The position numbers and the translations under genes are program-made. 50,529 bases of DNA. Source: Solobacterium sp. (GTDB lineage Bacteria; Bacillota_I; Bacilli_A; Erysipelotrichales; Erysipelotrichaceae). This document shows, in pieces, positions 1-50,529 of the stretch. The notes below the pieces were generated by a model. The model saw only the letters and a list, made by a program, of their open reading frames with translations, had not been told where the DNA came from and made no database searches. The stretch covers positions 1-50,529 of the forward strand of contig JAILGV010000168.1 of NCBI GenBank assembly GCA_024696355.1. Direction: 5' to 3'. The first letter of the stretch is position 1; each line of letters starts with the position of its first letter.

Positions 1-916
1 TGACGTTGAATGCTTCAACAAGTTCATCAAGAGAGTAGATTTCCTGATTTGTCTCGGGAGACCATCCGAGAAGGGCAATATAGTTCAGAATAGCTTCCGG
101 AAGATATCCTTTGGCAATCAGATCCTGGAATGAAGCATCACCGTTTCTCTTCGAGAGTTTGTTATGTTCATCCTTCATGACAGGCGGGCAGTGAATGTAT
201 CTGGGAATATCCCAGTCAAATGCATCATAGATCAGATTGTATTTGGGAGAAGAGGAAAGATATTCCATTCCTCTGACCACATCCGTGATGCCCATCAGAT
301 GATCATCGATTACATTGGCAAAATTGTAGGTGGGGAAGCCGTCACTTTTGATAAGAACCTGTTCATCCAGAGTTTCATTTTCAACTGTGATTGTTCCGAA
401 AACTTCATCGTTGAAGCTCGTTGTGCCGTCGGCAGGTATTGTCTGACGGATAACAAATGATTCTCCGCTGTTAATGCGCGCTTCGGCTTCTTCGGTACTG
501 ATGTTTTTGCAGGGATCGTCATATTTGAATGAGCCGCCCTCAGCTTCGGTTTTTTCGCGCATTTCATCGATTGTGCTCTGGCTGCAGAAGCAGTAGTGGG
601 CACCGCCCTTATGTACGAGTTCACGGGCATATTTCATGTAAAGACCCATTCTGACACGGTCTGACTGAATGTACGGACCGACAGGACCGCCGACATCGGG
701 ACCTTCATCATGCTTAAGGCCGCACTGCTTCATCGTATTGTAAATAATATCTGTCGCACCTTCCACAAGACGGCCCTGGTCAGTATCCTCAATTCTCATG
801 ATAAACACCCCGTCCGGATCCTTCTTTGCCACAAGGTAGGCGTACAGTGCCGTACGCAGATTTCCGATATGCATATACCCCGTCGGACTGGGGGCAAAAC
901 GTGTTCTTACTGTCAT
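1..916 (-). CDS. gltX: Glutamyl-tRNA synthetase, N-terminal 305 residues (cut by window edge)
   Basis: Class I aminoacyl-tRNA synthetase that charges tRNA with glutamate in the cytoplasm. Reading leftward from an ATG at 914-916, preceded by an AGGAG ribosome binding site, the protein opens with [20 protein letters not shown], which contains the HIGH-type ATP motif (HIGN). The KMSKS-type loop appears later as KLSKRNG. The frame stays open to base 1, so the anticodon-binding C-terminus lies outside the window. The neighbouring upstream gene is tRNA-Gln. In most Bacillota GltX also mischarges tRNA-Gln for later amidation by GatCAB; that dual role is known for the lineage and only inferred here. 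It has its own promoter and is separated from the tRNA gene by a terminator. Confidence 0.97.
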
Positions 917-942
917 TAAAATACTCCTCTTTTTCCCCGTCA

Positions 943-971
943 ATTCTACTCTAAAACATGGCAGGAAACAA
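943..971 (-). promoter_or_regulatory. Promoter of gltX
   Basis: On the minus strand TTGTTT (966-971) and TAGAAT (943-948) are separated by 17 bases. Transcription would start near 936, about 20 bases before the gltX ATG, leaving room only for the ribosome binding site. No T-box leader is present. Confidence 0.55.
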
Positions 972-978
972 TGATATG

Positions 979-1010
979 AAAAAATAAAACCGGACATCAT
1001 TGCCCGGTTT
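979..1010 (-). terminator. Intrinsic terminator after tRNA-Gln
   Basis: Read on the minus strand, AAACCGGGCA and TGTCCGGTTT form a 10-bp stem with one G-T pair around the loop ATGA, followed by TATTTTTT. It separates the tRNA transcript from gltX. Confidence 0.85.
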
Positions 1011-1014
1011 AATA

Positions 1015-1090
1015 TGGCTGGGATAGAGAGATTCGAACTCCCGAAATGACTGGTTCAGAGCCAGTTGCCTTACCGCTTGGCTATATCCCA
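1015..1090 (-). tRNA. tRNA-Gln, anticodon CTG
   Basis: Minus-strand cloverleaf. The acceptor arms TGGGATA and TATCCCA pair fully. The anticodon stem ACTGG/CCAGT holds the loop CTCTGAA with anticodon CTG, which reads CAG. The T arm contains GTTCGAATC. The 3' CCA is encoded (TGG at 1015-1017 on the + strand). It is a single tRNA gene with its own promoter and terminator, directly upstream of gltX. Confidence 0.93.
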
Positions 1091-1103
1091 ATGCGCAAAA
1101 ATA

Positions 1104-1131
1104 ATTATAGCCAAGTAAAGGATAATTGCAA
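1104..1131 (-). promoter_or_regulatory. Promoter of tRNA-Gln
   Basis: On the minus strand TTGCAA (1126-1131) and a perfect TATAAT (1104-1109) are 16 bases apart. Transcription would start about 7 bases before the mature tRNA 5' end. Confidence 0.6.
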
Positions 1132-1213
1132 GTGCAAATTAAAAAAATTCACATGTTTTGATAAAAACTGTAAGATATACGTGTTTGGATATTTTATATG
1201 ATACGGAGGAAAT

Positions 1214-3019
1214 ATGAGTGAATTAAACAGGGAGCGCAGTGAGATTGATTCCGTTTATAAATGGGATCTGTCGTCACTGTTTGAGAATGATGAAGCATTT
1301 GAGAAGGAACTTGCTGCGATTGATCAGCCTGCAGCATACTGTGCATCCTTTGAAGGAAAACTTGATTCTGCCTCGGCGGTCAGGGAATTCTATGATGCGT
1401 TTTTCGCGCTGGGCAGAAGAATAAACAATCTGTTTACATATGCCCAGCTCAGAAACAGCGAAGATACCAGAAATCCCGAAGCACAGAGCATGTACATGAG
1501 AATTTACGGCAAATACGTGGCAATATCCGGCATGCTGGCATTCGCTGATCCTGAAATTCTGAAGCTTGATGAAGACAGAATCAGAGACATGATGAACGAT
1601 GACATCATGAAAGACTATGCCTTCATCCTTGAAAACCTTCTGAATAAAAAAGCGCACACTCTTTCGGAAAAGGAAGAAGGAATGCTTGCGGCAATGGGTG
1701 AAGTGCTCGGCGGTCCGGGTGAAATCAGTTCTGCGCTGATGGATGCCGACATGACATTCGGCAGTGCGGAGGATGCCGGAGGAAGCCAGCATGAAGTGAC
1801 AAATGCCGGCTATATTCTTCTTCAGAGCAGCAATGACCGTGTACTCAGAAAGAACTCATTTGAGAAGTATTACAGGGGATACAGCAGTCATATCAATACA
1901 TTTGCACAGACTTATGCAACCGCAGTAAAAGCTGCCTGTGCAGAAGCTGCCCTGAGGAACTATAAGAGCTCAAGGGCAATGGCTATGGCAGAGGAGCATA
2001 TACCTGAAGAGGTCTATGACAATCTTGTCAGCAGTGTTTCGGCTCACATGGATCTGATGTACAGGTATCTGGCACTGAGGAAGAGACTTCTCAGGGTTGA
2101 TGAGCTGCATTATTATGATGTTTATGCGCCGCTGGTAAAGGATTCGAAAAAAACATATACCTATGACCAGGCAAAGGATATGGTACTGGACGCAGTTAGC
2201 GTGCTCGGTGAGAATTACACGGAAACAGTGAGAAAGGGCCTGAGCGAAGGATGGATTGATGTATATCCCAATAAAGGCAAGAGTTCCGGAGCGTTCTCTT
2301 CCGGAACATATGATTCCAATCCTTATATCATGATGAATTTTACGGGAACGCTTGACAGTGTATCCACGCTTGCACATGAAATGGGACATTCCATGCACAC
2401 CTGGCATTCCAATCATAATCAGCCGCCCCAGTATGCCGGATATACGCTTTTCGTTGCCGAAGTTGCGTCAACCGTAAACGAAAATCTGCTGATCAGACAG
2501 CTGCTCGGCAGATGCACTGACCCGTGGGAAAAAATGGCGCTGCTGAACCAGTATCTGGAAGGCTTTAAAGGCACCGTATTCCGTCAGACGATGTTTGCGG
2601 AATTTGAAAGAGATGCCCATGCCGCAAATGAAGCGGGGAAAGCACTGAATGCGGCCGCATTCAATGAAATGTACAGAAAGCTGATCGATAAGTATTTCGG
2701 ACCGGGAATGGCATCGGACGATGAGGTGCAGTATGAATGGGCGAGAATTCCTCATTTTTACAGACCGTTCTACGTATTTAAGTATGCAACAAGCTATTCG
2801 GCTGCCGTGGCAATCTCAAGGATGATCCTGGAAAAAGGTGAAGAAGCCGTAAAACCGTATCTTGAATTTCTCAGTATGGGATCAAGCAGATATCCGATTG
2901 ATGAACTGAAGCATGCGGGAGTTGATCTTACGACGTCTGAACCGATTGAAACGGCAATGAAGCAGTTTGAGGAAATTCTTTCCGAAGCAGAAAAGACAGC
3001 GGATACTCTCGGGCTGTAA
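1214..3019 (+). CDS. pepF: Oligoendopeptidase F (M3B zinc metallopeptidase)
   Basis: Cytoplasmic zinc endopeptidase that cuts short peptides. The 601-residue length is typical of PepF. The zinc motif HEMGH occupies residues 388-392, with His388 and His392 as zinc ligands and Glu389 as the catalytic base; the second glutamate ligand lies in the following helix (FVAEVASTVNE). An N-terminal oligopeptidase F domain precedes the M3 catalytic domain. The start ATG has a good ribosome binding site (GGAGG, 1206-1210). The gene stands alone between the divergent tRNA-Gln and serC. I found no convincing promoter in the 123 bases upstream and no clear terminator after it. Confidence 0.95.
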   Translation: MSELNRERSEIDSVYKWDLSSLFENDEAFEKELAAIDQPAAYCASFEGKLDSASAVREFYDAFFALGRRINNLFTYAQLRNSEDTRNPEAQSMYMRIYGKYVAISGMLAFADPEILKLDEDRIRDMMNDDIMKDYAFILENLLNKKAHTLSEKEEGMLAAMGEVLGGPGEISSALMDADMTFGSAEDAGGSQHEVTNAGYILLQSSNDRVLRKNSFEKYYRGYSSHINTFAQTYATAVKAACAEAALRNYKSSRAMAMAEEHIPEEVYDNLVSSVSAHMDLMYRYLALRKRLLRVDELHYYDVYAPLVKDSKKTYTYDQAKDMVLDAVSVLGENYTETVRKGLSEGWIDVYPNKGKSSGAFSSGTYDSNPYIMMNFTGTLDSVSTLAHEMGHSMHTWHSNHNQPPQYAGYTLFVAEVASTVNENLLIRQLLGRCTDPWEKMALLNQYLEGFKGTVFRQTMFAEFERDAHAANEAGKALNAAAFNEMYRKLIDKYFGPGMASDDEVQYEWARIPHFYRPFYVFKYATSYSAAVAISRMILEKGEEAVKPYLEFLSMGSSRYPIDELKHAGVDLTTSEPIETAMKQFEEILSEAEKTADTLGL

Positions 3020-3079
3020 AACAAAGTGAAAACTGTTTCATAGACATTTGTGTAAAAACTTAACAGTGCTGCTGATATT

Positions 3080-3110
3080 TTTACACAATATGATGCAATT
3101 GAGGTACAAT
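3080..3110 (+). promoter_or_regulatory. Probable promoter of serC-serA
   Basis: TTTACA (3080-3085) and TACAAT (3105-3110) lie 19 bases apart; TTACAC one base on gives 18. The spacing is long, so the -35 assignment is tentative. Transcription would begin about 30 bases upstream of the serC ATG. Confidence 0.45.
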
Positions 3111-3148
3111 ACTGTAAAACACTGAATATTACAAATTGGAGGAGATTT

Positions 3149-4231
3149 ATGACCAGAGTTTACAACTTTTCTGCAGGACCGGCTGTAATGCCTGAGGAAG
3201 TCTTAAAAGAGGCTTCCGAAGAAATGCTTGACTATAACGGTACAGGCATGTCCGTCATGGAGATGAGTCACCGATCTAAAGATTTCCAGGACATTATCGA
3301 TACTGCCGAGAAGGATCTTCGTGAACTGATGAACATTCCCGACAATTATAAAGTTCTGTTCGTACAGGGCGGCGGAAATATGCAGTTTGCCATGATTCCG
3401 ATGAATCTGTTCCGCAATAAAGTCGGCGATTATATTATTACCGGACAATGGGCCAAGAAAGCTTTCGCCGAAGCCAAACTGTTCGGCAGGGCAAACGCTC
3501 TCGCATCATCCGCTGACCGCACATTTGCATATATTCCCGACTGCAGCGATCTTCCTGTTGATGAGGATGCAGATTATGTTTACATCTGTCTGAACAACAC
3601 GATCTACGGAACAGTTTTCCATGAACTTCCGAATACAAAAGGGAAACCCCTGGTTGCTGATATTTCCAGCTGCTTCCTGAGCGAGCCGATTGATGTATCC
3701 AGATTCGGACTTCTTTTCGGAGGTGTCCAGAAGAATGTCGGTCCTGCAGGTCTTGCAATCGTAATCATCCGTGAAGACCTGATCAGGGATGATGTACTGC
3801 CGGGAACTCCGACAATGCTGAAATACAAGACTTACAGCGATAACGGAAGTCTTTACAATACGCCGCCTACATACAATATTTATATCTGCGGCAAAGTGTT
3901 CAGACATCTGAAGAACCTCGGCGGTCTTGAAGAAATGAAAAAGCGCAATGAGGAAAAGGCAAAGATCCTCTATGATTTCCTTGATTCCAGCAAAATGTTC
4001 AGGGGAACTGTTGATGTAAAGGACAGATCGATTATGAATGTTCCTTTTGTTACAGATGACAAGGATCTTGATGCAGAGTTTATTGCGGCAGCCAAAGCAA
4101 GAGGATTTGTCAACCTGAAAGGCCACCGCACCGTCGGCGGCATGAGGGCATCGATCTATAACGCCATGCCCAGGGAAGGTGTTGAAAAGCTTGTTGCATT
4201 TATGAAGGAATTCGAGGAGGCACATCAGTAA
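3149..4231 (+). CDS. serC: Phosphoserine aminotransferase
   Basis: PLP enzyme that transaminates 3-phosphohydroxypyruvate with glutamate to give O-phosphoserine, the second step of serine synthesis. The 360-residue length is standard. The N-terminus RVYNFSAGPAVMPEEVL is the SerC signature, and the PLP lysine is Lys195 in FGGVQKNVGPAG. GGAGG lies upstream of the ATG. The stop codon overlaps the serA start by one base (TAATG), so the two are translationally coupled and act in consecutive steps. No separate serB phosphatase is visible in the window. Confidence 0.97.
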   Translation: MTRVYNFSAGPAVMPEEVLKEASEEMLDYNGTGMSVMEMSHRSKDFQDIIDTAEKDLRELMNIPDNYKVLFVQGGGNMQFAMIPMNLFRNKVGDYIITGQWAKKAFAEAKLFGRANALASSADRTFAYIPDCSDLPVDEDADYVYICLNNTIYGTVFHELPNTKGKPLVADISSCFLSEPIDVSRFGLLFGGVQKNVGPAGLAIVIIREDLIRDDVLPGTPTMLKYKTYSDNGSLYNTPPTYNIYICGKVFRHLKNLGGLEEMKKRNEEKAKILYDFLDSSKMFRGTVDVKDRSIMNVPFVTDDKDLDAEFIAAAKARGFVNLKGHRTVGGMRASIYNAMPREGVEKLVAFMKEFEEAHQ

Positions 4232-5391
4232 TGACCAAGGTATACTGTCTTAACAACATTTCCAAAACAGGGCTTGAAGTCCTTGATGATACATTTACGA
4301 TCAGCGATACGCCCGAGGGTGCTGATGTTATTCTTGTCAGAAGTGCCGTCATGCATGATATGGAGTTCGATCCTGAACTGAAGGCAATTGCCAGGGCAGG
4401 TGCGGGCGTAAACAATATTCCCCTCGACAGATGCGCAGAAAAGGGAATTGTTGTATTCAACACACCCGGCGCCAACGCAAATGCGGTAAAGGAGCTTGTG
4501 ATTGCCGGAATGATGATGGCTGCCCGTGACATTATCGGCGGTATTGACTGGGTAAAGGAAAATCACAATGACAGAAATATTTCCAAAGATATGGAAAAGG
4601 CAAAGAAGAACTTTGCCGGAACGGAAATATCCGGAAAGAAGCTCGGTGTAATCGGTCTTGGTGCGATCGGTACCGAAGTTGCAAATGCCTGCGTCAAGCT
4701 GGGCATGACAGTGTACGGATTTGACCCTTATATTTCCGTCAAGAGCGCCTGGATGCTTTCCAGAAGCGTTCACCATGCGTCCAGCGCCGATGAGATTTTC
4801 AGGGAATGTGATTACATCACTCTGCATGTTCCGGCAATGGACGCCACAAAAGGAATGATCGGCAGGGAAGCCATTGAAAAAATGAAGGACGGCGTAGTCA
4901 TTCTGAATTACGCAAGAGACGTTCTTGTTAATGATGATGATATGAAGGAGGCACTGGAATCCGGAAAAGTATCTCATTATCTGACGGATTTCCCGAATCC
5001 TGCAGTAATGTCCATGAAGAATGTTATTGCAACGCCGCATCTGGGAGCTTCGACCGAGGAGGCAGAGGAGAACTGTGCAAGAATGGCCTGCGAGCAGGCA
5101 GCTGACTATATCAGATACGGAAATATACGCAATTCAGTAAACTATCCGAACTGTGATATGGGTGTATGTGCATATGCCTGCCGTCTCTGCATCCTTCACA
5201 GAAATATTCCGAATATGATCGGTCAGATCACAGCAGCTCTTGCCGCTGATAATATGAATATTGCCAACATGTCCAACGGTTCCAGAAAAGAATATGCTTA
5301 TACAATGATTGATCTGGAAAATGATGTGCCTGAAGACATGCTTGAAAAAATCGGCAGAATCAACGGCGTCCTGAAAGTTAGAAAGCTTTAA
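4231..5391 (+). CDS. serA: D-3-phosphoglycerate dehydrogenase with C-terminal ACT domain
   Basis: NAD-dependent enzyme of the D-isomer 2-hydroxyacid dehydrogenase family, oxidising 3-phosphoglycerate to 3-phosphohydroxypyruvate. The substrate domain is at residues 1-95 and 290-310. The Rossmann motif GLGAIG is at 142-147, and the catalytic His lies in TPHLGASTEEAEEN. An ACT domain fills about residues 315-386, likely for serine feedback; it is the compact 386-residue form without the extra intervening domain. The order serC-serA is shared with other Bacillota. A hairpin follows immediately. Confidence 0.95.
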   Translation: MTKVYCLNNISKTGLEVLDDTFTISDTPEGADVILVRSAVMHDMEFDPELKAIARAGAGVNNIPLDRCAEKGIVVFNTPGANANAVKELVIAGMMMAARDIIGGIDWVKENHNDRNISKDMEKAKKNFAGTEISGKKLGVIGLGAIGTEVANACVKLGMTVYGFDPYISVKSAWMLSRSVHHASSADEIFRECDYITLHVPAMDATKGMIGREAIEKMKDGVVILNYARDVLVNDDDMKEALESGKVSHYLTDFPNPAVMSMKNVIATPHLGASTEEAEENCARMACEQAADYIRYGNIRNSVNYPNCDMGVCAYACRLCILHRNIPNMIGQITAALAADNMNIANMSNGSRKEYAYTMIDLENDVPEDMLEKIGRINGVLKVRKL

Positions 5392-5394
5392 ATG

Positions 5395-5419
5395 AAATGC
5401 CTCAGAAGAGGCATTTCTT
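5395..5419 (+). terminator. Terminator after serC-serA
   Basis: AAATGCCTC (5395-5403) pairs with GAGGCATTT (5408-5416) around the loop AGAA. Only a short CTTA follows, so the T tract is weak and termination may be partial. Confidence 0.6.
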
Positions 5420-5466
5420 AAGTTGCGGACAATATACAGAAGATTTTATGACTTGGGAGGTCAGGC

Positions 5467-6174
5467 ATGGGGACACTGATCAATGTACTGGCAATTATTG
5501 CCGGAGGAATATGCGGTCTGCTTTTCGGAAACCGGCTGCCGCAGAGGTTTCGCACAACTCTGATGCAGGCTAACGGAATAGCTGTTATGTTTCTGGGAAC
5601 GGCAGGCGCTCTTGAGAAAATGCTTCAGGTGGAAAACGGAAAGATTGCCGTGCAGGGCAGCATGATGATGATAATATCCCTTGCTCTGGGCTCAGTGATC
5701 GGGGAATGGATTGACATTGACAGCAGAATGGAAACATTCGGTGAATGGCTGAAGCAGAAAAGCGGCAGCGGCAGTGACAGTGCATTTGTGTCGGCATTTG
5801 TAACAGCGTCGCTGACCGTCTGCATCGGTGCTATGGCCGTTGTCGGTTCGATTCAGGACGGGATTACCGGAGATTATTCTGTTCTGGCCGCGAAGGCAGT
5901 CCTGGACTTTATTATCATCATGGTAATGACTGCCTCCCTCGGCAAAGGCGCATTGTTTTCTGCAGTGCCGGTAGGTATTCTGCAGGGGGCAATTACTCTT
6001 CTGGCAAGGTTCATAGCACCTTTGATTACCACGGGAGCTATGAATAATCTGTCGCTTGTCGGTTCGGTTCTGATATTCTGCGTCGGTGTAAATCTGATCT
6101 TCAATATACGGATCAGGGTGGCAAATATGCTTCCTTCTCTTGTAATTGCCGCAGTGTTTGCGGTTCTGCCTTAA
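5467..6174 (+). CDS. DUF554 integral membrane protein (YdfK/YqgA family)
   Basis: A 235-residue membrane protein of unknown function. It has about seven hydrophobic segments, with glycine-rich starts such as INVLAIIAGGICGLLFGNRL. The conserved Gly-Ser stretch near residue 75 (ALGSVIGEWIDID) and GAMAVVGSIQDG in the middle are typical of DUF554. It starts at an ATG after GGGAGG. It lies alone between the serA hairpin and rdgB. The family name is secure from the overall pattern; no substrate can be proposed. Confidence 0.88.
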   Translation: MGTLINVLAIIAGGICGLLFGNRLPQRFRTTLMQANGIAVMFLGTAGALEKMLQVENGKIAVQGSMMMIISLALGSVIGEWIDIDSRMETFGEWLKQKSGSGSDSAFVSAFVTASLTVCIGAMAVVGSIQDGITGDYSVLAAKAVLDFIIIMVMTASLGKGALFSAVPVGILQGAITLLARFIAPLITTGAMNNLSLVGSVLIFCVGVNLIFNIRIRVANMLPSLVIAAVFAVLP

Positions 6175-6217
6175 GCAAAGGCAGCCAGTGCCTGACAGCA
6201 CGGTTAATATTCTGTAA

Positions 6218-6245
6218 ATGACAGTGAAACTGTGTTATGTATATA
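6218..6245 (+). promoter_or_regulatory. Probable promoter of the rdgB operon
   Basis: ATGACA (6218-6223, five of six consensus bases) and TATATA (6240-6245) with a 16-base spacer. A short inverted repeat ACAGT-GAA-ACTGT overlaps the -35 region. Confidence 0.45.
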
Positions 6246-6327
6246 TGGGCTTTACAGGAAAATTCTGTGTAATACAAAAAGCAAATGAAAATGCCGTGAT
6301 TAATAATTCAGCGGCAGGGAGATGCAG

Positions 6328-6921
6328 ATGGATAAAAAGGTAATTGTTGTTGCCAGCGGAAATGCAGGCAAAATCAGAGAATTCCGGGAGATGCTGGAAC
6401 CGGAAGGATATGAAGTCAGGTGTCTGGCTGATTTTCCGGATTACAGGGAACCTGAGGAAACCGGGGAAACTTTTGAAGAGAATGCAGTAATCAAGGCGCA
6501 GGCTGTTACGGATCAGTACGGAATCGAAGCGATCAGCGATGACAGCGGACTATCTGTTGATGCCTTTGACGGCGGTCCGGGAGTGCACAGTGCAAGATGG
6601 CTCGGACATGATACGCCGTACAGTGTTAAAAACCGTATCGTACTTGAAAAAATGGGTGACCGCACCGACAGATCCTGCAGGTATGTGTGCGCAATTGCCT
6701 GGACTGCCCCGGGAAGGCAGCCTGCTGTATTCTCAGACAAAGTTGAGTGTGAGATTGCATATGAGCCGAAGGGCGAAAACGGATTCGGATATGATCCGAT
6801 CGTTTATTATCCGCCTCTGCACAGAACCATGGCGGAACTGAGCAAGGATGAGAAAAATGCCATATCCCACCGGGGCAAGGCATTAAGAAAACTGGAGGAA
6901 TGGCTTCGTGAAAACCACTAA
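6328..6921 (+). CDS. rdgB: XTP/dITP diphosphatase (HAM1/RdgB)
   Basis: Nucleoside triphosphate pyrophosphatase that clears deaminated purine nucleotides (dITP, XTP) from the precursor pool. The N-terminal SGNAGKIREF phosphate-binding motif and the DDSGLSVDA loop are diagnostic; the C-terminal GKALRKL matches the family. There are two in-frame ATGs. The first (6322) touches the AGGGAG ribosome binding site at 6316-6321, so the second at 6328, six bases away, is the better start and gives 197 residues. The 3' end overlaps the next gene, so they form one operon with trmL. Confidence 0.95.
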   Translation: MDKKVIVVASGNAGKIREFREMLEPEGYEVRCLADFPDYREPEETGETFEENAVIKAQAVTDQYGIEAISDDSGLSVDAFDGGPGVHSARWLGHDTPYSVKNRIVLEKMGDRTDRSCRYVCAIAWTAPGRQPAVFSDKVECEIAYEPKGENGFGYDPIVYYPPLHRTMAELSKDEKNAISHRGKALRKLEEWLRENH

Positions 6922-7585
6922 GGCACTGTCAGCACTGGCATGCTTCCTTCTTGTTGCGGCACTGCTGGCAACATGCATTGATGTCTGTGCATTCAGAAAA
7001 GATTTTTACCGTGCAGAGTATGAGAAAAATGATACTTCCGAAGTTACAGGCATGAGCAATGATGACGTTATGGCATCAACATCGGCACTGCTGGATTATC
7101 TCAGGGATGAGCGGCAGGATATCGTGGTAACTGCTGAGGTGAACGGTACGGAGCGGGAGGTGTTCAACGAGCGCGAAACGCTGCATATGGTTGATGTAAA
7201 GGCACTGTACCGGAAAGCGATTCTGTTCCGCAATATATGCGCCGCACTCGGTGCGGCTCTGATCCTGTTCCTTTCAGTATGGGAAAAGAAAGCAGGCAAA
7301 GTGCTCAGAGACGGATTTATTCCCGGATCTGCGGCACTGCTGGCCCTGATTTCTGTGATCGGTGTCTGGGTTATGCTTGATTTCAATAATTTCTGGACGA
7401 ATTTTCATTTATTCTTCTTTGACAATGATCTCTGGCTGCTTGATCCGCGCACTTCCATCATGATCAACCTCTTTCCGGAAACCTTCTTTTTTGACATGGT
7501 CGTACAGATCATACTCGGCTTTCTTGCCTGCATGATTGCGGCTTCTATCAGCATTTACGGACTGAAAAGGGGCAGTGCGGAATGA
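6908..7585 (+). CDS. DUF1461 / TIGR01906 integral membrane protein
   Basis: A 225-residue protein with an N-terminal membrane helix (about residues 7-25), an extracytoplasmic domain, and three further helices after residue 108. The FNERETLHMVDVKALY segment is the family signature. The function is unknown. It starts 14 bases inside rdgB and ends 4 bases inside trmL, so all three are translationally coupled. This family often sits next to nucleotide or RNA maintenance genes, which says little about its role. Confidence 0.85.
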   Translation: MKTTKALSALACFLLVAALLATCIDVCAFRKDFYRAEYEKNDTSEVTGMSNDDVMASTSALLDYLRDERQDIVVTAEVNGTEREVFNERETLHMVDVKALYRKAILFRNICAALGAALILFLSVWEKKAGKVLRDGFIPGSAALLALISVIGVWVMLDFNNFWTNFHLFFFDNDLWLLDPRTSIMINLFPETFFFDMVVQIILGFLACMIAASISIYGLKRGSAE

Positions 7586-8091
7586 TTCATGTTGTTTTAT
7601 ATGAGCCTGAGATTCCGCAGAATACAGGCAATATCATGCGGACATGCGTGGCATTCGGATGCCGGCTTGATCTGATTGAGCCGCTGGGATTTTATGTGGA
7701 TCAGGCCCATCTGAAAAGAGCATCTCTTGATTATATCGACAGGCTGGACATGAGAGTATGGCATGACTGGAATTCTTTCGTCCGGGAAAACAAGGGGGAG
7801 TTTTACTATACGACCAGATACGGCCACAAAAATCCTTCCGAATTTGATTTTTCTTCTGTCAGTGATGATATATATCTGGTGTTCGGAAAGGAAAGCACCG
7901 GAATCGACAAGGATATTCTGAAGCATGATATCGACCGGTGCATACGGATACCGATGGTTTCTTCTGCGAGATGTCTGAATGTTTCGAATACTGTGGCGGT
8001 TATGATATATGAAGTGATGCGCCAGAAGGGATTCCCGGGGCTTTCTGCGGACGAGGCAATCAAAGGTGCGGACTTTCTTGAACGGCTGTGA
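7582..8091 (+). CDS. trmL: tRNA (cytidine/uridine-34-2'-O)-methyltransferase
   Basis: SPOUT-fold SAM-dependent methyltransferase that 2'-O-methylates the wobble base of leucine tRNAs. The 169-residue length and the opening HVVLYEPEIPQNTGNIMRTC are typical. The knot motifs are FGKESTGID and CIRIPMVSSARCLNVSNTVAV. It is the last gene of the rdgB operon, starting at an ATG that overlaps the preceding stop (ATGA). No hairpin terminator was found after it; a new promoter follows directly. Confidence 0.95.
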   Translation: MIHVVLYEPEIPQNTGNIMRTCVAFGCRLDLIEPLGFYVDQAHLKRASLDYIDRLDMRVWHDWNSFVRENKGEFYYTTRYGHKNPSEFDFSSVSDDIYLVFGKESTGIDKDILKHDIDRCIRIPMVSSARCLNVSNTVAVMIYEVMRQKGFPGLSADEAIKGADFLERL

Positions 8092-8120
8092 TGGACAAAC
8101 CATACATGCAATTCTATAAT
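8092..8120 (+). promoter_or_regulatory. Promoter of the small membrane protein gene
   Basis: TGGACA (8092-8097, five of six) and a perfect TATAAT (8115-8120) with an optimal 17-base spacer. It overlaps the trmL stop codon. Transcription would start near 8127, which rules out the ATG at 8119 as the start of the next gene. Confidence 0.7.
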
Positions 8121-8136
8121 GAGGCGGGAGGCGTTT

Positions 8137-8340
8137 ATGCTTGAGTCTGTCAGTGATTTTCTTTCAGTCGCAGTAGCTGCATTTTTGGCTGTGTACGGAA
8201 TAAGGCTTCTGATCCTTGCGGCAGAAATGGACAGGGAACGGACGTTCCGCCGTGCCGAAGCAAGATATTACAGATTTTATGAGGATACTGACGACGGCCT
8301 CGATGATGACGAGAAAAATGAGACGTACTTCGAGGATTGA
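8137..8340 (+). CDS. Small single-pass membrane protein, function unknown
   Basis: A 67-residue protein, not recognised. One hydrophobic helix (roughly residues 8-25, VAVAAFLAVYGIRLLILAA) is followed by an arginine-rich stretch (DRERTFRRAEARYYRFYED) and a very acidic tail (DTDDGLDDDEKNETYFED). The start at 8137 is preferred over the ATG at 8119, because it follows GGGAGG with good spacing and because the 8119 ATG lies inside the -10 box. It has its own strong promoter and is not coupled to its neighbours. The charge pattern suggests a cytoplasmic tail, but this is inference. Confidence 0.6.
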   Translation: MLESVSDFLSVAVAAFLAVYGIRLLILAAEMDRERTFRRAEARYYRFYEDTDDGLDDDEKNETYFED

Positions 8341-8368
8341 CCGCACTTAAAAATGAAGAAAAAACAAG

Positions 8369-8394
8369 GCCCTGCAGATTTTGAAGTGCAGGGC
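8369..8394 (-). terminator. Inverted repeat with minus-strand terminator polarity
   Basis: GCCCTGCA (8369-8376) and TGCAGGGC (8387-8394) form a perfect 8-bp stem with a 10-base loop. Read on the minus strand it is followed by TTGTTTTTTC, while on the + strand it is followed by AGTCTTGC. It therefore looks like a terminator for leftward transcription, although no minus-strand gene is visible. It may also serve poorly as the 3' end of the small membrane gene. Confidence 0.4.
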
Positions 8395-8490
8395 AGTCTT
8401 GCATTCGGGCATATTGTGCCGGCAGTGCTTTGGCTTTTAAAACTTCGGAAGGCAGGTGCTTCAATATAACGCCGAAGAAGGAGCAGAATC

Positions 8491-8958
8491 ATGAATTTAC
8501 TGACAGAGCGATACATAACCATGCGTTATGATCCGGAAAAGAAGAAGACGGTCTGTCTTCGGAAAGACCGAATAATGGTTGAGGAGGACAGAAAACCTGC
8601 GGATATCCTTGATGATTTATGCCGCAGACTCGGTTCAGGTCTGAAAGGCAGAACGGACAGTGCCGCCTCATTGCTGAATATCGTCAAAAAAATACCTGTT
8701 CTGGTATCGGAAGATATCGGACTGATATATTTCCCTGTCACTTCTCCGGCAAATGATCCGGAATGTCTGTGGATCTGCTATAACGAGGTGGTGGATATAT
8801 ACAGCTACGGAAATGACAGGACGGAAGTCGTTCTGTGCGGCGGGATCGATATCATCGTGAATGCATCCAGAAGAAGTGTCAGAATGCAGCTGAAGCGGTG
8901 TGAGGAATACATCAGGAAACTGAATGATAATAAAAGAGAGTTTTTCGGAGGCGTATGA
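8491..8958 (+). CDS. ComK-family competence regulator-like protein
   Basis: A 155-residue protein that I match by eye to ComK (PF06338), the DNA-binding activator of competence genes in Bacillus. Shared positions run in order: Cys-Arg then Gly48-Ser49, Gly-Arg at 53-54, Pro69 with a following Val, Phe81-Pro82, Ser85, Cys92-x-Trp94-Ile95, then a TEVVLCGG strand and a Ser near 129. It lacks the long C-terminal extension of Bacillus subtilis ComK (192 residues). It starts after AAGGAG and overlaps the yitT-type gene by 4 bases (ATGA). comEA and comEC lie 27 kb away. The assignment rests on this motif pattern only. Confidence 0.7.
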   Translation: MNLLTERYITMRYDPEKKKTVCLRKDRIMVEEDRKPADILDDLCRRLGSGLKGRTDSAASLLNIVKKIPVLVSEDIGLIYFPVTSPANDPECLWICYNEVVDIYSYGNDRTEVVLCGGIDIIVNASRRSVRMQLKRCEEYIRKLNDNKREFFGGV

Positions 8959-9824
8959 TTTCGGATAAGATTTTTAAAAAAGAGGACATGATTCATGTTC
9001 TGATGATTGTCATCAGTGCTCTGCTTTATTCCCTCGGCATGTCGGTATTTGTCAAATCAGGCAATCTGTTTCCCGGCGGGTATGCCGGCATATCCAGACT
9101 GATATCGGAAGTTCTGCGGAAATTTTTCAATATATCCCTGAGTTTTTCCGTCATCTATTTTCTGATGAACGGGCTGACCACAATATTTGTCTGGAAAAAG
9201 ATAGGACACAAATTTGTTATTTACTCGGTCATGTGGTATACCCTGACTTCATTTCTGACATCATTTAATTTCCAGGAGATTATTACGAATGATCCTCTGC
9301 TGATTGCTGTATTCGGAGGACTGATCAACGGTCTTGCGGTGGGAATTGCGCTCAGAAACAATGCGAGTTCCGGGGGCACCGATTTTATTGCCATTTACAT
9401 GTCAATCCGATTTAATATGCCGACCTGGAATTATGTGATGGCTGCCAATGCGTGCGTACTGATGATAGCCGGACTGCTGTTCGGCTGGGAACAGGCACTG
9501 TATTCGATCATATTTCAGTATGTTTCCACCCAGGTTGTGGGTGTGATTCATCAGCGCTATAAACTGACCGGGCTTAATGTGGTGACGAATTATCCGCAGG
9601 AAGTCTGTGATGCTGTGTTTCATACCTGCCGTCACGGTATTACAAAAGTACAGTGTGAGGGCGGTTTTACGGATGAGCCGCACTGGCTTCTGATGATGAC
9701 GATCAACACATATCAGATGAAGGACGTAATTGATAACATCAAACATACTGATCCGCATGCTTTTATTACGGTGAATTCCGTAAACAGAATCGTCGGAAAC
9801 TATTATCAGAAACCGCTGGAATAA
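8955..9824 (+). CDS. YitT family membrane protein (YitT_membrane plus DUF2179)
   Basis: A 289-residue protein. The N-terminal 200 residues hold about five to six membrane helices, including the family motif FPGGYAGISRL and the glycine-rich GLINGLAVGIALRNNASSGGTD. The C-terminal 80 residues form the soluble DUF2179 domain (GITKVQCEGGFTDEPHWLLMM ... DPHAFITVNSVNRIVGNYY). The function is unknown. It is translationally coupled to the ComK-like gene upstream. An AT-rich inverted repeat covers its stop codon. Confidence 0.92.
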   Translation: MISDKIFKKEDMIHVLMIVISALLYSLGMSVFVKSGNLFPGGYAGISRLISEVLRKFFNISLSFSVIYFLMNGLTTIFVWKKIGHKFVIYSVMWYTLTSFLTSFNFQEIITNDPLLIAVFGGLINGLAVGIALRNNASSGGTDFIAIYMSIRFNMPTWNYVMAANACVLMIAGLLFGWEQALYSIIFQYVSTQVVGVIHQRYKLTGLNVVTNYPQEVCDAVFHTCRHGITKVQCEGGFTDEPHWLLMMTINTYQMKDVIDNIKHTDPHAFITVNSVNRIVGNYYQKPLE

Positions 9825-9850
9825 ACAATAAAAGTCTGTCATTGTTTATT
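9820..9850 (+). repeat. AT-rich inverted repeat over the yitT stop and mgtE -35 box
   Basis: AATAAACAAT (9820-9829) and ATTGTTTATT (9841-9850) are perfect 10-base inverted arms around an 11-base loop. The right arm runs into the -35 box of the next promoter. It could be a weak terminator or an operator for the mgtE promoter; it has no GC core and no T tract. Confidence 0.4.
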
Positions 9851-9878
9851 GACTGAAGAGTGAAAAAAAACATAATAT
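9849..9878 (+). promoter_or_regulatory. Promoter of the small ORF and mgtE
   Basis: TTGACT (9849-9854) and TAATAT (9873-9878), spacer 18. The predicted start near 9885 leaves only about 27 bases before the small ORF, so no magnesium riboswitch (M-box) can fit upstream. Confidence 0.5.
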
Positions 9879-9911
9879 ATCTGTAAGGCAATCCGGAAGG
9901 AGGTGGTTTTC

Positions 9912-10043
9912 ATGAGTGACAGTACGGGCAGTTTATGCAGCATTCCTCCGCATTTGTGCGTGATCATGAAAACTATATCTGAAGGAGAAGAGCCATGGAA
10001 TTCAATGAAGAAAAAGAGCTTGATATTTTTCGCGGGCTTTTAG
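9912..10043 (+). CDS. Small ORF overlapping the mgtE start (possible leader peptide)
   Basis: A 43-codon ORF beginning MSDSTGSLCSIPPHLCVIM. It is preceded by AAGGAGGTGG (9897-9906), a perfect anti-16S match at 7-base spacing and stronger than the mgtE site. It is the first ORF on the predicted transcript, in a different frame from mgtE, and it runs 49 bases into the mgtE coding sequence. It contains a Pro-Pro pair and two cysteines. The bases CCTCC at 9955-9959 could pair with its own ribosome binding site. I infer a regulatory or coupling role; no homologue is recognised. Confidence 0.5.
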   Translation: MSDSTGSLCSIPPHLCVIMKTISEGEEPWNSMKKKSLIFFAGF

Positions 10044-11353
10044 CAAATAAACAATATGCAAAGCTGCGCGGCAGGGCGCAGGATATGAACGAATCTGACG
10101 TTGCCTCTTTAATGGAGAAGATGGAAGACGATGACATGCTGAAGATGTTCCGTCTGTTTCCGAAAGAGCTGGCTGCAGATGTTTTTTCGCAGCTTGAACA
10201 GGACAGTCAGCAGTACATTATTACTTCCCTGAGTGAAAAAGAAGCCGGCACGATCATTGACAATCTGTACGCAGATGATGCGGCTGACCTGCTTGAGGAA
10301 ATGCCTGCCAATGTTGTAAAGAAACTTCTGGCGAATGCCAAGCCGGACACCCGCGAGGCAATCAATCATCTGCTTCAGTATCCTGAGGACTCCGCCGGTT
10401 CGATCATGACGGTCGAGTTTGTTGACCTGCGTGAAGATATGACCGTTGCCCAGGCAATTGACCGTATCCGTGAGATCGGCATGGATTCCGAAACAGTCAA
10501 TGTATGTTATGTTCTGAATACGCGCAGACTGCTTCTGGGCACTGTTGCACTGCGCTATCTTGTCATTTCCAAACCTGAGGAACTGATCGGAGATATCATG
10601 AATGAAGATGTCATCTCCGTGAACACCGGAACCGATCAGGAAAAAGTTGCCAGAATGTTCGGGAAATATGACTTTACGGCAATGCCGGTAGTTGACAAGG
10701 AAAACCGCATGGTCGGTATTATCACCGTCGACGACGTCATGGATATTGTCGAGCAGGAAACGACCGAAGACATCGAAAAGATGGCTGCCATTATCCCGAA
10801 CGATAAGTCCTACAACAAAACAACTGTATTTGAAGCATTTAAGAAACGTATTCCCTGGCTTTTGATCCTCATGGTGTCTGCTACGTTCACCGGAAAGATT
10901 ATTACAAGCTTCGAGAATGCTCTCAGCAAATATGTAATTCTGACTGCTTATATTCCGATGCTTATGGACTCTGCAGGTAATGCGGGCTCACAGGCTTCGG
11001 TAGAAGTTGTGCGCGGTCTTTCACTGGGAGAGATCAGCTTCAGCGACTTCATTAAGGTTATCTTCAAGGAAATGAGAGTCGGTCTGCTCTGCGGACTGAC
11101 ACTGTCGGCAGCGAATTTTATCAAGTGCATCACGCTGGACGGTCTGCCGGTTCAGATTGCGGCAGTTGTATGTCTGACGATCATCTGTGCCGTATTCCTT
11201 TCCATGAGTGTTGCTTCCACACTTGTCATGGTTGTAAACCGTATTCATCTTGATCCGGCTGTCGTTGCCTCTCCTATGCTGACGACAATCGTCGATGCTG
11301 TTTCACTTCTGATCTATTTCACAATTGCATCGCTGATTCTGCAAATTGTGTAG
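9995..11353 (+). CDS. mgtE: Magnesium transporter MgtE
   Basis: A magnesium-gated channel, 452 residues, of the MgtE family. An N-terminal superhelical MgtE_N domain (residues about 20-125, including LYADDAADLLEEMP) is followed by two CBS domains (about 130-255, MNEDVISVNTGTD and DYDFTAMPVV-type repeats) and five membrane helices from residue 285 on. The pore region includes PMLMDSAGNAGSQASVEVVRG, the conserved selectivity segment. Its own ribosome binding site (AAGGAG) lies inside the overlapping small ORF. The CBS and N domains sense cytoplasmic magnesium in characterised members. Confidence 0.96.
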   Translation: MEFNEEKELDIFRGLLANKQYAKLRGRAQDMNESDVASLMEKMEDDDMLKMFRLFPKELAADVFSQLEQDSQQYIITSLSEKEAGTIIDNLYADDAADLLEEMPANVVKKLLANAKPDTREAINHLLQYPEDSAGSIMTVEFVDLREDMTVAQAIDRIREIGMDSETVNVCYVLNTRRLLLGTVALRYLVISKPEELIGDIMNEDVISVNTGTDQEKVARMFGKYDFTAMPVVDKENRMVGIITVDDVMDIVEQETTEDIEKMAAIIPNDKSYNKTTVFEAFKKRIPWLLILMVSATFTGKIITSFENALSKYVILTAYIPMLMDSAGNAGSQASVEVVRGLSLGEISFSDFIKVIFKEMRVGLLCGLTLSAANFIKCITLDGLPVQIAAVVCLTIICAVFLSMSVASTLVMVVNRIHLDPAVVASPMLTTIVDAVSLLIYFTIASLILQIV

Positions 11354-11411
11354 ATAAAATAAAAAATATATTAATTTGATCCCCTGGTTTGAAGACTAAT
11401 CAGATATTTAA

Positions 11412-11420
11412 TGCTAGAAT
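11412..11420 (+). promoter_or_regulatory. Extended -10 promoter of spx
   Basis: TGCTAGAAT is a TGn plus -10 hexamer. A clear -35 is lacking (AAGACT at 11392-11397 with a 17-base gap), as is common for extended -10 promoters. Transcription would start about 17 bases before the spx ATG. Confidence 0.45.
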
Positions 11421-11443
11421 ACTTGTCGAAAGGAGGATTCTGA

Positions 11444-11881
11444 ATGATAGTTGTATATACATCTCCTGGATGTGCAAGCTGTCGAAAGGTAAAACAGTGG
11501 CTGAAAGACAGAAATCTTCCGTTTAAAGAAAAGAATATTTTCAAAACTCTTTTGAATGACAGTGAAATCAAGCATCTGCTCGTCAGAAGCGAAAACGGAA
11601 CCGATGATATCATATCCAAGCGTTCCAAAGTCATTCAGGAGAATCATATTGATATTGATTCAATGACTACAGATGAACTGATTACATTCATCAAGGATAA
11701 TCCGAGCATTCTGAAACGGCCGATTATCCTGAGTGAGGACAGCTTCCAGGTAGGGTATGATTCTGAAGAAATAGGCGTATTTGTGCCTAAGGAACTACGG
11801 CGTATCGCAGTTGATACATGTACAGGAGATTGTCCGAATTTTGAGGGCTGCAGAAGTGTAAGAGAAGAAACTGAGGCTTGA
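11444..11881 (+). CDS. spx: Spx family redox regulator with an extra cysteine tail
   Basis: Spx binds the RNA polymerase alpha C-terminal domain and redirects transcription under disulfide stress. The redox switch CxxC is at Cys10-Cys13. The fold signatures GTDDIISKRS and KRPIIL (Arg92) are intact. At 145 residues it is longer than the 131-residue Bacillus subtilis Spx. The extra C-terminus carries Cys126, Cys130 and Cys136 (CTGDCPNFEGC), absent from the Bacillus protein. The terminator overlaps the stop codon. A plain arsenate-reductase-like ArsC is less likely given the Spx-type motifs. Confidence 0.9.
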   Translation: MIVVYTSPGCASCRKVKQWLKDRNLPFKEKNIFKTLLNDSEIKHLLVRSENGTDDIISKRSKVIQENHIDIDSMTTDELITFIKDNPSILKRPIILSEDSFQVGYDSEEIGVFVPKELRRIAVDTCTGDCPNFEGCRSVREETEA

Positions 11882-11896
11882 AGCCTCAGTTTTGTT
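11868..11896 (+). terminator. Terminator overlapping the spx stop codon
   Basis: ACTGAGGC and GCCTCAGT pair around TTGAA, followed by TTTGTT. The TGA stop (11879-11881) is in the loop, so translation to the end would disturb the hairpin. Confidence 0.8.
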
Positions 11897-11908
11897 AGGT
11901 AAAGAAAT

Positions 11909-13051
11909 ATGAAGGTACTTGTTGGTTTATCAGGCGGCGTCGATTCGGCTGTAGCCGCCTATCTGCTGAAGGAACAGGGTTACGATGTAACCTGTGCTTT
12001 TATGCGCAACTGGGATTCCCTTACGAATGACGATATCAACGGGAATCCTACGCTGAATGATCCGGTATGTTCGCAGGAAGCGGACTGGGCTGATGCGGAA
12101 GCTGCAGCAGAAGCGCTGGGTCTGCCGCTGATGCGCGTGGATTTTATTGAAGAATACTGGAATGATGTGTTTGAAGAGTTTTTAAGGGAATACCGCAGGG
12201 GAAGAACGCCGAATCCGGATATTCTGTGCAACCGGTATATTAAATTTGACAGTTTCGTCAAATTCGCCCAAGAAAACGGGTTCAGTACTCTGGCTACAGG
12301 ACATTATGCAAAACTGGGACGTCTTAACGGCAGCAATGTGCTGATGAAGGCGGATGACAGAAACAAGGATCAGTCTTATTTTCTGTGTGAGATCAGAAGG
12401 GAGACTCTGAATCATGTCATTTTCCCGCTCGGAACAATAGATAAGCCCCGGGTCAGGGAAATTGCCGGGTCGCTGAAACTTCCTGTCGCAAAGAAGAAGG
12501 ACAGCACCGGGATCTGTTTTATCGGAGAAAGAAAATTCAGGGAATTCCTCAGTAATTACCTACCCATGAAGCCGGGACGTATCATAAACATTATTGACGG
12601 GCAGACAGTGGGGGAACACAAAGGAGTGCTCTATTATACAATCGGACAGAGAAAAGGCCTGGATATCGGCGGAACGGGACCGTACTTTGCAGTCGGAAAA
12701 AATGTTGAACGCAATGAGCTTTATGTCGTTAACAGTGACCATCAGGACTGGCTGTACAGTGACAGATGCCTTGTTTCGGGAATTAACTGGCTCGCTGACT
12801 GCAGTTCGAATCTGAACTGCTGTGCAAAGTTCCGCTACCGGCAGGCGGATGTTCCCATCCGGCTGATCAAAATGGATTCGGATACAGCATACTGTGAGTA
12901 TCCGCAGCTTTCCAGAAGTGTAACTCCCGGACAGGAAGCAGTCTTTTACAAGGATGATATCTGCCTCGGCGGGGGAAAAATTGATGCAGTTTTCAGAAAC
13001 GGAAAGGATCTGATGCGGCTGATTGAATCACAGGTACATCCATCGGAGTAG
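11909..13051 (+). CDS. mnmA: tRNA-specific 2-thiouridylase
   Basis: ATP-dependent enzyme that thiolates U34 of Lys, Glu and Gln tRNAs. The PP-loop SGGVDSAVAA sits at residues 8-17. The catalytic cysteines are Cys107 (PNPDILCNRYIKF) and Cys203 (DSTGICFIGERKF). The 380-residue length is standard. It starts 27 bases after the spx stop at an ATG with a modest AAAGAA region and no strong SD. recD2 follows after 2 bases, so these two share a transcript. The gene serves the tRNA-Gln seen at the left edge, among others. Confidence 0.96.
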   Translation: MKVLVGLSGGVDSAVAAYLLKEQGYDVTCAFMRNWDSLTNDDINGNPTLNDPVCSQEADWADAEAAAEALGLPLMRVDFIEEYWNDVFEEFLREYRRGRTPNPDILCNRYIKFDSFVKFAQENGFSTLATGHYAKLGRLNGSNVLMKADDRNKDQSYFLCEIRRETLNHVIFPLGTIDKPRVREIAGSLKLPVAKKKDSTGICFIGERKFREFLSNYLPMKPGRIINIIDGQTVGEHKGVLYYTIGQRKGLDIGGTGPYFAVGKNVERNELYVVNSDHQDWLYSDRCLVSGINWLADCSSNLNCCAKFRYRQADVPIRLIKMDSDTAYCEYPQLSRSVTPGQEAVFYKDDICLGGGKIDAVFRNGKDLMRLIESQVHPSE

Positions 13052-13053
13052 AA

Positions 13054-15252
13054 ATGGAAACAACTGTCAGACTTTCAGGAAAACCGGTTTACATTGTGTA
13101 CAGAAACGACGTGACATTTTATACTGTCATGCGTTTTCTTCTGCTTGATGAAAGTGAAAAGGTAATTACCTGCACAGGCATACTTCCCTCTGTGCCCGAG
13201 ACAGACATCAGATACAACATTTACGGCAATTATGTGGAACATCCGAGATTCGGCATGCAGTTTCAGATTGAATCGCTGGAAAAACCGCTTCCCTCTGAAG
13301 AGGAGGGAATCATCAGATACCTTTCAGGCACGCAGTTTCCCGGCATCGGAAAGAAAACAGCTGAAAAAATCGTAAAGAAGCTTGGTGAGTCCTGTCTTCA
13401 GATCATTCGGGACAATCCTGATATTCTGAAAACAATCGGTCTGAAGGAAGATAAAATCAATATTATATCTGAAGGTCTCAGGGAAGAGGATGACGGTCTT
13501 TCCGAACTCGTTCGCTTTCTCAATGTTCACGGAATCGGTATGAGAAACCTCGTCAGGCTCAACCGTGCCTACGGCAAGGACGCTTTGCGGAAAATACAGG
13601 AAAATCCGTACCGTGTCATAGAGGAATGCGACGGATTCGGTTTTAAAACCGCAGACAGAATTGCCGAATCGCTGGGATTTTCGAAAGATGATGAAAGGCG
13701 TCTCTACGCATATCTGATTTCATTATGCATGGATCTGTGCATGGCATCCGGCGACAGCTATGTCATGAATACGGTTCTCGAGGAGCATTTCCGAAAGGAT
13801 CTTTCGGGAATCGAAGCAGATTATGATGCCCTGCTTGATGCTGCATTGAAAAACAGGCGTCTGATTATGGAAGAGGGCCGCATTTATCCGAAGTCACAGT
13901 ATGATGCCGAATGCTATACTGCTTCATTTCTGCAGATGTTCCCCTGGTTTGACATTGACCCGTTTGACGAGGAACTGATGCACGGGTATCTGAACCGGAT
14001 GCAGGAGGAATACGGAATACAGTATGATGAAACACAGATCAATGCTGTGGAGAAGTTTTTTGATTATCCGTTTCTGATAGTGACAGGCGGTCCCGGAACC
14101 GGGAAAACTACACTTGTAAGAGCGCTTGTTACACTGTTCAAGCTTTTGTATCCCAGTTCAACCGTAATGTGTACGGCGCCTACGGGAAGAGCTGCCAAAC
14201 GGCTGGCGGAAGTTACGGACAATCAGGCTGTTACGGTTCACAGTCTTCTGAAATGGGACCTGGAGTCCAATACATTCGGCAAGAACGAAGATGATCCGAT
14301 CGAAGCGGACCTTCTGATAATTGATGAGTTTTCGATGGTTGACATTCACCTGTTCGCAAATCTTCTGAAGGCATGCAGAAGGGTCAGAAGAATCTGTGTG
14401 ATAGGAGACGAAGATCAGCTGCCGAGTGTATCGCCCGGAAGTGTTTTGCGCGATCTGATCGCTTCAGAGCAGTTTCCTCTTGTACGCCTGAATCACATCT
14501 ACAGACAGAAAGAGGGAAGTGATGTGATTAATCTTGCCCATATGATTCACAGCGGTGAAGCAGATTTTCTGAAATTCAGTCATGACGTTGCATTCTTTGA
14601 ATGTTCCAGGTTTGAAGTGAAGGAAAATGTGCTGAAGATCGTACAGTGGGCACTTGATAAAGGATATTCCATGAATGATATTCAGGTGCTGGCACCGATG
14701 TACAGCGGACCGTGCGGAATTGATGTGCTGAACAATGCGCTTCAGGAGGCATTCAATCCGTATGACAGGCGGAAAAAACAGATGCGTGTCGGATATATCA
14801 CGTTCCGGACGGGAGATAAAATCCTTCAGCTGAAGAATCAGCCTGATGATGACGTATACAACGGTGATATCGGCATGCTTGAAGAGATTTATACAGCTGA
14901 GGAAACAGAGAATCATCAGCCCGTAATCGTTGTGAATTTTGATGGGATTTATGTGGAATACAATCCTGACAATTTTAAAAACATTACACTTGCCTACTGT
15001 ATTTCCGTACATAAATCACAGGGCAGTGAATATCCGATTGTTGTTATGCCGGTTACATACCAGTACTCAATCATGCTTCAGAGAAAGCTGCTTTATACCG
15101 GTGTGACGCGTGCCCGTCAGTCACTGGTGCTTCTCGGAGAAAAGGGTGCCTTTATAAAGGGCATACAGACGCTTGAACGCCATGTCCGGGCAACAACGCT
15201 CAGGCAGAGGATTCAGAAAAGCATGTCGGATGATGTATTACCGGACAGCTGA
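13054..15252 (+). CDS. recD2: ATP-dependent DNA helicase RecD2
   Basis: Superfamily 1B 5'-3' helicase of the RecD2/YrrC type, not associated with RecBC. The 732 residues comprise an N-terminal OB-like domain, helix-hairpin-helix repeats (FPGIGKKTAEKIVKKLG near residue 95), and a helicase core with Walker A GGPGTGKT at 345-352 (Lys351), Walker B LLIIDEFSMVD, and the C-terminal motif SVHKSQGSEYPIVVMP. The ribosome binding site lies in the mnmA end (GGAGTAG). It acts in replication-linked repair in Bacillus; the role here is inferred from the family. Confidence 0.95.
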   Translation: METTVRLSGKPVYIVYRNDVTFYTVMRFLLLDESEKVITCTGILPSVPETDIRYNIYGNYVEHPRFGMQFQIESLEKPLPSEEEGIIRYLSGTQFPGIGKKTAEKIVKKLGESCLQIIRDNPDILKTIGLKEDKINIISEGLREEDDGLSELVRFLNVHGIGMRNLVRLNRAYGKDALRKIQENPYRVIEECDGFGFKTADRIAESLGFSKDDERRLYAYLISLCMDLCMASGDSYVMNTVLEEHFRKDLSGIEADYDALLDAALKNRRLIMEEGRIYPKSQYDAECYTASFLQMFPWFDIDPFDEELMHGYLNRMQEEYGIQYDETQINAVEKFFDYPFLIVTGGPGTGKTTLVRALVTLFKLLYPSSTVMCTAPTGRAAKRLAEVTDNQAVTVHSLLKWDLESNTFGKNEDDPIEADLLIIDEFSMVDIHLFANLLKACRRVRRICVIGDEDQLPSVSPGSVLRDLIASEQFPLVRLNHIYRQKEGSDVINLAHMIHSGEADFLKFSHDVAFFECSRFEVKENVLKIVQWALDKGYSMNDIQVLAPMYSGPCGIDVLNNALQEAFNPYDRRKKQMRVGYITFRTGDKILQLKNQPDDDVYNGDIGMLEEIYTAEETENHQPVIVVNFDGIYVEYNPDNFKNITLAYCISVHKSQGSEYPIVVMPVTYQYSIMLQRKLLYTGVTRARQSLVLLGEKGAFIKGIQTLERHVRATTLRQRIQKSMSDDVLPDS

Positions 15253-15353
15253 AAAGGATATAATACTTTATATAAAATATCCGGCAATTCTGCAGGATAA
15301 CCTAATATTGCATGATTTATTCATTTGATTCTGAAATTTGAATGGAGAAAAAT

Positions 15354-16070
15354 ATGTCAAAATATCAGGATATTTACAACCAGATCAGAGGAGATATTGA
15401 AAGGGGAGAATACAAGGCAGGTTCCACACTCCCCGGTGAGTTTTTTCTGATGGAGCAGTACAATGTCAGCCGGGATACTGTCAGAAAGGCACTCGGTCTG
15501 CTTGCCGCAAACGGATATATACAGAAAAGCAGAGGCGTCGGGTCTATCGTTCTTGATATAAACAGAATCGAGTTTCCTGTCTCCGGACTTGTAAGCTTTA
15601 AAGAACTTGCACCGGTTCTCGGCGATCATGTCGAGACCAGGGTTATTGCCTTCGAAAAGATGCATCCGGATGAGAGGATAAAAAAGGAACTTGAGCTTAA
15701 TGATGAAGACTGGGTCTGGCTGATTCAGAGAGTCAGAAAAGTTGACGGAGAGGCTGTTATTCTGGATACAGATTTCCTGAATGCACAGATTGCGCCGGGA
15801 CTGACAGAGGAACAGGCAAAGGATTCTCTTTTTGCCTATCTTGAAGGAGACCTCGGACTTAAGATTGCATATGCCGAAAAGGAAATAACATGTCAGGCTG
15901 CCACAAACATGGACAGGCGCTGGCTGGATCTGAAAGACAACAACATGGTGGTTTCGGTTGTATCACATACATATCTGGAGGATACAAGGGTATTCCAGTA
16001 TACATCTTCACGTCATCGTCCGGACAAGTTCAGATTCAAAGATTTCGCAAGAAGAATTCAAAAAGCATAA
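15354..16070 (+). CDS. treR: GntR/HutC-type trehalose operon repressor
   Basis: A 238-residue repressor with an N-terminal winged-helix GntR domain (residues about 3-68, including TLPGEFFLMEQYNVSRDTVR) and a C-terminal UTRA effector domain. The position directly before treP-treA identifies it as TreR, which in characterised relatives releases DNA on binding trehalose-6-phosphate. The ATG at 15354 is preferred over the in-frame ATG at 15342, because the latter forms part of the GGAG ribosome binding site of the former. A dyad GGATAT...ATATCC containing TATAAT lies about 70-100 bases upstream and may hold its promoter. Confidence 0.9.
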   Translation: MSKYQDIYNQIRGDIERGEYKAGSTLPGEFFLMEQYNVSRDTVRKALGLLAANGYIQKSRGVGSIVLDINRIEFPVSGLVSFKELAPVLGDHVETRVIAFEKMHPDERIKKELELNDEDWVWLIQRVRKVDGEAVILDTDFLNAQIAPGLTEEQAKDSLFAYLEGDLGLKIAYAEKEITCQAATNMDRRWLDLKDNNMVVSVVSHTYLEDTRVFQYTSSRHRPDKFRFKDFARRIQKA

Positions 16071-16083
16071 AAATTCATCTGAC

Positions 16084-16112
16084 AAAAAAAGCATTGGAAT
16101 AATGCTTTTTTT
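16084..16112 (+). terminator. Terminator between treR and treP
   Basis: AAAAAAGCATT pairs with AATGCTTTTTT around GGAAT, with A and T tracts on both flanks. It ends the treR transcript. Confidence 0.85.
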
Positions 16113-16204
16113 ATGAGATATTTAAGTAAGAAAAAACATATCATCCCTAATATTCACTAATACATCATTTTCGAAGTCAATATTGATTTGTTTATGAATT
16201 CGTA

Positions 16205-16233
16205 TTGACATACATGTACGTACAAGTTATATT
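16205..16233 (+). promoter_or_regulatory. Promoter of treP-treA
   Basis: A perfect TTGACA (16205-16210) and TATATT (16228-16233) at the optimal 17-base spacing. The transcription start is predicted near 16240. A two-mismatch cre-like sequence at 16194-16208 overlaps the -35 box, but it is too weak to call. Confidence 0.8.
16214..16225 (+). promoter_or_regulatory. TreR operator 1
   Basis: The near-perfect palindrome ATGTACGTACAA lies between the -35 and -10 boxes. The same 12 bases recur at 16250-16261. The form resembles the GntR-type TreR operator TTGTATATACAA of Bacillus with a changed centre. Occupancy would block polymerase binding. Confidence 0.75.
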
Positions 16234-16249
16234 ATTTGTGTGCAGTGAC

Positions 16250-16261
16250 ATGTACGTACAA
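16250..16261 (+). promoter_or_regulatory. TreR operator 2
   Basis: A second identical copy of ATGTACGTACAA, 36 bases from the first (centre to centre) and about 10 bases downstream of the predicted start. The pair would allow promoter occlusion plus a roadblock, or co-operative binding. Confidence 0.75.
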
Positions 16262-16286
16262 CGTGAACGCACTATGGAGGTAAAAA

Positions 16287-18233
16287 ATGGGAAAGTTCCA
16301 CGATGATGCTGCCAAACTGCTTGAGTATGTAGGCGGCAAAGAAAACATCAGCGCAGTTACTCACTGCGTTACCAGAATGAGATTCGCACTTGCAGATCCG
16401 AAAAAGGCGGATATCAAAAAAATTGAATCGCTTGCGAGCACAAAGGGGACATTTACACAGGCCGGTCAGTTCCAGGTAATTATCGGCAATGAAGTTGCTG
16501 ATTATTATAAGGAATTTACTGAAATTGCAGGTATTGAAGGGGTTTCCAAAGATGCCGTCAAGAGCGCAGCTAAATCCAACCAGACACCGCTTCAGAAAAT
16601 CATGTCCAACATTGCGGAAATCTTTGCACCTCTGATTCCTGCAATTATTACAGGCGGTTTGATTCTCGGTTTCAGAAACATCATTGACAGTGTTTACGTA
16701 TTCGGCAACGGCACACAGGCTCTTGTTGAAACAAGCGTCTTCTGGGCAGGTCTTGACAAATTCCTCTGGCTGCTCGGTGAAGCGGTATTCCATACAGGTA
16801 TTCCTGTAGGCATCTGCTGGAGCGTTATGAGAAAGATGGGCGGTACACCTATCCTCGGTATCGTTCTCGGTCTTACTCTTGTCAGCGGTCAGCTGGTAAA
16901 TGCATACGGTGTTGCCGGTATGGCAGCTGATGCATGGGCACCTAATTATGTGTGGAATTTCGGCTTTGCATCTCCGAGAATGATCGGTTATCAGGCTCAG
17001 GTTATTCCGGCAATCCTTGCGGCATTTACGCTTGTATATCTGGAAAGGTTCTTCAAGAGAATTGTACCGCAGGTTGTATCGATGATTCTTGTTCCGTTCT
17101 GCTCACTGCTTCTTGCAGTAATGGCAGCGCACTTCGTTCTCGGTCCGATCGGCTGGAAGATCGGTGAGGGCGTATCCACTGTTGTAATGGCAGGTATTTC
17201 AGGCAACTTCAGGGTTATCTTCGGTGCGATTTTCGGTTTCTTCTATGCACCTCTTGTTATTACCGGTCTGCATCATATGTCAAATGCGATCGACCTGCAG
17301 CTGATCAACAGCACAGGCGGAACAATGCTCTGGCCGATGATTGCACTCTCCAATATTGCCCAGGGTTCTGCTGTTATGGGAATGGCTTATCTGCAGAAGA
17401 AGAATGCAAAAGCACAGGAAATCAATATTCCTTCAGCTATCTCATGCTACCTCGGTGTCACTGAGCCGGCTATGTTCGGTGTCAACCTCAAGTACAGATT
17501 CCCGTTCATCTGCGGAATGATCGGCTCCTCTCTTGCAGGTATTATTTCCACAGCATTCTCATGTGAAGCCAGTGCGATCGGTGTCGGCGGTCTGCCCGGC
17601 ATCCTGTCAATGAAGCCTTACTCAATGGGTATGTTTGCAGTGTGCATGCTGATTGCTCTGTGTGTTCCGTTTGTTCTGACCGTTATGTTCGGCAGAAAGA
17701 GACTCACACCTGAAGGAATTCTGATTGAAGAAGCAGAAGAAGAAGCAGCTGAAGCAGCAGCTTACACAGAATTCACAGATGCTGAAAAGAATGAAAAACT
17801 GGCAGCTGTTGCGGCCGGCACACTTGTTGACATCACGAAAGTCAGCGACCAGGTATTTGCATCCAAGGCTATGGGCGACGGCTTTGCCATCGAACCTTCC
17901 GACGGAAAGATCTATTCTCCTTATACAGGTGAAGTGACAGTTGCGTTCCCGACAGGACATGCCTACGGTATTCTCACGGCAGGCGGAAAAGAAGTTCTGA
18001 TCCATATCGGTATTGATACTGTCGAACTCAACGGCAAAGGATTCAAAACACATGCAAAGCAGGGTGACAGAGTGAAGCAGGGCGATCTTCTCTGTGAAGT
18101 GGATCTGGATTATGTCAGAAATCAGGGAAAACCTGTTACAACAATGGTAATTTTCACTGACGGCACAAAAGTTGCACTTGCAAAAGAATCCGCTGTAAAG
18201 GCTAAGGAAACTGATATTATTACAATTGAATAA
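16287..18233 (+). CDS. treP: PTS trehalose transporter, EIIBCA fusion
   Basis: Imports trehalose as trehalose-6-phosphate. The EIIB domain (1-85) carries the phosphorylated Cys27 in THCVTRMRF. An EIIC membrane domain follows at about residues 105-475 with roughly ten helices. A linker rich in Glu and Ala leads to an EIIA-Glc-like domain (about 505-648) with HAYG and the phospho-His in LIHIGIDTVEL near residue 573. Bacillus TreP and Escherichia coli TreB lack EIIA and borrow it; here it is fused. A GGAGG site precedes the ATG. treA follows within 20 bases. Confidence 0.93.
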   Translation: MGKFHDDAAKLLEYVGGKENISAVTHCVTRMRFALADPKKADIKKIESLASTKGTFTQAGQFQVIIGNEVADYYKEFTEIAGIEGVSKDAVKSAAKSNQTPLQKIMSNIAEIFAPLIPAIITGGLILGFRNIIDSVYVFGNGTQALVETSVFWAGLDKFLWLLGEAVFHTGIPVGICWSVMRKMGGTPILGIVLGLTLVSGQLVNAYGVAGMAADAWAPNYVWNFGFASPRMIGYQAQVIPAILAAFTLVYLERFFKRIVPQVVSMILVPFCSLLLAVMAAHFVLGPIGWKIGEGVSTVVMAGISGNFRVIFGAIFGFFYAPLVITGLHHMSNAIDLQLINSTGGTMLWPMIALSNIAQGSAVMGMAYLQKKNAKAQEINIPSAISCYLGVTEPAMFGVNLKYRFPFICGMIGSSLAGIISTAFSCEASAIGVGGLPGILSMKPYSMGMFAVCMLIALCVPFVLTVMFGRKRLTPEGILIEEAEEEAAEAAAYTEFTDAEKNEKLAAVAAGTLVDITKVSDQVFASKAMGDGFAIEPSDGKIYSPYTGEVTVAFPTGHAYGILTAGGKEVLIHIGIDTVELNGKGFKTHAKQGDRVKQGDLLCEVDLDYVRNQGKPVTTMVIFTDGTKVALAKESAVKAKETDIITIE

Positions 18234-18252
18234 AAATACGGGAGGTAATCGA

Positions 18253-19896
18253 ATGGGATTCAGAGATAAGGTTGTTTATCAGGTTTATCCGAAATCATTC
18301 TGTGATTCCAATCATGACGGCTGGGGAGATCTGAAGGGGATAATCAGTAAATTAGATTATCTTGAGAAATTAGGAATCGACTATATCTGGATCAATCCCG
18401 TATTCATATCACCGCAGAAGGACAACGGGTACGATGTGGCGGATTACCGCCGCATCGATCCCCGCTACGGTACGATGCAGGATTTGGAGGAACTGTGCGA
18501 AGCAGCACGAAATCACAACATTGATATCATGCTGGATATGGTATTCAATCATACAAGCACAGATCATGAGTGGTTTCAGAAAGCACTCGCCGGTGATGAA
18601 AAGTACCGGAAGTATTATTTCTTCCGGAAACCTTCCGAAAACGGCGGTGCACCCAATAACTGGCAGAGCAAATTCGGCGGTTCCGCATGGCAGTATGTCG
18701 ATGAACTGAATGAATACTATCTGCATCTGTTTGATCCGGGTCAGGCTGATCTTGACTGGACAAATCCTGATGTCAGAGAGGAATGTGCTGACATTGTCAG
18801 ATTCTGGATGGGAAAAGGCGTCAGAGGATTCAGGTTCGATGTCATTAATCTGATTTCTAAAGCCGGATTTGACGACGACCCGAATGAGTTTGACGGAAGA
18901 CAGTTTTATACTGACGGACCGCATGTGCATGAATATCTGAAGGAACTGAATGAAAACAGTTTCGGCAGGGACAGCTTCTGCATGACTGTCGGAGAAATGA
19001 GCAGTACAACGATCGACAACTGCATCAGGTACTCGGGATCGGAAAGTCACGAACTGACATCTGTATTCACTTTTCACCATCTGAAAGTTGATTACAAAAA
19101 TCAGAAGAAGTGGGAACTGCAGCCGTTTGATTTCAAAGAACTGAAGAGACTGCTTGCCCTGTGGCAGACAGAGATGCAGGTAAAGGATGCATGGAACGCA
19201 AACTTCTGGAACAATCATGACCAGCCGAGAGCTCTGTCAAGATTCGGTGATGACAAAAACTATCCTGCTGAAAGCGGAAAGATGCTTGCGACAGTCATTC
19301 ATATGATGCGCGGCACACCGTATATCTTCGAGGGCGAAGAAATCGGCATGACCAATGCATATTTCACGGATATCAGGCAGTATAAGGATGTGGAATCAAT
19401 TAATATTTACGATATTCTGAAAAAGGAAGGTAAGGACGAACAGGAAATCCTGCATATTCTGAATGAACGGAGCAGGGACAATGCCCGTACACCGATGCAG
19501 TGGGATGACAGTCCGAATGCCGGATTTACAGACGGAATACCGTGGATTTCCGTTAATGAGAATTACCGCAGCGTCAATGCCGAAAAAGCGCTGAAAGAGC
19601 CTGATTCACTGTTCTATCACTATCAGAAGCTGATCAGACTGAGAAAACAGTATCCGGTCATTCAGTCGGGACTGTTCAGGCATATTCTTGAAGATCATGA
19701 CAGTGTTTATGCATTTATGCGTACGCTGGATGATACATCTCTGATCTGTGTCAATAACTTCTACGGCAAAGAAACGGAAATCAGCCTGGATGACATTGAC
19801 GGATATCGGATTCTCATCAGCAGCTATAAGGATACAGAACCTCGGAATCATATGATTCTGAGACCGTATGAATCATTTGTGATGATCCGCGGATAA
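18253..19896 (+). CDS. treA: Alpha,alpha-phosphotrehalase
   Basis: GH13 enzyme that hydrolyses trehalose-6-phosphate to glucose and glucose-6-phosphate in the cytoplasm. The catalytic residues are the nucleophile Asp196 (FRFDVINLI), acid-base Glu248 (VGEMSS) and Asp323 (NNHDQPR). The opening KVVYQVYPKSFCDSNHDGWG and the NNWQSKFGGSAWQY segment are closest to TreA/TreC rather than oligo-1,6-glucosidase. The ATG at 18253 follows GGGAGG; the upstream in-frame TTG at 18226 lies within the treP end and lacks a site. The final length is 547 residues. Confidence 0.93.
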   Translation: MGFRDKVVYQVYPKSFCDSNHDGWGDLKGIISKLDYLEKLGIDYIWINPVFISPQKDNGYDVADYRRIDPRYGTMQDLEELCEAARNHNIDIMLDMVFNHTSTDHEWFQKALAGDEKYRKYYFFRKPSENGGAPNNWQSKFGGSAWQYVDELNEYYLHLFDPGQADLDWTNPDVREECADIVRFWMGKGVRGFRFDVINLISKAGFDDDPNEFDGRQFYTDGPHVHEYLKELNENSFGRDSFCMTVGEMSSTTIDNCIRYSGSESHELTSVFTFHHLKVDYKNQKKWELQPFDFKELKRLLALWQTEMQVKDAWNANFWNNHDQPRALSRFGDDKNYPAESGKMLATVIHMMRGTPYIFEGEEIGMTNAYFTDIRQYKDVESINIYDILKKEGKDEQEILHILNERSRDNARTPMQWDDSPNAGFTDGIPWISVNENYRSVNAEKALKEPDSLFYHYQKLIRLRKQYPVIQSGLFRHILEDHDSVYAFMRTLDDTSLICVNNFYGKETEISLDDIDGYRILISSYKDTEPRNHMILRPYESFVMIRG

Positions 19897-19905
19897 CTTA
19901 TAACC

Positions 19906-19935
19906 AAGGAGCCTTCTCAGGGCTCCTTTTTTATT
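19906..19935 (+). terminator. Terminator of the treP-treA operon
   Basis: AAGGAGCC pairs with GGCTCCTT around TTCTCAG, then a run of six T. Confidence 0.9.
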
Positions 19936-20011
19936 TTGGAGGAAAAGAAATGCTTCCGCATCTGTGTATTTTTGAATAATGAAGTGTTTTGAAATCTTAA
20001 ACATTTGCAGA

Positions 20012-20061
20012 TTGTAAAGAAGTGGTATAGATAATACAATTAGTACAGATAGTACAGATAA
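20012..20061 (+). promoter_or_regulatory. Promoter with four tandem 9-bp repeats before the YtrA-type regulator
   Basis: TTGTAA (20012-20017) and TACAAT (20035-20040) are 17 bases apart. Four end-to-end 9-base units cover the -10 box and start site: TATAGATAA (20026), TACAATTAG (20035), TACAGATAG (20044), TACAGATAA (20053). They end right at the GGAGG site. This arrangement suggests an autoregulatory operator for the GntR protein encoded next. Confidence 0.6.
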
Positions 20062-20072
20062 GGAGGAGAGAA

Positions 20073-20423
20073 ATGTTCCTACTGAATTTTCAAAGCAAAG
20101 TACCGATCTTTGAACAGATTCAGACACAGATTCTCAGATTTATTGAAGCAGGGGTATTAAAGCCGGGAGACAGGCTTCCTTCCGTCAGGCAGCTTGCAAT
20201 AGAGAACGGTATTAATCCGAATACTGTTGCAAAAGCATATACGGAACTTGAGAAGAACGGATATGTATATAACCTGCCGAAAAAAGGTGTCTATGTTGCA
20301 GAGATTGATAATAAATCATCACATGAAGGGATGATTCGTAATGTTCTCAAGCCGCTGAAGGACAGCGGTATTTCAAAAGAAGAGATTTCTGAAGTTCTTG
20401 ATGATCTCTTCCCGGAGGATTGA
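20073..20423 (+). CDS. GntR family regulator, YtrA subfamily
   Basis: A 116-residue repressor of the short YtrA type: a winged-helix domain (about residues 8-75, with GDRLPSVRQLAIENGINPNTVAKAY) and only a brief helical C-terminus for dimerisation. This subfamily typically represses the ABC transporter genes that follow it. It starts after AAGGAGGAG. The stop overlaps no gene, but the ATPase begins 3 bases later, and all four genes to 23107 are contiguous or overlapping. The inducer is unknown. Confidence 0.9.
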   Translation: MFLLNFQSKVPIFEQIQTQILRFIEAGVLKPGDRLPSVRQLAIENGINPNTVAKAYTELEKNGYVYNLPKKGVYVAEIDNKSSHEGMIRNVLKPLKDSGISKEEISEVLDDLFPED

Positions 20424-20425
20424 TT

Positions 20426-21313
20426 ATGCTTAAAATCGAACATTTGTTTAAGAACTTCGGTTCAACTGAAGTTCTTAAGGATCTTAACCTTGAAGTTAAC
20501 GAAGGATCTGTTTTCGGTCTTGTCGGTGTCAACGGAGCCGGCAAGTCAACGCTTCTGAGACTGATCGCCGGTGTATACAAACCTGAAGGCGGCAGTATTA
20601 CGCTGAATGGTGCTGATACGTACAGTCAGGCAGATGTACGGGGAAAAATTGCATTTGTCTCTGATGAGCAGTATTTTCCGCTCGGCAGTACAATCGCATC
20701 ACTGAAGCTTCTTTATGAAAATGTTTATGACTTTGATGAACAGTGTTATCAGAAATATCTGAAAATATTTGAACTTGATCCGAAAATGCCGGTCAGCAGC
20801 CTGTCCAAAGGCATGAAGAGAAGAGTTTCACTGCTTTTTGCACTCTCATACCACGCCGAGCTGATCCTTCTGGACGAAGCATACGACGGACTTGAACCGC
20901 TGGCCAGACTGCGCTTCAAGCATGCGCTTGCCGAACTGATCGAAGACGAGAACGTCAGTGTTATTATTTCCAGCCACAATCTGAAGGAACTAGAAGATAT
21001 CTGTGACTCCTTCGGCATTCTTGAAAACGGGCATATTATCAGCTACGGTGATCTCCTTGAATCAAAGGAAAAGATTAATAAATATCAGGTTGTATTTAAG
21101 GAAGAGAAGAACAGAACTGCCTTTGAAGGACTGGATATTCTGCATTTTGAAAAAGAAGGAAGAGTCTGCAAGCTTGTGGTCCGCGGCAAAGAGGAGGAAG
21201 TAGAAAAGAAACTGAATGAAATGTCTCCTGTTCTGATGGATGTGCTGCAGGTGAATTTTGAAGAACTGTTTATCTATGAGCTGGAAAGCAGAGGTAAGAT
21301 TTATGAACAGTAA
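20426..21313 (+). CDS. ABC transporter ATP-binding protein
   Basis: A 295-residue ATPase. Walker A is GVNGAGKS at 34-41, Walker B is LILLDEAYDGLEP, and the signature loop is the variant SLSKGMKRR. The C-terminal 80 residues are an accessory region common in exporter or membrane-stress ABC ATPases of the YtrB type. The ATG at 20426 is used rather than a TTG at 20420, since GGAGG at 20414-20418 is 7 bases from it. The end overlaps the permease by 11 bases. It acts with the next gene at the cytoplasmic membrane; the substrate is unknown. Confidence 0.92.
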   Translation: MLKIEHLFKNFGSTEVLKDLNLEVNEGSVFGLVGVNGAGKSTLLRLIAGVYKPEGGSITLNGADTYSQADVRGKIAFVSDEQYFPLGSTIASLKLLYENVYDFDEQCYQKYLKIFELDPKMPVSSLSKGMKRRVSLLFALSYHAELILLDEAYDGLEPLARLRFKHALAELIEDENVSVIISSHNLKELEDICDSFGILENGHIISYGDLLESKEKINKYQVVFKEEKNRTAFEGLDILHFEKEGRVCKLVVRGKEEEVEKKLNEMSPVLMDVLQVNFEELFIYELESRGKIYEQ

Positions 21314-22817
21314 GTATATCCGTTATCTGTTTAAGAACAGAAAAATAGCGATCATCTTTTTCCTGGCACTCTATGCTGCGCTGAGTCTTTCCACCTTTAT
21401 CGGACAGAGCGGGATGAATGCAGGGGAGCAGATGCATGAGGTGATGCATGCAGGAATGCTTATGAGCCTGATCATGACTTACGGTCTGCCCGTACTTGTG
21501 TTCAGCTACGTTCATATGAAGCGCAGCACCGATGTCTACTTTGCAATTCCGGTAAGCCGCAGAGATCAGCTGATATCAAATATCTTCTTTATGTTCGCAC
21601 TGTGTTACGGATATTTCCTGACTGCAACATTGATCGGCGGAATACTCACAGGCTTCGGAAAAAGTCTTATAAATTTCCTGACTGTTCAGCTGGCTTCGGC
21701 ATTTATACTGCTTGTCCTACTGACAGTTAATTCAGTTATGTTCCTTCTGGCAAACAATACATTTGACGGCATCGTTATGATGGGGGCATATACACTTCTT
21801 CCACTGTTTATAACCCTGGCTAATCAGACTTTTTTCCAGGAGATGATTGCCGGATTCAGATATCGGAGTGAGAGCCTTGAAATCGTTAATTATTTCTGGC
21901 CTGCATATCAGGCTGTGGAAGTGTACAGGGCTGTGTCGAATTCTGAACCGTGCAGAATAATTCATGTGGTAATACTTATTCTGTTCGGTATTGCCGGCAT
22001 GTATCTTCTGAAAAAGCACTTTATTGACAGAAAGACTGAACGCGCTGAGCAGCTTTCCGATGAACCGGCGGCCTATCCGTTTATTATTCACGCATATGCA
22101 CTGATCTGCATGGTGATAATTACGTGCTGTCCGCCCAGGGAATATATGAGCGGGCGGATTATCTATTATCTGCTTCTTCTGCTTGCCTATGTAGTGGCGA
22201 CATTTGTATACAAGAGGAAAATTGAAATCAGATTCAGGTCTCTGATGATATTCTTATCCGGTCTGTGTGCGGCATTTATACTCAATTTTACAGCATGGCA
22301 GACACATGGATTCGGACGTGCAGAACGGTACACAATTGATGAAGGTGATTATCTCGCGGTGGAAATCAACTGTCACACAGAACCGGACAATATTGAAAAA
22401 CCGTTTGATAACATCAAGAATGATTATCTTTATATGTCATACAGGTTAATCATGCCGCTTGCCGAGAAAGATCAATATCGTGAAGTACTTGAACTGCTTG
22501 ACAGCAAGCGCCGTGAATCGATCAGTCAGTTCTACTCGCAGAGCAGACAGGACGCCAGTTTATATATGAATATGGAATATTCAAATATAACCGCTGAAGA
22601 TCTGAATCTGTATCATGAAAAAGGGTATTATACCGGAACCAACCGTTATACATACTTCTGCAGTAATCTGTTTACGGTCAGTGAACTGAAGCTTCTTGAT
22701 CAGTACGGCGAACTGGGCATTTACAAAGATAAACTGATTACTGCGCCGGACGGTACTGAATACTGGGCTTCCGGAGAATATACACTTGATGATTATCTGG
22801 CAGGAAAAATATCATGA
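21303..22817 (+). CDS. ABC transporter permease-like membrane protein with large extracytoplasmic region
   Basis: A 504-residue protein beginning MNSKYIRYLFKNRKIAIIFF. About ten hydrophobic segments lie between residues 12 and 345 and are followed by a soluble C-terminal domain of about 150 residues rich in Tyr and charged residues (DEGDYLAVEINCHTEPDN onward). The layout resembles Ytr-type permeases with a C-terminal DUF6449-like domain, but I cannot confirm the domain. Its start overlaps the ATPase gene and its end overlaps the winged-helix gene by 4 bases, so the module is tightly coupled. Confidence 0.75.
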   Translation: MNSKYIRYLFKNRKIAIIFFLALYAALSLSTFIGQSGMNAGEQMHEVMHAGMLMSLIMTYGLPVLVFSYVHMKRSTDVYFAIPVSRRDQLISNIFFMFALCYGYFLTATLIGGILTGFGKSLINFLTVQLASAFILLVLLTVNSVMFLLANNTFDGIVMMGAYTLLPLFITLANQTFFQEMIAGFRYRSESLEIVNYFWPAYQAVEVYRAVSNSEPCRIIHVVILILFGIAGMYLLKKHFIDRKTERAEQLSDEPAAYPFIIHAYALICMVIITCCPPREYMSGRIIYYLLLLLAYVVATFVYKRKIEIRFRSLMIFLSGLCAAFILNFTAWQTHGFGRAERYTIDEGDYLAVEINCHTEPDNIEKPFDNIKNDYLYMSYRLIMPLAEKDQYREVLELLDSKRRESISQFYSQSRQDASLYMNMEYSNITAEDLNLYHEKGYYTGTNRYTYFCSNLFTVSELKLLDQYGELGIYKDKLITAPDGTEYWASGEYTLDDYLAGKIS

Positions 22818-23107
22818 AAACTCCTGTATTGAACAATGATGAAATGTCAGTGGAATCATACGGAAGGAAGAGTCATCTTACGCCGAAAGAGTACGGAATT
22901 CTGAAACTGCTGATCAATAATCCCGGCAGGGCATTTACATCAGATGAAATTTATGAAAGAATCTGGAACTGCAGACCGTTTGACACGAAGGGCATTATTG
23001 CAGTACACCTGCGGCACATCAGGGAAAAGATAGAACGGGATCCTTCCCGTCCTGTAATGATCAGGTCTTTATGGGGCAGAGGATATCAGTTTACGGCGGA
23101 ATCCTGA
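22814..23107 (+). CDS. Orphan OmpR/VanR-type winged-helix DNA-binding protein (no receiver domain)
   Basis: A 97-residue protein that is only the Trans_reg_C effector domain of response regulators: SHLTPKEYGILKLLINN, the recognition helix region IIAVHLRHIREKIE, and the wing SLWGRGYQF. No phospho-acceptor receiver domain exists; the start overlaps the permease stop (ATGA), so it is not a truncation caused by upstream loss. It is most similar to VanR-type effector domains. It may fine-tune the ABC operon or a partner target without phosphorylation; the function is inferred. Confidence 0.8.
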   Translation: MKTPVLNNDEMSVESYGRKSHLTPKEYGILKLLINNPGRAFTSDEIYERIWNCRPFDTKGIIAVHLRHIREKIERDPSRPVMIRSLWGRGYQFTAES

Positions 23108-23136
23108 AACGAAGGGCCTTAAAGGCCTTTTCGTTT
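23107..23136 (+). terminator. Terminator of the GntR-ABC operon
   Basis: AAACGAAG-GGCC and GGCC-TTTTCGTTT form a stem around TTAAA. The T tract is short, but the hairpin starts at the stop codon. Confidence 0.7.
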
Positions 23137-23278
23137 GCAAAGAGCCTGTATATGCGGCCTGTCTGAGGTCCTTGAAAAACTCAAAACATGATTTTGGTGC
23201 ATGCTTAAGAATATTTTTAAACATAAAAGATAGAAAATACTGGATAATGCATTACAATTTGATTAAGGAGGTATTCTT

Positions 23279-23701
23279 ATGGATAAGAAGGATCTTAAGG
23301 AATTTGAAGAAACTGCCAGAATAAAAACAGAAGAATTAATTGATAAAGCATCTGAAAAAGGAAAAGATCTGAAAGACGCGCTTCTTGGTGAAGACGGTAA
23401 GTTTAATAAAGAAGATATCACGCGTATTGCGGACGGCGTTAAAAAAGCCGTACTCGGCGAGGACGGAAAATTTGACAAAGATGATTTAAACAGATATGCA
23501 GAGAATGCTGCGGCAGCCGGCAAGAAGCTTCTTGACAAAGCTTCGGAAGTCGGTGAGAGCTTCAAGGACAGTTCTGTAGGAAAATCACTCCTTGGCGAAG
23601 ACGGAAAATTTGACAAAGAAGATGCCGCACGTATTGCCTCAGATGTGAAGGAAGCAGGTGAAGAGCTGCTGGAAAAAGCAAAGAAGCTCTTCGAAAAGTA
23701 A
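23279..23701 (+). CDS. Charged repeat protein, function unknown
   Basis: A 140-residue, highly charged protein with no signal peptide or membrane helix. The motif LGEDGKFDKED...RIA occurs at residues 36-51, 59-74 and 105-120, offsets of 23 and 46 residues, so a 23-residue unit with one degenerate copy fits. A larger duplication is visible (IDKASEKGKDLKD against LDKASEVGESFKD). The EDGKFDKED loop resembles half of a dockerin/EF-hand calcium loop (Asp, Gly, Asp, Asp) but lacks the first ligands. The linkers look like amphipathic helices. It starts after AAGGAGG and has its own strong terminator. Confidence 0.6.
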   Translation: MDKKDLKEFEETARIKTEELIDKASEKGKDLKDALLGEDGKFNKEDITRIADGVKKAVLGEDGKFDKDDLNRYAENAAAAGKKLLDKASEVGESFKDSSVGKSLLGEDGKFDKEDAARIASDVKEAGEELLEKAKKLFEK

Positions 23702-23727
23702 AATCATTTCAGCATGAAACAAACAGG

Positions 23728-23763
23728 ACAGCTGCCGGTATTTTCCGGCGGCTGTTTTGTTTC
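23728..23763 (+). terminator. Terminator of the charged repeat protein gene
   Basis: ACAGCTGCCGG and CCGGCGGCTGT form an 11-bp stem with one G-T pair, loop TATTTT, followed by TTTGTTT. Confidence 0.9.
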
Positions 23764-23851
23764 TGCCGTGTTTTCAGCACGGCTGCCGGATGTAATTTGA
23801 ATGAATGTTAAATATCAGATAAAATTAACAAAAATGTATCATAATTAAATA

Positions 23852-23860
23852 TGATATAAA
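23852..23860 (+). promoter_or_regulatory. Extended -10 immediately before the HTH gene
   Basis: TGATATAAA, ending 7 bases before the ATG at 23868. No ribosome binding site lies between (CAGAGAT), so the transcript may begin at or next to the start codon. Confidence 0.45.
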
Positions 23861-23867
23861 CAGAGAT

Positions 23868-24242
23868 ATGATGGAAACGTATTACATTGAAATTCCGGAT
23901 ACTGAAGACGAGAATCTCAGAAAAGATATCCGCAGTCTGAATGAACTTCTGAACAAAGTCGGTGTTGTATTTGAAACCGGTACGGCATACGGGCAGACTC
24001 TGATCATAAAAATTGATGAAAACAAGCTGCATACCGTTTCCGGAAGAAGAGCCGGGCGTCCCAGGATCCAGACCGAAAAAACTGTATCCGAAGTGTTCCG
24101 GTATCGTCTGAACCACACTGTTCATGAGACTGCTGCATACTGCGGTGTTTCGACAGCTACGATGAACAGGAGAATCGCTTCCATGAAAAAGAAGGGGCTG
24201 TGGGGTATCGGCTGTGATGACTTCTGGACAATCGATGATTAG
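23868..24242 (+). CDS. Small helix-turn-helix protein, function unknown
   Basis: A 124-residue protein, not recognised as a whole. The N-terminal 60 residues look like an alpha/beta domain (YYIEIPDTEDENLRKDI ... GQTLIIKID). A basic patch GRRAGRPRIQ leads into a helix-turn-helix (HETAAYCGVSTATMNRRIASM), typical of recombinase/IS-type or regulator HTH. The gene has two consecutive ATGs and no SD. It is monocistronic between two terminators and convergent with the ABC importer. It may be a DNA-binding regulator; a recombinase is unlikely because there is no catalytic domain. Confidence 0.55.
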   Translation: MMETYYIEIPDTEDENLRKDIRSLNELLNKVGVVFETGTAYGQTLIIKIDENKLHTVSGRRAGRPRIQTEKTVSEVFRYRLNHTVHETAAYCGVSTATMNRRIASMKKKGLWGIGCDDFWTIDD

Positions 24243-24262
24243 CACATCATCAGCTGACCGTT

Positions 24263-24292
24263 AAAAAACCGGTTCATATAAAGAACCGGTTC
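24263..24292. terminator. Bidirectional terminator between convergent genes
   Basis: AACCGGTTC (24267-24275) and GAACCGGTT (24283-24291) pair perfectly. On the minus strand six T follow, an excellent terminator for the ABC importer; on the + strand CTGTTATTT follows, weaker but usable for the HTH gene. Confidence 0.88.
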
Positions 24293-24294
24293 TG

Positions 24295-25101
24295 TTATTT
24301 GGAAAGAAGGGCGGCATCATCGGCGAATTCTTCGCCGGAAGCCTCTTCGAATTTTCTGAGCAGATCCTCGACGGTCAGCTTTTTCTTTTCTTCGCCTTTG
24401 ATATCAAACATGATTGTTCCTTCATACATCATGATCAGACGGTTGCCGACAGCGATTGCATCACGCATGTTGTGGGTGACCATAAGTGCAGTGAGATGAT
24501 CCTGTTCAACGATTTCCTGTGTCAGATCAAGAACTTTCTTCGCAGTTTTCGGATCAAGTGCCGCGGTATGCTCATCAAGAAGCAGGAGCTTGGGCTTCTG
24601 CATTGAAGCCATCAGAAGGGTGACAGCCTGTCTCTGTCCGCCGGAAAGAAGTCCGACTTTGGCAGTCATGCGGTCCTCCAGGCCAAGGTGAAGTTTCTTC
24701 AGTCTTTCCTTGTATACTTCTCTTTCCTGCGCTGTAACTCCCCATGAAAGACCTCTCGGTCTGCCGCGTCTTGCTGCAAGTGCGAGATTCTCCTCCAGCT
24801 GCATTGTTGCGGCTGTTCCGGTCATAGGATCCTGGAATACACGGCCGATCAGATTTGCACGTCTGAAGTCAGGAAGTCCGGTAACGTCAATGCCGTCAAT
24901 TACAATTGAGCCGCTGTCCACAGGCCATGTTCCGGCAACTGCATTCAGCATTGTTGATTTTCCGGCACCGTTGCCGCCGATGACAGTAACGAAGTCTCCT
25001 TCCTCCATGGAAAGTGATACATCAATCAGTGCTTTCTTTTCATTGATTGTTCCGGGATTGAATGTCTTGAAGATATGATTAACTTCCAGCATTGCACACA
25101 T
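24295..25101 (-). CDS. ABC importer ATP-binding protein (TrpZ-like)
   Basis: A 268-residue ATPase of an importer. Walker A is GGNGAGKST (42-50), the signature is LLSGGQRQAV, and Walker B is LLLLDEHTAALDP. It is the last gene of a three-gene minus-strand operon with a permease and a lipoprotein binding protein, starting after AAGGAGG and 2 bases past the permease stop. This gene set (PF04392 binding protein, BPD_transp_2-like permease, ATPase) is the TrpXYZ-type system that imports tryptophan in streptococci. The substrate here is not shown by the sequence. Confidence 0.93.
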   Translation of the reverse strand: MCAMLEVNHIFKTFNPGTINEKKALIDVSLSMEEGDFVTVIGGNGAGKSTMLNAVAGTWPVDSGSIVIDGIDVTGLPDFRRANLIGRVFQDPMTGTAATMQLEENLALAARRGRPRGLSWGVTAQEREVYKERLKKLHLGLEDRMTAKVGLLSGGQRQAVTLLMASMQKPKLLLLDEHTAALDPKTAKKVLDLTQEIVEQDHLTALMVTHNMRDAIAVGNRLIMMYEGTIMFDIKGEEKKKLTVEDLLRKFEEASGEEFADDAALLSK

Positions 25102-25103
25102 AA

Positions 25104-26072
25104 TCAGGCCTCCTTGCTCGCTTTGGCAGCGTTTTTACCGGCTCTTGCAAAGCTGGTCTTCTGATGTTCCTGCAGATAGGGAACCGCCAGGAATACCGCG
25201 ACGATAATTGAAGTGAAGAGCTTCAGCATATTTGAATTGACTTTCAGCCATAAAACAATAATGACAATGATGTAGTAAAGAATGCCGCCGATTACAACAA
25301 AGGAAAGACGGCCGGCAAAGTTCAGATATTTGCCCAGCAAAGCGTCTCCGATTACCTCACCGATAATAACTGCGGCAAGGCCGATGACGATGGCGCCCTT
25401 ACCCATATTGATATCTGCAAATCCCTGATACTGCGCCATCAGTCCGCCAGAAAGGGCAACAAGTCCGTTGGCAAGTGCAAGACCGAGAACCTTCATGACA
25501 TTGATATTGATGCCCTGAGCTTTAGCCATGGTGGAATTGCATCCGGTTGCTCTCATTGCCGAACCGTGTTCGGTTCCGAAATACCAGTAAAGCACAGCGA
25601 TTATTACAGCGGCGAAGATAAAGCCGGTAACAATTGCCATGGGAATATTTCTGGAGGTAATTGCCAGATGATATTTATCAACCGGGATTGCCTTATTGGC
25701 AACCATGCCCATGATGGCAAGGTTGATAGAGTAAAGTGCAAACTGTGTCAGAATACCTGACAGAATAGCCGGAATACCCATCTTTGTATTCAGCAGTCCG
25801 GTTGTGATGCCGGCTGCCATTCCGGCCAGTACTGAAACAAATATTGCCAGCCATACATTGTGTCCGTTCAGAAGCATCATGGCAACAACAGCACCGCCTG
25901 TAGTAAACGAACCGTCAACAGTCAGGTCAGAGACACCGAGAAGGCGAAAGGTAATGTAAACACCCAGTGCCATAATTCCCCAGATAATGCCCTGGGCAAT
26001 TCCGGAAGGAAAAGCACCGATCAGATTTGAAATGCTTAATCCTTTTGCCATTACAATTCCAGCATAAATCAT
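25104..26072 (-). CDS. ABC importer permease (TrpY-like, BPD_transp_2 family)
   Basis: A 322-residue permease with about nine hydrophobic segments. It begins MIYAGIVMAKGLSISNLIGA and has the family-type GVSDLTVDGSFTTGGAV and LALANGLVALSGGLMAQYQGFADI segments. It is the membrane channel of the importer with the flanking ATPase and binding protein. The start follows GGAGG at 6 bases. An upstream hairpin separates it from the binding-protein gene and probably lowers its expression relative to that gene. Confidence 0.92.
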   Translation of the reverse strand: MIYAGIVMAKGLSISNLIGAFPSGIAQGIIWGIMALGVYITFRLLGVSDLTVDGSFTTGGAVVAMMLLNGHNVWLAIFVSVLAGMAAGITTGLLNTKMGIPAILSGILTQFALYSINLAIMGMVANKAIPVDKYHLAITSRNIPMAIVTGFIFAAVIIAVLYWYFGTEHGSAMRATGCNSTMAKAQGININVMKVLGLALANGLVALSGGLMAQYQGFADINMGKGAIVIGLAAVIIGEVIGDALLGKYLNFAGRLSFVVIGGILYYIIVIIVLWLKVNSNMLKLFTSIIVAVFLAVPYLQEHQKTSFARAGKNAAKASKEA

Positions 26073-26111
26073 CGTAAACCTCCAGAAATCTGTATCTTAT
26101 AAATTAACATA

Positions 26112-26136
26112 ATGGGGTGCCGGACGGACACCCCAT
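26112..26136 (-). terminator. Intercistronic hairpin between binding-protein and permease genes
   Basis: ATGGGGTG (26112-26119) and CACCCCAT (26129-26136) form an 8-bp stem. On the minus strand it is followed by TATGTTAATTT rather than a solid T tract, as expected for a partial attenuator or mRNA-stabilising stem in binding-protein operons. Confidence 0.6.
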
Positions 26137-26160
26137 CTTTTAAAAACTCTTTTTTTTATT

Positions 26161-27180
26161 TTATTCGATAACTGCAAATCCATCCGGAACAGTGATTCCG
26201 AGTGCTTCGCATCTTGCGGGAACATACTTCTTTACCGGATCGGGGAAGTATTCAATCGGCATTGTGCTGATATCTTCACCCTTGAGGATTCTGACAGCCA
26301 TTTCACCGGTTGTTCTGCCGAGATCATAATAATTGATGGAAAGAGTGGCAATTCCGCATCCTGCAGCGATTCCTTCTTCACCCGCGATAATAGGAACGCC
26401 GGCAGCCAGTGCAACTGAATCGATCAGTTCAGTGCAGGAAGCTGCTGTATTGTCAGTCGGGATATAAAGTGCATCCTGCTCGGAGCATGCCTGCTGCATA
26501 ACTGCGGAAACATCGTTTGTATCAGCGAATGTATAAATTGTAACTGTTTTGCCTGCATCAGTCAGAGCTTTTTCAACTACGTTCGCCTGATAAACGGAAT
26601 TTGCTTCGGCATTGCAGAAGACGATGCCGATGTTGACAGCGTCGGGAATCAGTTCGTCAAACAGTGCCGCCTGCTGATCAAGCGGTGCCAGATCACTGGT
26701 TCCGGAAATATTTCCGCCGACAGTTCCGCTGAAGTTGTCGATATCGAGAGCAGTTCCGTATTCTGTGACAGCTGTTCCGAGAATGGGAATCTGGTTTGTT
26801 GCGGCTGCAGAAGCCTGCAGGGCAGGAGTTGCATTTGCGAGAATCAGATCAACACCTTCGTTCACGAGACTGTTTGCAATTACAGAACATGTTGCAACAT
26901 CACCGGAAGCATTCTGACTGTCGAATGTGACTTTGTCTCCGAATTCTTCGGTAAGGACATCTACGAATCCCTGTGTTGCCGCATCAAGTGCAGCATGCTG
27001 CACAAACTGCAGTGTTCCGACAAGATAGCTTTCGTTTTCGTTTGATGCTTCTGAAGAGGCTGTTTCAGCAGCGGGTTCAGGCTTTTCGGAAGCCGAAGCT
27101 GCATCAGATGAACCGCAGGCCGCAATGCCTGTGCACATTACAGCTGCGAGTAACAGGTTTGTAAATTTTTTCATACTCAT
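26161..27180 (-). CDS. ABC substrate-binding lipoprotein (TrpX-like, PF04392)
   Basis: Captures the substrate outside the membrane. The signal peptide ends in a lipobox with lipidated Cys22 (GIAACGSS), followed by a low-complexity Ala/Ser/Glu linker and two Rossmann-like lobes (VGTLQFVQHAALDAATQGF; NIGIVFCNAEANSVYQ; PIIAGEEGIAAGCGIATLSINYYDLG). This is the PF04392 pattern of TrpX proteins. The second ATG is chosen: the first at 27184-27186 lies only one base from GGGAG, the one at 27178-27180 lies 7 bases away, giving 339 residues. Amino-acid or nucleoside-like ligands are possible. Confidence 0.9.
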   Translation of the reverse strand: MSMKKFTNLLLAAVMCTGIAACGSSDAASASEKPEPAAETASSEASNENESYLVGTLQFVQHAALDAATQGFVDVLTEEFGDKVTFDSQNASGDVATCSVIANSLVNEGVDLILANATPALQASAAATNQIPILGTAVTEYGTALDIDNFSGTVGGNISGTSDLAPLDQQAALFDELIPDAVNIGIVFCNAEANSVYQANVVEKALTDAGKTVTIYTFADTNDVSAVMQQACSEQDALYIPTDNTAASCTELIDSVALAAGVPIIAGEEGIAAGCGIATLSINYYDLGRTTGEMAVRILKGEDISTMPIEYFPDPVKKYVPARCEALGITVPDGFAVIE

Positions 27181-27201
27181 TTTCATTCTCCCTGAAAGTG
27201 T

Positions 27202-27217
27202 TTACAACACATTGTAA
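27202..27217. promoter_or_regulatory. Palindromic operator candidate at the importer start site
   Basis: TTACAA-CACA-TTGTAA, perfect 6-base arms. It starts at the edge of the -10 box and covers the predicted +1 of the minus-strand transcript, a usual repressor position. Confidence 0.5.
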
Positions 27218-27244
27218 TTTTATACGATTTACTGAAACAGTCAA
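27217..27244 (-). promoter_or_regulatory. Promoter of the TrpXYZ-like operon
   Basis: Minus-strand TTGACT (27239-27244) and TAAAAT (27217-27222) with a 16-base spacer. No T-box is present on this strand. Confidence 0.5.
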
Positions 27245-27315
27245 TCATATTATCTGAATTTGTCAAAAATATTTTTTCCTTTAAATTACTTATTTAATGT
27301 GTTAACATACATAGG

Positions 27316-27534
27316 AAATCGATGACGAAGTCGAGTAGTGTTTCAATTTCGTATCAAGAGAGCAGACGGCCGGTGCGAGTCTGTTATGAAGGAAACATGA
27401 AGCTGCTTCTGAGAGCACCCAATCCGTGCCGCATATCTGCGTTAAAGATCAATTAAGGTGCGCATGAAAAATGCGAATCAGGATGGTACCGCGCGAACAG
27501 CGTTCCTGTATGTTTCAGGAACGTTTTTATTTAT
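27316..27534 (+). promoter_or_regulatory. Alanine T-box riboswitch of alaS
   Basis: A tRNA-sensing leader. The conserved T-box AGGATGGTACCGCG is at 27480-27493 and the Stem I element GGTGCGAG at 27372-27379. A GCT alanine codon pair lies in the putative specifier loop (27402-27407) before CTGAGAG. A terminator follows: CGTTCCTG (27501-27508) pairs with CAGGAACG (27516-27523), then TTTTTATTT. Uncharged tRNA-Ala would favour the antiterminator and alaS expression. The promoter is probably TTGTCA (27260-27265) with an imperfect -10. Confidence 0.9.
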
Positions 27535-27547
27535 TTCAGGAGGAATT

Positions 27548-30190
27548 ATGGAACAGAAACAGTTAACAGGGAATCAGGTCAGACAGATGTTCCTGGACTT
27601 CTTCAAGTCCAAGGGATGCATGGTGGAACCGGGAGCCAGTCTGATTCCGCATAACGATCCTACGCTTTTATGGATCAATGCCGGTGTGTCCGCTCTTAAA
27701 AAGTACTTTGACGGAACCGAGAAGCCGGCATGCAACAGAATCTGCAATGCCCAGAAATCAATTCGTACAAATGATATTGAAAATGTAGGCAAAACTGCCA
27801 GACATCACACATTCTTTGAAATGCTCGGCAATTTCTCGATCGGTGATTATTTCAAACAGGAAGCGATTCCCTGGGCATGGGAATTCCTGACAAGCCCGGA
27901 ATGGATCGGATTTGATCCTGAAAAGCTTTATGTAACGGTATATCCTGACGATGACGAAGCATACAATCTCTGGATCAAAGTCGGTATGAATCCGTCGCAT
28001 ATCAGAAAAACAGCCGACAACTTCTGGGAGATCGGAAGAGGACCCGGCGGACCGGATACGGAACTCTATTATGACAGAGGAGAAAAATACGATCCGAAAG
28101 GTCTTGGTGAAAAACTGTTCTTTGAGGATATCGAAAACGACAGATACATCGAAGTCTGGAATATCGTATTCTCACAGTATGACTGCCGTCCCGGTGAAGT
28201 TGACCGCTCGGAATACAAAGAACTGCCGCAGAAGAATATTGATACCGGCATGGGTCTGGAAAGACTAGTCTGCCTGATTCAGGACGGTGAGACAAACTTC
28301 GACACGGATCTCTTCCTGCCGGTAATTCACGCAGCAGAAAAATTCGCAAAGCATTCATATGACGAGCGTGAATACAAGATGGCATACCGGGTTATTGCCG
28401 ATCATATCAGAACTGTTACATTCGCCATCGCTGACGGCGCAATGTTCTCCAATGAGGGCAGAGGCTACGTATTGAGAAGAGTTCTGAGAAGGGCTGTACG
28501 CTACGGCATCAAGCTCGGTATCGAAGGATCATTTATGTACCGTCTGGTACCTGTGGTGGCAGAAAACATGAAGGATTACTATCCGTATCTGCTGGGCAGG
28601 GTCGATCATATCGCCAAGCTTGTAAAGAATGAGGAAGAATCGTTCCACAAGACACTTGCCAACGGTGAAAGTCTGCTTATGGAGCAGCTGAAGAACCATG
28701 AGGATACCAAAACACTTCCGGGCGAAGTTGTATTCAAGCTTTACGATACATACGGATTCCCGAAGGAACTGACTGCTGAAATTGCCGAAGACAACGGTTA
28801 TGTCATTGACATTGACGGATTTAATAAGGAAATGCAGGCTCAGAAAGAACGTGCAAGAGCAGCCAGGGGCGACCAGCAGTCAATGCACGGGCAGTCGAAG
28901 GATCTGATGGACTTTACGGATGCCTCGAAATTTACCGGCTATACCGACAGAAAATGCACCGGAAAAGTTATCGCACTGTTCAAGGAAGGCGTACGCGTTG
29001 ATGAGCTTGAAGATGAGGGTGATATTATCCTTGATCAGACATGCTTCTATGCGGAAAGCGGCGGCCAGTGCGCTGATACCGGAAAGGTCTGGAATGATGC
29101 ATTCAAGGCTGATGTAACCGATGTGAAGAAAGCACCTCATCAGCAGCCTCTGCATCATATCGAAAACGTCGAAGGCACGCTTCATGAAGGCGATGTCATT
29201 GAAGGTGAGTATGATTATGAAGCACGTCAGAAGACACGCGCAAATCATTCTTCACTGCACCTGCTTCAGGCAGCTCTGAAAACCGTTCTGGGTGATCATG
29301 TGGCTCAGGCAGGATCTTATAACGGTCCGGAATACGGAAGATTTGACTTCACGCACTTTGAAAAGCCTACGGATGAGCAGCTGAAGGAAGTGGAGCGCAT
29401 TGTCAATGAAAAGATTATGGAGGCTATTCCCGTAACAACGGAAGTGCTTCCGATCGAAGAAGCAAAAAAGACAGGTGCTACGGCTCTGTTTGATGAAAAG
29501 TACGGTGATTTCGTAAGAGTTGTTTCCATGGGCAAATTCTCAAGTGAATTCTGCGGAGGTACGCATGCATCGAACACTTCGGACCTCGGAGTATTCCGTA
29601 TTGTATCCGAAGAATCAATCGGAAGCGGAATCCGACGTATTACAAGCGAAACAAAGATGAAAGCATATGATTCCTTCAAAAAGGAGGAAGAGTATCTGCT
29701 TGAAAGCGCCAGGTATTTCAAGATGCAGAATTACGGCGGTCTGCATGAAAGAATTCAGAAGCTGATTGACGAAAACAATGCACTCCGCAAGGAAGTTGCT
29801 GAAGCTAAACAGAAGGCAATGCTCGCGGATGCAGCATCCCAGGTTGCCAAAGCCGAAAACATCAACGGTCTCAGTGTACTTCTGCTCAGTGTAAACGACA
29901 TGGATACCGGTGCCATGAAGGGCTATGCGGAAACTCTGCGCAACCGTATGACTGACGGTCTGGTTCTGATTGCCAATACAGTTGCCAATGAAAAGGTCAC
30001 ATTTGTGTGTGCTGCTTCCAAAGCGGCAATTGCCAAAGGACTGAATGCCGGTGCACTCGTTAAAGCTGCAGCACAGCTGACAGGCGGAAACGGCGGCGGA
30101 CGTCCCGACATGGCTCAGGCCGGCGGCCGCGATGTCAGCAAAGTTGACGCGGCGCTTGCGGAAGTTAAAAACAAAATTACAAACGCGTAA
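27548..30190 (+). CDS. alaS: Alanyl-tRNA synthetase
   Basis: Class II synthetase, 880 residues. The aminoacylation domain (about 1-240, GNQVRQMFLDFFKSKG, NAGVSALKKYF) is followed by a tRNA-recognition helical region, the editing domain (HSSLHLLQAAL; zinc/editing motif CGGTHASNT) and a C-terminal DHHA1-like domain (GGNGGGRPDMAQAGG). An upstream in-frame ATG at 27458 lies inside the T-box, so the ATG at 27548 after AGGAGG is the start. Controlled by the alanine T-box. Confidence 0.98.
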   Translation: MEQKQLTGNQVRQMFLDFFKSKGCMVEPGASLIPHNDPTLLWINAGVSALKKYFDGTEKPACNRICNAQKSIRTNDIENVGKTARHHTFFEMLGNFSIGDYFKQEAIPWAWEFLTSPEWIGFDPEKLYVTVYPDDDEAYNLWIKVGMNPSHIRKTADNFWEIGRGPGGPDTELYYDRGEKYDPKGLGEKLFFEDIENDRYIEVWNIVFSQYDCRPGEVDRSEYKELPQKNIDTGMGLERLVCLIQDGETNFDTDLFLPVIHAAEKFAKHSYDEREYKMAYRVIADHIRTVTFAIADGAMFSNEGRGYVLRRVLRRAVRYGIKLGIEGSFMYRLVPVVAENMKDYYPYLLGRVDHIAKLVKNEEESFHKTLANGESLLMEQLKNHEDTKTLPGEVVFKLYDTYGFPKELTAEIAEDNGYVIDIDGFNKEMQAQKERARAARGDQQSMHGQSKDLMDFTDASKFTGYTDRKCTGKVIALFKEGVRVDELEDEGDIILDQTCFYAESGGQCADTGKVWNDAFKADVTDVKKAPHQQPLHHIENVEGTLHEGDVIEGEYDYEARQKTRANHSSLHLLQAALKTVLGDHVAQAGSYNGPEYGRFDFTHFEKPTDEQLKEVERIVNEKIMEAIPVTTEVLPIEEAKKTGATALFDEKYGDFVRVVSMGKFSSEFCGGTHASNTSDLGVFRIVSEESIGSGIRRITSETKMKAYDSFKKEEEYLLESARYFKMQNYGGLHERIQKLIDENNALRKEVAEAKQKAMLADAASQVAKAENINGLSVLLLSVNDMDTGAMKGYAETLRNRMTDGLVLIANTVANEKVTFVCAASKAAIAKGLNAGALVKAAAQLTGGNGGGRPDMAQAGGRDVSKVDAALAEVKNKITNA

Positions 30191-30195
30191 AAAGG

Positions 30196-30243
30196 AAGAC
30201 ATCCGGATGAGGTGAAATGCCGACATTGCCGGGTGTCTTTTTC
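30196..30243 (+). terminator. Terminator after alaS
   Basis: AAGACATCCGG and CCGGGTGTCTT form an 11-bp stem with one G-T pair around a 22-base loop, then TTTCG. The loop is longer than usual. Confidence 0.75.
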
Positions 30244-30280
30244 GTTTATAATTAATAAGATGAAACACGGAGGCATTCAC

Positions 30281-32185
30281 ATGTCTGAAAAATCATTTTT
30301 TAAAATTGCGGCTGCAGCTGCTGTTCTTATTTCGGGCTGCAGCAGAAAACCATCAGAAAAAGAGACAGATACCGGTTCTCCGGAAGCACACATTGAAGAA
30401 GTCGTTTCGGCAATGACTGATGAAGAAAAGATCACGCAGATGCTTATGCCGGCATTCAGAGTATGGAAGGAAGCAGACAGCACATCAAATATCACTGAGC
30501 TCAATGATGTACTCAGGGATCTTCTGAAAAGACGTCATTTCGGAGGTGTGATCCTGTTTGGGGAAAACATAGCCGGCGAACAGCAGACACGCATGCTTTC
30601 CGAAGCGATGCAGAGAGCAAATATTGAAGGCGGGGCGCCGGCAGGCTTATTCATTGCGGCTGATCAGGAAGGCGGAAGTGTCACCAGACTTTCATACGGA
30701 ACACAGATGCCGGGCAATATGGCCCTTTGTGCTTCGGGTGATTACCTGATTACTGAAAAATGTGCTCAGACGATCGGCAGTGAACTTGCTGCCGCAGGAA
30801 TCAATCTTGATTTCGCTCCCGATATGGATGTCAATGTCAATCCGTCAAATCCGGTCATCGGGATCAGATCATTTTCCGATGATCCGGAAATGACGGCAGA
30901 ATACGGAATCCGTTATGCGCAGGGACTGCACAATGCCGGAATTATGACCTGCATGAAGCATTTTCCGGGGCATGGAGATACGGCGCAGGACAGTCACACC
31001 GGTCTTCCTTTAGTAGATAAATCAAAGGATGAACTTGATGCATGTGAACTGATACCTTTTAACAGAGGACGTGAAAATGCCGACATGATTATGACGGCTC
31101 ATATTGTCTTTCCGCAGATTGAAACAGCTTCCTATATATCAAAAAAAGACGGAAGCAAGATTTTCCTTCCTGCTTCACTGTCAGAAAAGATGATCAGCGG
31201 AATACTGCGGAACGAGTTCCATTATGACGGGGTGGTTATAACCGATTCAATGCTCATGGATGCAGTTGCTGTTCATTTTGATCCGGTTGATGCGGCTGTA
31301 CTTACAGTGAATGCCGGTTCGGATATGATTCTGATGCCTGTTGAAATCAATTCTGCCGATTCAGCAGCACGTCTTGACGAATATATATCTTCTGTTTCCG
31401 AACGGGTGAAAAAGGGCGAGATCAGTAAGGACAGACTCAATGAAGCTGTCAGAAGAATACTGAAGCTGAAAATGAAATACGGGCTGTTTGATGTTAAAGA
31501 TAACAGCACAGGTCAGAAAAACATCAGCATCTCTGAAGACCATGCTGTTGAATGGGAAGCTGCTTTAAAGGCAGTTACACTGATTAAAAATGATAATGAT
31601 ATGCTTCCCGTCAGGTCCGGAAGCAGCGTATTGATCACTGTGCCGTATGATTCACAGATGAATTCTGCCGAATATGCTGTCAGACTGCTTAAGAATGAAG
31701 GGATAATTGACAGTGCTGCAGATATCAAAGTTATAAAAAGCAGTGAAGCCGGCAGTACCGCAGCTCAGATTGCTGCCGAATATGATGCTGTAATAGCTGT
31801 TTCGGCAATGTACAGCCGGTCTGATATTGATGCAGAGGGAGAGAACTGCAAAATCATTGATAAACTGACATCTGCGATGCATTCGGCAGGAAAGCAGATT
31901 GCTGTCATCAGCGCCCAGCTTCCGTATGATGCGGCCAGATTTACGGAGGCAGATGCACTGGCTGCCTGCTACAATGCCCGCGGCATGCGGATAATGCCGG
32001 AAAACGGAAACTGTCCGGCAGAATACGGACCTAACATTCCGGCAGCAATATATACTGCATTCGGCGGAAACAGTCCGACAGGCGTACTGCCGGTAAATAT
32101 CATGAAGCTGAACAGTGATTACAGTTACAGCAGCGAGATCATGTACGGCCGGGGATTCGGCCTCAGTTACAGCGGCAGACCGTAA
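30281..32185 (+). CDS. Glycoside hydrolase family 3 lipoprotein (NagZ-like)
   Basis: A secreted, membrane-anchored GH3 enzyme, 634 residues. The lipobox LISGC lipidates Cys20. The GH3 barrel carries AADQEGGSVTRL, KHFPGHGDTAQDSHTGLP (the Asp-His dyad typical of NagZ beta-N-acetylglucosaminidases) and the nucleophile Asp in VVITDSMLMDAV. A GH3 C-terminal domain follows. A role in cell-wall sugar turnover is inferred. The start after GGAGG at 30281 is preferred to the in-frame ATG at 30260; a TATAAT at 30247-30252 suggests its own promoter. It sits between alaS and ireB, which are often adjacent. Confidence 0.88.
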   Translation: MSEKSFFKIAAAAAVLISGCSRKPSEKETDTGSPEAHIEEVVSAMTDEEKITQMLMPAFRVWKEADSTSNITELNDVLRDLLKRRHFGGVILFGENIAGEQQTRMLSEAMQRANIEGGAPAGLFIAADQEGGSVTRLSYGTQMPGNMALCASGDYLITEKCAQTIGSELAAAGINLDFAPDMDVNVNPSNPVIGIRSFSDDPEMTAEYGIRYAQGLHNAGIMTCMKHFPGHGDTAQDSHTGLPLVDKSKDELDACELIPFNRGRENADMIMTAHIVFPQIETASYISKKDGSKIFLPASLSEKMISGILRNEFHYDGVVITDSMLMDAVAVHFDPVDAAVLTVNAGSDMILMPVEINSADSAARLDEYISSVSERVKKGEISKDRLNEAVRRILKLKMKYGLFDVKDNSTGQKNISISEDHAVEWEAALKAVTLIKNDNDMLPVRSGSSVLITVPYDSQMNSAEYAVRLLKNEGIIDSAADIKVIKSSEAGSTAAQIAAEYDAVIAVSAMYSRSDIDAEGENCKIIDKLTSAMHSAGKQIAVISAQLPYDAARFTEADALAACYNARGMRIMPENGNCPAEYGPNIPAAIYTAFGGNSPTGVLPVNIMKLNSDYSYSSEIMYGRGFGLSYSGRP

Positions 32186-32304
32186 CAGTGCTTTGGTCTC
32201 CGTGTGACAAAAGCTTAATTTTTGCACAGTATTAAAGACGGTGAACAGTGTACTTTTATCTGATTTTGATTTAGAATATTCGTAACGAAAAGGGAGGGTC
32301 TTTT

Positions 32305-32571
32305 ATGAACAGGAATGATATGTCACCCACAGTTAGTTTTAATGCTGATCAGGTAAGACGAGAGAACATCCGGCAGGTTCTGATACTTGTTCAAAATGCC
32401 CTGGAAGAAAGAGGATACAACGCAATCAATCAGCTTGCAGGATATCTGATTTCTAACGATCCGGCATATATCTCAAGCCACAAAAATGCCCGCAGCATTA
32501 TCCAGTCTGTAGAGCGTCACGAGGTAATAGAAGAACTTGTCAGATTTTACCTCGAGGAAAACAACGGGTGA
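32305..32571 (+). CDS. ireB: IreB family regulatory phosphoprotein (DUF965)
   Basis: An 88-residue protein. The sequence SFNADQVRRENIRQVLILVQ and the C-terminal RHEVIEELVRFYLEEN are IreB signatures. In Enterococcus, IreB is phosphorylated by the PASTA kinase IreK and tunes cephalosporin tolerance. It begins after GGGAGG. The stop overlaps the GTG start of ruvX (GTGA). The order ireB-ruvX-DUF1292-mltG is a conserved Bacillota cluster. A TAGAAT -10-like box occurs at 32271-32276. Confidence 0.95.
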   Translation: MNRNDMSPTVSFNADQVRRENIRQVLILVQNALEERGYNAINQLAGYLISNDPAYISSHKNARSIIQSVERHEVIEELVRFYLEENNG

Positions 32572-32996
32572 AATATATAGGTCTCGATTTGGGAAGTGTA
32601 ACATGCGGTGTCGCTGCCAGTGACACCGGTTTTATCTGTCATTCGGTTGATACGATCAGATTCAAACCGGATGATTATGATACATGTCTGGACAAGCTTC
32701 TGATTCTTCTTGAAAAAGAAAAGCCGGATCTGATTGTTCTTGGCCTGCCGCTGAAGAACAATGACCGGATCGGGGAAAGAGCTGAAATCTGTCTGGAATT
32801 CGGAAGAGTCCTTGAAATTGAAAGCGGCATTCCCGTAAAAATGTGGGATGAGCGCTTTACAACAAAGGAAAGTGAAGAGATACTGCTTGAAGCTGATGTC
32901 TCGAGAAAAAAGAGAAAAAAGGTAATCGACAGGATGGCTGCAATGACGATACTGCAGTCGTACCTTGATTCGGGTGAAAATAGAAAAGGCGTATAA
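32568..32996 (+). CDS. ruvX: Putative pre-16S rRNA nuclease / Holliday-junction resolvase-like YqgF
   Basis: An RNase H-fold protein of 142 residues. The acidic residues include Asp in YIGLDLGSVTCGVA, Glu in DERFTTKESEEIL and Asp in DRMAAMTILQSYLD; these are the YqgF active-site positions. Known members process 16S rRNA 5' ends, and recombination roles are debated. The start is GTG at 32568, overlapping the ireB stop. A hairpin spans its stop codon, so readthrough to the next gene may be partial. Confidence 0.95.
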   Translation: MKYIGLDLGSVTCGVAASDTGFICHSVDTIRFKPDDYDTCLDKLLILLEKEKPDLIVLGLPLKNNDRIGERAEICLEFGRVLEIESGIPVKMWDERFTTKESEEILLEADVSRKKRKKVIDRMAAMTILQSYLDSGENRKGV

Positions 32997-33008
32997 TTCG
33001 CCTTTTGT
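32984..33008 (+). terminator. Hairpin over the ruvX stop codon
   Basis: AAAAGGCG (32984-32991) pairs with CGCCTTTT (32999-33006) around TATAATT, followed by GTTG. The T run is part of the stem, so it may only attenuate. Confidence 0.55.
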
Positions 33009-33029
33009 TGCGTATAAAGGAGCGTGCAT

Positions 33030-33296
33030 ATGGAAGATACAAACAGATTAATTATCACGGATGAGAGCGGCCAGGAAAAGGAGATGGAGATTATTCTGAC
33101 TTTTGAAAATTCCGAAACCGGGAAGAACTACGTCCTGTTTACTGATCCGAATGATGACAGCGGAGATGTTTTTGCCTACACATATGATGAAGACGGCAAT
33201 CTTGATGAAGTGACCGATGAGGCCGAATTTGAAATGTGTTCCGAAGTTCTCGGCGCATTTATTGATGAGGAAGAAGATGGCGAAGAAGAAGCGTAA
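33030..33296 (+). CDS. DUF1292 protein (YrzB family)
   Basis: An 88-residue acidic protein. The patterns DESGQEKEMEIILTFE and VFAYTYDEDG are the DUF1292 hallmarks, and the C-terminus is Glu/Asp-rich. The function is unknown. The ATG at 33030 is chosen: AAAGGAG (33016-33022) is 7 bases away, while the in-frame GTG at 33024 is too close. It overlaps mltG by 20 bases. The position between ruvX and mltG is conserved in Bacillota. Confidence 0.9.
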   Translation: MEDTNRLIITDESGQEKEMEIILTFENSETGKNYVLFTDPNDDSGDVFAYTYDEDGNLDEVTDEAEFEMCSEVLGAFIDEEEDGEEEA

Positions 33297-34365
33297 AACC
33301 GTTAGAAGAGTCAGGCCGGGAAGGGTTCTGATCGTTCTGCTGATTCCGGTTCTGATAGTTCTCGGCGTATTTCTGAATTACCGCAGCAGTCTCAAGCCGG
33401 TATCCAGAGAGAGTGAAGAAATTAATTTTACTGTTAATTCCGGGACATCATTCAGGACGGTTGCCGGTGATCTTAAGGACGCCGGGCTGATCAAAAGCAG
33501 CAGCTGGACAATTCTGTTCGCAAGGATGAATGATCTTTCCGATGTAAAAGCCGGTGATTATGTTCTGAATAAAAACATGTCAGTGGAAGAAATCCTGAAG
33601 GTTCTGAATGACCCGAGGGCTGCGGTCGTGGATGTTGCGACAGTAACCATTATTGAAGGTGACTGGGCAAAGGACATTGCCGCAAAATGCGCCGCTGCCA
33701 CTACAGTTTCCGAAGAGGAACTTCTGACTCTGTGGAATAACAAGGAATATATCCGTTCCCTGATGGACAAATATCCATTCCTGACTGAAGAAATGTTCAA
33801 TGATGATATCCGTTTCTACATGGAAGGTTATCTGGCTCCGAACACATACCAGTTTTACAAGGAAACAACGGCGGAAAGCATTACGGAGAAGATTCTGGAC
33901 CAGTCACTGGTTGTCTACAATAAATTTGCGGACAGGATGAAGTCAAGTTCCTACAGCATTCATGAAATATACACACTTGCTTCAATCGTGCAGTATGAAG
34001 CCGGTGATCCGAAAAACATGAGCATGATCGCAGGGGTTCTGAACAACCGTCTGGATATCGATATGCCTCTGCAGTGCTCGGTAACCGTATGCTACTCACT
34101 TGACCAGGACAGGGCTGATTATGACTGGAAGGCATGCGAATTCAACAGCGGATATGACAGTCCGTACAATACATATCTTCATAAAGGACTTCCTCCCGGA
34201 CCGATCATGAATGCCGGAGAGGATGCAATTGAAGCAGTTCTGAATCCTTCTGCAAGCAATTATTACTTCTTTATGGCGAATGTAAACACCGGTGAAATCT
34301 ATTACGCCGAAACTCTCGACGAGCACAATAAGAATATCAGGGAACACGGAGTGAGCCTCAATTGA
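33277..34365 (+). CDS. mltG: Endolytic peptidoglycan transglycosylase MltG
   Basis: A membrane-bound lytic transglycosylase that cuts nascent glycan strands. The start MAKKKRKTVRRVRPG at 33277 (GAGG six bases upstream) gives a basic cytoplasmic tail, one helix at about residues 16-38 and then a LysM-like subdomain plus the YceG catalytic fold. The catalytic Glu241 is in QYEAGDPKNMSMIAGVLNNRL. At 362 residues it is normal. The Nudix gene begins inside its stop codon (TTGA). Confidence 0.94.
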   Translation: MAKKKRKTVRRVRPGRVLIVLLIPVLIVLGVFLNYRSSLKPVSRESEEINFTVNSGTSFRTVAGDLKDAGLIKSSSWTILFARMNDLSDVKAGDYVLNKNMSVEEILKVLNDPRAAVVDVATVTIIEGDWAKDIAAKCAAATTVSEEELLTLWNNKEYIRSLMDKYPFLTEEMFNDDIRFYMEGYLAPNTYQFYKETTAESITEKILDQSLVVYNKFADRMKSSSYSIHEIYTLASIVQYEAGDPKNMSMIAGVLNNRLDIDMPLQCSVTVCYSLDQDRADYDWKACEFNSGYDSPYNTYLHKGLPPGPIMNAGEDAIEAVLNPSASNYYFFMANVNTGEIYYAETLDEHNKNIREHGVSLN

Positions 34366-34847
34366 GAATTACAACGCAAATATATCTGATTGATCACGGC
34401 AAATGGCTGATGATGTACCGGAACCGGAAGAAAAACGATGTCAATGAAGGCAAATGGATCGGGATCGGCGGCAAGCTCGAACCCGGAGAGACGGAAGAGG
34501 AATGCGCAGTCAGGGAGACATTCGAGGAAACGGGACTGACGGCTGAATGCCTTGATTTCCGGGGTATCGTATATTTCATTTACGAAGATCACGAGCCCGA
34601 AAAGATTTATGTCTATACATGCAGCAGATTTCACGGTGAAATGCATGAGAGCAGCGAAGGAACACTGGCATGGATCGACCGGGAGGATATCACCGGACTG
34701 GATCTCTGGGAAGGGGACAAAGTGTTTCTTAAGATCATGATGGAAACAAGCGAAAAATTCGTTCTTGAACTTCATTATGATCCCGAAGGCAGGCTGAAGT
34801 CTGCTGTGCGGCTTGAATCTCAAAATGAATCAGCCAAAAATCAGTAG
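34362..34847 (+). CDS. Nudix hydrolase (MutT-like)
   Basis: A 161-residue pyrophosphohydrolase. The Nudix box runs from GGKLEPGETEEECAVRETF through EETGL, matching GX5EX7REUXEEXGU. Similarity in the first 50 residues (TQIYLIDHGKWLMMYRNRK) suggests 8-oxo-dGTP diphosphatase, but the substrate is not fixed. The start is a TTG at 34362 overlapping the mltG stop, with GGAGTGA 7 bases upstream; translational coupling is likely. A later ATG would remove the first strand of the fold. Confidence 0.85.
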   Translation: MRITTQIYLIDHGKWLMMYRNRKKNDVNEGKWIGIGGKLEPGETEEECAVRETFEETGLTAECLDFRGIVYFIYEDHEPEKIYVYTCSRFHGEMHESSEGTLAWIDREDITGLDLWEGDKVFLKIMMETSEKFVLELHYDPEGRLKSAVRLESQNESAKNQ

Positions 34848-34873
34848 AAACATGTCAAACACTGCGATATAAT
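34845..34873 (+). promoter_or_regulatory. Promoter of greA
   Basis: TAGAAA (34845-34850) and a perfect TATAAT (34868-34873) with a 17-base spacer. Confidence 0.6.
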
Positions 34874-34900
34874 AACGAATGCAAAAAAAGGAGTAAGCAA

Positions 34901-35368
34901 ATGGCAGATAACAAGATCTTTGTCACAGAAGAAGGCCTTAAGAAACTGCAGGATGAATATGATCATCTTGTCCACGTAGTACGTGAGGAAGTAAAAGCTG
35001 AACTGAAGGAAGCGCGTTCCCTCGGTGACCTTTCCGAAAACGCCGACTACGACGCCGCAAGAGACAAGCAGGCTCAGGTTGAATCCAGAATCGTTGAACT
35101 GGAACTGATGCTCAAGAATTATGAAATCATCAATACAAAGGGCGGTTCCAAAACAGTTCATATCGGTTCAACAGTTCAGATTCAGTTCCAGGATACGATG
35201 GAGGAAGCGACATATACGATTGTCGGTTCAACTGAAGCTGATCCTCTGAACGGAAAGCTTTCCAATGAAACACCGCTGGCGCTTGCCATTATGGATAAGA
35301 GAGCCGGGCAGACTGTTGAAGTCAACGTAAAGAATCCGTATTCTGTTGTGATTGTTTCCGTAAACTGA
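34901..35368 (+). CDS. greA: Transcription elongation factor GreA
   Basis: Stimulates RNA cleavage by backtracked RNA polymerase. The 155-residue length is usual. The N-terminal coiled coil (residues about 12-75) carries the tip acidic pair in DLSENADYDAARDKQ, and the C-terminal FKBP-like domain contains GKLSNETPLALAIMDKRAGQ. AAGGAG lies upstream. Its transcript runs into the comEA hairpin 22 bases later. Confidence 0.97.
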   Translation: MADNKIFVTEEGLKKLQDEYDHLVHVVREEVKAELKEARSLGDLSENADYDAARDKQAQVESRIVELELMLKNYEIINTKGGSKTVHIGSTVQIQFQDTMEEATYTIVGSTEADPLNGKLSNETPLALAIMDKRAGQTVEVNVKNPYSVVIVSVN

Positions 35369-35389
35369 GGAAATCATAAAAGAATGACT

Positions 35390-35438
35390 AAAAAATAAGC
35401 AGGAGGTTTCATTCAGATGAAACAGATGCTTATTTTTT
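35390..35438 (+). promoter_or_regulatory. Terminator-like hairpin enclosing the comEA ribosome binding site and start
   Basis: Two nested perfect helices: AAAAAATAAGC (35390-35400) with GCTTATTTTTT (35428-35438), and GTTTCAT (35406-35412) with ATGAAAC (35417-35423) around the loop TCAG. The SD core GGAGG (35402-35406) lies in the internal loop and the inner stem; the ATG is the first triplet of the inner 3' arm. A T-rich tract (TTTTTTG) is the outer 3' arm. The structure could end greA transcription and block comEA translation. Confidence 0.6.
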
Positions 35439-35893
35439 GTTTTCTGCTGATTGTTTCTTTCGGAACGGATATGCATCAGAAGAAAATCAGTGATCTGCAG
35501 AAAGATACGATCAGTGTAACTGTGGAAGGTGCCGTGGAAAACGCAGGCACGATTCAGCTGGAACATTACAGTACCGTGCAGGATGTCATAGACAGAGCAG
35601 GACTTAGTGAAAACGCAGATATCAGTTCTATCAATCCTTTATATCCTGTAAATGACAGGGATATTCTGATTATTCCCGAGAAAAAGACAGATGAAGAACT
35701 TCCGAGGATTTCGATCAATACCGGAGACATTGAAGCACTGACACTTCTGCCGGGAATCGGTGATGCAACAGCCGAAAGAATAATTCTGTACAGGGAATCA
35801 AACGGCAGCTTTCAGATACCAGAAGACCTGATGAATGTAAAAGGCATCGGTCCGGCCAAATTTGAAAAACTGAAAGATCTGATATGTCTTTAA
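35417..35893 (+). CDS. comEA: ComEA-like DNA-binding competence protein
   Basis: A 158-residue protein that binds incoming DNA at the membrane in transformation. An N-terminal hydrophobic segment (LIFCFLLIVSF) anchors it, followed by an SLBB beta domain (ISVTVEGAVENAGTIQLEHY) and a C-terminal helix-hairpin-helix pair (LTLLPGIGDATAERIILYRE; LMNVKGIGPAKFEKLK). The start lies inside a hairpin. It overlaps comEC by 10 bases, so the two form an operon. Its presence with a ComK-like regulator suggests competence. Confidence 0.9.
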   Translation: MKQMLIFCFLLIVSFGTDMHQKKISDLQKDTISVTVEGAVENAGTIQLEHYSTVQDVIDRAGLSENADISSINPLYPVNDRDILIIPEKKTDEELPRISINTGDIEALTLLPGIGDATAERIILYRESNGSFQIPEDLMNVKGIGPAKFEKLKDLICL

Positions 35894-37815
35894 AAGCAGC
35901 AGCGGAGCATTCGGTGCTTCTGTCGGCAGTTCTGTTCCTGTTTCTCGTCTGCAGAAGCAGAATGCCTCTGACGGCAATGCTGTGTCTGATCATATTCTGG
36001 AGATTAAGGACAAAAGACAGATCATGGATCATAGTGACTGCGGTTTTTATTATGCTTCTGATTCCGAGGTGGAATTCTCAGTATCCGGAAATCTCCGAAG
36101 GCAGGGTGGTATCTCTCAGCAGAAATTATGCGGAAATAAAAAACGGAAGAACTAAAGTGATCATGTATACGGATAAACTGCCTGTTCTTGACAGTTATGT
36201 CAGTTTTGATCCTGTTTTCTCTAAGATCAGCAGCGGCAGCGGATTTTACAGTTTTGATTTTCAGAAATACTGCAGTCAGAAGGGAATCCGGTATTCGTGC
36301 CGCAGCAATAACTGGATACAGGTCAGAGATTCGCACACAGTCAGAGGATACCTGCAGAAGAGAATCAGAAAAATCAATGATGCGGAAACGAGAAGCATAA
36401 CAGCACTTGTGCTGCTGGGAATCAGAAGTGATGAGACGGGATTCAGAAGTCTTCTGAATGACAGCGGTATTTCATGTGCTTCATTCCTGGCTCTGCTGAA
36501 TTATGTTCTGAAGTACTTCATGTTTGAAGACAAAAGAAAAAATACAGTCTTTGCGGCAGCTGTACTGCTGGGCATCATTTATCATTTTCCTTGTATACTT
36601 GTGCTGAGAATCATTTTCAGTATTCTTGACCGCACCGGCCTTGCGTCCCAACAGAAAACGGGTATGGGACTGAGCATAGCCATGATGATTTTTCCGCATG
36701 CTGCATTTTCCGCATCGTTCCTTATTCCTGCAGTCTTCAGATATGCAGGATGTTTTTCCGTACAGAAAAAGACCGCATCCTTGTACCTCGGAATGATTGT
36801 CCAGTCGGTTCTGTTTCATGCTGTCAATCCCGGTGAAATGTTATTGTGGCCTTTGATCTATCCGGGTATGGGATTCATGTGGCTGACAGCGCTTCTGCAG
36901 ACAGTTTCAGGATGGCACCGGGCGGCTCCGTTTCTGATTTTTGACAGAATTATGACCGTATTTTCGTATACGCGCATCACCGGAAGTATTCTCGGCTTCG
37001 GCCTGCCTTTTTATGTTCTTTTGTGCATCAGTGTGATTCAGTCGGAATATCATCTGCAGATCTGGACGGCATTTTTTCTGTTTTTCCAGATCTTCGGGCT
37101 TTTTCACCCTCTTGCAGAAATCACTTTCATTAATGTGGGGCAGGGAGACTGCATATTGATCAGGGAACCTTTGAATACAGAAAACTACCTGATTGATACA
37201 GGCAGGCCTTCTGCGCTTGATTCTGTTGAAACATACCTTGATGCCAGGGGAATCCGTAAAATCAATACATTGTTTATTACACATGCGGACAGTGACCACA
37301 GCGGGAATATGGAATATATTGCAGAAAAATACAAAGCGGAAACAGTCACGGAACATCAGAAAATTTATCAGAACGGGAGACAGATTTTTTACGATTTGAA
37401 TGAAATTGACGATGATGATGAAAACAGGAGTTCACTGGTACATTTCCTGACTCTGAACGGACTTGATATCCTTCTGACAGGTGACGCGGATGAACAGACC
37501 GAAAGACAGATTATAAGAAAATACAATAATGTAGACTGTGATATTCTCAAATTATCGCATCACGGAAGCCGGACCGGAACATCGGAAGTATTTCTGGATG
37601 CAGTCAGGCCGGAGCTGGCGGTTGTGTCAGCCGGAAGTTATTCACTTTATCATCATCCGCATCCGGAAGTTACCGGCAGGCTTGAAACACGGCATATTCC
37701 TTATCTGACAACGCGTACGGAAGGGGACATATCGGTTATCTGCTTTCCGTTCTTTAATCTGGTGCTGACATCAAACGGAACATTTTCATTCATCAGACAT
37801 TCTGTCATCAGCTGA
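35884..37815 (+). CDS. comEC: ComEC/Rec2 DNA uptake channel
   Basis: A membrane channel that passes single-stranded DNA. The 643 residues comprise an N-terminal OB-like soluble part, a Competence domain with about eight to ten helices in the middle (residues about 170-410), and a C-terminal metallo-beta-lactamase domain with metal motif HADSDH at 467-472 and HHGSRTGTSE. It is shorter than the 776-residue Bacillus ComEC. The MBL domain is thought to degrade the non-transported strand. It starts 10 bases inside comEA. No terminator was seen after it. Confidence 0.93.
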   Translation: MSLKAAAEHSVLLSAVLFLFLVCRSRMPLTAMLCLIIFWRLRTKDRSWIIVTAVFIMLLIPRWNSQYPEISEGRVVSLSRNYAEIKNGRTKVIMYTDKLPVLDSYVSFDPVFSKISSGSGFYSFDFQKYCSQKGIRYSCRSNNWIQVRDSHTVRGYLQKRIRKINDAETRSITALVLLGIRSDETGFRSLLNDSGISCASFLALLNYVLKYFMFEDKRKNTVFAAAVLLGIIYHFPCILVLRIIFSILDRTGLASQQKTGMGLSIAMMIFPHAAFSASFLIPAVFRYAGCFSVQKKTASLYLGMIVQSVLFHAVNPGEMLLWPLIYPGMGFMWLTALLQTVSGWHRAAPFLIFDRIMTVFSYTRITGSILGFGLPFYVLLCISVIQSEYHLQIWTAFFLFFQIFGLFHPLAEITFINVGQGDCILIREPLNTENYLIDTGRPSALDSVETYLDARGIRKINTLFITHADSDHSGNMEYIAEKYKAETVTEHQKIYQNGRQIFYDLNEIDDDDENRSSLVHFLTLNGLDILLTGDADEQTERQIIRKYNNVDCDILKLSHHGSRTGTSEVFLDAVRPELAVVSAGSYSLYHHPHPEVTGRLETRHIPYLTTRTEGDISVICFPFFNLVLTSNGTFSFIRHSVIS

Positions 37816-37879
37816 CAGGTGTTTAAACCGAAGATATGTTCTGCTGTTTCTGCTGCAGCGCACAGTGCCAGTGAAAAAC

Positions 37880-37888
37880 TGATATAAT
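37880..37888 (+). promoter_or_regulatory. Extended -10 promoter immediately before holA
   Basis: TGATATAAT. The box ends 6 bases before the holA ATG, so the transcript would start at or next to the A of ATG (leaderless). No SD is present. Confidence 0.55.
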
Positions 37889-37894
37889 ACATTC

Positions 37895-38881
37895 ATGATT
37901 TATCTTCTTGAAGGAAAAGAAACATACCAGCTGCTGGAAAGCAGACGCAGTCTGATAAAGAAAAGCAATGCACTGCCGGAAAATATCCTGGTACTGGATG
38001 CGTCCGGCAGAAGTCAGTTTTCTCTTGAAGCTGCACTGAATATGTGCAGCACGGTTTCTCTGTTTTCGGACAGGCGGGTTGTTGTTCTCGATGATCCGTA
38101 TTTTCTGAAAGCGGCAAAGGAAGGCACCGGAAAGAAAAAGCAGAAAAAAATCGTTGATAATGCCGCACTGCTCGAGAATTACTGCAGGGATCCGAATCCG
38201 GATACTGACCTGATCCTTTTCTGCGACGGATTTCCCGCTGACAAAAGAACCAGGGAATTCAAGGTTCTGCAGAAGTATGATAATGCCGTCACAATCCTTT
38301 CTTTCAGCACTCCGAGCATGTGGCAGCTGGAACAGAAGATTGATGAACTTCTTAATGATAATAAAATAAGACTGACAAAAGATGCCCGTGAGGAAATGAA
38401 AAAACGTATCGGAGGAAGCGCAACGGAACTTTACAAAACGATTGATAAATTTGTTCTGTACGGAAAGAAGAACCTCGACCGAAACGATATCGAGCATCTC
38501 GTTTCATATAATCAGGATGTAAATACGTGGAGTCTGGGCGATGCATTTGTTGCCGGAGATGCGGACGGGACATTCCGCGCACTGCATGAAATGCTTGATC
38601 ATTCAAATGTAGCCGTTCAGCAGATACTGCCGCAGCTTGCCTATCGTATCAGGACATTATATGAAGTCGTTATATGCTATGAATGCGGAATGACAATGGA
38701 ACAGATCAAAAATAAGACAGGCAGGAGTTACCCTGACAAGGATATGATAGCGGCACACGGAAAAAGCAGCAGGTATTTCCTGAAACTCATGGCACAGATG
38801 GCTGATCTTGACCAGGCTGTCAAAACAGGAAGAATTGAACCTAGAAACGGTCTTGAAATGTTTCTTCTGAGGAACCTGTGA
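37895..38881 (+). CDS. holA: DNA polymerase III delta subunit
   Basis: The clamp-loader wrench subunit that opens the beta clamp, 328 residues. The N-terminal MIYLLEGKETYQLLES and the VVVLDDPYFLK and ILSFSTPSMWQLEQKID segments are HolA-type; the C-terminal helical collar holds the conserved AVQQILPQLAYRIRTLYEV. The start has no SD and lies 6 bases after a TATAAT. It ends overlapping the glycosylase gene (TGATG), so they are coupled. Confidence 0.92.
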   Translation: MIYLLEGKETYQLLESRRSLIKKSNALPENILVLDASGRSQFSLEAALNMCSTVSLFSDRRVVVLDDPYFLKAAKEGTGKKKQKKIVDNAALLENYCRDPNPDTDLILFCDGFPADKRTREFKVLQKYDNAVTILSFSTPSMWQLEQKIDELLNDNKIRLTKDAREEMKKRIGGSATELYKTIDKFVLYGKKNLDRNDIEHLVSYNQDVNTWSLGDAFVAGDADGTFRALHEMLDHSNVAVQQILPQLAYRIRTLYEVVICYECGMTMEQIKNKTGRSYPDKDMIAAHGKSSRYFLKLMAQMADLDQAVKTGRIEPRNGLEMFLLRNL

Positions 38882-39360
38882 TGGAGATACTTGAGCATCC
38901 TTTCGGGCCGATTGTCAGAAATGATTCCAGAGTGCTGATTCTGGGCTCGTTTCCGTCTGTTGTAAGCCGTGAAAAGAGTTTCTATTATGCGAATGCTTCA
39001 AATCGTTTCTGGCCTGTCATGAGCATGATTTTTGAAGAGGATATCACTGACCGGAAAGAATTCTGTTACCGTCATCATATTGCCTTATGGGATGTGATCA
39101 GATCCTGTACGATCAAAGGCAGCTATGACAGCAGCATTTCAAATGTCACGGTCAACGATATCAGCGGGCTGGCGGAAAACACACAGATCAGGGTGATATT
39201 TACTACCGGCAATACAGCCTCCGCTCTGTTTGACAGATATGTCCGGACGGACATCCCTCATATTTCACTGCCTTCCACAAGCAGTGCAAATGCCCGCATG
39301 AAACTGCCGGATCTGGCAGAGAAATACAGAATTGTGAAAGAATATGCAGAAAAAGATTGA
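38881..39360 (+). CDS. DNA glycosylase, uracil-DNA glycosylase superfamily (hypoxanthine type)
   Basis: A 159-residue protein close to DNA-deoxyinosine glycosylase (TIGR04274). The first motif is LILGSFPSVVSREKSFYYANASNRFWP; the last is ISLPSTSSANARM, where the UDG superfamily has its leucine loop (PSxSxAN). It removes deaminated bases. The ATG at 38881 overlaps the holA stop; GTG at 38878 is also in frame. It pairs in function with RdgB earlier in the window, which clears the same base from the nucleotide pool. It overlaps the U32 gene by 17 bases. Confidence 0.82.
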   Translation: MEILEHPFGPIVRNDSRVLILGSFPSVVSREKSFYYANASNRFWPVMSMIFEEDITDRKEFCYRHHIALWDVIRSCTIKGSYDSSISNVTVNDISGLAENTQIRVIFTTGNTASALFDRYVRTDIPHISLPSTSSANARMKLPDLAEKYRIVKEYAEKD

Positions 39361-41533
39361 ACTGCTGGCACCTGCCGGCAACATGGAATCACTAAGGGCT
39401 GCCGTAGCGGCCGGATGTGACGCAGTATATCTGGGCGGCACATTGTTTTCGGCACGTGCATTTGCCGGAAATTTTACGCACGAGGAAATGACTGAGGCAG
39501 TAAGATTCTGCCACGAAAGAGATGTCAGCGTTTATGTGACGATTAATACACTTCTTTTTGAGACAGAAATCGACAATGCGATGAAGGAAGTGGACTTCCT
39601 TTACAAAAATGATGTCGATGCCCTGCTGGTTCAGGATCTCGGTCTGTTCCACAGGATCAGGAAGGAATACCCGGATTTTGATCTCCACTGCAGTACGCAG
39701 ATGCATGTTCATAATCCTGCCGGGTGTGAGTTTATGAAACTGCAGGGGGCGAAACGGGCGGTAATAGCCAGGGAAACCTCGATTGAAACAGTCCGTGAAT
39801 GCGTAAAAACCGGCATGGATATCGAGGTATTTGCCTATGGTGCGCTGTGCATCTCATATTCCGGACAGTGTCTGATGAGTGAATCAGTAAAAAACAGATC
39901 AGGCAACCGGGGAATGTGTGCCCAGCTGTGCCGTCTGAGATATTATCCGCACGGAAAAGACGGAAAGTATACAGCAGACAGCGGAGAATATCTTCTTTCT
40001 CCCAGGGATCTTAATATTATCGGAAGGATTCCCGAACTGATTGAGGCGGGTGTGGCTTCACTGAAGATTGAAGGCAGGATGAAGCGTCCGGAGTATGTTT
40101 ATCTGGTGGTAAAAACGTTCCGGGAAGCCATTGATGCGTATTATGAAGGCAGAAAATGGCATCTGTCCCCGGAAAGGGAAAGGGAACTGAAGCTGATGTT
40201 CAACAGAGGCTTTACAGAAGGCCATCTTTTCCGCGATCCGCTGGAAAAGCGCATGAGTCATTACCGGCCGAATCATCAGGGCGTGAGAATCGGAACTGTT
40301 GAAAGATATGATAAAAAGACAGGCAGGGTCCTTGTTGAACTGAGTGCCCCGCTTTATCAGCACGACGGACTGAGAATACTGAATGAACCCGAAGACTGCG
40401 GTCTGAGCGCCGAACGGATCTGGCTGAACGGACTGCTGGCAAACAGTGCCGGAAAAGGTGATCATGTATGGCTGGAATGCAGGAGCAGGCCGTATCCGAA
40501 AAAGGGCCAGCCGCTTCAGAAAACAACGGACGCAAAGCTTCTGGAGGAGATCGGCCGGAATATGCGGACACCGTGCCGCCTGAGCAGGGTGACGCTCAGT
40601 TACCGTGCTTCGGAAGGAAAACCGTTCAGAATCGAAGCCAGTGATGAATATGGCCACAGAGCTTCTGCGGAAAGTGAATTTCTGTGTCAGAAAGCACAGA
40701 AAGCTCCTGTCAGTCCAGAGAAAATTGAAACAAACCTGGCTAAAAGCGGTGATTACCCGTATGAAATCAGTTTTGTGGACAGCTGTGCAGATAATGTATT
40801 CCTGCCGGTCAGCGTGCTGAACGAAACAAGGAGAAGAGTGCTTGAAAAGCTGAACGAACAGCGCAGGATAAAGCACATGCGCTCCGGAAGACAGGCATAT
40901 ATGCATCATGTTGATAAACAGGAAAAGCCTGAATACCGGCTGATCATACGGACAGACAGACCGTCAGAATCTTCCGCAGACGGTATTCTTGAGGCTGCCG
41001 GTGATATGCAAATGCATGTTATATCGGAAAAGGAATGTGCTAAGATAGTTGTCAAGGATAAGATCATCAGCAATCCTGGTGATCTTGGCATGGAACTTGT
41101 TCATACGATCGCCGGTATGAATCTGAACTGTGCCAATTCCTATGCACTTGCATTTCTGTTAAGCATCCCGGGTATAGACAGCGTCATACTGTCATCGGAA
41201 GCTGATAACGTTCAGATCAGATTTATGCTGGAAAGGTTTGAAGAACGGTACGGATTTAAGCCTTATGTATTCAAACCTGTATACGGCAGAAGGACGCTGA
41301 TGTATATCAAGGATGGCTTCATGAAAGAAAAGTGTGCGGAAATGGAGGATCTTCAGGGGAGGATTTATCCATTAAGATATACAGACGGAATCACTGAAGT
41401 TCTTGAACCGGAACCTTACGTCAGTGACAATCCGTACTGCTGGGGGAGTTATCTGATTCTGACTGATGAAGACAGCCGGAAAATACAGGCGGTTAAGGAG
41501 GAAGCTTATGAAGAAGTTCATGAAAGAGTTTAA
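39344..41533 (+). CDS. Peptidase U32 family protein (long form)
   Basis: A 729-residue protein. It opens with IELLAPAGNMESLRAAVAAG, and the core has YGALCISYSGQCLMS and RSGNRGMCAQLCRLRY, the cysteine-rich U32 motif that binds an iron-sulfur cluster in characterised RlhA/TrhP members. A DUF3656-like region and a second U32-like part fill the C-terminus. Relatives act in RNA hydroxylation rather than proteolysis; the exact target is not shown. It overlaps the glycosylase by 17 bases and mscL by 26. Confidence 0.9.
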   Translation: MQKKIELLAPAGNMESLRAAVAAGCDAVYLGGTLFSARAFAGNFTHEEMTEAVRFCHERDVSVYVTINTLLFETEIDNAMKEVDFLYKNDVDALLVQDLGLFHRIRKEYPDFDLHCSTQMHVHNPAGCEFMKLQGAKRAVIARETSIETVRECVKTGMDIEVFAYGALCISYSGQCLMSESVKNRSGNRGMCAQLCRLRYYPHGKDGKYTADSGEYLLSPRDLNIIGRIPELIEAGVASLKIEGRMKRPEYVYLVVKTFREAIDAYYEGRKWHLSPERERELKLMFNRGFTEGHLFRDPLEKRMSHYRPNHQGVRIGTVERYDKKTGRVLVELSAPLYQHDGLRILNEPEDCGLSAERIWLNGLLANSAGKGDHVWLECRSRPYPKKGQPLQKTTDAKLLEEIGRNMRTPCRLSRVTLSYRASEGKPFRIEASDEYGHRASAESEFLCQKAQKAPVSPEKIETNLAKSGDYPYEISFVDSCADNVFLPVSVLNETRRRVLEKLNEQRRIKHMRSGRQAYMHHVDKQEKPEYRLIIRTDRPSESSADGILEAAGDMQMHVISEKECAKIVVKDKIISNPGDLGMELVHTIAGMNLNCANSYALAFLLSIPGIDSVILSSEADNVQIRFMLERFEERYGFKPYVFKPVYGRRTLMYIKDGFMKEKCAEMEDLQGRIYPLRYTDGITEVLEPEPYVSDNPYCWGSYLILTDEDSRKIQAVKEEAYEEVHERV

Positions 41534-41906
41534 GGCATTTGCACTTAAGGGTAACGTCATTGATATGGCAATCGGTGTTCTGATCGCCGGTGCGTTCTCA
41601 AACATTGTGGCTGCACTGACGGAAAACATCATCAATCCGATTATCGGTCTTCTGTTCAATGTAGACTTCAGCAAAGTGGCAATCAGACTGACGGATGAAG
41701 TGTCTCTGGGAATCGGTGCATTTATCTCAGCCATTATCAACTTCATTCTTCTTGCTCTTGTGCTCTTCACAATTATCAAAGCCGTAAACAAAGCAGCTGA
41801 GCTTGCAAAGAAGAAGGAAGAGGAAAAACCTGCTCCGGCACCTGCCAAGAGTGATGAACTCAAGGCACTGGAAGAAATCGTTGCTCTTCTGAAAGACAAG
41901 AAGTAA
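41508..41906 (+). CDS. mscL: Large-conductance mechanosensitive channel
   Basis: Opens under hypo-osmotic membrane tension. The start MKKFMKEFKAFALKGN at 41508 follows AAGGAGG; an in-frame ATG at 41466 lies inside the U32 gene. The 132 residues contain TM1 (VIDMAIGVLIAGAFSNIVAAL), a periplasmic loop, TM2 (FISAIINFILLALVLFTII) and the charged C-terminal helix (DELKALEEIVALLKDKK). Confidence 0.95.
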   Translation: MKKFMKEFKAFALKGNVIDMAIGVLIAGAFSNIVAALTENIINPIIGLLFNVDFSKVAIRLTDEVSLGIGAFISAIINFILLALVLFTIIKAVNKAAELAKKKEEEKPAPAPAKSDELKALEEIVALLKDKK

Positions 41907-41914
41907 TCCTGAAC

Positions 41915-41944
41915 AAAGGTCATCCTGCGATGACCTTTTGCTTT
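41915..41944 (+). terminator. Terminator after mscL
   Basis: AAAGGTCATC and GATGACCTTT pair around CTGC, then TGCTTT. It ends the holA-to-mscL transcript. Confidence 0.85.
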
Positions 41945-41945
41945 G

Positions 41946-41974
41946 TTTAATTTGGCCATGTATTTTGATATAAT
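41946..41974 (+). promoter_or_regulatory. Promoter of the smc operon
   Basis: An extended -10 TGATATAAT (41966-41974) with a weak -35 TTTAAT (41946-41951), spacer 17. Confidence 0.6.
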
Positions 41975-41998
41975 AGTTTGGGTTTTAAGGAGTAAATA

Positions 41999-44944
41999 AT
42001 GTTTTTAAAACGAATTGAAATGCAGGGTTTCAAATCTTTCGCAGATAAAACAGTAATAACTTTTGAACATCCGATCACCGGCATCGTCGGTCCCAACGGC
42101 TGCGGAAAATCAAATATTTCCGACAGCGTTCGCTGGGTTCTGGGCGAACAGAGTGCCAGACAGATGCGCGGTGAAAAGATGAATGATGTAATCTTTTCGG
42201 GTTCGGCGGACAGAAGGATGCTGAATATGGCTGAAGTCACACTGGTTTTTGACAACAGCAGCCATATCCTGAATACAGATAAAGATGAAATCGAAGTAAC
42301 CAGAAGACTGTACAGAGACTCGGGAGACGCAGAATATCTGATCAACAGGAACCGCGTGCGTCTGAGAGACGTCGTGGATCTGTTTCTTGACACGGGTCTG
42401 GGAAAGGATTCACTTTCCATTATTTCGCAGGGCAACATTGTTTCTTTTGCGGAAGCGAAGCCTCTTGACAGACGCGGTATTTTTGAAGAAGCAGCCGGCG
42501 TTGCCAAATATAAAAAGAGAAAAATCGAATCACTGTCCCGTCTTCAGAGAACAAAGGACAATCTTGACAGAAGTCAGGATATCCTGGCTGAGCTTGAAAA
42601 ACAGGTCAGTCCTTTAAAGCGGCAGGCAAGAAAGGCTGAAATTTACAGGGAAAAGAAACAGAGGCTCGAGGAAATTGAAATTGCTGTTCTTGTGCAGGAA
42701 ATCAATGAACTGAACGAGCAGGTTGAAGATGCAAAAAAGACACTCTTTGATATTGATTCCAAGAGCGCAATGTACGCCACAGGCATCGCAGTCGGCGAAG
42801 CTAAAATCGCTGATCAGAGAAAACAGGCCAATGTTCTTGAAAGAGAGATCAGCCAGCTTCAGGAAGACCTGATGAGAACGGTCGACGAAATATCAGCCCT
42901 TGAGGCAAGAAAAGCCGAAATGGATGAGCGCAGAAAATATATTATTGAGACGGGCAACCGCGAGCAGAAAATCAGAGAAACAAGAGGACTGCTCGAGGCA
43001 GCCAAAGCCGAATATGATGACAGGCGCGAGCGTCTTGAATCTCTGAATCATGAAATTACACTTGATTCCGAAAGACTGAGGCAGGCTGCCCAGAAGGTAT
43101 TTGATGCGAGCAATGAATACGAACAGGCACAGGGAATCCTGCGCAGCATGCAGAACCAGCAGGCATACCTTGAGAATCTTCTCAAGGATCCTTTTTCGTC
43201 CATGCGGCAGTCCGGAACCAAATCGATCATGGACAACAGGAACGCTCTGCACGGCATCATGGGTGTCATCGGTCAGGTGATTCACGCAGCAGACGGCTAT
43301 GAACAGGCTGTTTCCGAAGCCCTCGGAGGAGCAATGTACAATATTGTCACTGCAGATGAGGAAGCTGCGAGAGATGCCATCAGGTTCCTGAAAAGGAATC
43401 AGAGCGGAAGGGCGACATTCCTTCCGATCAATGTCTGCCAGCCCAGATACGTTTCACATGATGCACGTGTCATATGTGAAAATACAAAGGGATATCTCGG
43501 CACTGCATCACAGTTTGTGACCTGCGAGGAAAAATTCCAGCCGGTCGTTGACGCACTGCTGAATAATGTTCTCGTTGCAGATTCCATGGAAGCCGGAAAC
43601 CAGCTCAGTGCTCTGACAAAGCGGATGTACAATATTGTCACGACCGACGGTGAAGTAATTCACCGCGGCGGATCAATGACCGGCGGACGGCTTAAGCGCA
43701 ATACGACGCCGGTGACGGTTCAGAGGGAAGCTGCTCAGATCAGAAAGGATATTGATGCCCAGTCGGCAAGAGTGGCTCTGGCCTCAAAAGCACTTGACGA
43801 GGCGCAGAATCTCAGGGAAACAATTTCCAGAAGACTGCAGCAGAACAGAATATCCGGTGCTTCACTTGAACCTGTAGTAGATGCGAAACAGGCAAAGTAT
43901 GAAAAGCTGAAGAATGATCTTGCCCTGCTTCATCCGGAAGGGGATGCCTCCCCGGCAGACAGAAACGAAACCGATGAAACTGTTTTCAGACTGAATAAAG
44001 CCTACGGAAACAGGGATGATATCACATCGCAGATCAAGGCAAAGCGTGAGCAGAGAATTACGATCAACGCAGATACGGAACGGAAGGAACAGCAGCTCAG
44101 ACAGCTGAGAAAAGATCAGAGTCTGGCCATTGCCTCCGCAAATGCAATCAAGATCGATCAGGGAAGGCTTGAAACAAAGATTGAGAACAATCTCAGCCGT
44201 CTGGCCTCCGAGTATAAGCTCACATATGAATTTGCCCGTACAAAGGTCACTGATACGGCGGTGGAAAATGCCCGTGAGGAAGTCGCTCAGCTGAGAAGTG
44301 ATATTGAGCATCTCGGAAACGTAAACATGGAAGCGCCGGAACAGTATACGGAAGTCAACGAGCGCTATGAATTCCTGAAAAAGCAGATTGACGAACTGAC
44401 GCAGAGCCGTGACAAGATTCTGGCGGCTATTGATGAAATGGACCGTGTCATGACAAAGCAGTTCAGGGAGATGTTTGACAAGATCAACCGGGAATTCAAT
44501 GATATCTTCAGGCATCTGTACGGCGGCGGAAAAGCAAGGCTGATCCTGGAAGATCCGGCTGATCTTCTCAATACCGGCATTGATATTGATGCCCAGCCTC
44601 CCGGAAAAGCCGTACAGAACAACATGCTGTTCTCGGGCGGTGAGAAGTCACTTATCGCATTATGCGTGCTGTTTGCAATTCTGAAAGTGAAGCCTGTTCC
44701 GCTGGTTATTCTCGATGAGGTTGAGGCAGCGCTTGATCAGAGCAACGTCGAACGTTTTGCACAGTATCTGCACAATTATACAGATCAGACGCAGTTTATA
44801 GTTGTAACACACAGGCCCGGCACGATGGAGAATACAGATGTACTGTATGGTGTAACCATGCAGAAACAGGGTGTTTCACAGATGCTGAAGGTTGAACTGC
44901 GTGATGCTGTCAGCATGGCCGAAGGGCAGGAGGTGAATCAATGA
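41999..44944 (+). CDS. smc: Chromosome segregation protein SMC (short coiled-coil form)
   Basis: The condensin ATPase that extrudes DNA loops from the origin. Walker A GPNGCGKSN is at residues 31-39, the hinge at about 415-557 (GVIGQVIHAADGYEQAVSEAL) and the ABC signature LFSGGEKSL near 877 with Walker B VILDEVEAALD. At 981 residues it is about 200 shorter than Bacillus SMC (1186); each coiled-coil arm is about 100 residues shorter. The start is ATG at 41999 after AAGGAG. It overlaps ftsY by 4 bases. Confidence 0.96.
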   Translation: MFLKRIEMQGFKSFADKTVITFEHPITGIVGPNGCGKSNISDSVRWVLGEQSARQMRGEKMNDVIFSGSADRRMLNMAEVTLVFDNSSHILNTDKDEIEVTRRLYRDSGDAEYLINRNRVRLRDVVDLFLDTGLGKDSLSIISQGNIVSFAEAKPLDRRGIFEEAAGVAKYKKRKIESLSRLQRTKDNLDRSQDILAELEKQVSPLKRQARKAEIYREKKQRLEEIEIAVLVQEINELNEQVEDAKKTLFDIDSKSAMYATGIAVGEAKIADQRKQANVLEREISQLQEDLMRTVDEISALEARKAEMDERRKYIIETGNREQKIRETRGLLEAAKAEYDDRRERLESLNHEITLDSERLRQAAQKVFDASNEYEQAQGILRSMQNQQAYLENLLKDPFSSMRQSGTKSIMDNRNALHGIMGVIGQVIHAADGYEQAVSEALGGAMYNIVTADEEAARDAIRFLKRNQSGRATFLPINVCQPRYVSHDARVICENTKGYLGTASQFVTCEEKFQPVVDALLNNVLVADSMEAGNQLSALTKRMYNIVTTDGEVIHRGGSMTGGRLKRNTTPVTVQREAAQIRKDIDAQSARVALASKALDEAQNLRETISRRLQQNRISGASLEPVVDAKQAKYEKLKNDLALLHPEGDASPADRNETDETVFRLNKAYGNRDDITSQIKAKREQRITINADTERKEQQLRQLRKDQSLAIASANAIKIDQGRLETKIENNLSRLASEYKLTYEFARTKVTDTAVENAREEVAQLRSDIEHLGNVNMEAPEQYTEVNERYEFLKKQIDELTQSRDKILAAIDEMDRVMTKQFREMFDKINREFNDIFRHLYGGGKARLILEDPADLLNTGIDIDAQPPGKAVQNNMLFSGGEKSLIALCVLFAILKVKPVPLVILDEVEAALDQSNVERFAQYLHNYTDQTQFIVVTHRPGTMENTDVLYGVTMQKQGVSQMLKVELRDAVSMAEGQEVNQ

Positions 44945-45912
44945 GTTTTCTGGATACACTGAAAAGTGTCTTCTCAAAAAAAGATGATAAGGCTATCTAT
45001 CTGAGCGGGTTCAAAAAGTCAAATGCCTTCGGGAAAAGACTGAATGAACTGCAGTTCGAATATACGGGTGTCAATGATGAATTTCTGGAACAGCTGACCA
45101 TTGTTCTTCTGGAAAGTGACGTCGGCATTGAACTGGCAGATATGATCTGCGAAAAGCTGCGTGAATTTGCCGACAAGTACGTCAACGTTTCCTTTAAATG
45201 GGCAATGAATTTCCTGATGAAAACGATGAAGGAAATCTATGAAGAGTATCCTGATGAACCGATCCGCTTCAATGAAAACGGTCCGACGGTTATTCTCATG
45301 GAAGGTGTCAACGGATCAGGTAAAACCACCACATGCGCAAAGCTTGCGGCAATGTATCAGAAAGAGGGCAAATCCGTAGGTTTTGTGGCGGCCGATACAT
45401 TCCGTGCCGGTGCCATTGAGCAGCTTGCCCAGTGGGGTGAGCGTCTGAATGTGCCGACGATCAAGGGACGGGAAAACGGAGATCCGAGTGCCGCAATCGT
45501 AGACGGATGCAGATATGCCAGGGAAAACAATATCGATGTTCTGCTGTGCGATACTGCAGGACGGCTTCAGAATAAAGTCAGCCTGATGGCGGAGCTTTCC
45601 AAAATGAACCGCGTCGCCGGAAAAGAAATTGAAGGCGCACCGCACAACACATGGCTCATTCTGGATGCAACAACCGGACAGAACGGTCTTTCACAGGCAG
45701 AAATATTTAATAATGCTACTAATCTTACAGGAATTATCCTGACGAAAATGGACGGGACTGCAAAAGGTGGTATTATTATATCGATCAAGCATAAGCTGCA
45801 CCTTCCTGTGTACTATATAGGACTCGGTGAAAACCCCGAAGATCTCAGACCTTTTGATCTGGATGCCTATCTGTACAGTATTTCGGAGGCACTTCAGGAT
45901 AATGCAGGATAA
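44941..45912 (+). CDS. ftsY: Signal recognition particle receptor FtsY
   Basis: The SRP receptor GTPase at the membrane, 323 residues. The NG domain has G1 GVNGSGKTTT at 122-131 (Lys128), G3 DTAGR, and TKMDGTAKGG. The N-terminal A domain is very short (about 20 residues before the N domain), so membrane attachment would rely on the amphipathic helix at the start. It overlaps smc and ylxM. The smc-ftsY pair is conserved in Bacillota. Confidence 0.96.
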   Translation: MSFLDTLKSVFSKKDDKAIYLSGFKKSNAFGKRLNELQFEYTGVNDEFLEQLTIVLLESDVGIELADMICEKLREFADKYVNVSFKWAMNFLMKTMKEIYEEYPDEPIRFNENGPTVILMEGVNGSGKTTTCAKLAAMYQKEGKSVGFVAADTFRAGAIEQLAQWGERLNVPTIKGRENGDPSAAIVDGCRYARENNIDVLLCDTAGRLQNKVSLMAELSKMNRVAGKEIEGAPHNTWLILDATTGQNGLSQAEIFNNATNLTGIILTKMDGTAKGGIIISIKHKLHLPVYYIGLGENPEDLRPFDLDAYLYSISEALQDNAG

Positions 45913-46237
45913 AATCAGGATCAATACGCTTCTCGATTACTACGGTGGACTTCTGACAGCCAAACAGCAGGAAATATGCCGGTTTTATTACCGTGAAGAT
46001 CTTTCCCTGCAGGAAATATCCGAGATTCTTGATATTTCAAGAGCTGCTGTCCACGATACCGTTAAGCGGGTTGAAAAGGATCTGCTGCATTATGAAGAGA
46101 TACTTTGCTGTGTATCTCTTTCCGAAAAGCGTAACAGTATTTATGAATTGATCTGCAATAAAACTGATGATCAGGAAATATTGGATCTTGTAAATCAGTG
46201 TAAACATACTGAAATTGAAGGAGGAAACTATGAGTAA
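45902..46237 (+). CDS. ylxM: YlxM/UPF0122 HTH protein, SRP-associated
   Basis: A 111-residue sigma-factor-like helix-turn-helix protein (LSLQEISEILDISRAAVHDTVKRVEK). In streptococci YlxM binds SRP and stimulates it. It normally precedes ffh; here ackA follows instead. The ATG at 45902 is inside the ftsY end (11-base overlap); the earlier in-frame ATG is internal to ftsY. It overlaps ackA by 8 bases. Confidence 0.88.
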   Translation: MQDKIRINTLLDYYGGLLTAKQQEICRFYYREDLSLQEISEILDISRAAVHDTVKRVEKDLLHYEEILCCVSLSEKRNSIYELICNKTDDQEILDLVNQCKHTEIEGGNYE

Positions 46238-47426
46238 GATTATTTCAGTAAATTCGGGTTCATCATCATTGAAGTTCCAGTTATTTGACATGCCGTCAGA
46301 GGTTGTGCTGACAAGCGGCCAGGCAGAAAGAATCGGCCAGGATATGGGTCAGTTCACAATTAAGATCGACGGTGAAAAGAAGTCACAGACACTTCCGATT
46401 CCTGATCATAAAAAAGCAGTTGAACTTCTGCTGAATGCTCTGATTGAAAACAAAATCGTTGAAAGTCTTGATGAAATCAAGGCTGCAGGTCACCGTATCG
46501 TCCAGGGCGGTGCGTACTTTGACCAGTCAGTAGTTGTTGATGAAGATGTTGTCGCAAAGGTTGATGAACTTTGCGAGCTTGCACCGCTGCATAATCCTGC
46601 TCACCTCGTCTGCTACAGAGCATTCAAGGAAGCTCTTCCGGAAATCGGACATGTATTTGTATTTGATACAGCATTCCATCAGTCCATGGGTCCGGAAAGC
46701 TATATGTTCCCGGTACCTTATGACTGGTACAAACAGTACAAGATCAGACGTTACGGTGCTCACGGCACATCACATCAGTATGTCAACATCAGAACTGCCG
46801 AGCTGATGGGCAAAAAGCCTGAAGATCTCAACATGATCACATGCCATCTCGGCAATGGTGCATCCATTACGGCTATCAAAGGCGGCAAGTGCGTTAATAC
46901 ATCCATGGGTCTTACACCGCTCGGCGGCATCATGATGGGAACACGTTCCGGTGATATCGATCCGACTGTCGTATTCTACATGATGAAGAAGCTTCGCTGC
47001 ACACCTGATGAAATGGATACATTCCTCAACAAGCGTTCAGGTATGCTCGGTGTTTCCGGCATTTCTTCCGATGCAAGAGACATCCAGGCTGCTCTTGAAG
47101 CAGGCGATCCGCGTGCAAGACTGACAGTTGATCTGTACACAAACCGTGTTATCAATGTGGTAGGCGGATACTATATGCAGCTGGGTCATGTTGACGCAAT
47201 CGTATTTACAGCCGGTCTCGGTGAAAATGATGTCAATATGCGCCGCAGAGTTCTCACACATCTTGAAGAAGGTCTGGGTCTTTCCATTGACTACGATCTC
47301 AACAAGAATGTTCACGGCAAGGAATGCCTGATTTCCAAACCTGATTCCAAGATTGCCGTATACGTAATTCCGACAAACGAAGAACTGGTTATTGCCCGCG
47401 ATACAGTAAGACTGCTCGGTCTGTAA
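46230..47426 (+). CDS. ackA: Acetate kinase
   Basis: Makes ATP from acetyl phosphate and ADP, 398 residues. The N-terminal VNSGSSSLKFQLF and the motifs HRIVQGG, FDTAFHQSM, HLGNGASI and FTAGLGEND are all present. The start MSKIISVNSGS follows GGAGG; the in-frame ATG at 46215 is in ylxM. It is the only fermentation gene here; no pta is adjacent. The nrnA-like gene begins 4 bases later. Confidence 0.98.
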   Translation: MSKIISVNSGSSSLKFQLFDMPSEVVLTSGQAERIGQDMGQFTIKIDGEKKSQTLPIPDHKKAVELLLNALIENKIVESLDEIKAAGHRIVQGGAYFDQSVVVDEDVVAKVDELCELAPLHNPAHLVCYRAFKEALPEIGHVFVFDTAFHQSMGPESYMFPVPYDWYKQYKIRRYGAHGTSHQYVNIRTAELMGKKPEDLNMITCHLGNGASITAIKGGKCVNTSMGLTPLGGIMMGTRSGDIDPTVVFYMMKKLRCTPDEMDTFLNKRSGMLGVSGISSDARDIQAALEAGDPRARLTVDLYTNRVINVVGGYYMQLGHVDAIVFTAGLGENDVNMRRRVLTHLEEGLGLSIDYDLNKNVHGKECLISKPDSKIAVYVIPTNEELVIARDTVRLLGL

Positions 47427-47430
47427 TTTC

Positions 47431-48372
47431 ATGGAATTCGGATCTCTTCTTGAAGAGATCGTCAGGCATGATATCATCACAATATTCCGGCATGAACATC
47501 CGGACTGTGATGCAGTCGGAAGTCAGTTCGGGCTGAAACAATGGATTAACGAAAACTGGCCGGCCAAGAAAGTCTATGCACTGGGTTATGAATCCTGTTC
47601 ACAGGCTGAATGGCCAGCCAGTGATATTGTCAGCGATGATACCATCAGAAAAAGTCTGGCGATCGTAGTTGATACTGCAAATGCTGCACGAGTGGATGAC
47701 AGCCGTTTTCAGACTGCAGTCAGGGTAATTAAGATTGACCATCATCCGAACCGGGAGCATTTCGGCAGCGATGAATACGTATATGAAAATGCGGCGGCTG
47801 CATCAGAAATACTTACCCGTTTTTTCAGGGACTGCACCGGTCAGAAAATGAGTCTGCTTACCGCGGAATACCTGTACCGCGGTATCCTGACTGATACGCT
47901 GTGCTTCAAAACGAACAACACAACATCGCATACGCTGGCTATGGCTTCCTTCCTTGCCGGTTTCGGCATTGATATTCCTGAAATCAACAGGGAACTGTTT
48001 GATCAGTCGCTGGACGAATTCCGTTTTGCCGCCTGGGTCAGAACGCATATCCGCATGAAGGGCAGTCACTTGGCATATATTGTGATTACCCTGGAAGATC
48101 TGAAAACCTGGAATATTGATGCAGGCAGAGCCAGAAACTTCATCACTGAAATAGGGCAGGTCAGGGAATTTCTTGTATGGGCTGTATTCACACAGAAAGA
48201 ACTGGACGGAAATCTTGTATATGACGGAAGCCTGCGCTCCAAGGAAATTGCAGTCAACGAGGTCGCCGAACATTTCAACGGCGGTGGCCACAGGAACGCT
48301 GCCGGCGTTAAAAATCTGACCGGAGAATCACTGAACAGCCTGATAGAAAGCCTTTGTTCAAAAATTGAATAA
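47431..48372 (+). CDS. nrnA: DHH phosphoesterase, NrnA type
   Basis: A 313-residue nanoRNase/pAp phosphatase-like protein. The DHH motif is HEHPDCDAVGS (residues 21-31), then DHHPN near 100, and the DHHA1 part ends NGGGHRNAAG near 288, which binds the 3' nucleotide. It may degrade short RNAs or pAp/c-di-AMP products; the exact substrate is not set. No clear SD precedes the ATG, so coupling with ackA is likely. No terminator was seen after it. Confidence 0.9.
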   Translation: MEFGSLLEEIVRHDIITIFRHEHPDCDAVGSQFGLKQWINENWPAKKVYALGYESCSQAEWPASDIVSDDTIRKSLAIVVDTANAARVDDSRFQTAVRVIKIDHHPNREHFGSDEYVYENAAAASEILTRFFRDCTGQKMSLLTAEYLYRGILTDTLCFKTNNTTSHTLAMASFLAGFGIDIPEINRELFDQSLDEFRFAAWVRTHIRMKGSHLAYIVITLEDLKTWNIDAGRARNFITEIGQVREFLVWAVFTQKELDGNLVYDGSLRSKEIAVNEVAEHFNGGGHRNAAGVKNLTGESLNSLIESLCSKIE

Positions 48373-48412
48373 AGCCTGATAATACCGATATTTCAGTATG
48401 TCAAGTATTGAT

Positions 48413-48442
48413 TTGCACGTTTAACGTGATAACATATATAAC
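48413..48442 (+). promoter_or_regulatory. Promoter of HU with an embedded palindrome
   Basis: TTGCAC (48413-48418) and TATAAC (48437-48442), spacer 18. The perfect palindrome CACGTT-T-AACGTG (48416-48428) overlaps the -35 and the spacer, an operator-like place. Confidence 0.5.
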
Positions 48443-48465
48443 GCATCGTGAGGAGGATTATTATT

Positions 48466-48747
48466 ATGAATGATGTTAATAAGAAGACTATTACAGAAAC
48501 AATCGCTGAAACTTATAACTTCACAAAGAAAGAAGCAGCTGAAATTGTAGACATGGTATTTGAGACAATGGCTGCTGCTCTTGAAAACGGTGACAGAGTT
48601 GACATCAGCGGATTCGGCAAATTTGAAGTTAAGGAAAGAGCTTCCCGCCAGGGCATCAACCCTCAGACAAAGGAATTAATTGAGATTCCTTCAAGCAGAA
48701 TTCCCGGCTTCAAGGCTTCCAAGAAGCTGAAGGACCGCGTTAACTGA
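48466..48747 (+). CDS. hup: HU family DNA-binding protein
   Basis: A 93-residue nucleoid protein. The sequence NKKTITETIAETYNFTKKEA and the arm RASRQGINPQTKELIEIPSS with GFKASKKLKDRVN are HU hallmarks. The ATG at 48466 follows AGGAGG; the in-frame ATG at 48448 lies upstream of that site. It is monocistronic, with its own promoter and terminator. Confidence 0.97.
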   Translation: MNDVNKKTITETIAETYNFTKKEAAEIVDMVFETMAAALENGDRVDISGFGKFEVKERASRQGINPQTKELIEIPSSRIPGFKASKKLKDRVN

Positions 48748-48774
48748 TTCCCTGAAGTATAACAATAAATGCAG

Positions 48775-48796
48775 GACACTCGCAGGAGTGTCTTTT
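48775..48796 (+). terminator. Terminator after HU
   Basis: GACACTC and GAGTGTC pair around GCAG, then TTTTC. It ends 5 bases before the -10 box of the next gene. Confidence 0.85.
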
Positions 48797-48800
48797 CATT

Positions 48801-48806
48801 TATAAT
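48801..48806 (+). promoter_or_regulatory. -10 box immediately before the MBL gene
   Basis: A perfect TATAAT, ending 6 bases before the ATG at 48813, with no SD between. No -35 or TGn is visible, so it is weaker than the holA case; leaderless transcription is possible. Confidence 0.4.
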
Positions 48807-48812
48807 AACTGT

Positions 48813-49883
48813 ATGCACAGAAGGAATACTCTGAAAACAGTCAGATTAGTGATATCGGCAGCATTATTTTCGCTGGCGATATATATCGGAACATCCAATC
48901 CGCTTTATACATTCATATTGATCATTTTAAGCCTGATTCTGCTTCCTTATCCTGATCACAGGTATGGAATCATACTGCGGCTGTTTGCGGCTGTATTGAC
49001 CGGAATTTACGCATATTTTATATGGCTGCCCCAATACAGCAGTCCGTATTCCTTTGAAAACAATCTGACTGTTCACTTTATAGACACCGGGCAGTCGGAA
49101 TCGGAACTGGTCGTACTTCCGGACGGGAAAATCATGCTGATTGATGCGGGTGATTTCGATGACGGTCCGGTTGTGACTGCTTATCTTAAGAAATTAAATA
49201 TTACCAGAATCGATTATCTGATCGGCACACATCCGCATATGGATCATATCGGCGGCATGTATGACATATTTGATCATTTTGATGTACAGAATGTATATCT
49301 GGGTTATTATCCGGAAAACATTTATATAGAGAATCCATGGGCACTCGAAAGCTTCAATGCAAAATCCAGGGCGGAAGGCAGAAAAGTAACAGCGGCTGAA
49401 GAGGGGACGGTAATCGCTGAAACGGACGAATATAAAGCTGCGGTACTGTCTCCGTCACGTACACTGGAGTCTGATGACTTGAATCAGTATTCAGCAATTA
49501 TAAAAGTATCATTCGGAAAAACAGCATTTCTGTTTACCGGTGATGCCGGAAGGGCGGCTGAGAGTACCATTCTTGACCGGGATTTGAAGGCTGATGTACT
49601 TAAGGTCGGTCATCACGGAAGCTACGATGCTACAAGTGATGAATTTCTGGATGAGGTTGATCCGGATTATGCGGTGATACTGGTAGGGTGGCATAATGAA
49701 TATGGACTGCCGAATGTGAATGTTTTAACAAGATTGCACAAAAGGGCGGAAACATACAGAACAGATTATCACGGAACAATAATCATAGAATCCGACGGAA
49801 ACAGAATTGTAAGTGTTACAAAAGAACGTGAATATCACGGACAGGATGCTCAGACGTCTGCGCCGGTGTCAGCGGCCGGTTAG
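48813..49883 (+). CDS. Membrane-anchored metallo-beta-lactamase protein, ComEC C-domain-like
   Basis: A 356-residue protein. About three hydrophobic segments lie in residues 10-75, then an MBL domain like that of ComEC: HFIDTGQSESELVV, the metal motif HPHMDH at 140-145, and VGHHGSYDATSDEF. It lacks the Competence channel domain. Similar stand-alone proteins occur in Bacillota without known function; DNA or lipid hydrolysis is conceivable. The C-terminal tail SAPVSAAG is disordered. No SD is visible before the ATG. Confidence 0.8.
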   Translation: MHRRNTLKTVRLVISAALFSLAIYIGTSNPLYTFILIILSLILLPYPDHRYGIILRLFAAVLTGIYAYFIWLPQYSSPYSFENNLTVHFIDTGQSESELVVLPDGKIMLIDAGDFDDGPVVTAYLKKLNITRIDYLIGTHPHMDHIGGMYDIFDHFDVQNVYLGYYPENIYIENPWALESFNAKSRAEGRKVTAAEEGTVIAETDEYKAAVLSPSRTLESDDLNQYSAIIKVSFGKTAFLFTGDAGRAAESTILDRDLKADVLKVGHHGSYDATSDEFLDEVDPDYAVILVGWHNEYGLPNVNVLTRLHKRAETYRTDYHGTIIIESDGNRIVSVTKEREYHGQDAQTSAPVSAAG

Positions 49884-49886
49884 ATC

Positions 49887-50124
49887 TTATCTGAATCAAA
49901 GCGTATCTGCAGCAGCTGCAATGCATTCTGACAAAGTGTTTTTACAATCATCAGCGGATGATATGACCCGATGAGAGCGATCGGGAATTCATTTGTAAGG
50001 TAAATACCGGCTGCGCAATCTCTCAGACGGCCGTGAACGGTTCATATACAGCGGCAGTACGGGTAATATAAGAGATGCCTGAAAGATTTAGCTGCCGGAA
50101 TACATATTTAAAACTGAATGATCA
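49887..50124 (-). pseudogene. Decayed gene fragment, possibly LysR-type regulator
   Basis: Translating leftward gives protein-like pieces in two frames: SFKYVFRQLNLSGISYITR and TAAVYEPFTAV before a stop, then after a frame change GIYLTNEFPIAL, IGSYHPLMIVKTLCQNALQ and LLQIRFDSDKI ending at TAA (49887-49889). The GISYITRTAAV part and the final helix loosely recall the C-terminus of LysR effector domains. Stops and shifts break the rest, so it is called a remnant. Codon use matches its neighbours. The family is uncertain. Confidence 0.35.
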
Positions 50125-50132
50125 TTCATCGG

Positions 50133-50168
50133 ATGCAGAACTGTGATCTGAAAACAGTCTGCATTTTT
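50133..50168 (+). terminator. Terminator in the right gene-free region
   Basis: ATGCAGA-A-CTGT and ACAG-TCTGCAT pair with one bulged A around GATCTGAAA, then TTTTTA. It may end the MBL transcript (250 bases downstream of its stop) or a small RNA. Confidence 0.65.
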
Positions 50169-50262
50169 ATATTTGAATTCAGTCCGGAATTAACAGCATG
50201 CTGTAGTATGTTCTGAAACCTGTGTGCCGTCTGTATGCTTAAATCGCCGCTTTATTTCATAT

Positions 50263-50290
50263 ACTTCGCATAATGTATGTTATGCGATAT
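50263..50290. other. Candidate dif site (XerC/XerD recombination site)
   Basis: 28 bases with arms TCGCATAA and TTATGCGA around TGTATG. It fits the 11-6-11 layout: left arm ACTTCGCATAA, centre TGTATG, right arm TTATGCGATAT. Recalling the Escherichia coli dif, 20 of 28 bases match, including 16 of 17 in the core; the Bacillus dif starts with the same ACTTC. An ordinary repressor operator is the main alternative. Confidence 0.55.
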
Positions 50291-50529
50291 TTATATTTAC
50301 CGCATATTTCATGAAATTATGCACTGCTGCCTGTCAGTCCTGTAAACAGTAATATTGCTGATTGAATAACATTTAAATACACATTCTGATACGACCGGTT
50401 AATTGACCGGATAACTGCATATGACCGACAGATATACCGAGCGGAATGTACAGCATTGCTGTAAACCTCAGCTGCGGAAGGGTGTTCCCTCCCCTCCCGC
50501 AGGCACTGTATCAGGATCAGGAAGCTTGA

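Follow-up and report, generated by a model that had tools for sequence, protein, structure and literature searches.

The start of comEA in the stretch of Solobacterium sp. DNA analysed here (the window, 50,529 nt in its entirety) lies within a hairpin that is a real, conserved RNA element. Judged by its evolution across the genus, this hairpin is most likely an intrinsic terminator that keeps transcription from upstream genes out of comEA. We consider it probable that the whole arrangement is a compact insulated start, in which an intrinsic terminator covers the comEA start and is bypassed by the gene's own sigma-H-type promoter. The genes concerned are the following.

34901–35368, + strand: greA, the upstream housekeeping gene (NF001263 GreA, 183 bits vs. 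a cut-off of 145; Pfam GreA/GreB domains)
35417–35893, + strand: comEA (HHH and SLBB domains; TIGR00426; NF045978)
35884–37815, + strand: comEC-like gene whose start overlaps the 3' end of comEA (TIGR00361, E 1.5e-36, under its cut-off)

The window also carries a T-box leader (Rfam RF00230, 110 bits) at 27313–27510 on the + strand.

A conserved hairpin at the comEA start

Positions 35370–35450 were folded with RNAfold and compared with 200 shuffled sequences. The minimum free energy was −22.7 kcal/mol, against −12.5 ± 2.7 kcal/mol for the shuffles (z = −3.75), and none of the 200 was equally stable. The stability of the fold was thus borne out. An earlier reading of the letters alone (the sequence-only reading) had described two nested helices of 11 and 7 bp; the nesting and the 7-bp helix were recovered, but the outer helix has 12 pairs rather than 11. 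The elements of the hairpin are listed below with the evidence for each.

35390–35401/35427–35438, + strand: outer helix, 12 pairs (RNAfold; covariation, 62 loci)
35390–35401, + strand: 5' arm of the outer helix, AAAAAATAAGCA (fold; covariation)
35427–35438, + strand: 3' arm of the outer helix, TGCTTATTTTTT, encoding the beginning of ComEA (fold; covariation; codon bias)
35406–35412/35417–35423, + strand: inner helix, 7 pairs, loop UCAG (RNAfold)
35406–35412, + strand: 5' strand of the inner helix, GTTTCAT (fold; weakly conserved)
35417–35423, + strand: 3' strand of the inner helix, ATGAAAC, containing the comEA start codon at 35417–35419 (fold)
35402–35406, + strand: Shine-Dalgarno sequence GGAGG, internal loop (sequence; fold)
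35433–35443, + strand: U-tract TTTTTTGTTTT, overlapping the 3' arm and extending past it (synonymous codon bias, genus)

Both GGAGG and the ATG of comEA had been placed inside the stem. The AUG is indeed paired, within the inner helix, but GGAGG lies almost entirely in the internal loop and only its last G is paired. The stem has only 3–4 G-C pairs at its top. Since its base is AU-rich and the loop is long (∼20–25 nt), termination may be partial. The site was missed by a simple terminator scan, whose limit of 3–8 nt on the loop excludes it.

Of 70 genomes from this genus, nearly all contained comEA, and the start region of the gene was aligned from 62. RNAalifold predicted one helix across these 62 loci, enclosing the Shine-Dalgarno sequence and the start codon, and both elements lie within the hairpin in nearly all genomes. 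In the alignment, 84.9% of the cells of the 12-pair helix can pair, and 11 of the 12 pairs show changes on both sides. The outer helix covaries strongly in relatives: 64 cells were changed on both sides, compared with 17.9 ± 5.5 in shuffles (0 of 500 as high) and a maximum of 26 in slid versions of the helix, although the relatedness of the sequences inflates such statistics. Arms AAGATAAGCAG/CTGCTTATCTT are replaced by the compensated arms AAGACAGTCAG/CTGGCTGTCTT at one locus (L027), by AACAGACA/TGTCTGTT at two (L039 and L041) and by AGTAAGT/ACTTACT at two others (L059 and L068). The inner helix reaches 7 bp in the window only; elsewhere it has 1–5 bp, slightly above shuffled loops.

Evidence for a probable intrinsic terminator

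The T-rich 3' arm had been taken as a sign of termination. T-richness alone proves nothing, because the arm doubles as code for the hydrophobic signal segment of ComEA, MKQMLIFCFLLIV; it was the choice among synonymous codons that revealed selection. Across the genus, Leu5 of comEA is CTT in 47 of 50 cases (17% background) and Phe7 is TTT in 43 of 43. Phe codons 7–8 comprise 61 TTT and 8 TTC, vs. 25 and 23 at codons 10–20 (p = 1.6e-5), and Leu codons 8–9 are mostly TTA or TTG where the usual codon is CTG. The hydrophobic segment explains the general T-richness but not these synonymous choices, which argues that the U-tract, including the part past the stem, is under synonymous selection.

The second line of evidence is the exchange of the hairpin for separate terminators. 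All seven genomes with a canonical terminator after greA keep only 4–7 of the 12 pairs, whereas in each of the 55 genomes that lack such a terminator 9 or more are retained (Fisher 2e-9, a value inflated by relatedness, independent loss events numbering ∼3). A ComEA tree from which the hairpin columns had been excluded needs three changes to account for the presence of a separate terminator and the loss of the hairpin, and well-supported branches force at least two of these changes. In two genomes another gene lies between greA and comEA; the hairpin stays with comEA there and retains 11 of 12 pairs. This pattern of loss and retention suggests that the hairpin shields comEA from any gene upstream of it and is no longer required once a plain terminator is present.

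Control of transcription read-through, one of two roles suggested by the sequence-only reading, therefore appears well supported in its terminator-like form, by the covariation, the U-tract codons and the loss exactly where another terminator is found. As in ordinary intrinsic terminators, the stem is followed immediately by a U-tract, and the element is evolutionarily interchangeable with ordinary greA terminators. It differs from them in three ways: the following gene has its Shine-Dalgarno sequence and start codon in the loop, the 3' arm is part of that gene's coding sequence, and the gene's promoter would lie upstream of the terminator.

A putative sigma-H-type promoter before the hairpin

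Motif searches by EM were run separately on comEA spacers (cut before the arm), comGA upstream regions and dprA upstream regions. Earlier EM motifs had been rejected, one being greA coding sequence and the other the hairpin arm with T-tracts, and both regions were then masked. The comEA spacers yielded the words GGAATT and NNATAAA; comGA and dprA separately gave the same two words, and the GG-to-ATA distance was 22 nt at all three genes. In cross-scoring against 154 control upstream regions, drawn from 400 kb of stretches from four relatives, models built on one gene ranked the other genes above the controls (p = 1e-3 to 1e-10). The dprA motif was far stronger than those of 20 random control sets, and the comGA motif alone was borderline (1/20). 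Eleven of the 54 hairpin genomes scored fell below the 95% control level for the promoter motif. In the window, the candidate promoter is as follows.

35369–35374, + strand: −35-like word GGAAAT (first block of the EM motif of comEA spacers; related words at comGA and dprA; genus alignment)
35388–35393, + strand: −10-like word CTAAAA (second motif block; a poor word in the window, where relatives have GAATA, CTATAA or CAATAA)
35398–35401, + strand: predicted comEA transcription start, inside the 5' arm (7–10 nt after the −10 word)

The position of the motif is fixed relative to both hairpin and gene. In the 54 hairpin genomes, the T position of the −10 word precedes the core of the arm by 1–2 nt and the start codon by 20–25 nt; the distance to the start codon is alike at comGA and dprA. 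Because a transcript is expected to start 7–10 nt after the −10 word, the predicted comEA start falls inside the 5' arm. Among genomes without a separate terminator, hairpin and promoter motif are most decayed in G034 (L224:3968–5239), where comEC is apparently shortened and an IS200-like transposase gene lies behind it. In the sister family, no convincing sigma-H motif was found upstream of comEA.

A SigH-like sigma factor of ∼200 aa gave a weak, mostly full-length match to SigH in most of 13 genomes and some match in all 13; these proteins score far under the NCBI SigH cut-off. The gene follows cysS-mrnC-trmH in the genome of the window (G000) and lies between trmH and secE-nusG in G066, surroundings that match the Bacillus sigH neighbourhood. 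We infer that the comEA promoter depends on this SigH-like factor. The factor itself (L207:3665–4270 in G000, and others) is highly divergent between species, with 24 to 67 bits vs. TIGR02859, and the factor and the −10 words (CTATA vs. GAATA) may have changed together.

The published Listeria sigma-H promoters are AAAGGAATT-N11-GGCGAAT for comEA and AAAGGATTT-N11-GAAGAAT for comGA, located 22 and 19 nt from the gene, respectively (PMC4754846), and sigma-H of L. sakei increases comEA and comGA transcripts (PMC3364868). The spacing of the genus motif equals that of these Listeria promoters (PMC4754846). The Listeria monocytogenes and Lactobacillus sakei promoters share with ours the pattern AGGAAT, N11, GNGAAT, the targets comEA and comGA and a short leader; the motif described here is looser (CTATA or CAATA besides GAATA) and the sigma protein is divergent. 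The passages of these accounts considered here make no mention of a hairpin over comEA (PMC4754846; PMC3364868).

Proposed mechanism

Genomes without the hairpin have the order greA, terminator, promoter, comEA, whereas those with it have greA, promoter and then the terminator enclosing the start codon. The latter order would presumably work only if the promoter transcript starts inside the terminator. Median hairpin energies are −16.2 kcal/mol in the read-through RNA vs. −7.8 kcal/mol in the predicted transcript, and in genomes without the hairpin −7.5 kcal/mol already in the read-through RNA.

We propose that RNA polymerase coming from greA, or from any upstream gene, would transcribe both arms and terminate in the U-tract, and that comEA-comEC would be kept off by this termination of upstream transcription. 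A sigma-H-type competence promoter between greA and the hairpin would start a transcript inside the 5' arm. Such a transcript, lacking the lower part of the arm, could not form the terminator and would be translated from a leader of ∼15–20 nt. The covarying helix, the selection on the U-tract, the substitution by separate terminators and the shared promoter motif at a fixed distance were computed; from these we infer termination itself and the comEA start site.

In the transposase genes of IS10 and IS50 and in gene e of phage T4, a hairpin that forms only in long transcripts from outside hides the ribosome site, and transcripts of the gene itself, which begin within the 5' arm, escape the hairpin. 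The comEA arrangement would share this escape by a start inside the 5' arm. It differs in that termination is better supported here than occlusion of the ribosome site, and in that the gene is a chromosomal competence gene. The literature searched held no direct precedent under either a terminator overlapping a start codon or transposase read-through protection. The arrangement is most likely a new variant of known read-through insulation, with the comEA promoter positioned to bypass the terminator.

Alternative explanations

Insulation could act on translation only, as in IS10 and T4 gene e, with the ribosome site hidden in the read-through RNA and little or no termination. We judge this unlikely. 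In nearly all genomes the hairpin does enclose the Shine-Dalgarno sequence and AUG, and complements of AUGAAAC are slightly enriched in the loop, but the median cost of opening positions −16 to +16 did not differ: 17.9 kcal/mol with the hairpin and 17.5 kcal/mol without it (p = 0.09). Opening energy was therefore rejected as evidence for translational gating. Translation control would also have no need of synonymous selection on the U-tract past the stem, and separate terminators replace the hairpin. Gating at translation initiation, the other role that had been suggested, thus found no specific support, the opening cost being no higher and the inner helix being long in the window only. The hairpin may nonetheless hide the ribosome site.

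A regulated switch, in which transcription reaches comEA from upstream and the stem is opened by a factor or RNA to permit read-through and translation, would fit a conserved, covarying helix that encloses the start codon; we regard it as quite unlikely. The intergenic region contains one conserved helix in total, with no second helix or alternative pairing, and no Rfam family matches it. Genomes with a plain terminator ahead of the promoter have moreover all lost the hairpin, and with it the supposed switch. Attenuators and riboswitches likewise have a terminator-like hairpin near a gene start that overlaps the ribosome site, but this intergenic region showed neither an alternative antiterminator helix nor an aptamer or a leader peptide. 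The model has no need of the stem-opening factor or RNA suggested by the sequence-only reading, and there is no sign of one; expression from the gene's own promoter, with its predicted start inside the 5' arm, is the better-supported route.

There is little probability that the element is a plain greA terminator overlapping comEA by chance, with comEA expressed from another promoter or by partial read-through and the motif unused in the way proposed. Covariation, U-tract codon bias and loss alongside separate terminators would be expected of such a terminator too, and the −10 word of the window is weak. Against this, the hairpin remains next to comEA where another gene intervenes, the spacer motif is common to comGA and dprA at one spacing, and the arm begins a fixed 1–2 nt from the −10 word. 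It is most improbable that the symmetry represents a DNA operator or merely results from an A-rich leader and T-rich signal-peptide codons: the T-rich arm does encode a hydrophobic segment, but the compensatory changes largely refute this explanation, and the synonymous codon bias and the rarity of such hairpins at 126 control starts also speak against it.

Wider occurrence and implications

Insulation by a terminator that is bypassed from within may extend to other competence genes. A covariance model searched against 24 genomes gave comEA as the best or near-best match and no strong second family; the matches G000:C67 (E about 0.01) and G003:C63 (E 0.002) proved to be ordinary terminators. 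A weak match in the genome of the window (G000:C32, L220:1230–1270) is the prepilin peptidase gene after tsf, whose start lies inside an 11-bp terminator-like hairpin, ATGAAGCAGGA/TCCTGCTTCAT followed by TTTATCTT. A possible sigma-H-like motif is present upstream of this gene. The dprA start of G062 (L172) and G084 (L179) lies inside a 10-bp hairpin, AAGAGGCAGG/CTTGCCTCTT followed by TTGC; there is a T-run after the hairpin, and a separate terminator after the upstream rnhB-like gene is absent. A comparable hairpin score occurred at 1 of the 126 control starts, which has no U-tract. The design was absent from comGA and from most prepilin peptidase genes of the other genomes examined.

Tentatively, with somewhat more doubt than confidence, we suggest a recurring design in which a terminator overlapping the start codon senses the origin of the transcript, stopping read-through RNA and passing RNA from the nested competence promoter. 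Several competence genes would be shielded in this way from housekeeping read-through: comEA across almost the entire genus, dprA in two relatives and, in the genome of the window, the prepilin peptidase gene. In the sister family, the gene preceding comEA (L073–L092) is ruvB-like. An ordinary terminator there frequently extends straight into the Shine-Dalgarno sequence or start codon of comEA, and hardly any space is left for a promoter between the two.

If the proposed mechanism is true, a gene for a rare developmental state can lie ∼50 bases behind a housekeeping gene without leakage, and a single short element combines the terminator and promoter with the ribosome site and start codon. Terminator finders that require short loops and an intergenic position miss such elements. 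For this little-studied genus, the shared promoter motif of comEA, comGA and dprA predicts a sigma-H-type competence regulon, and the trigger of DNA uptake becomes a testable question.
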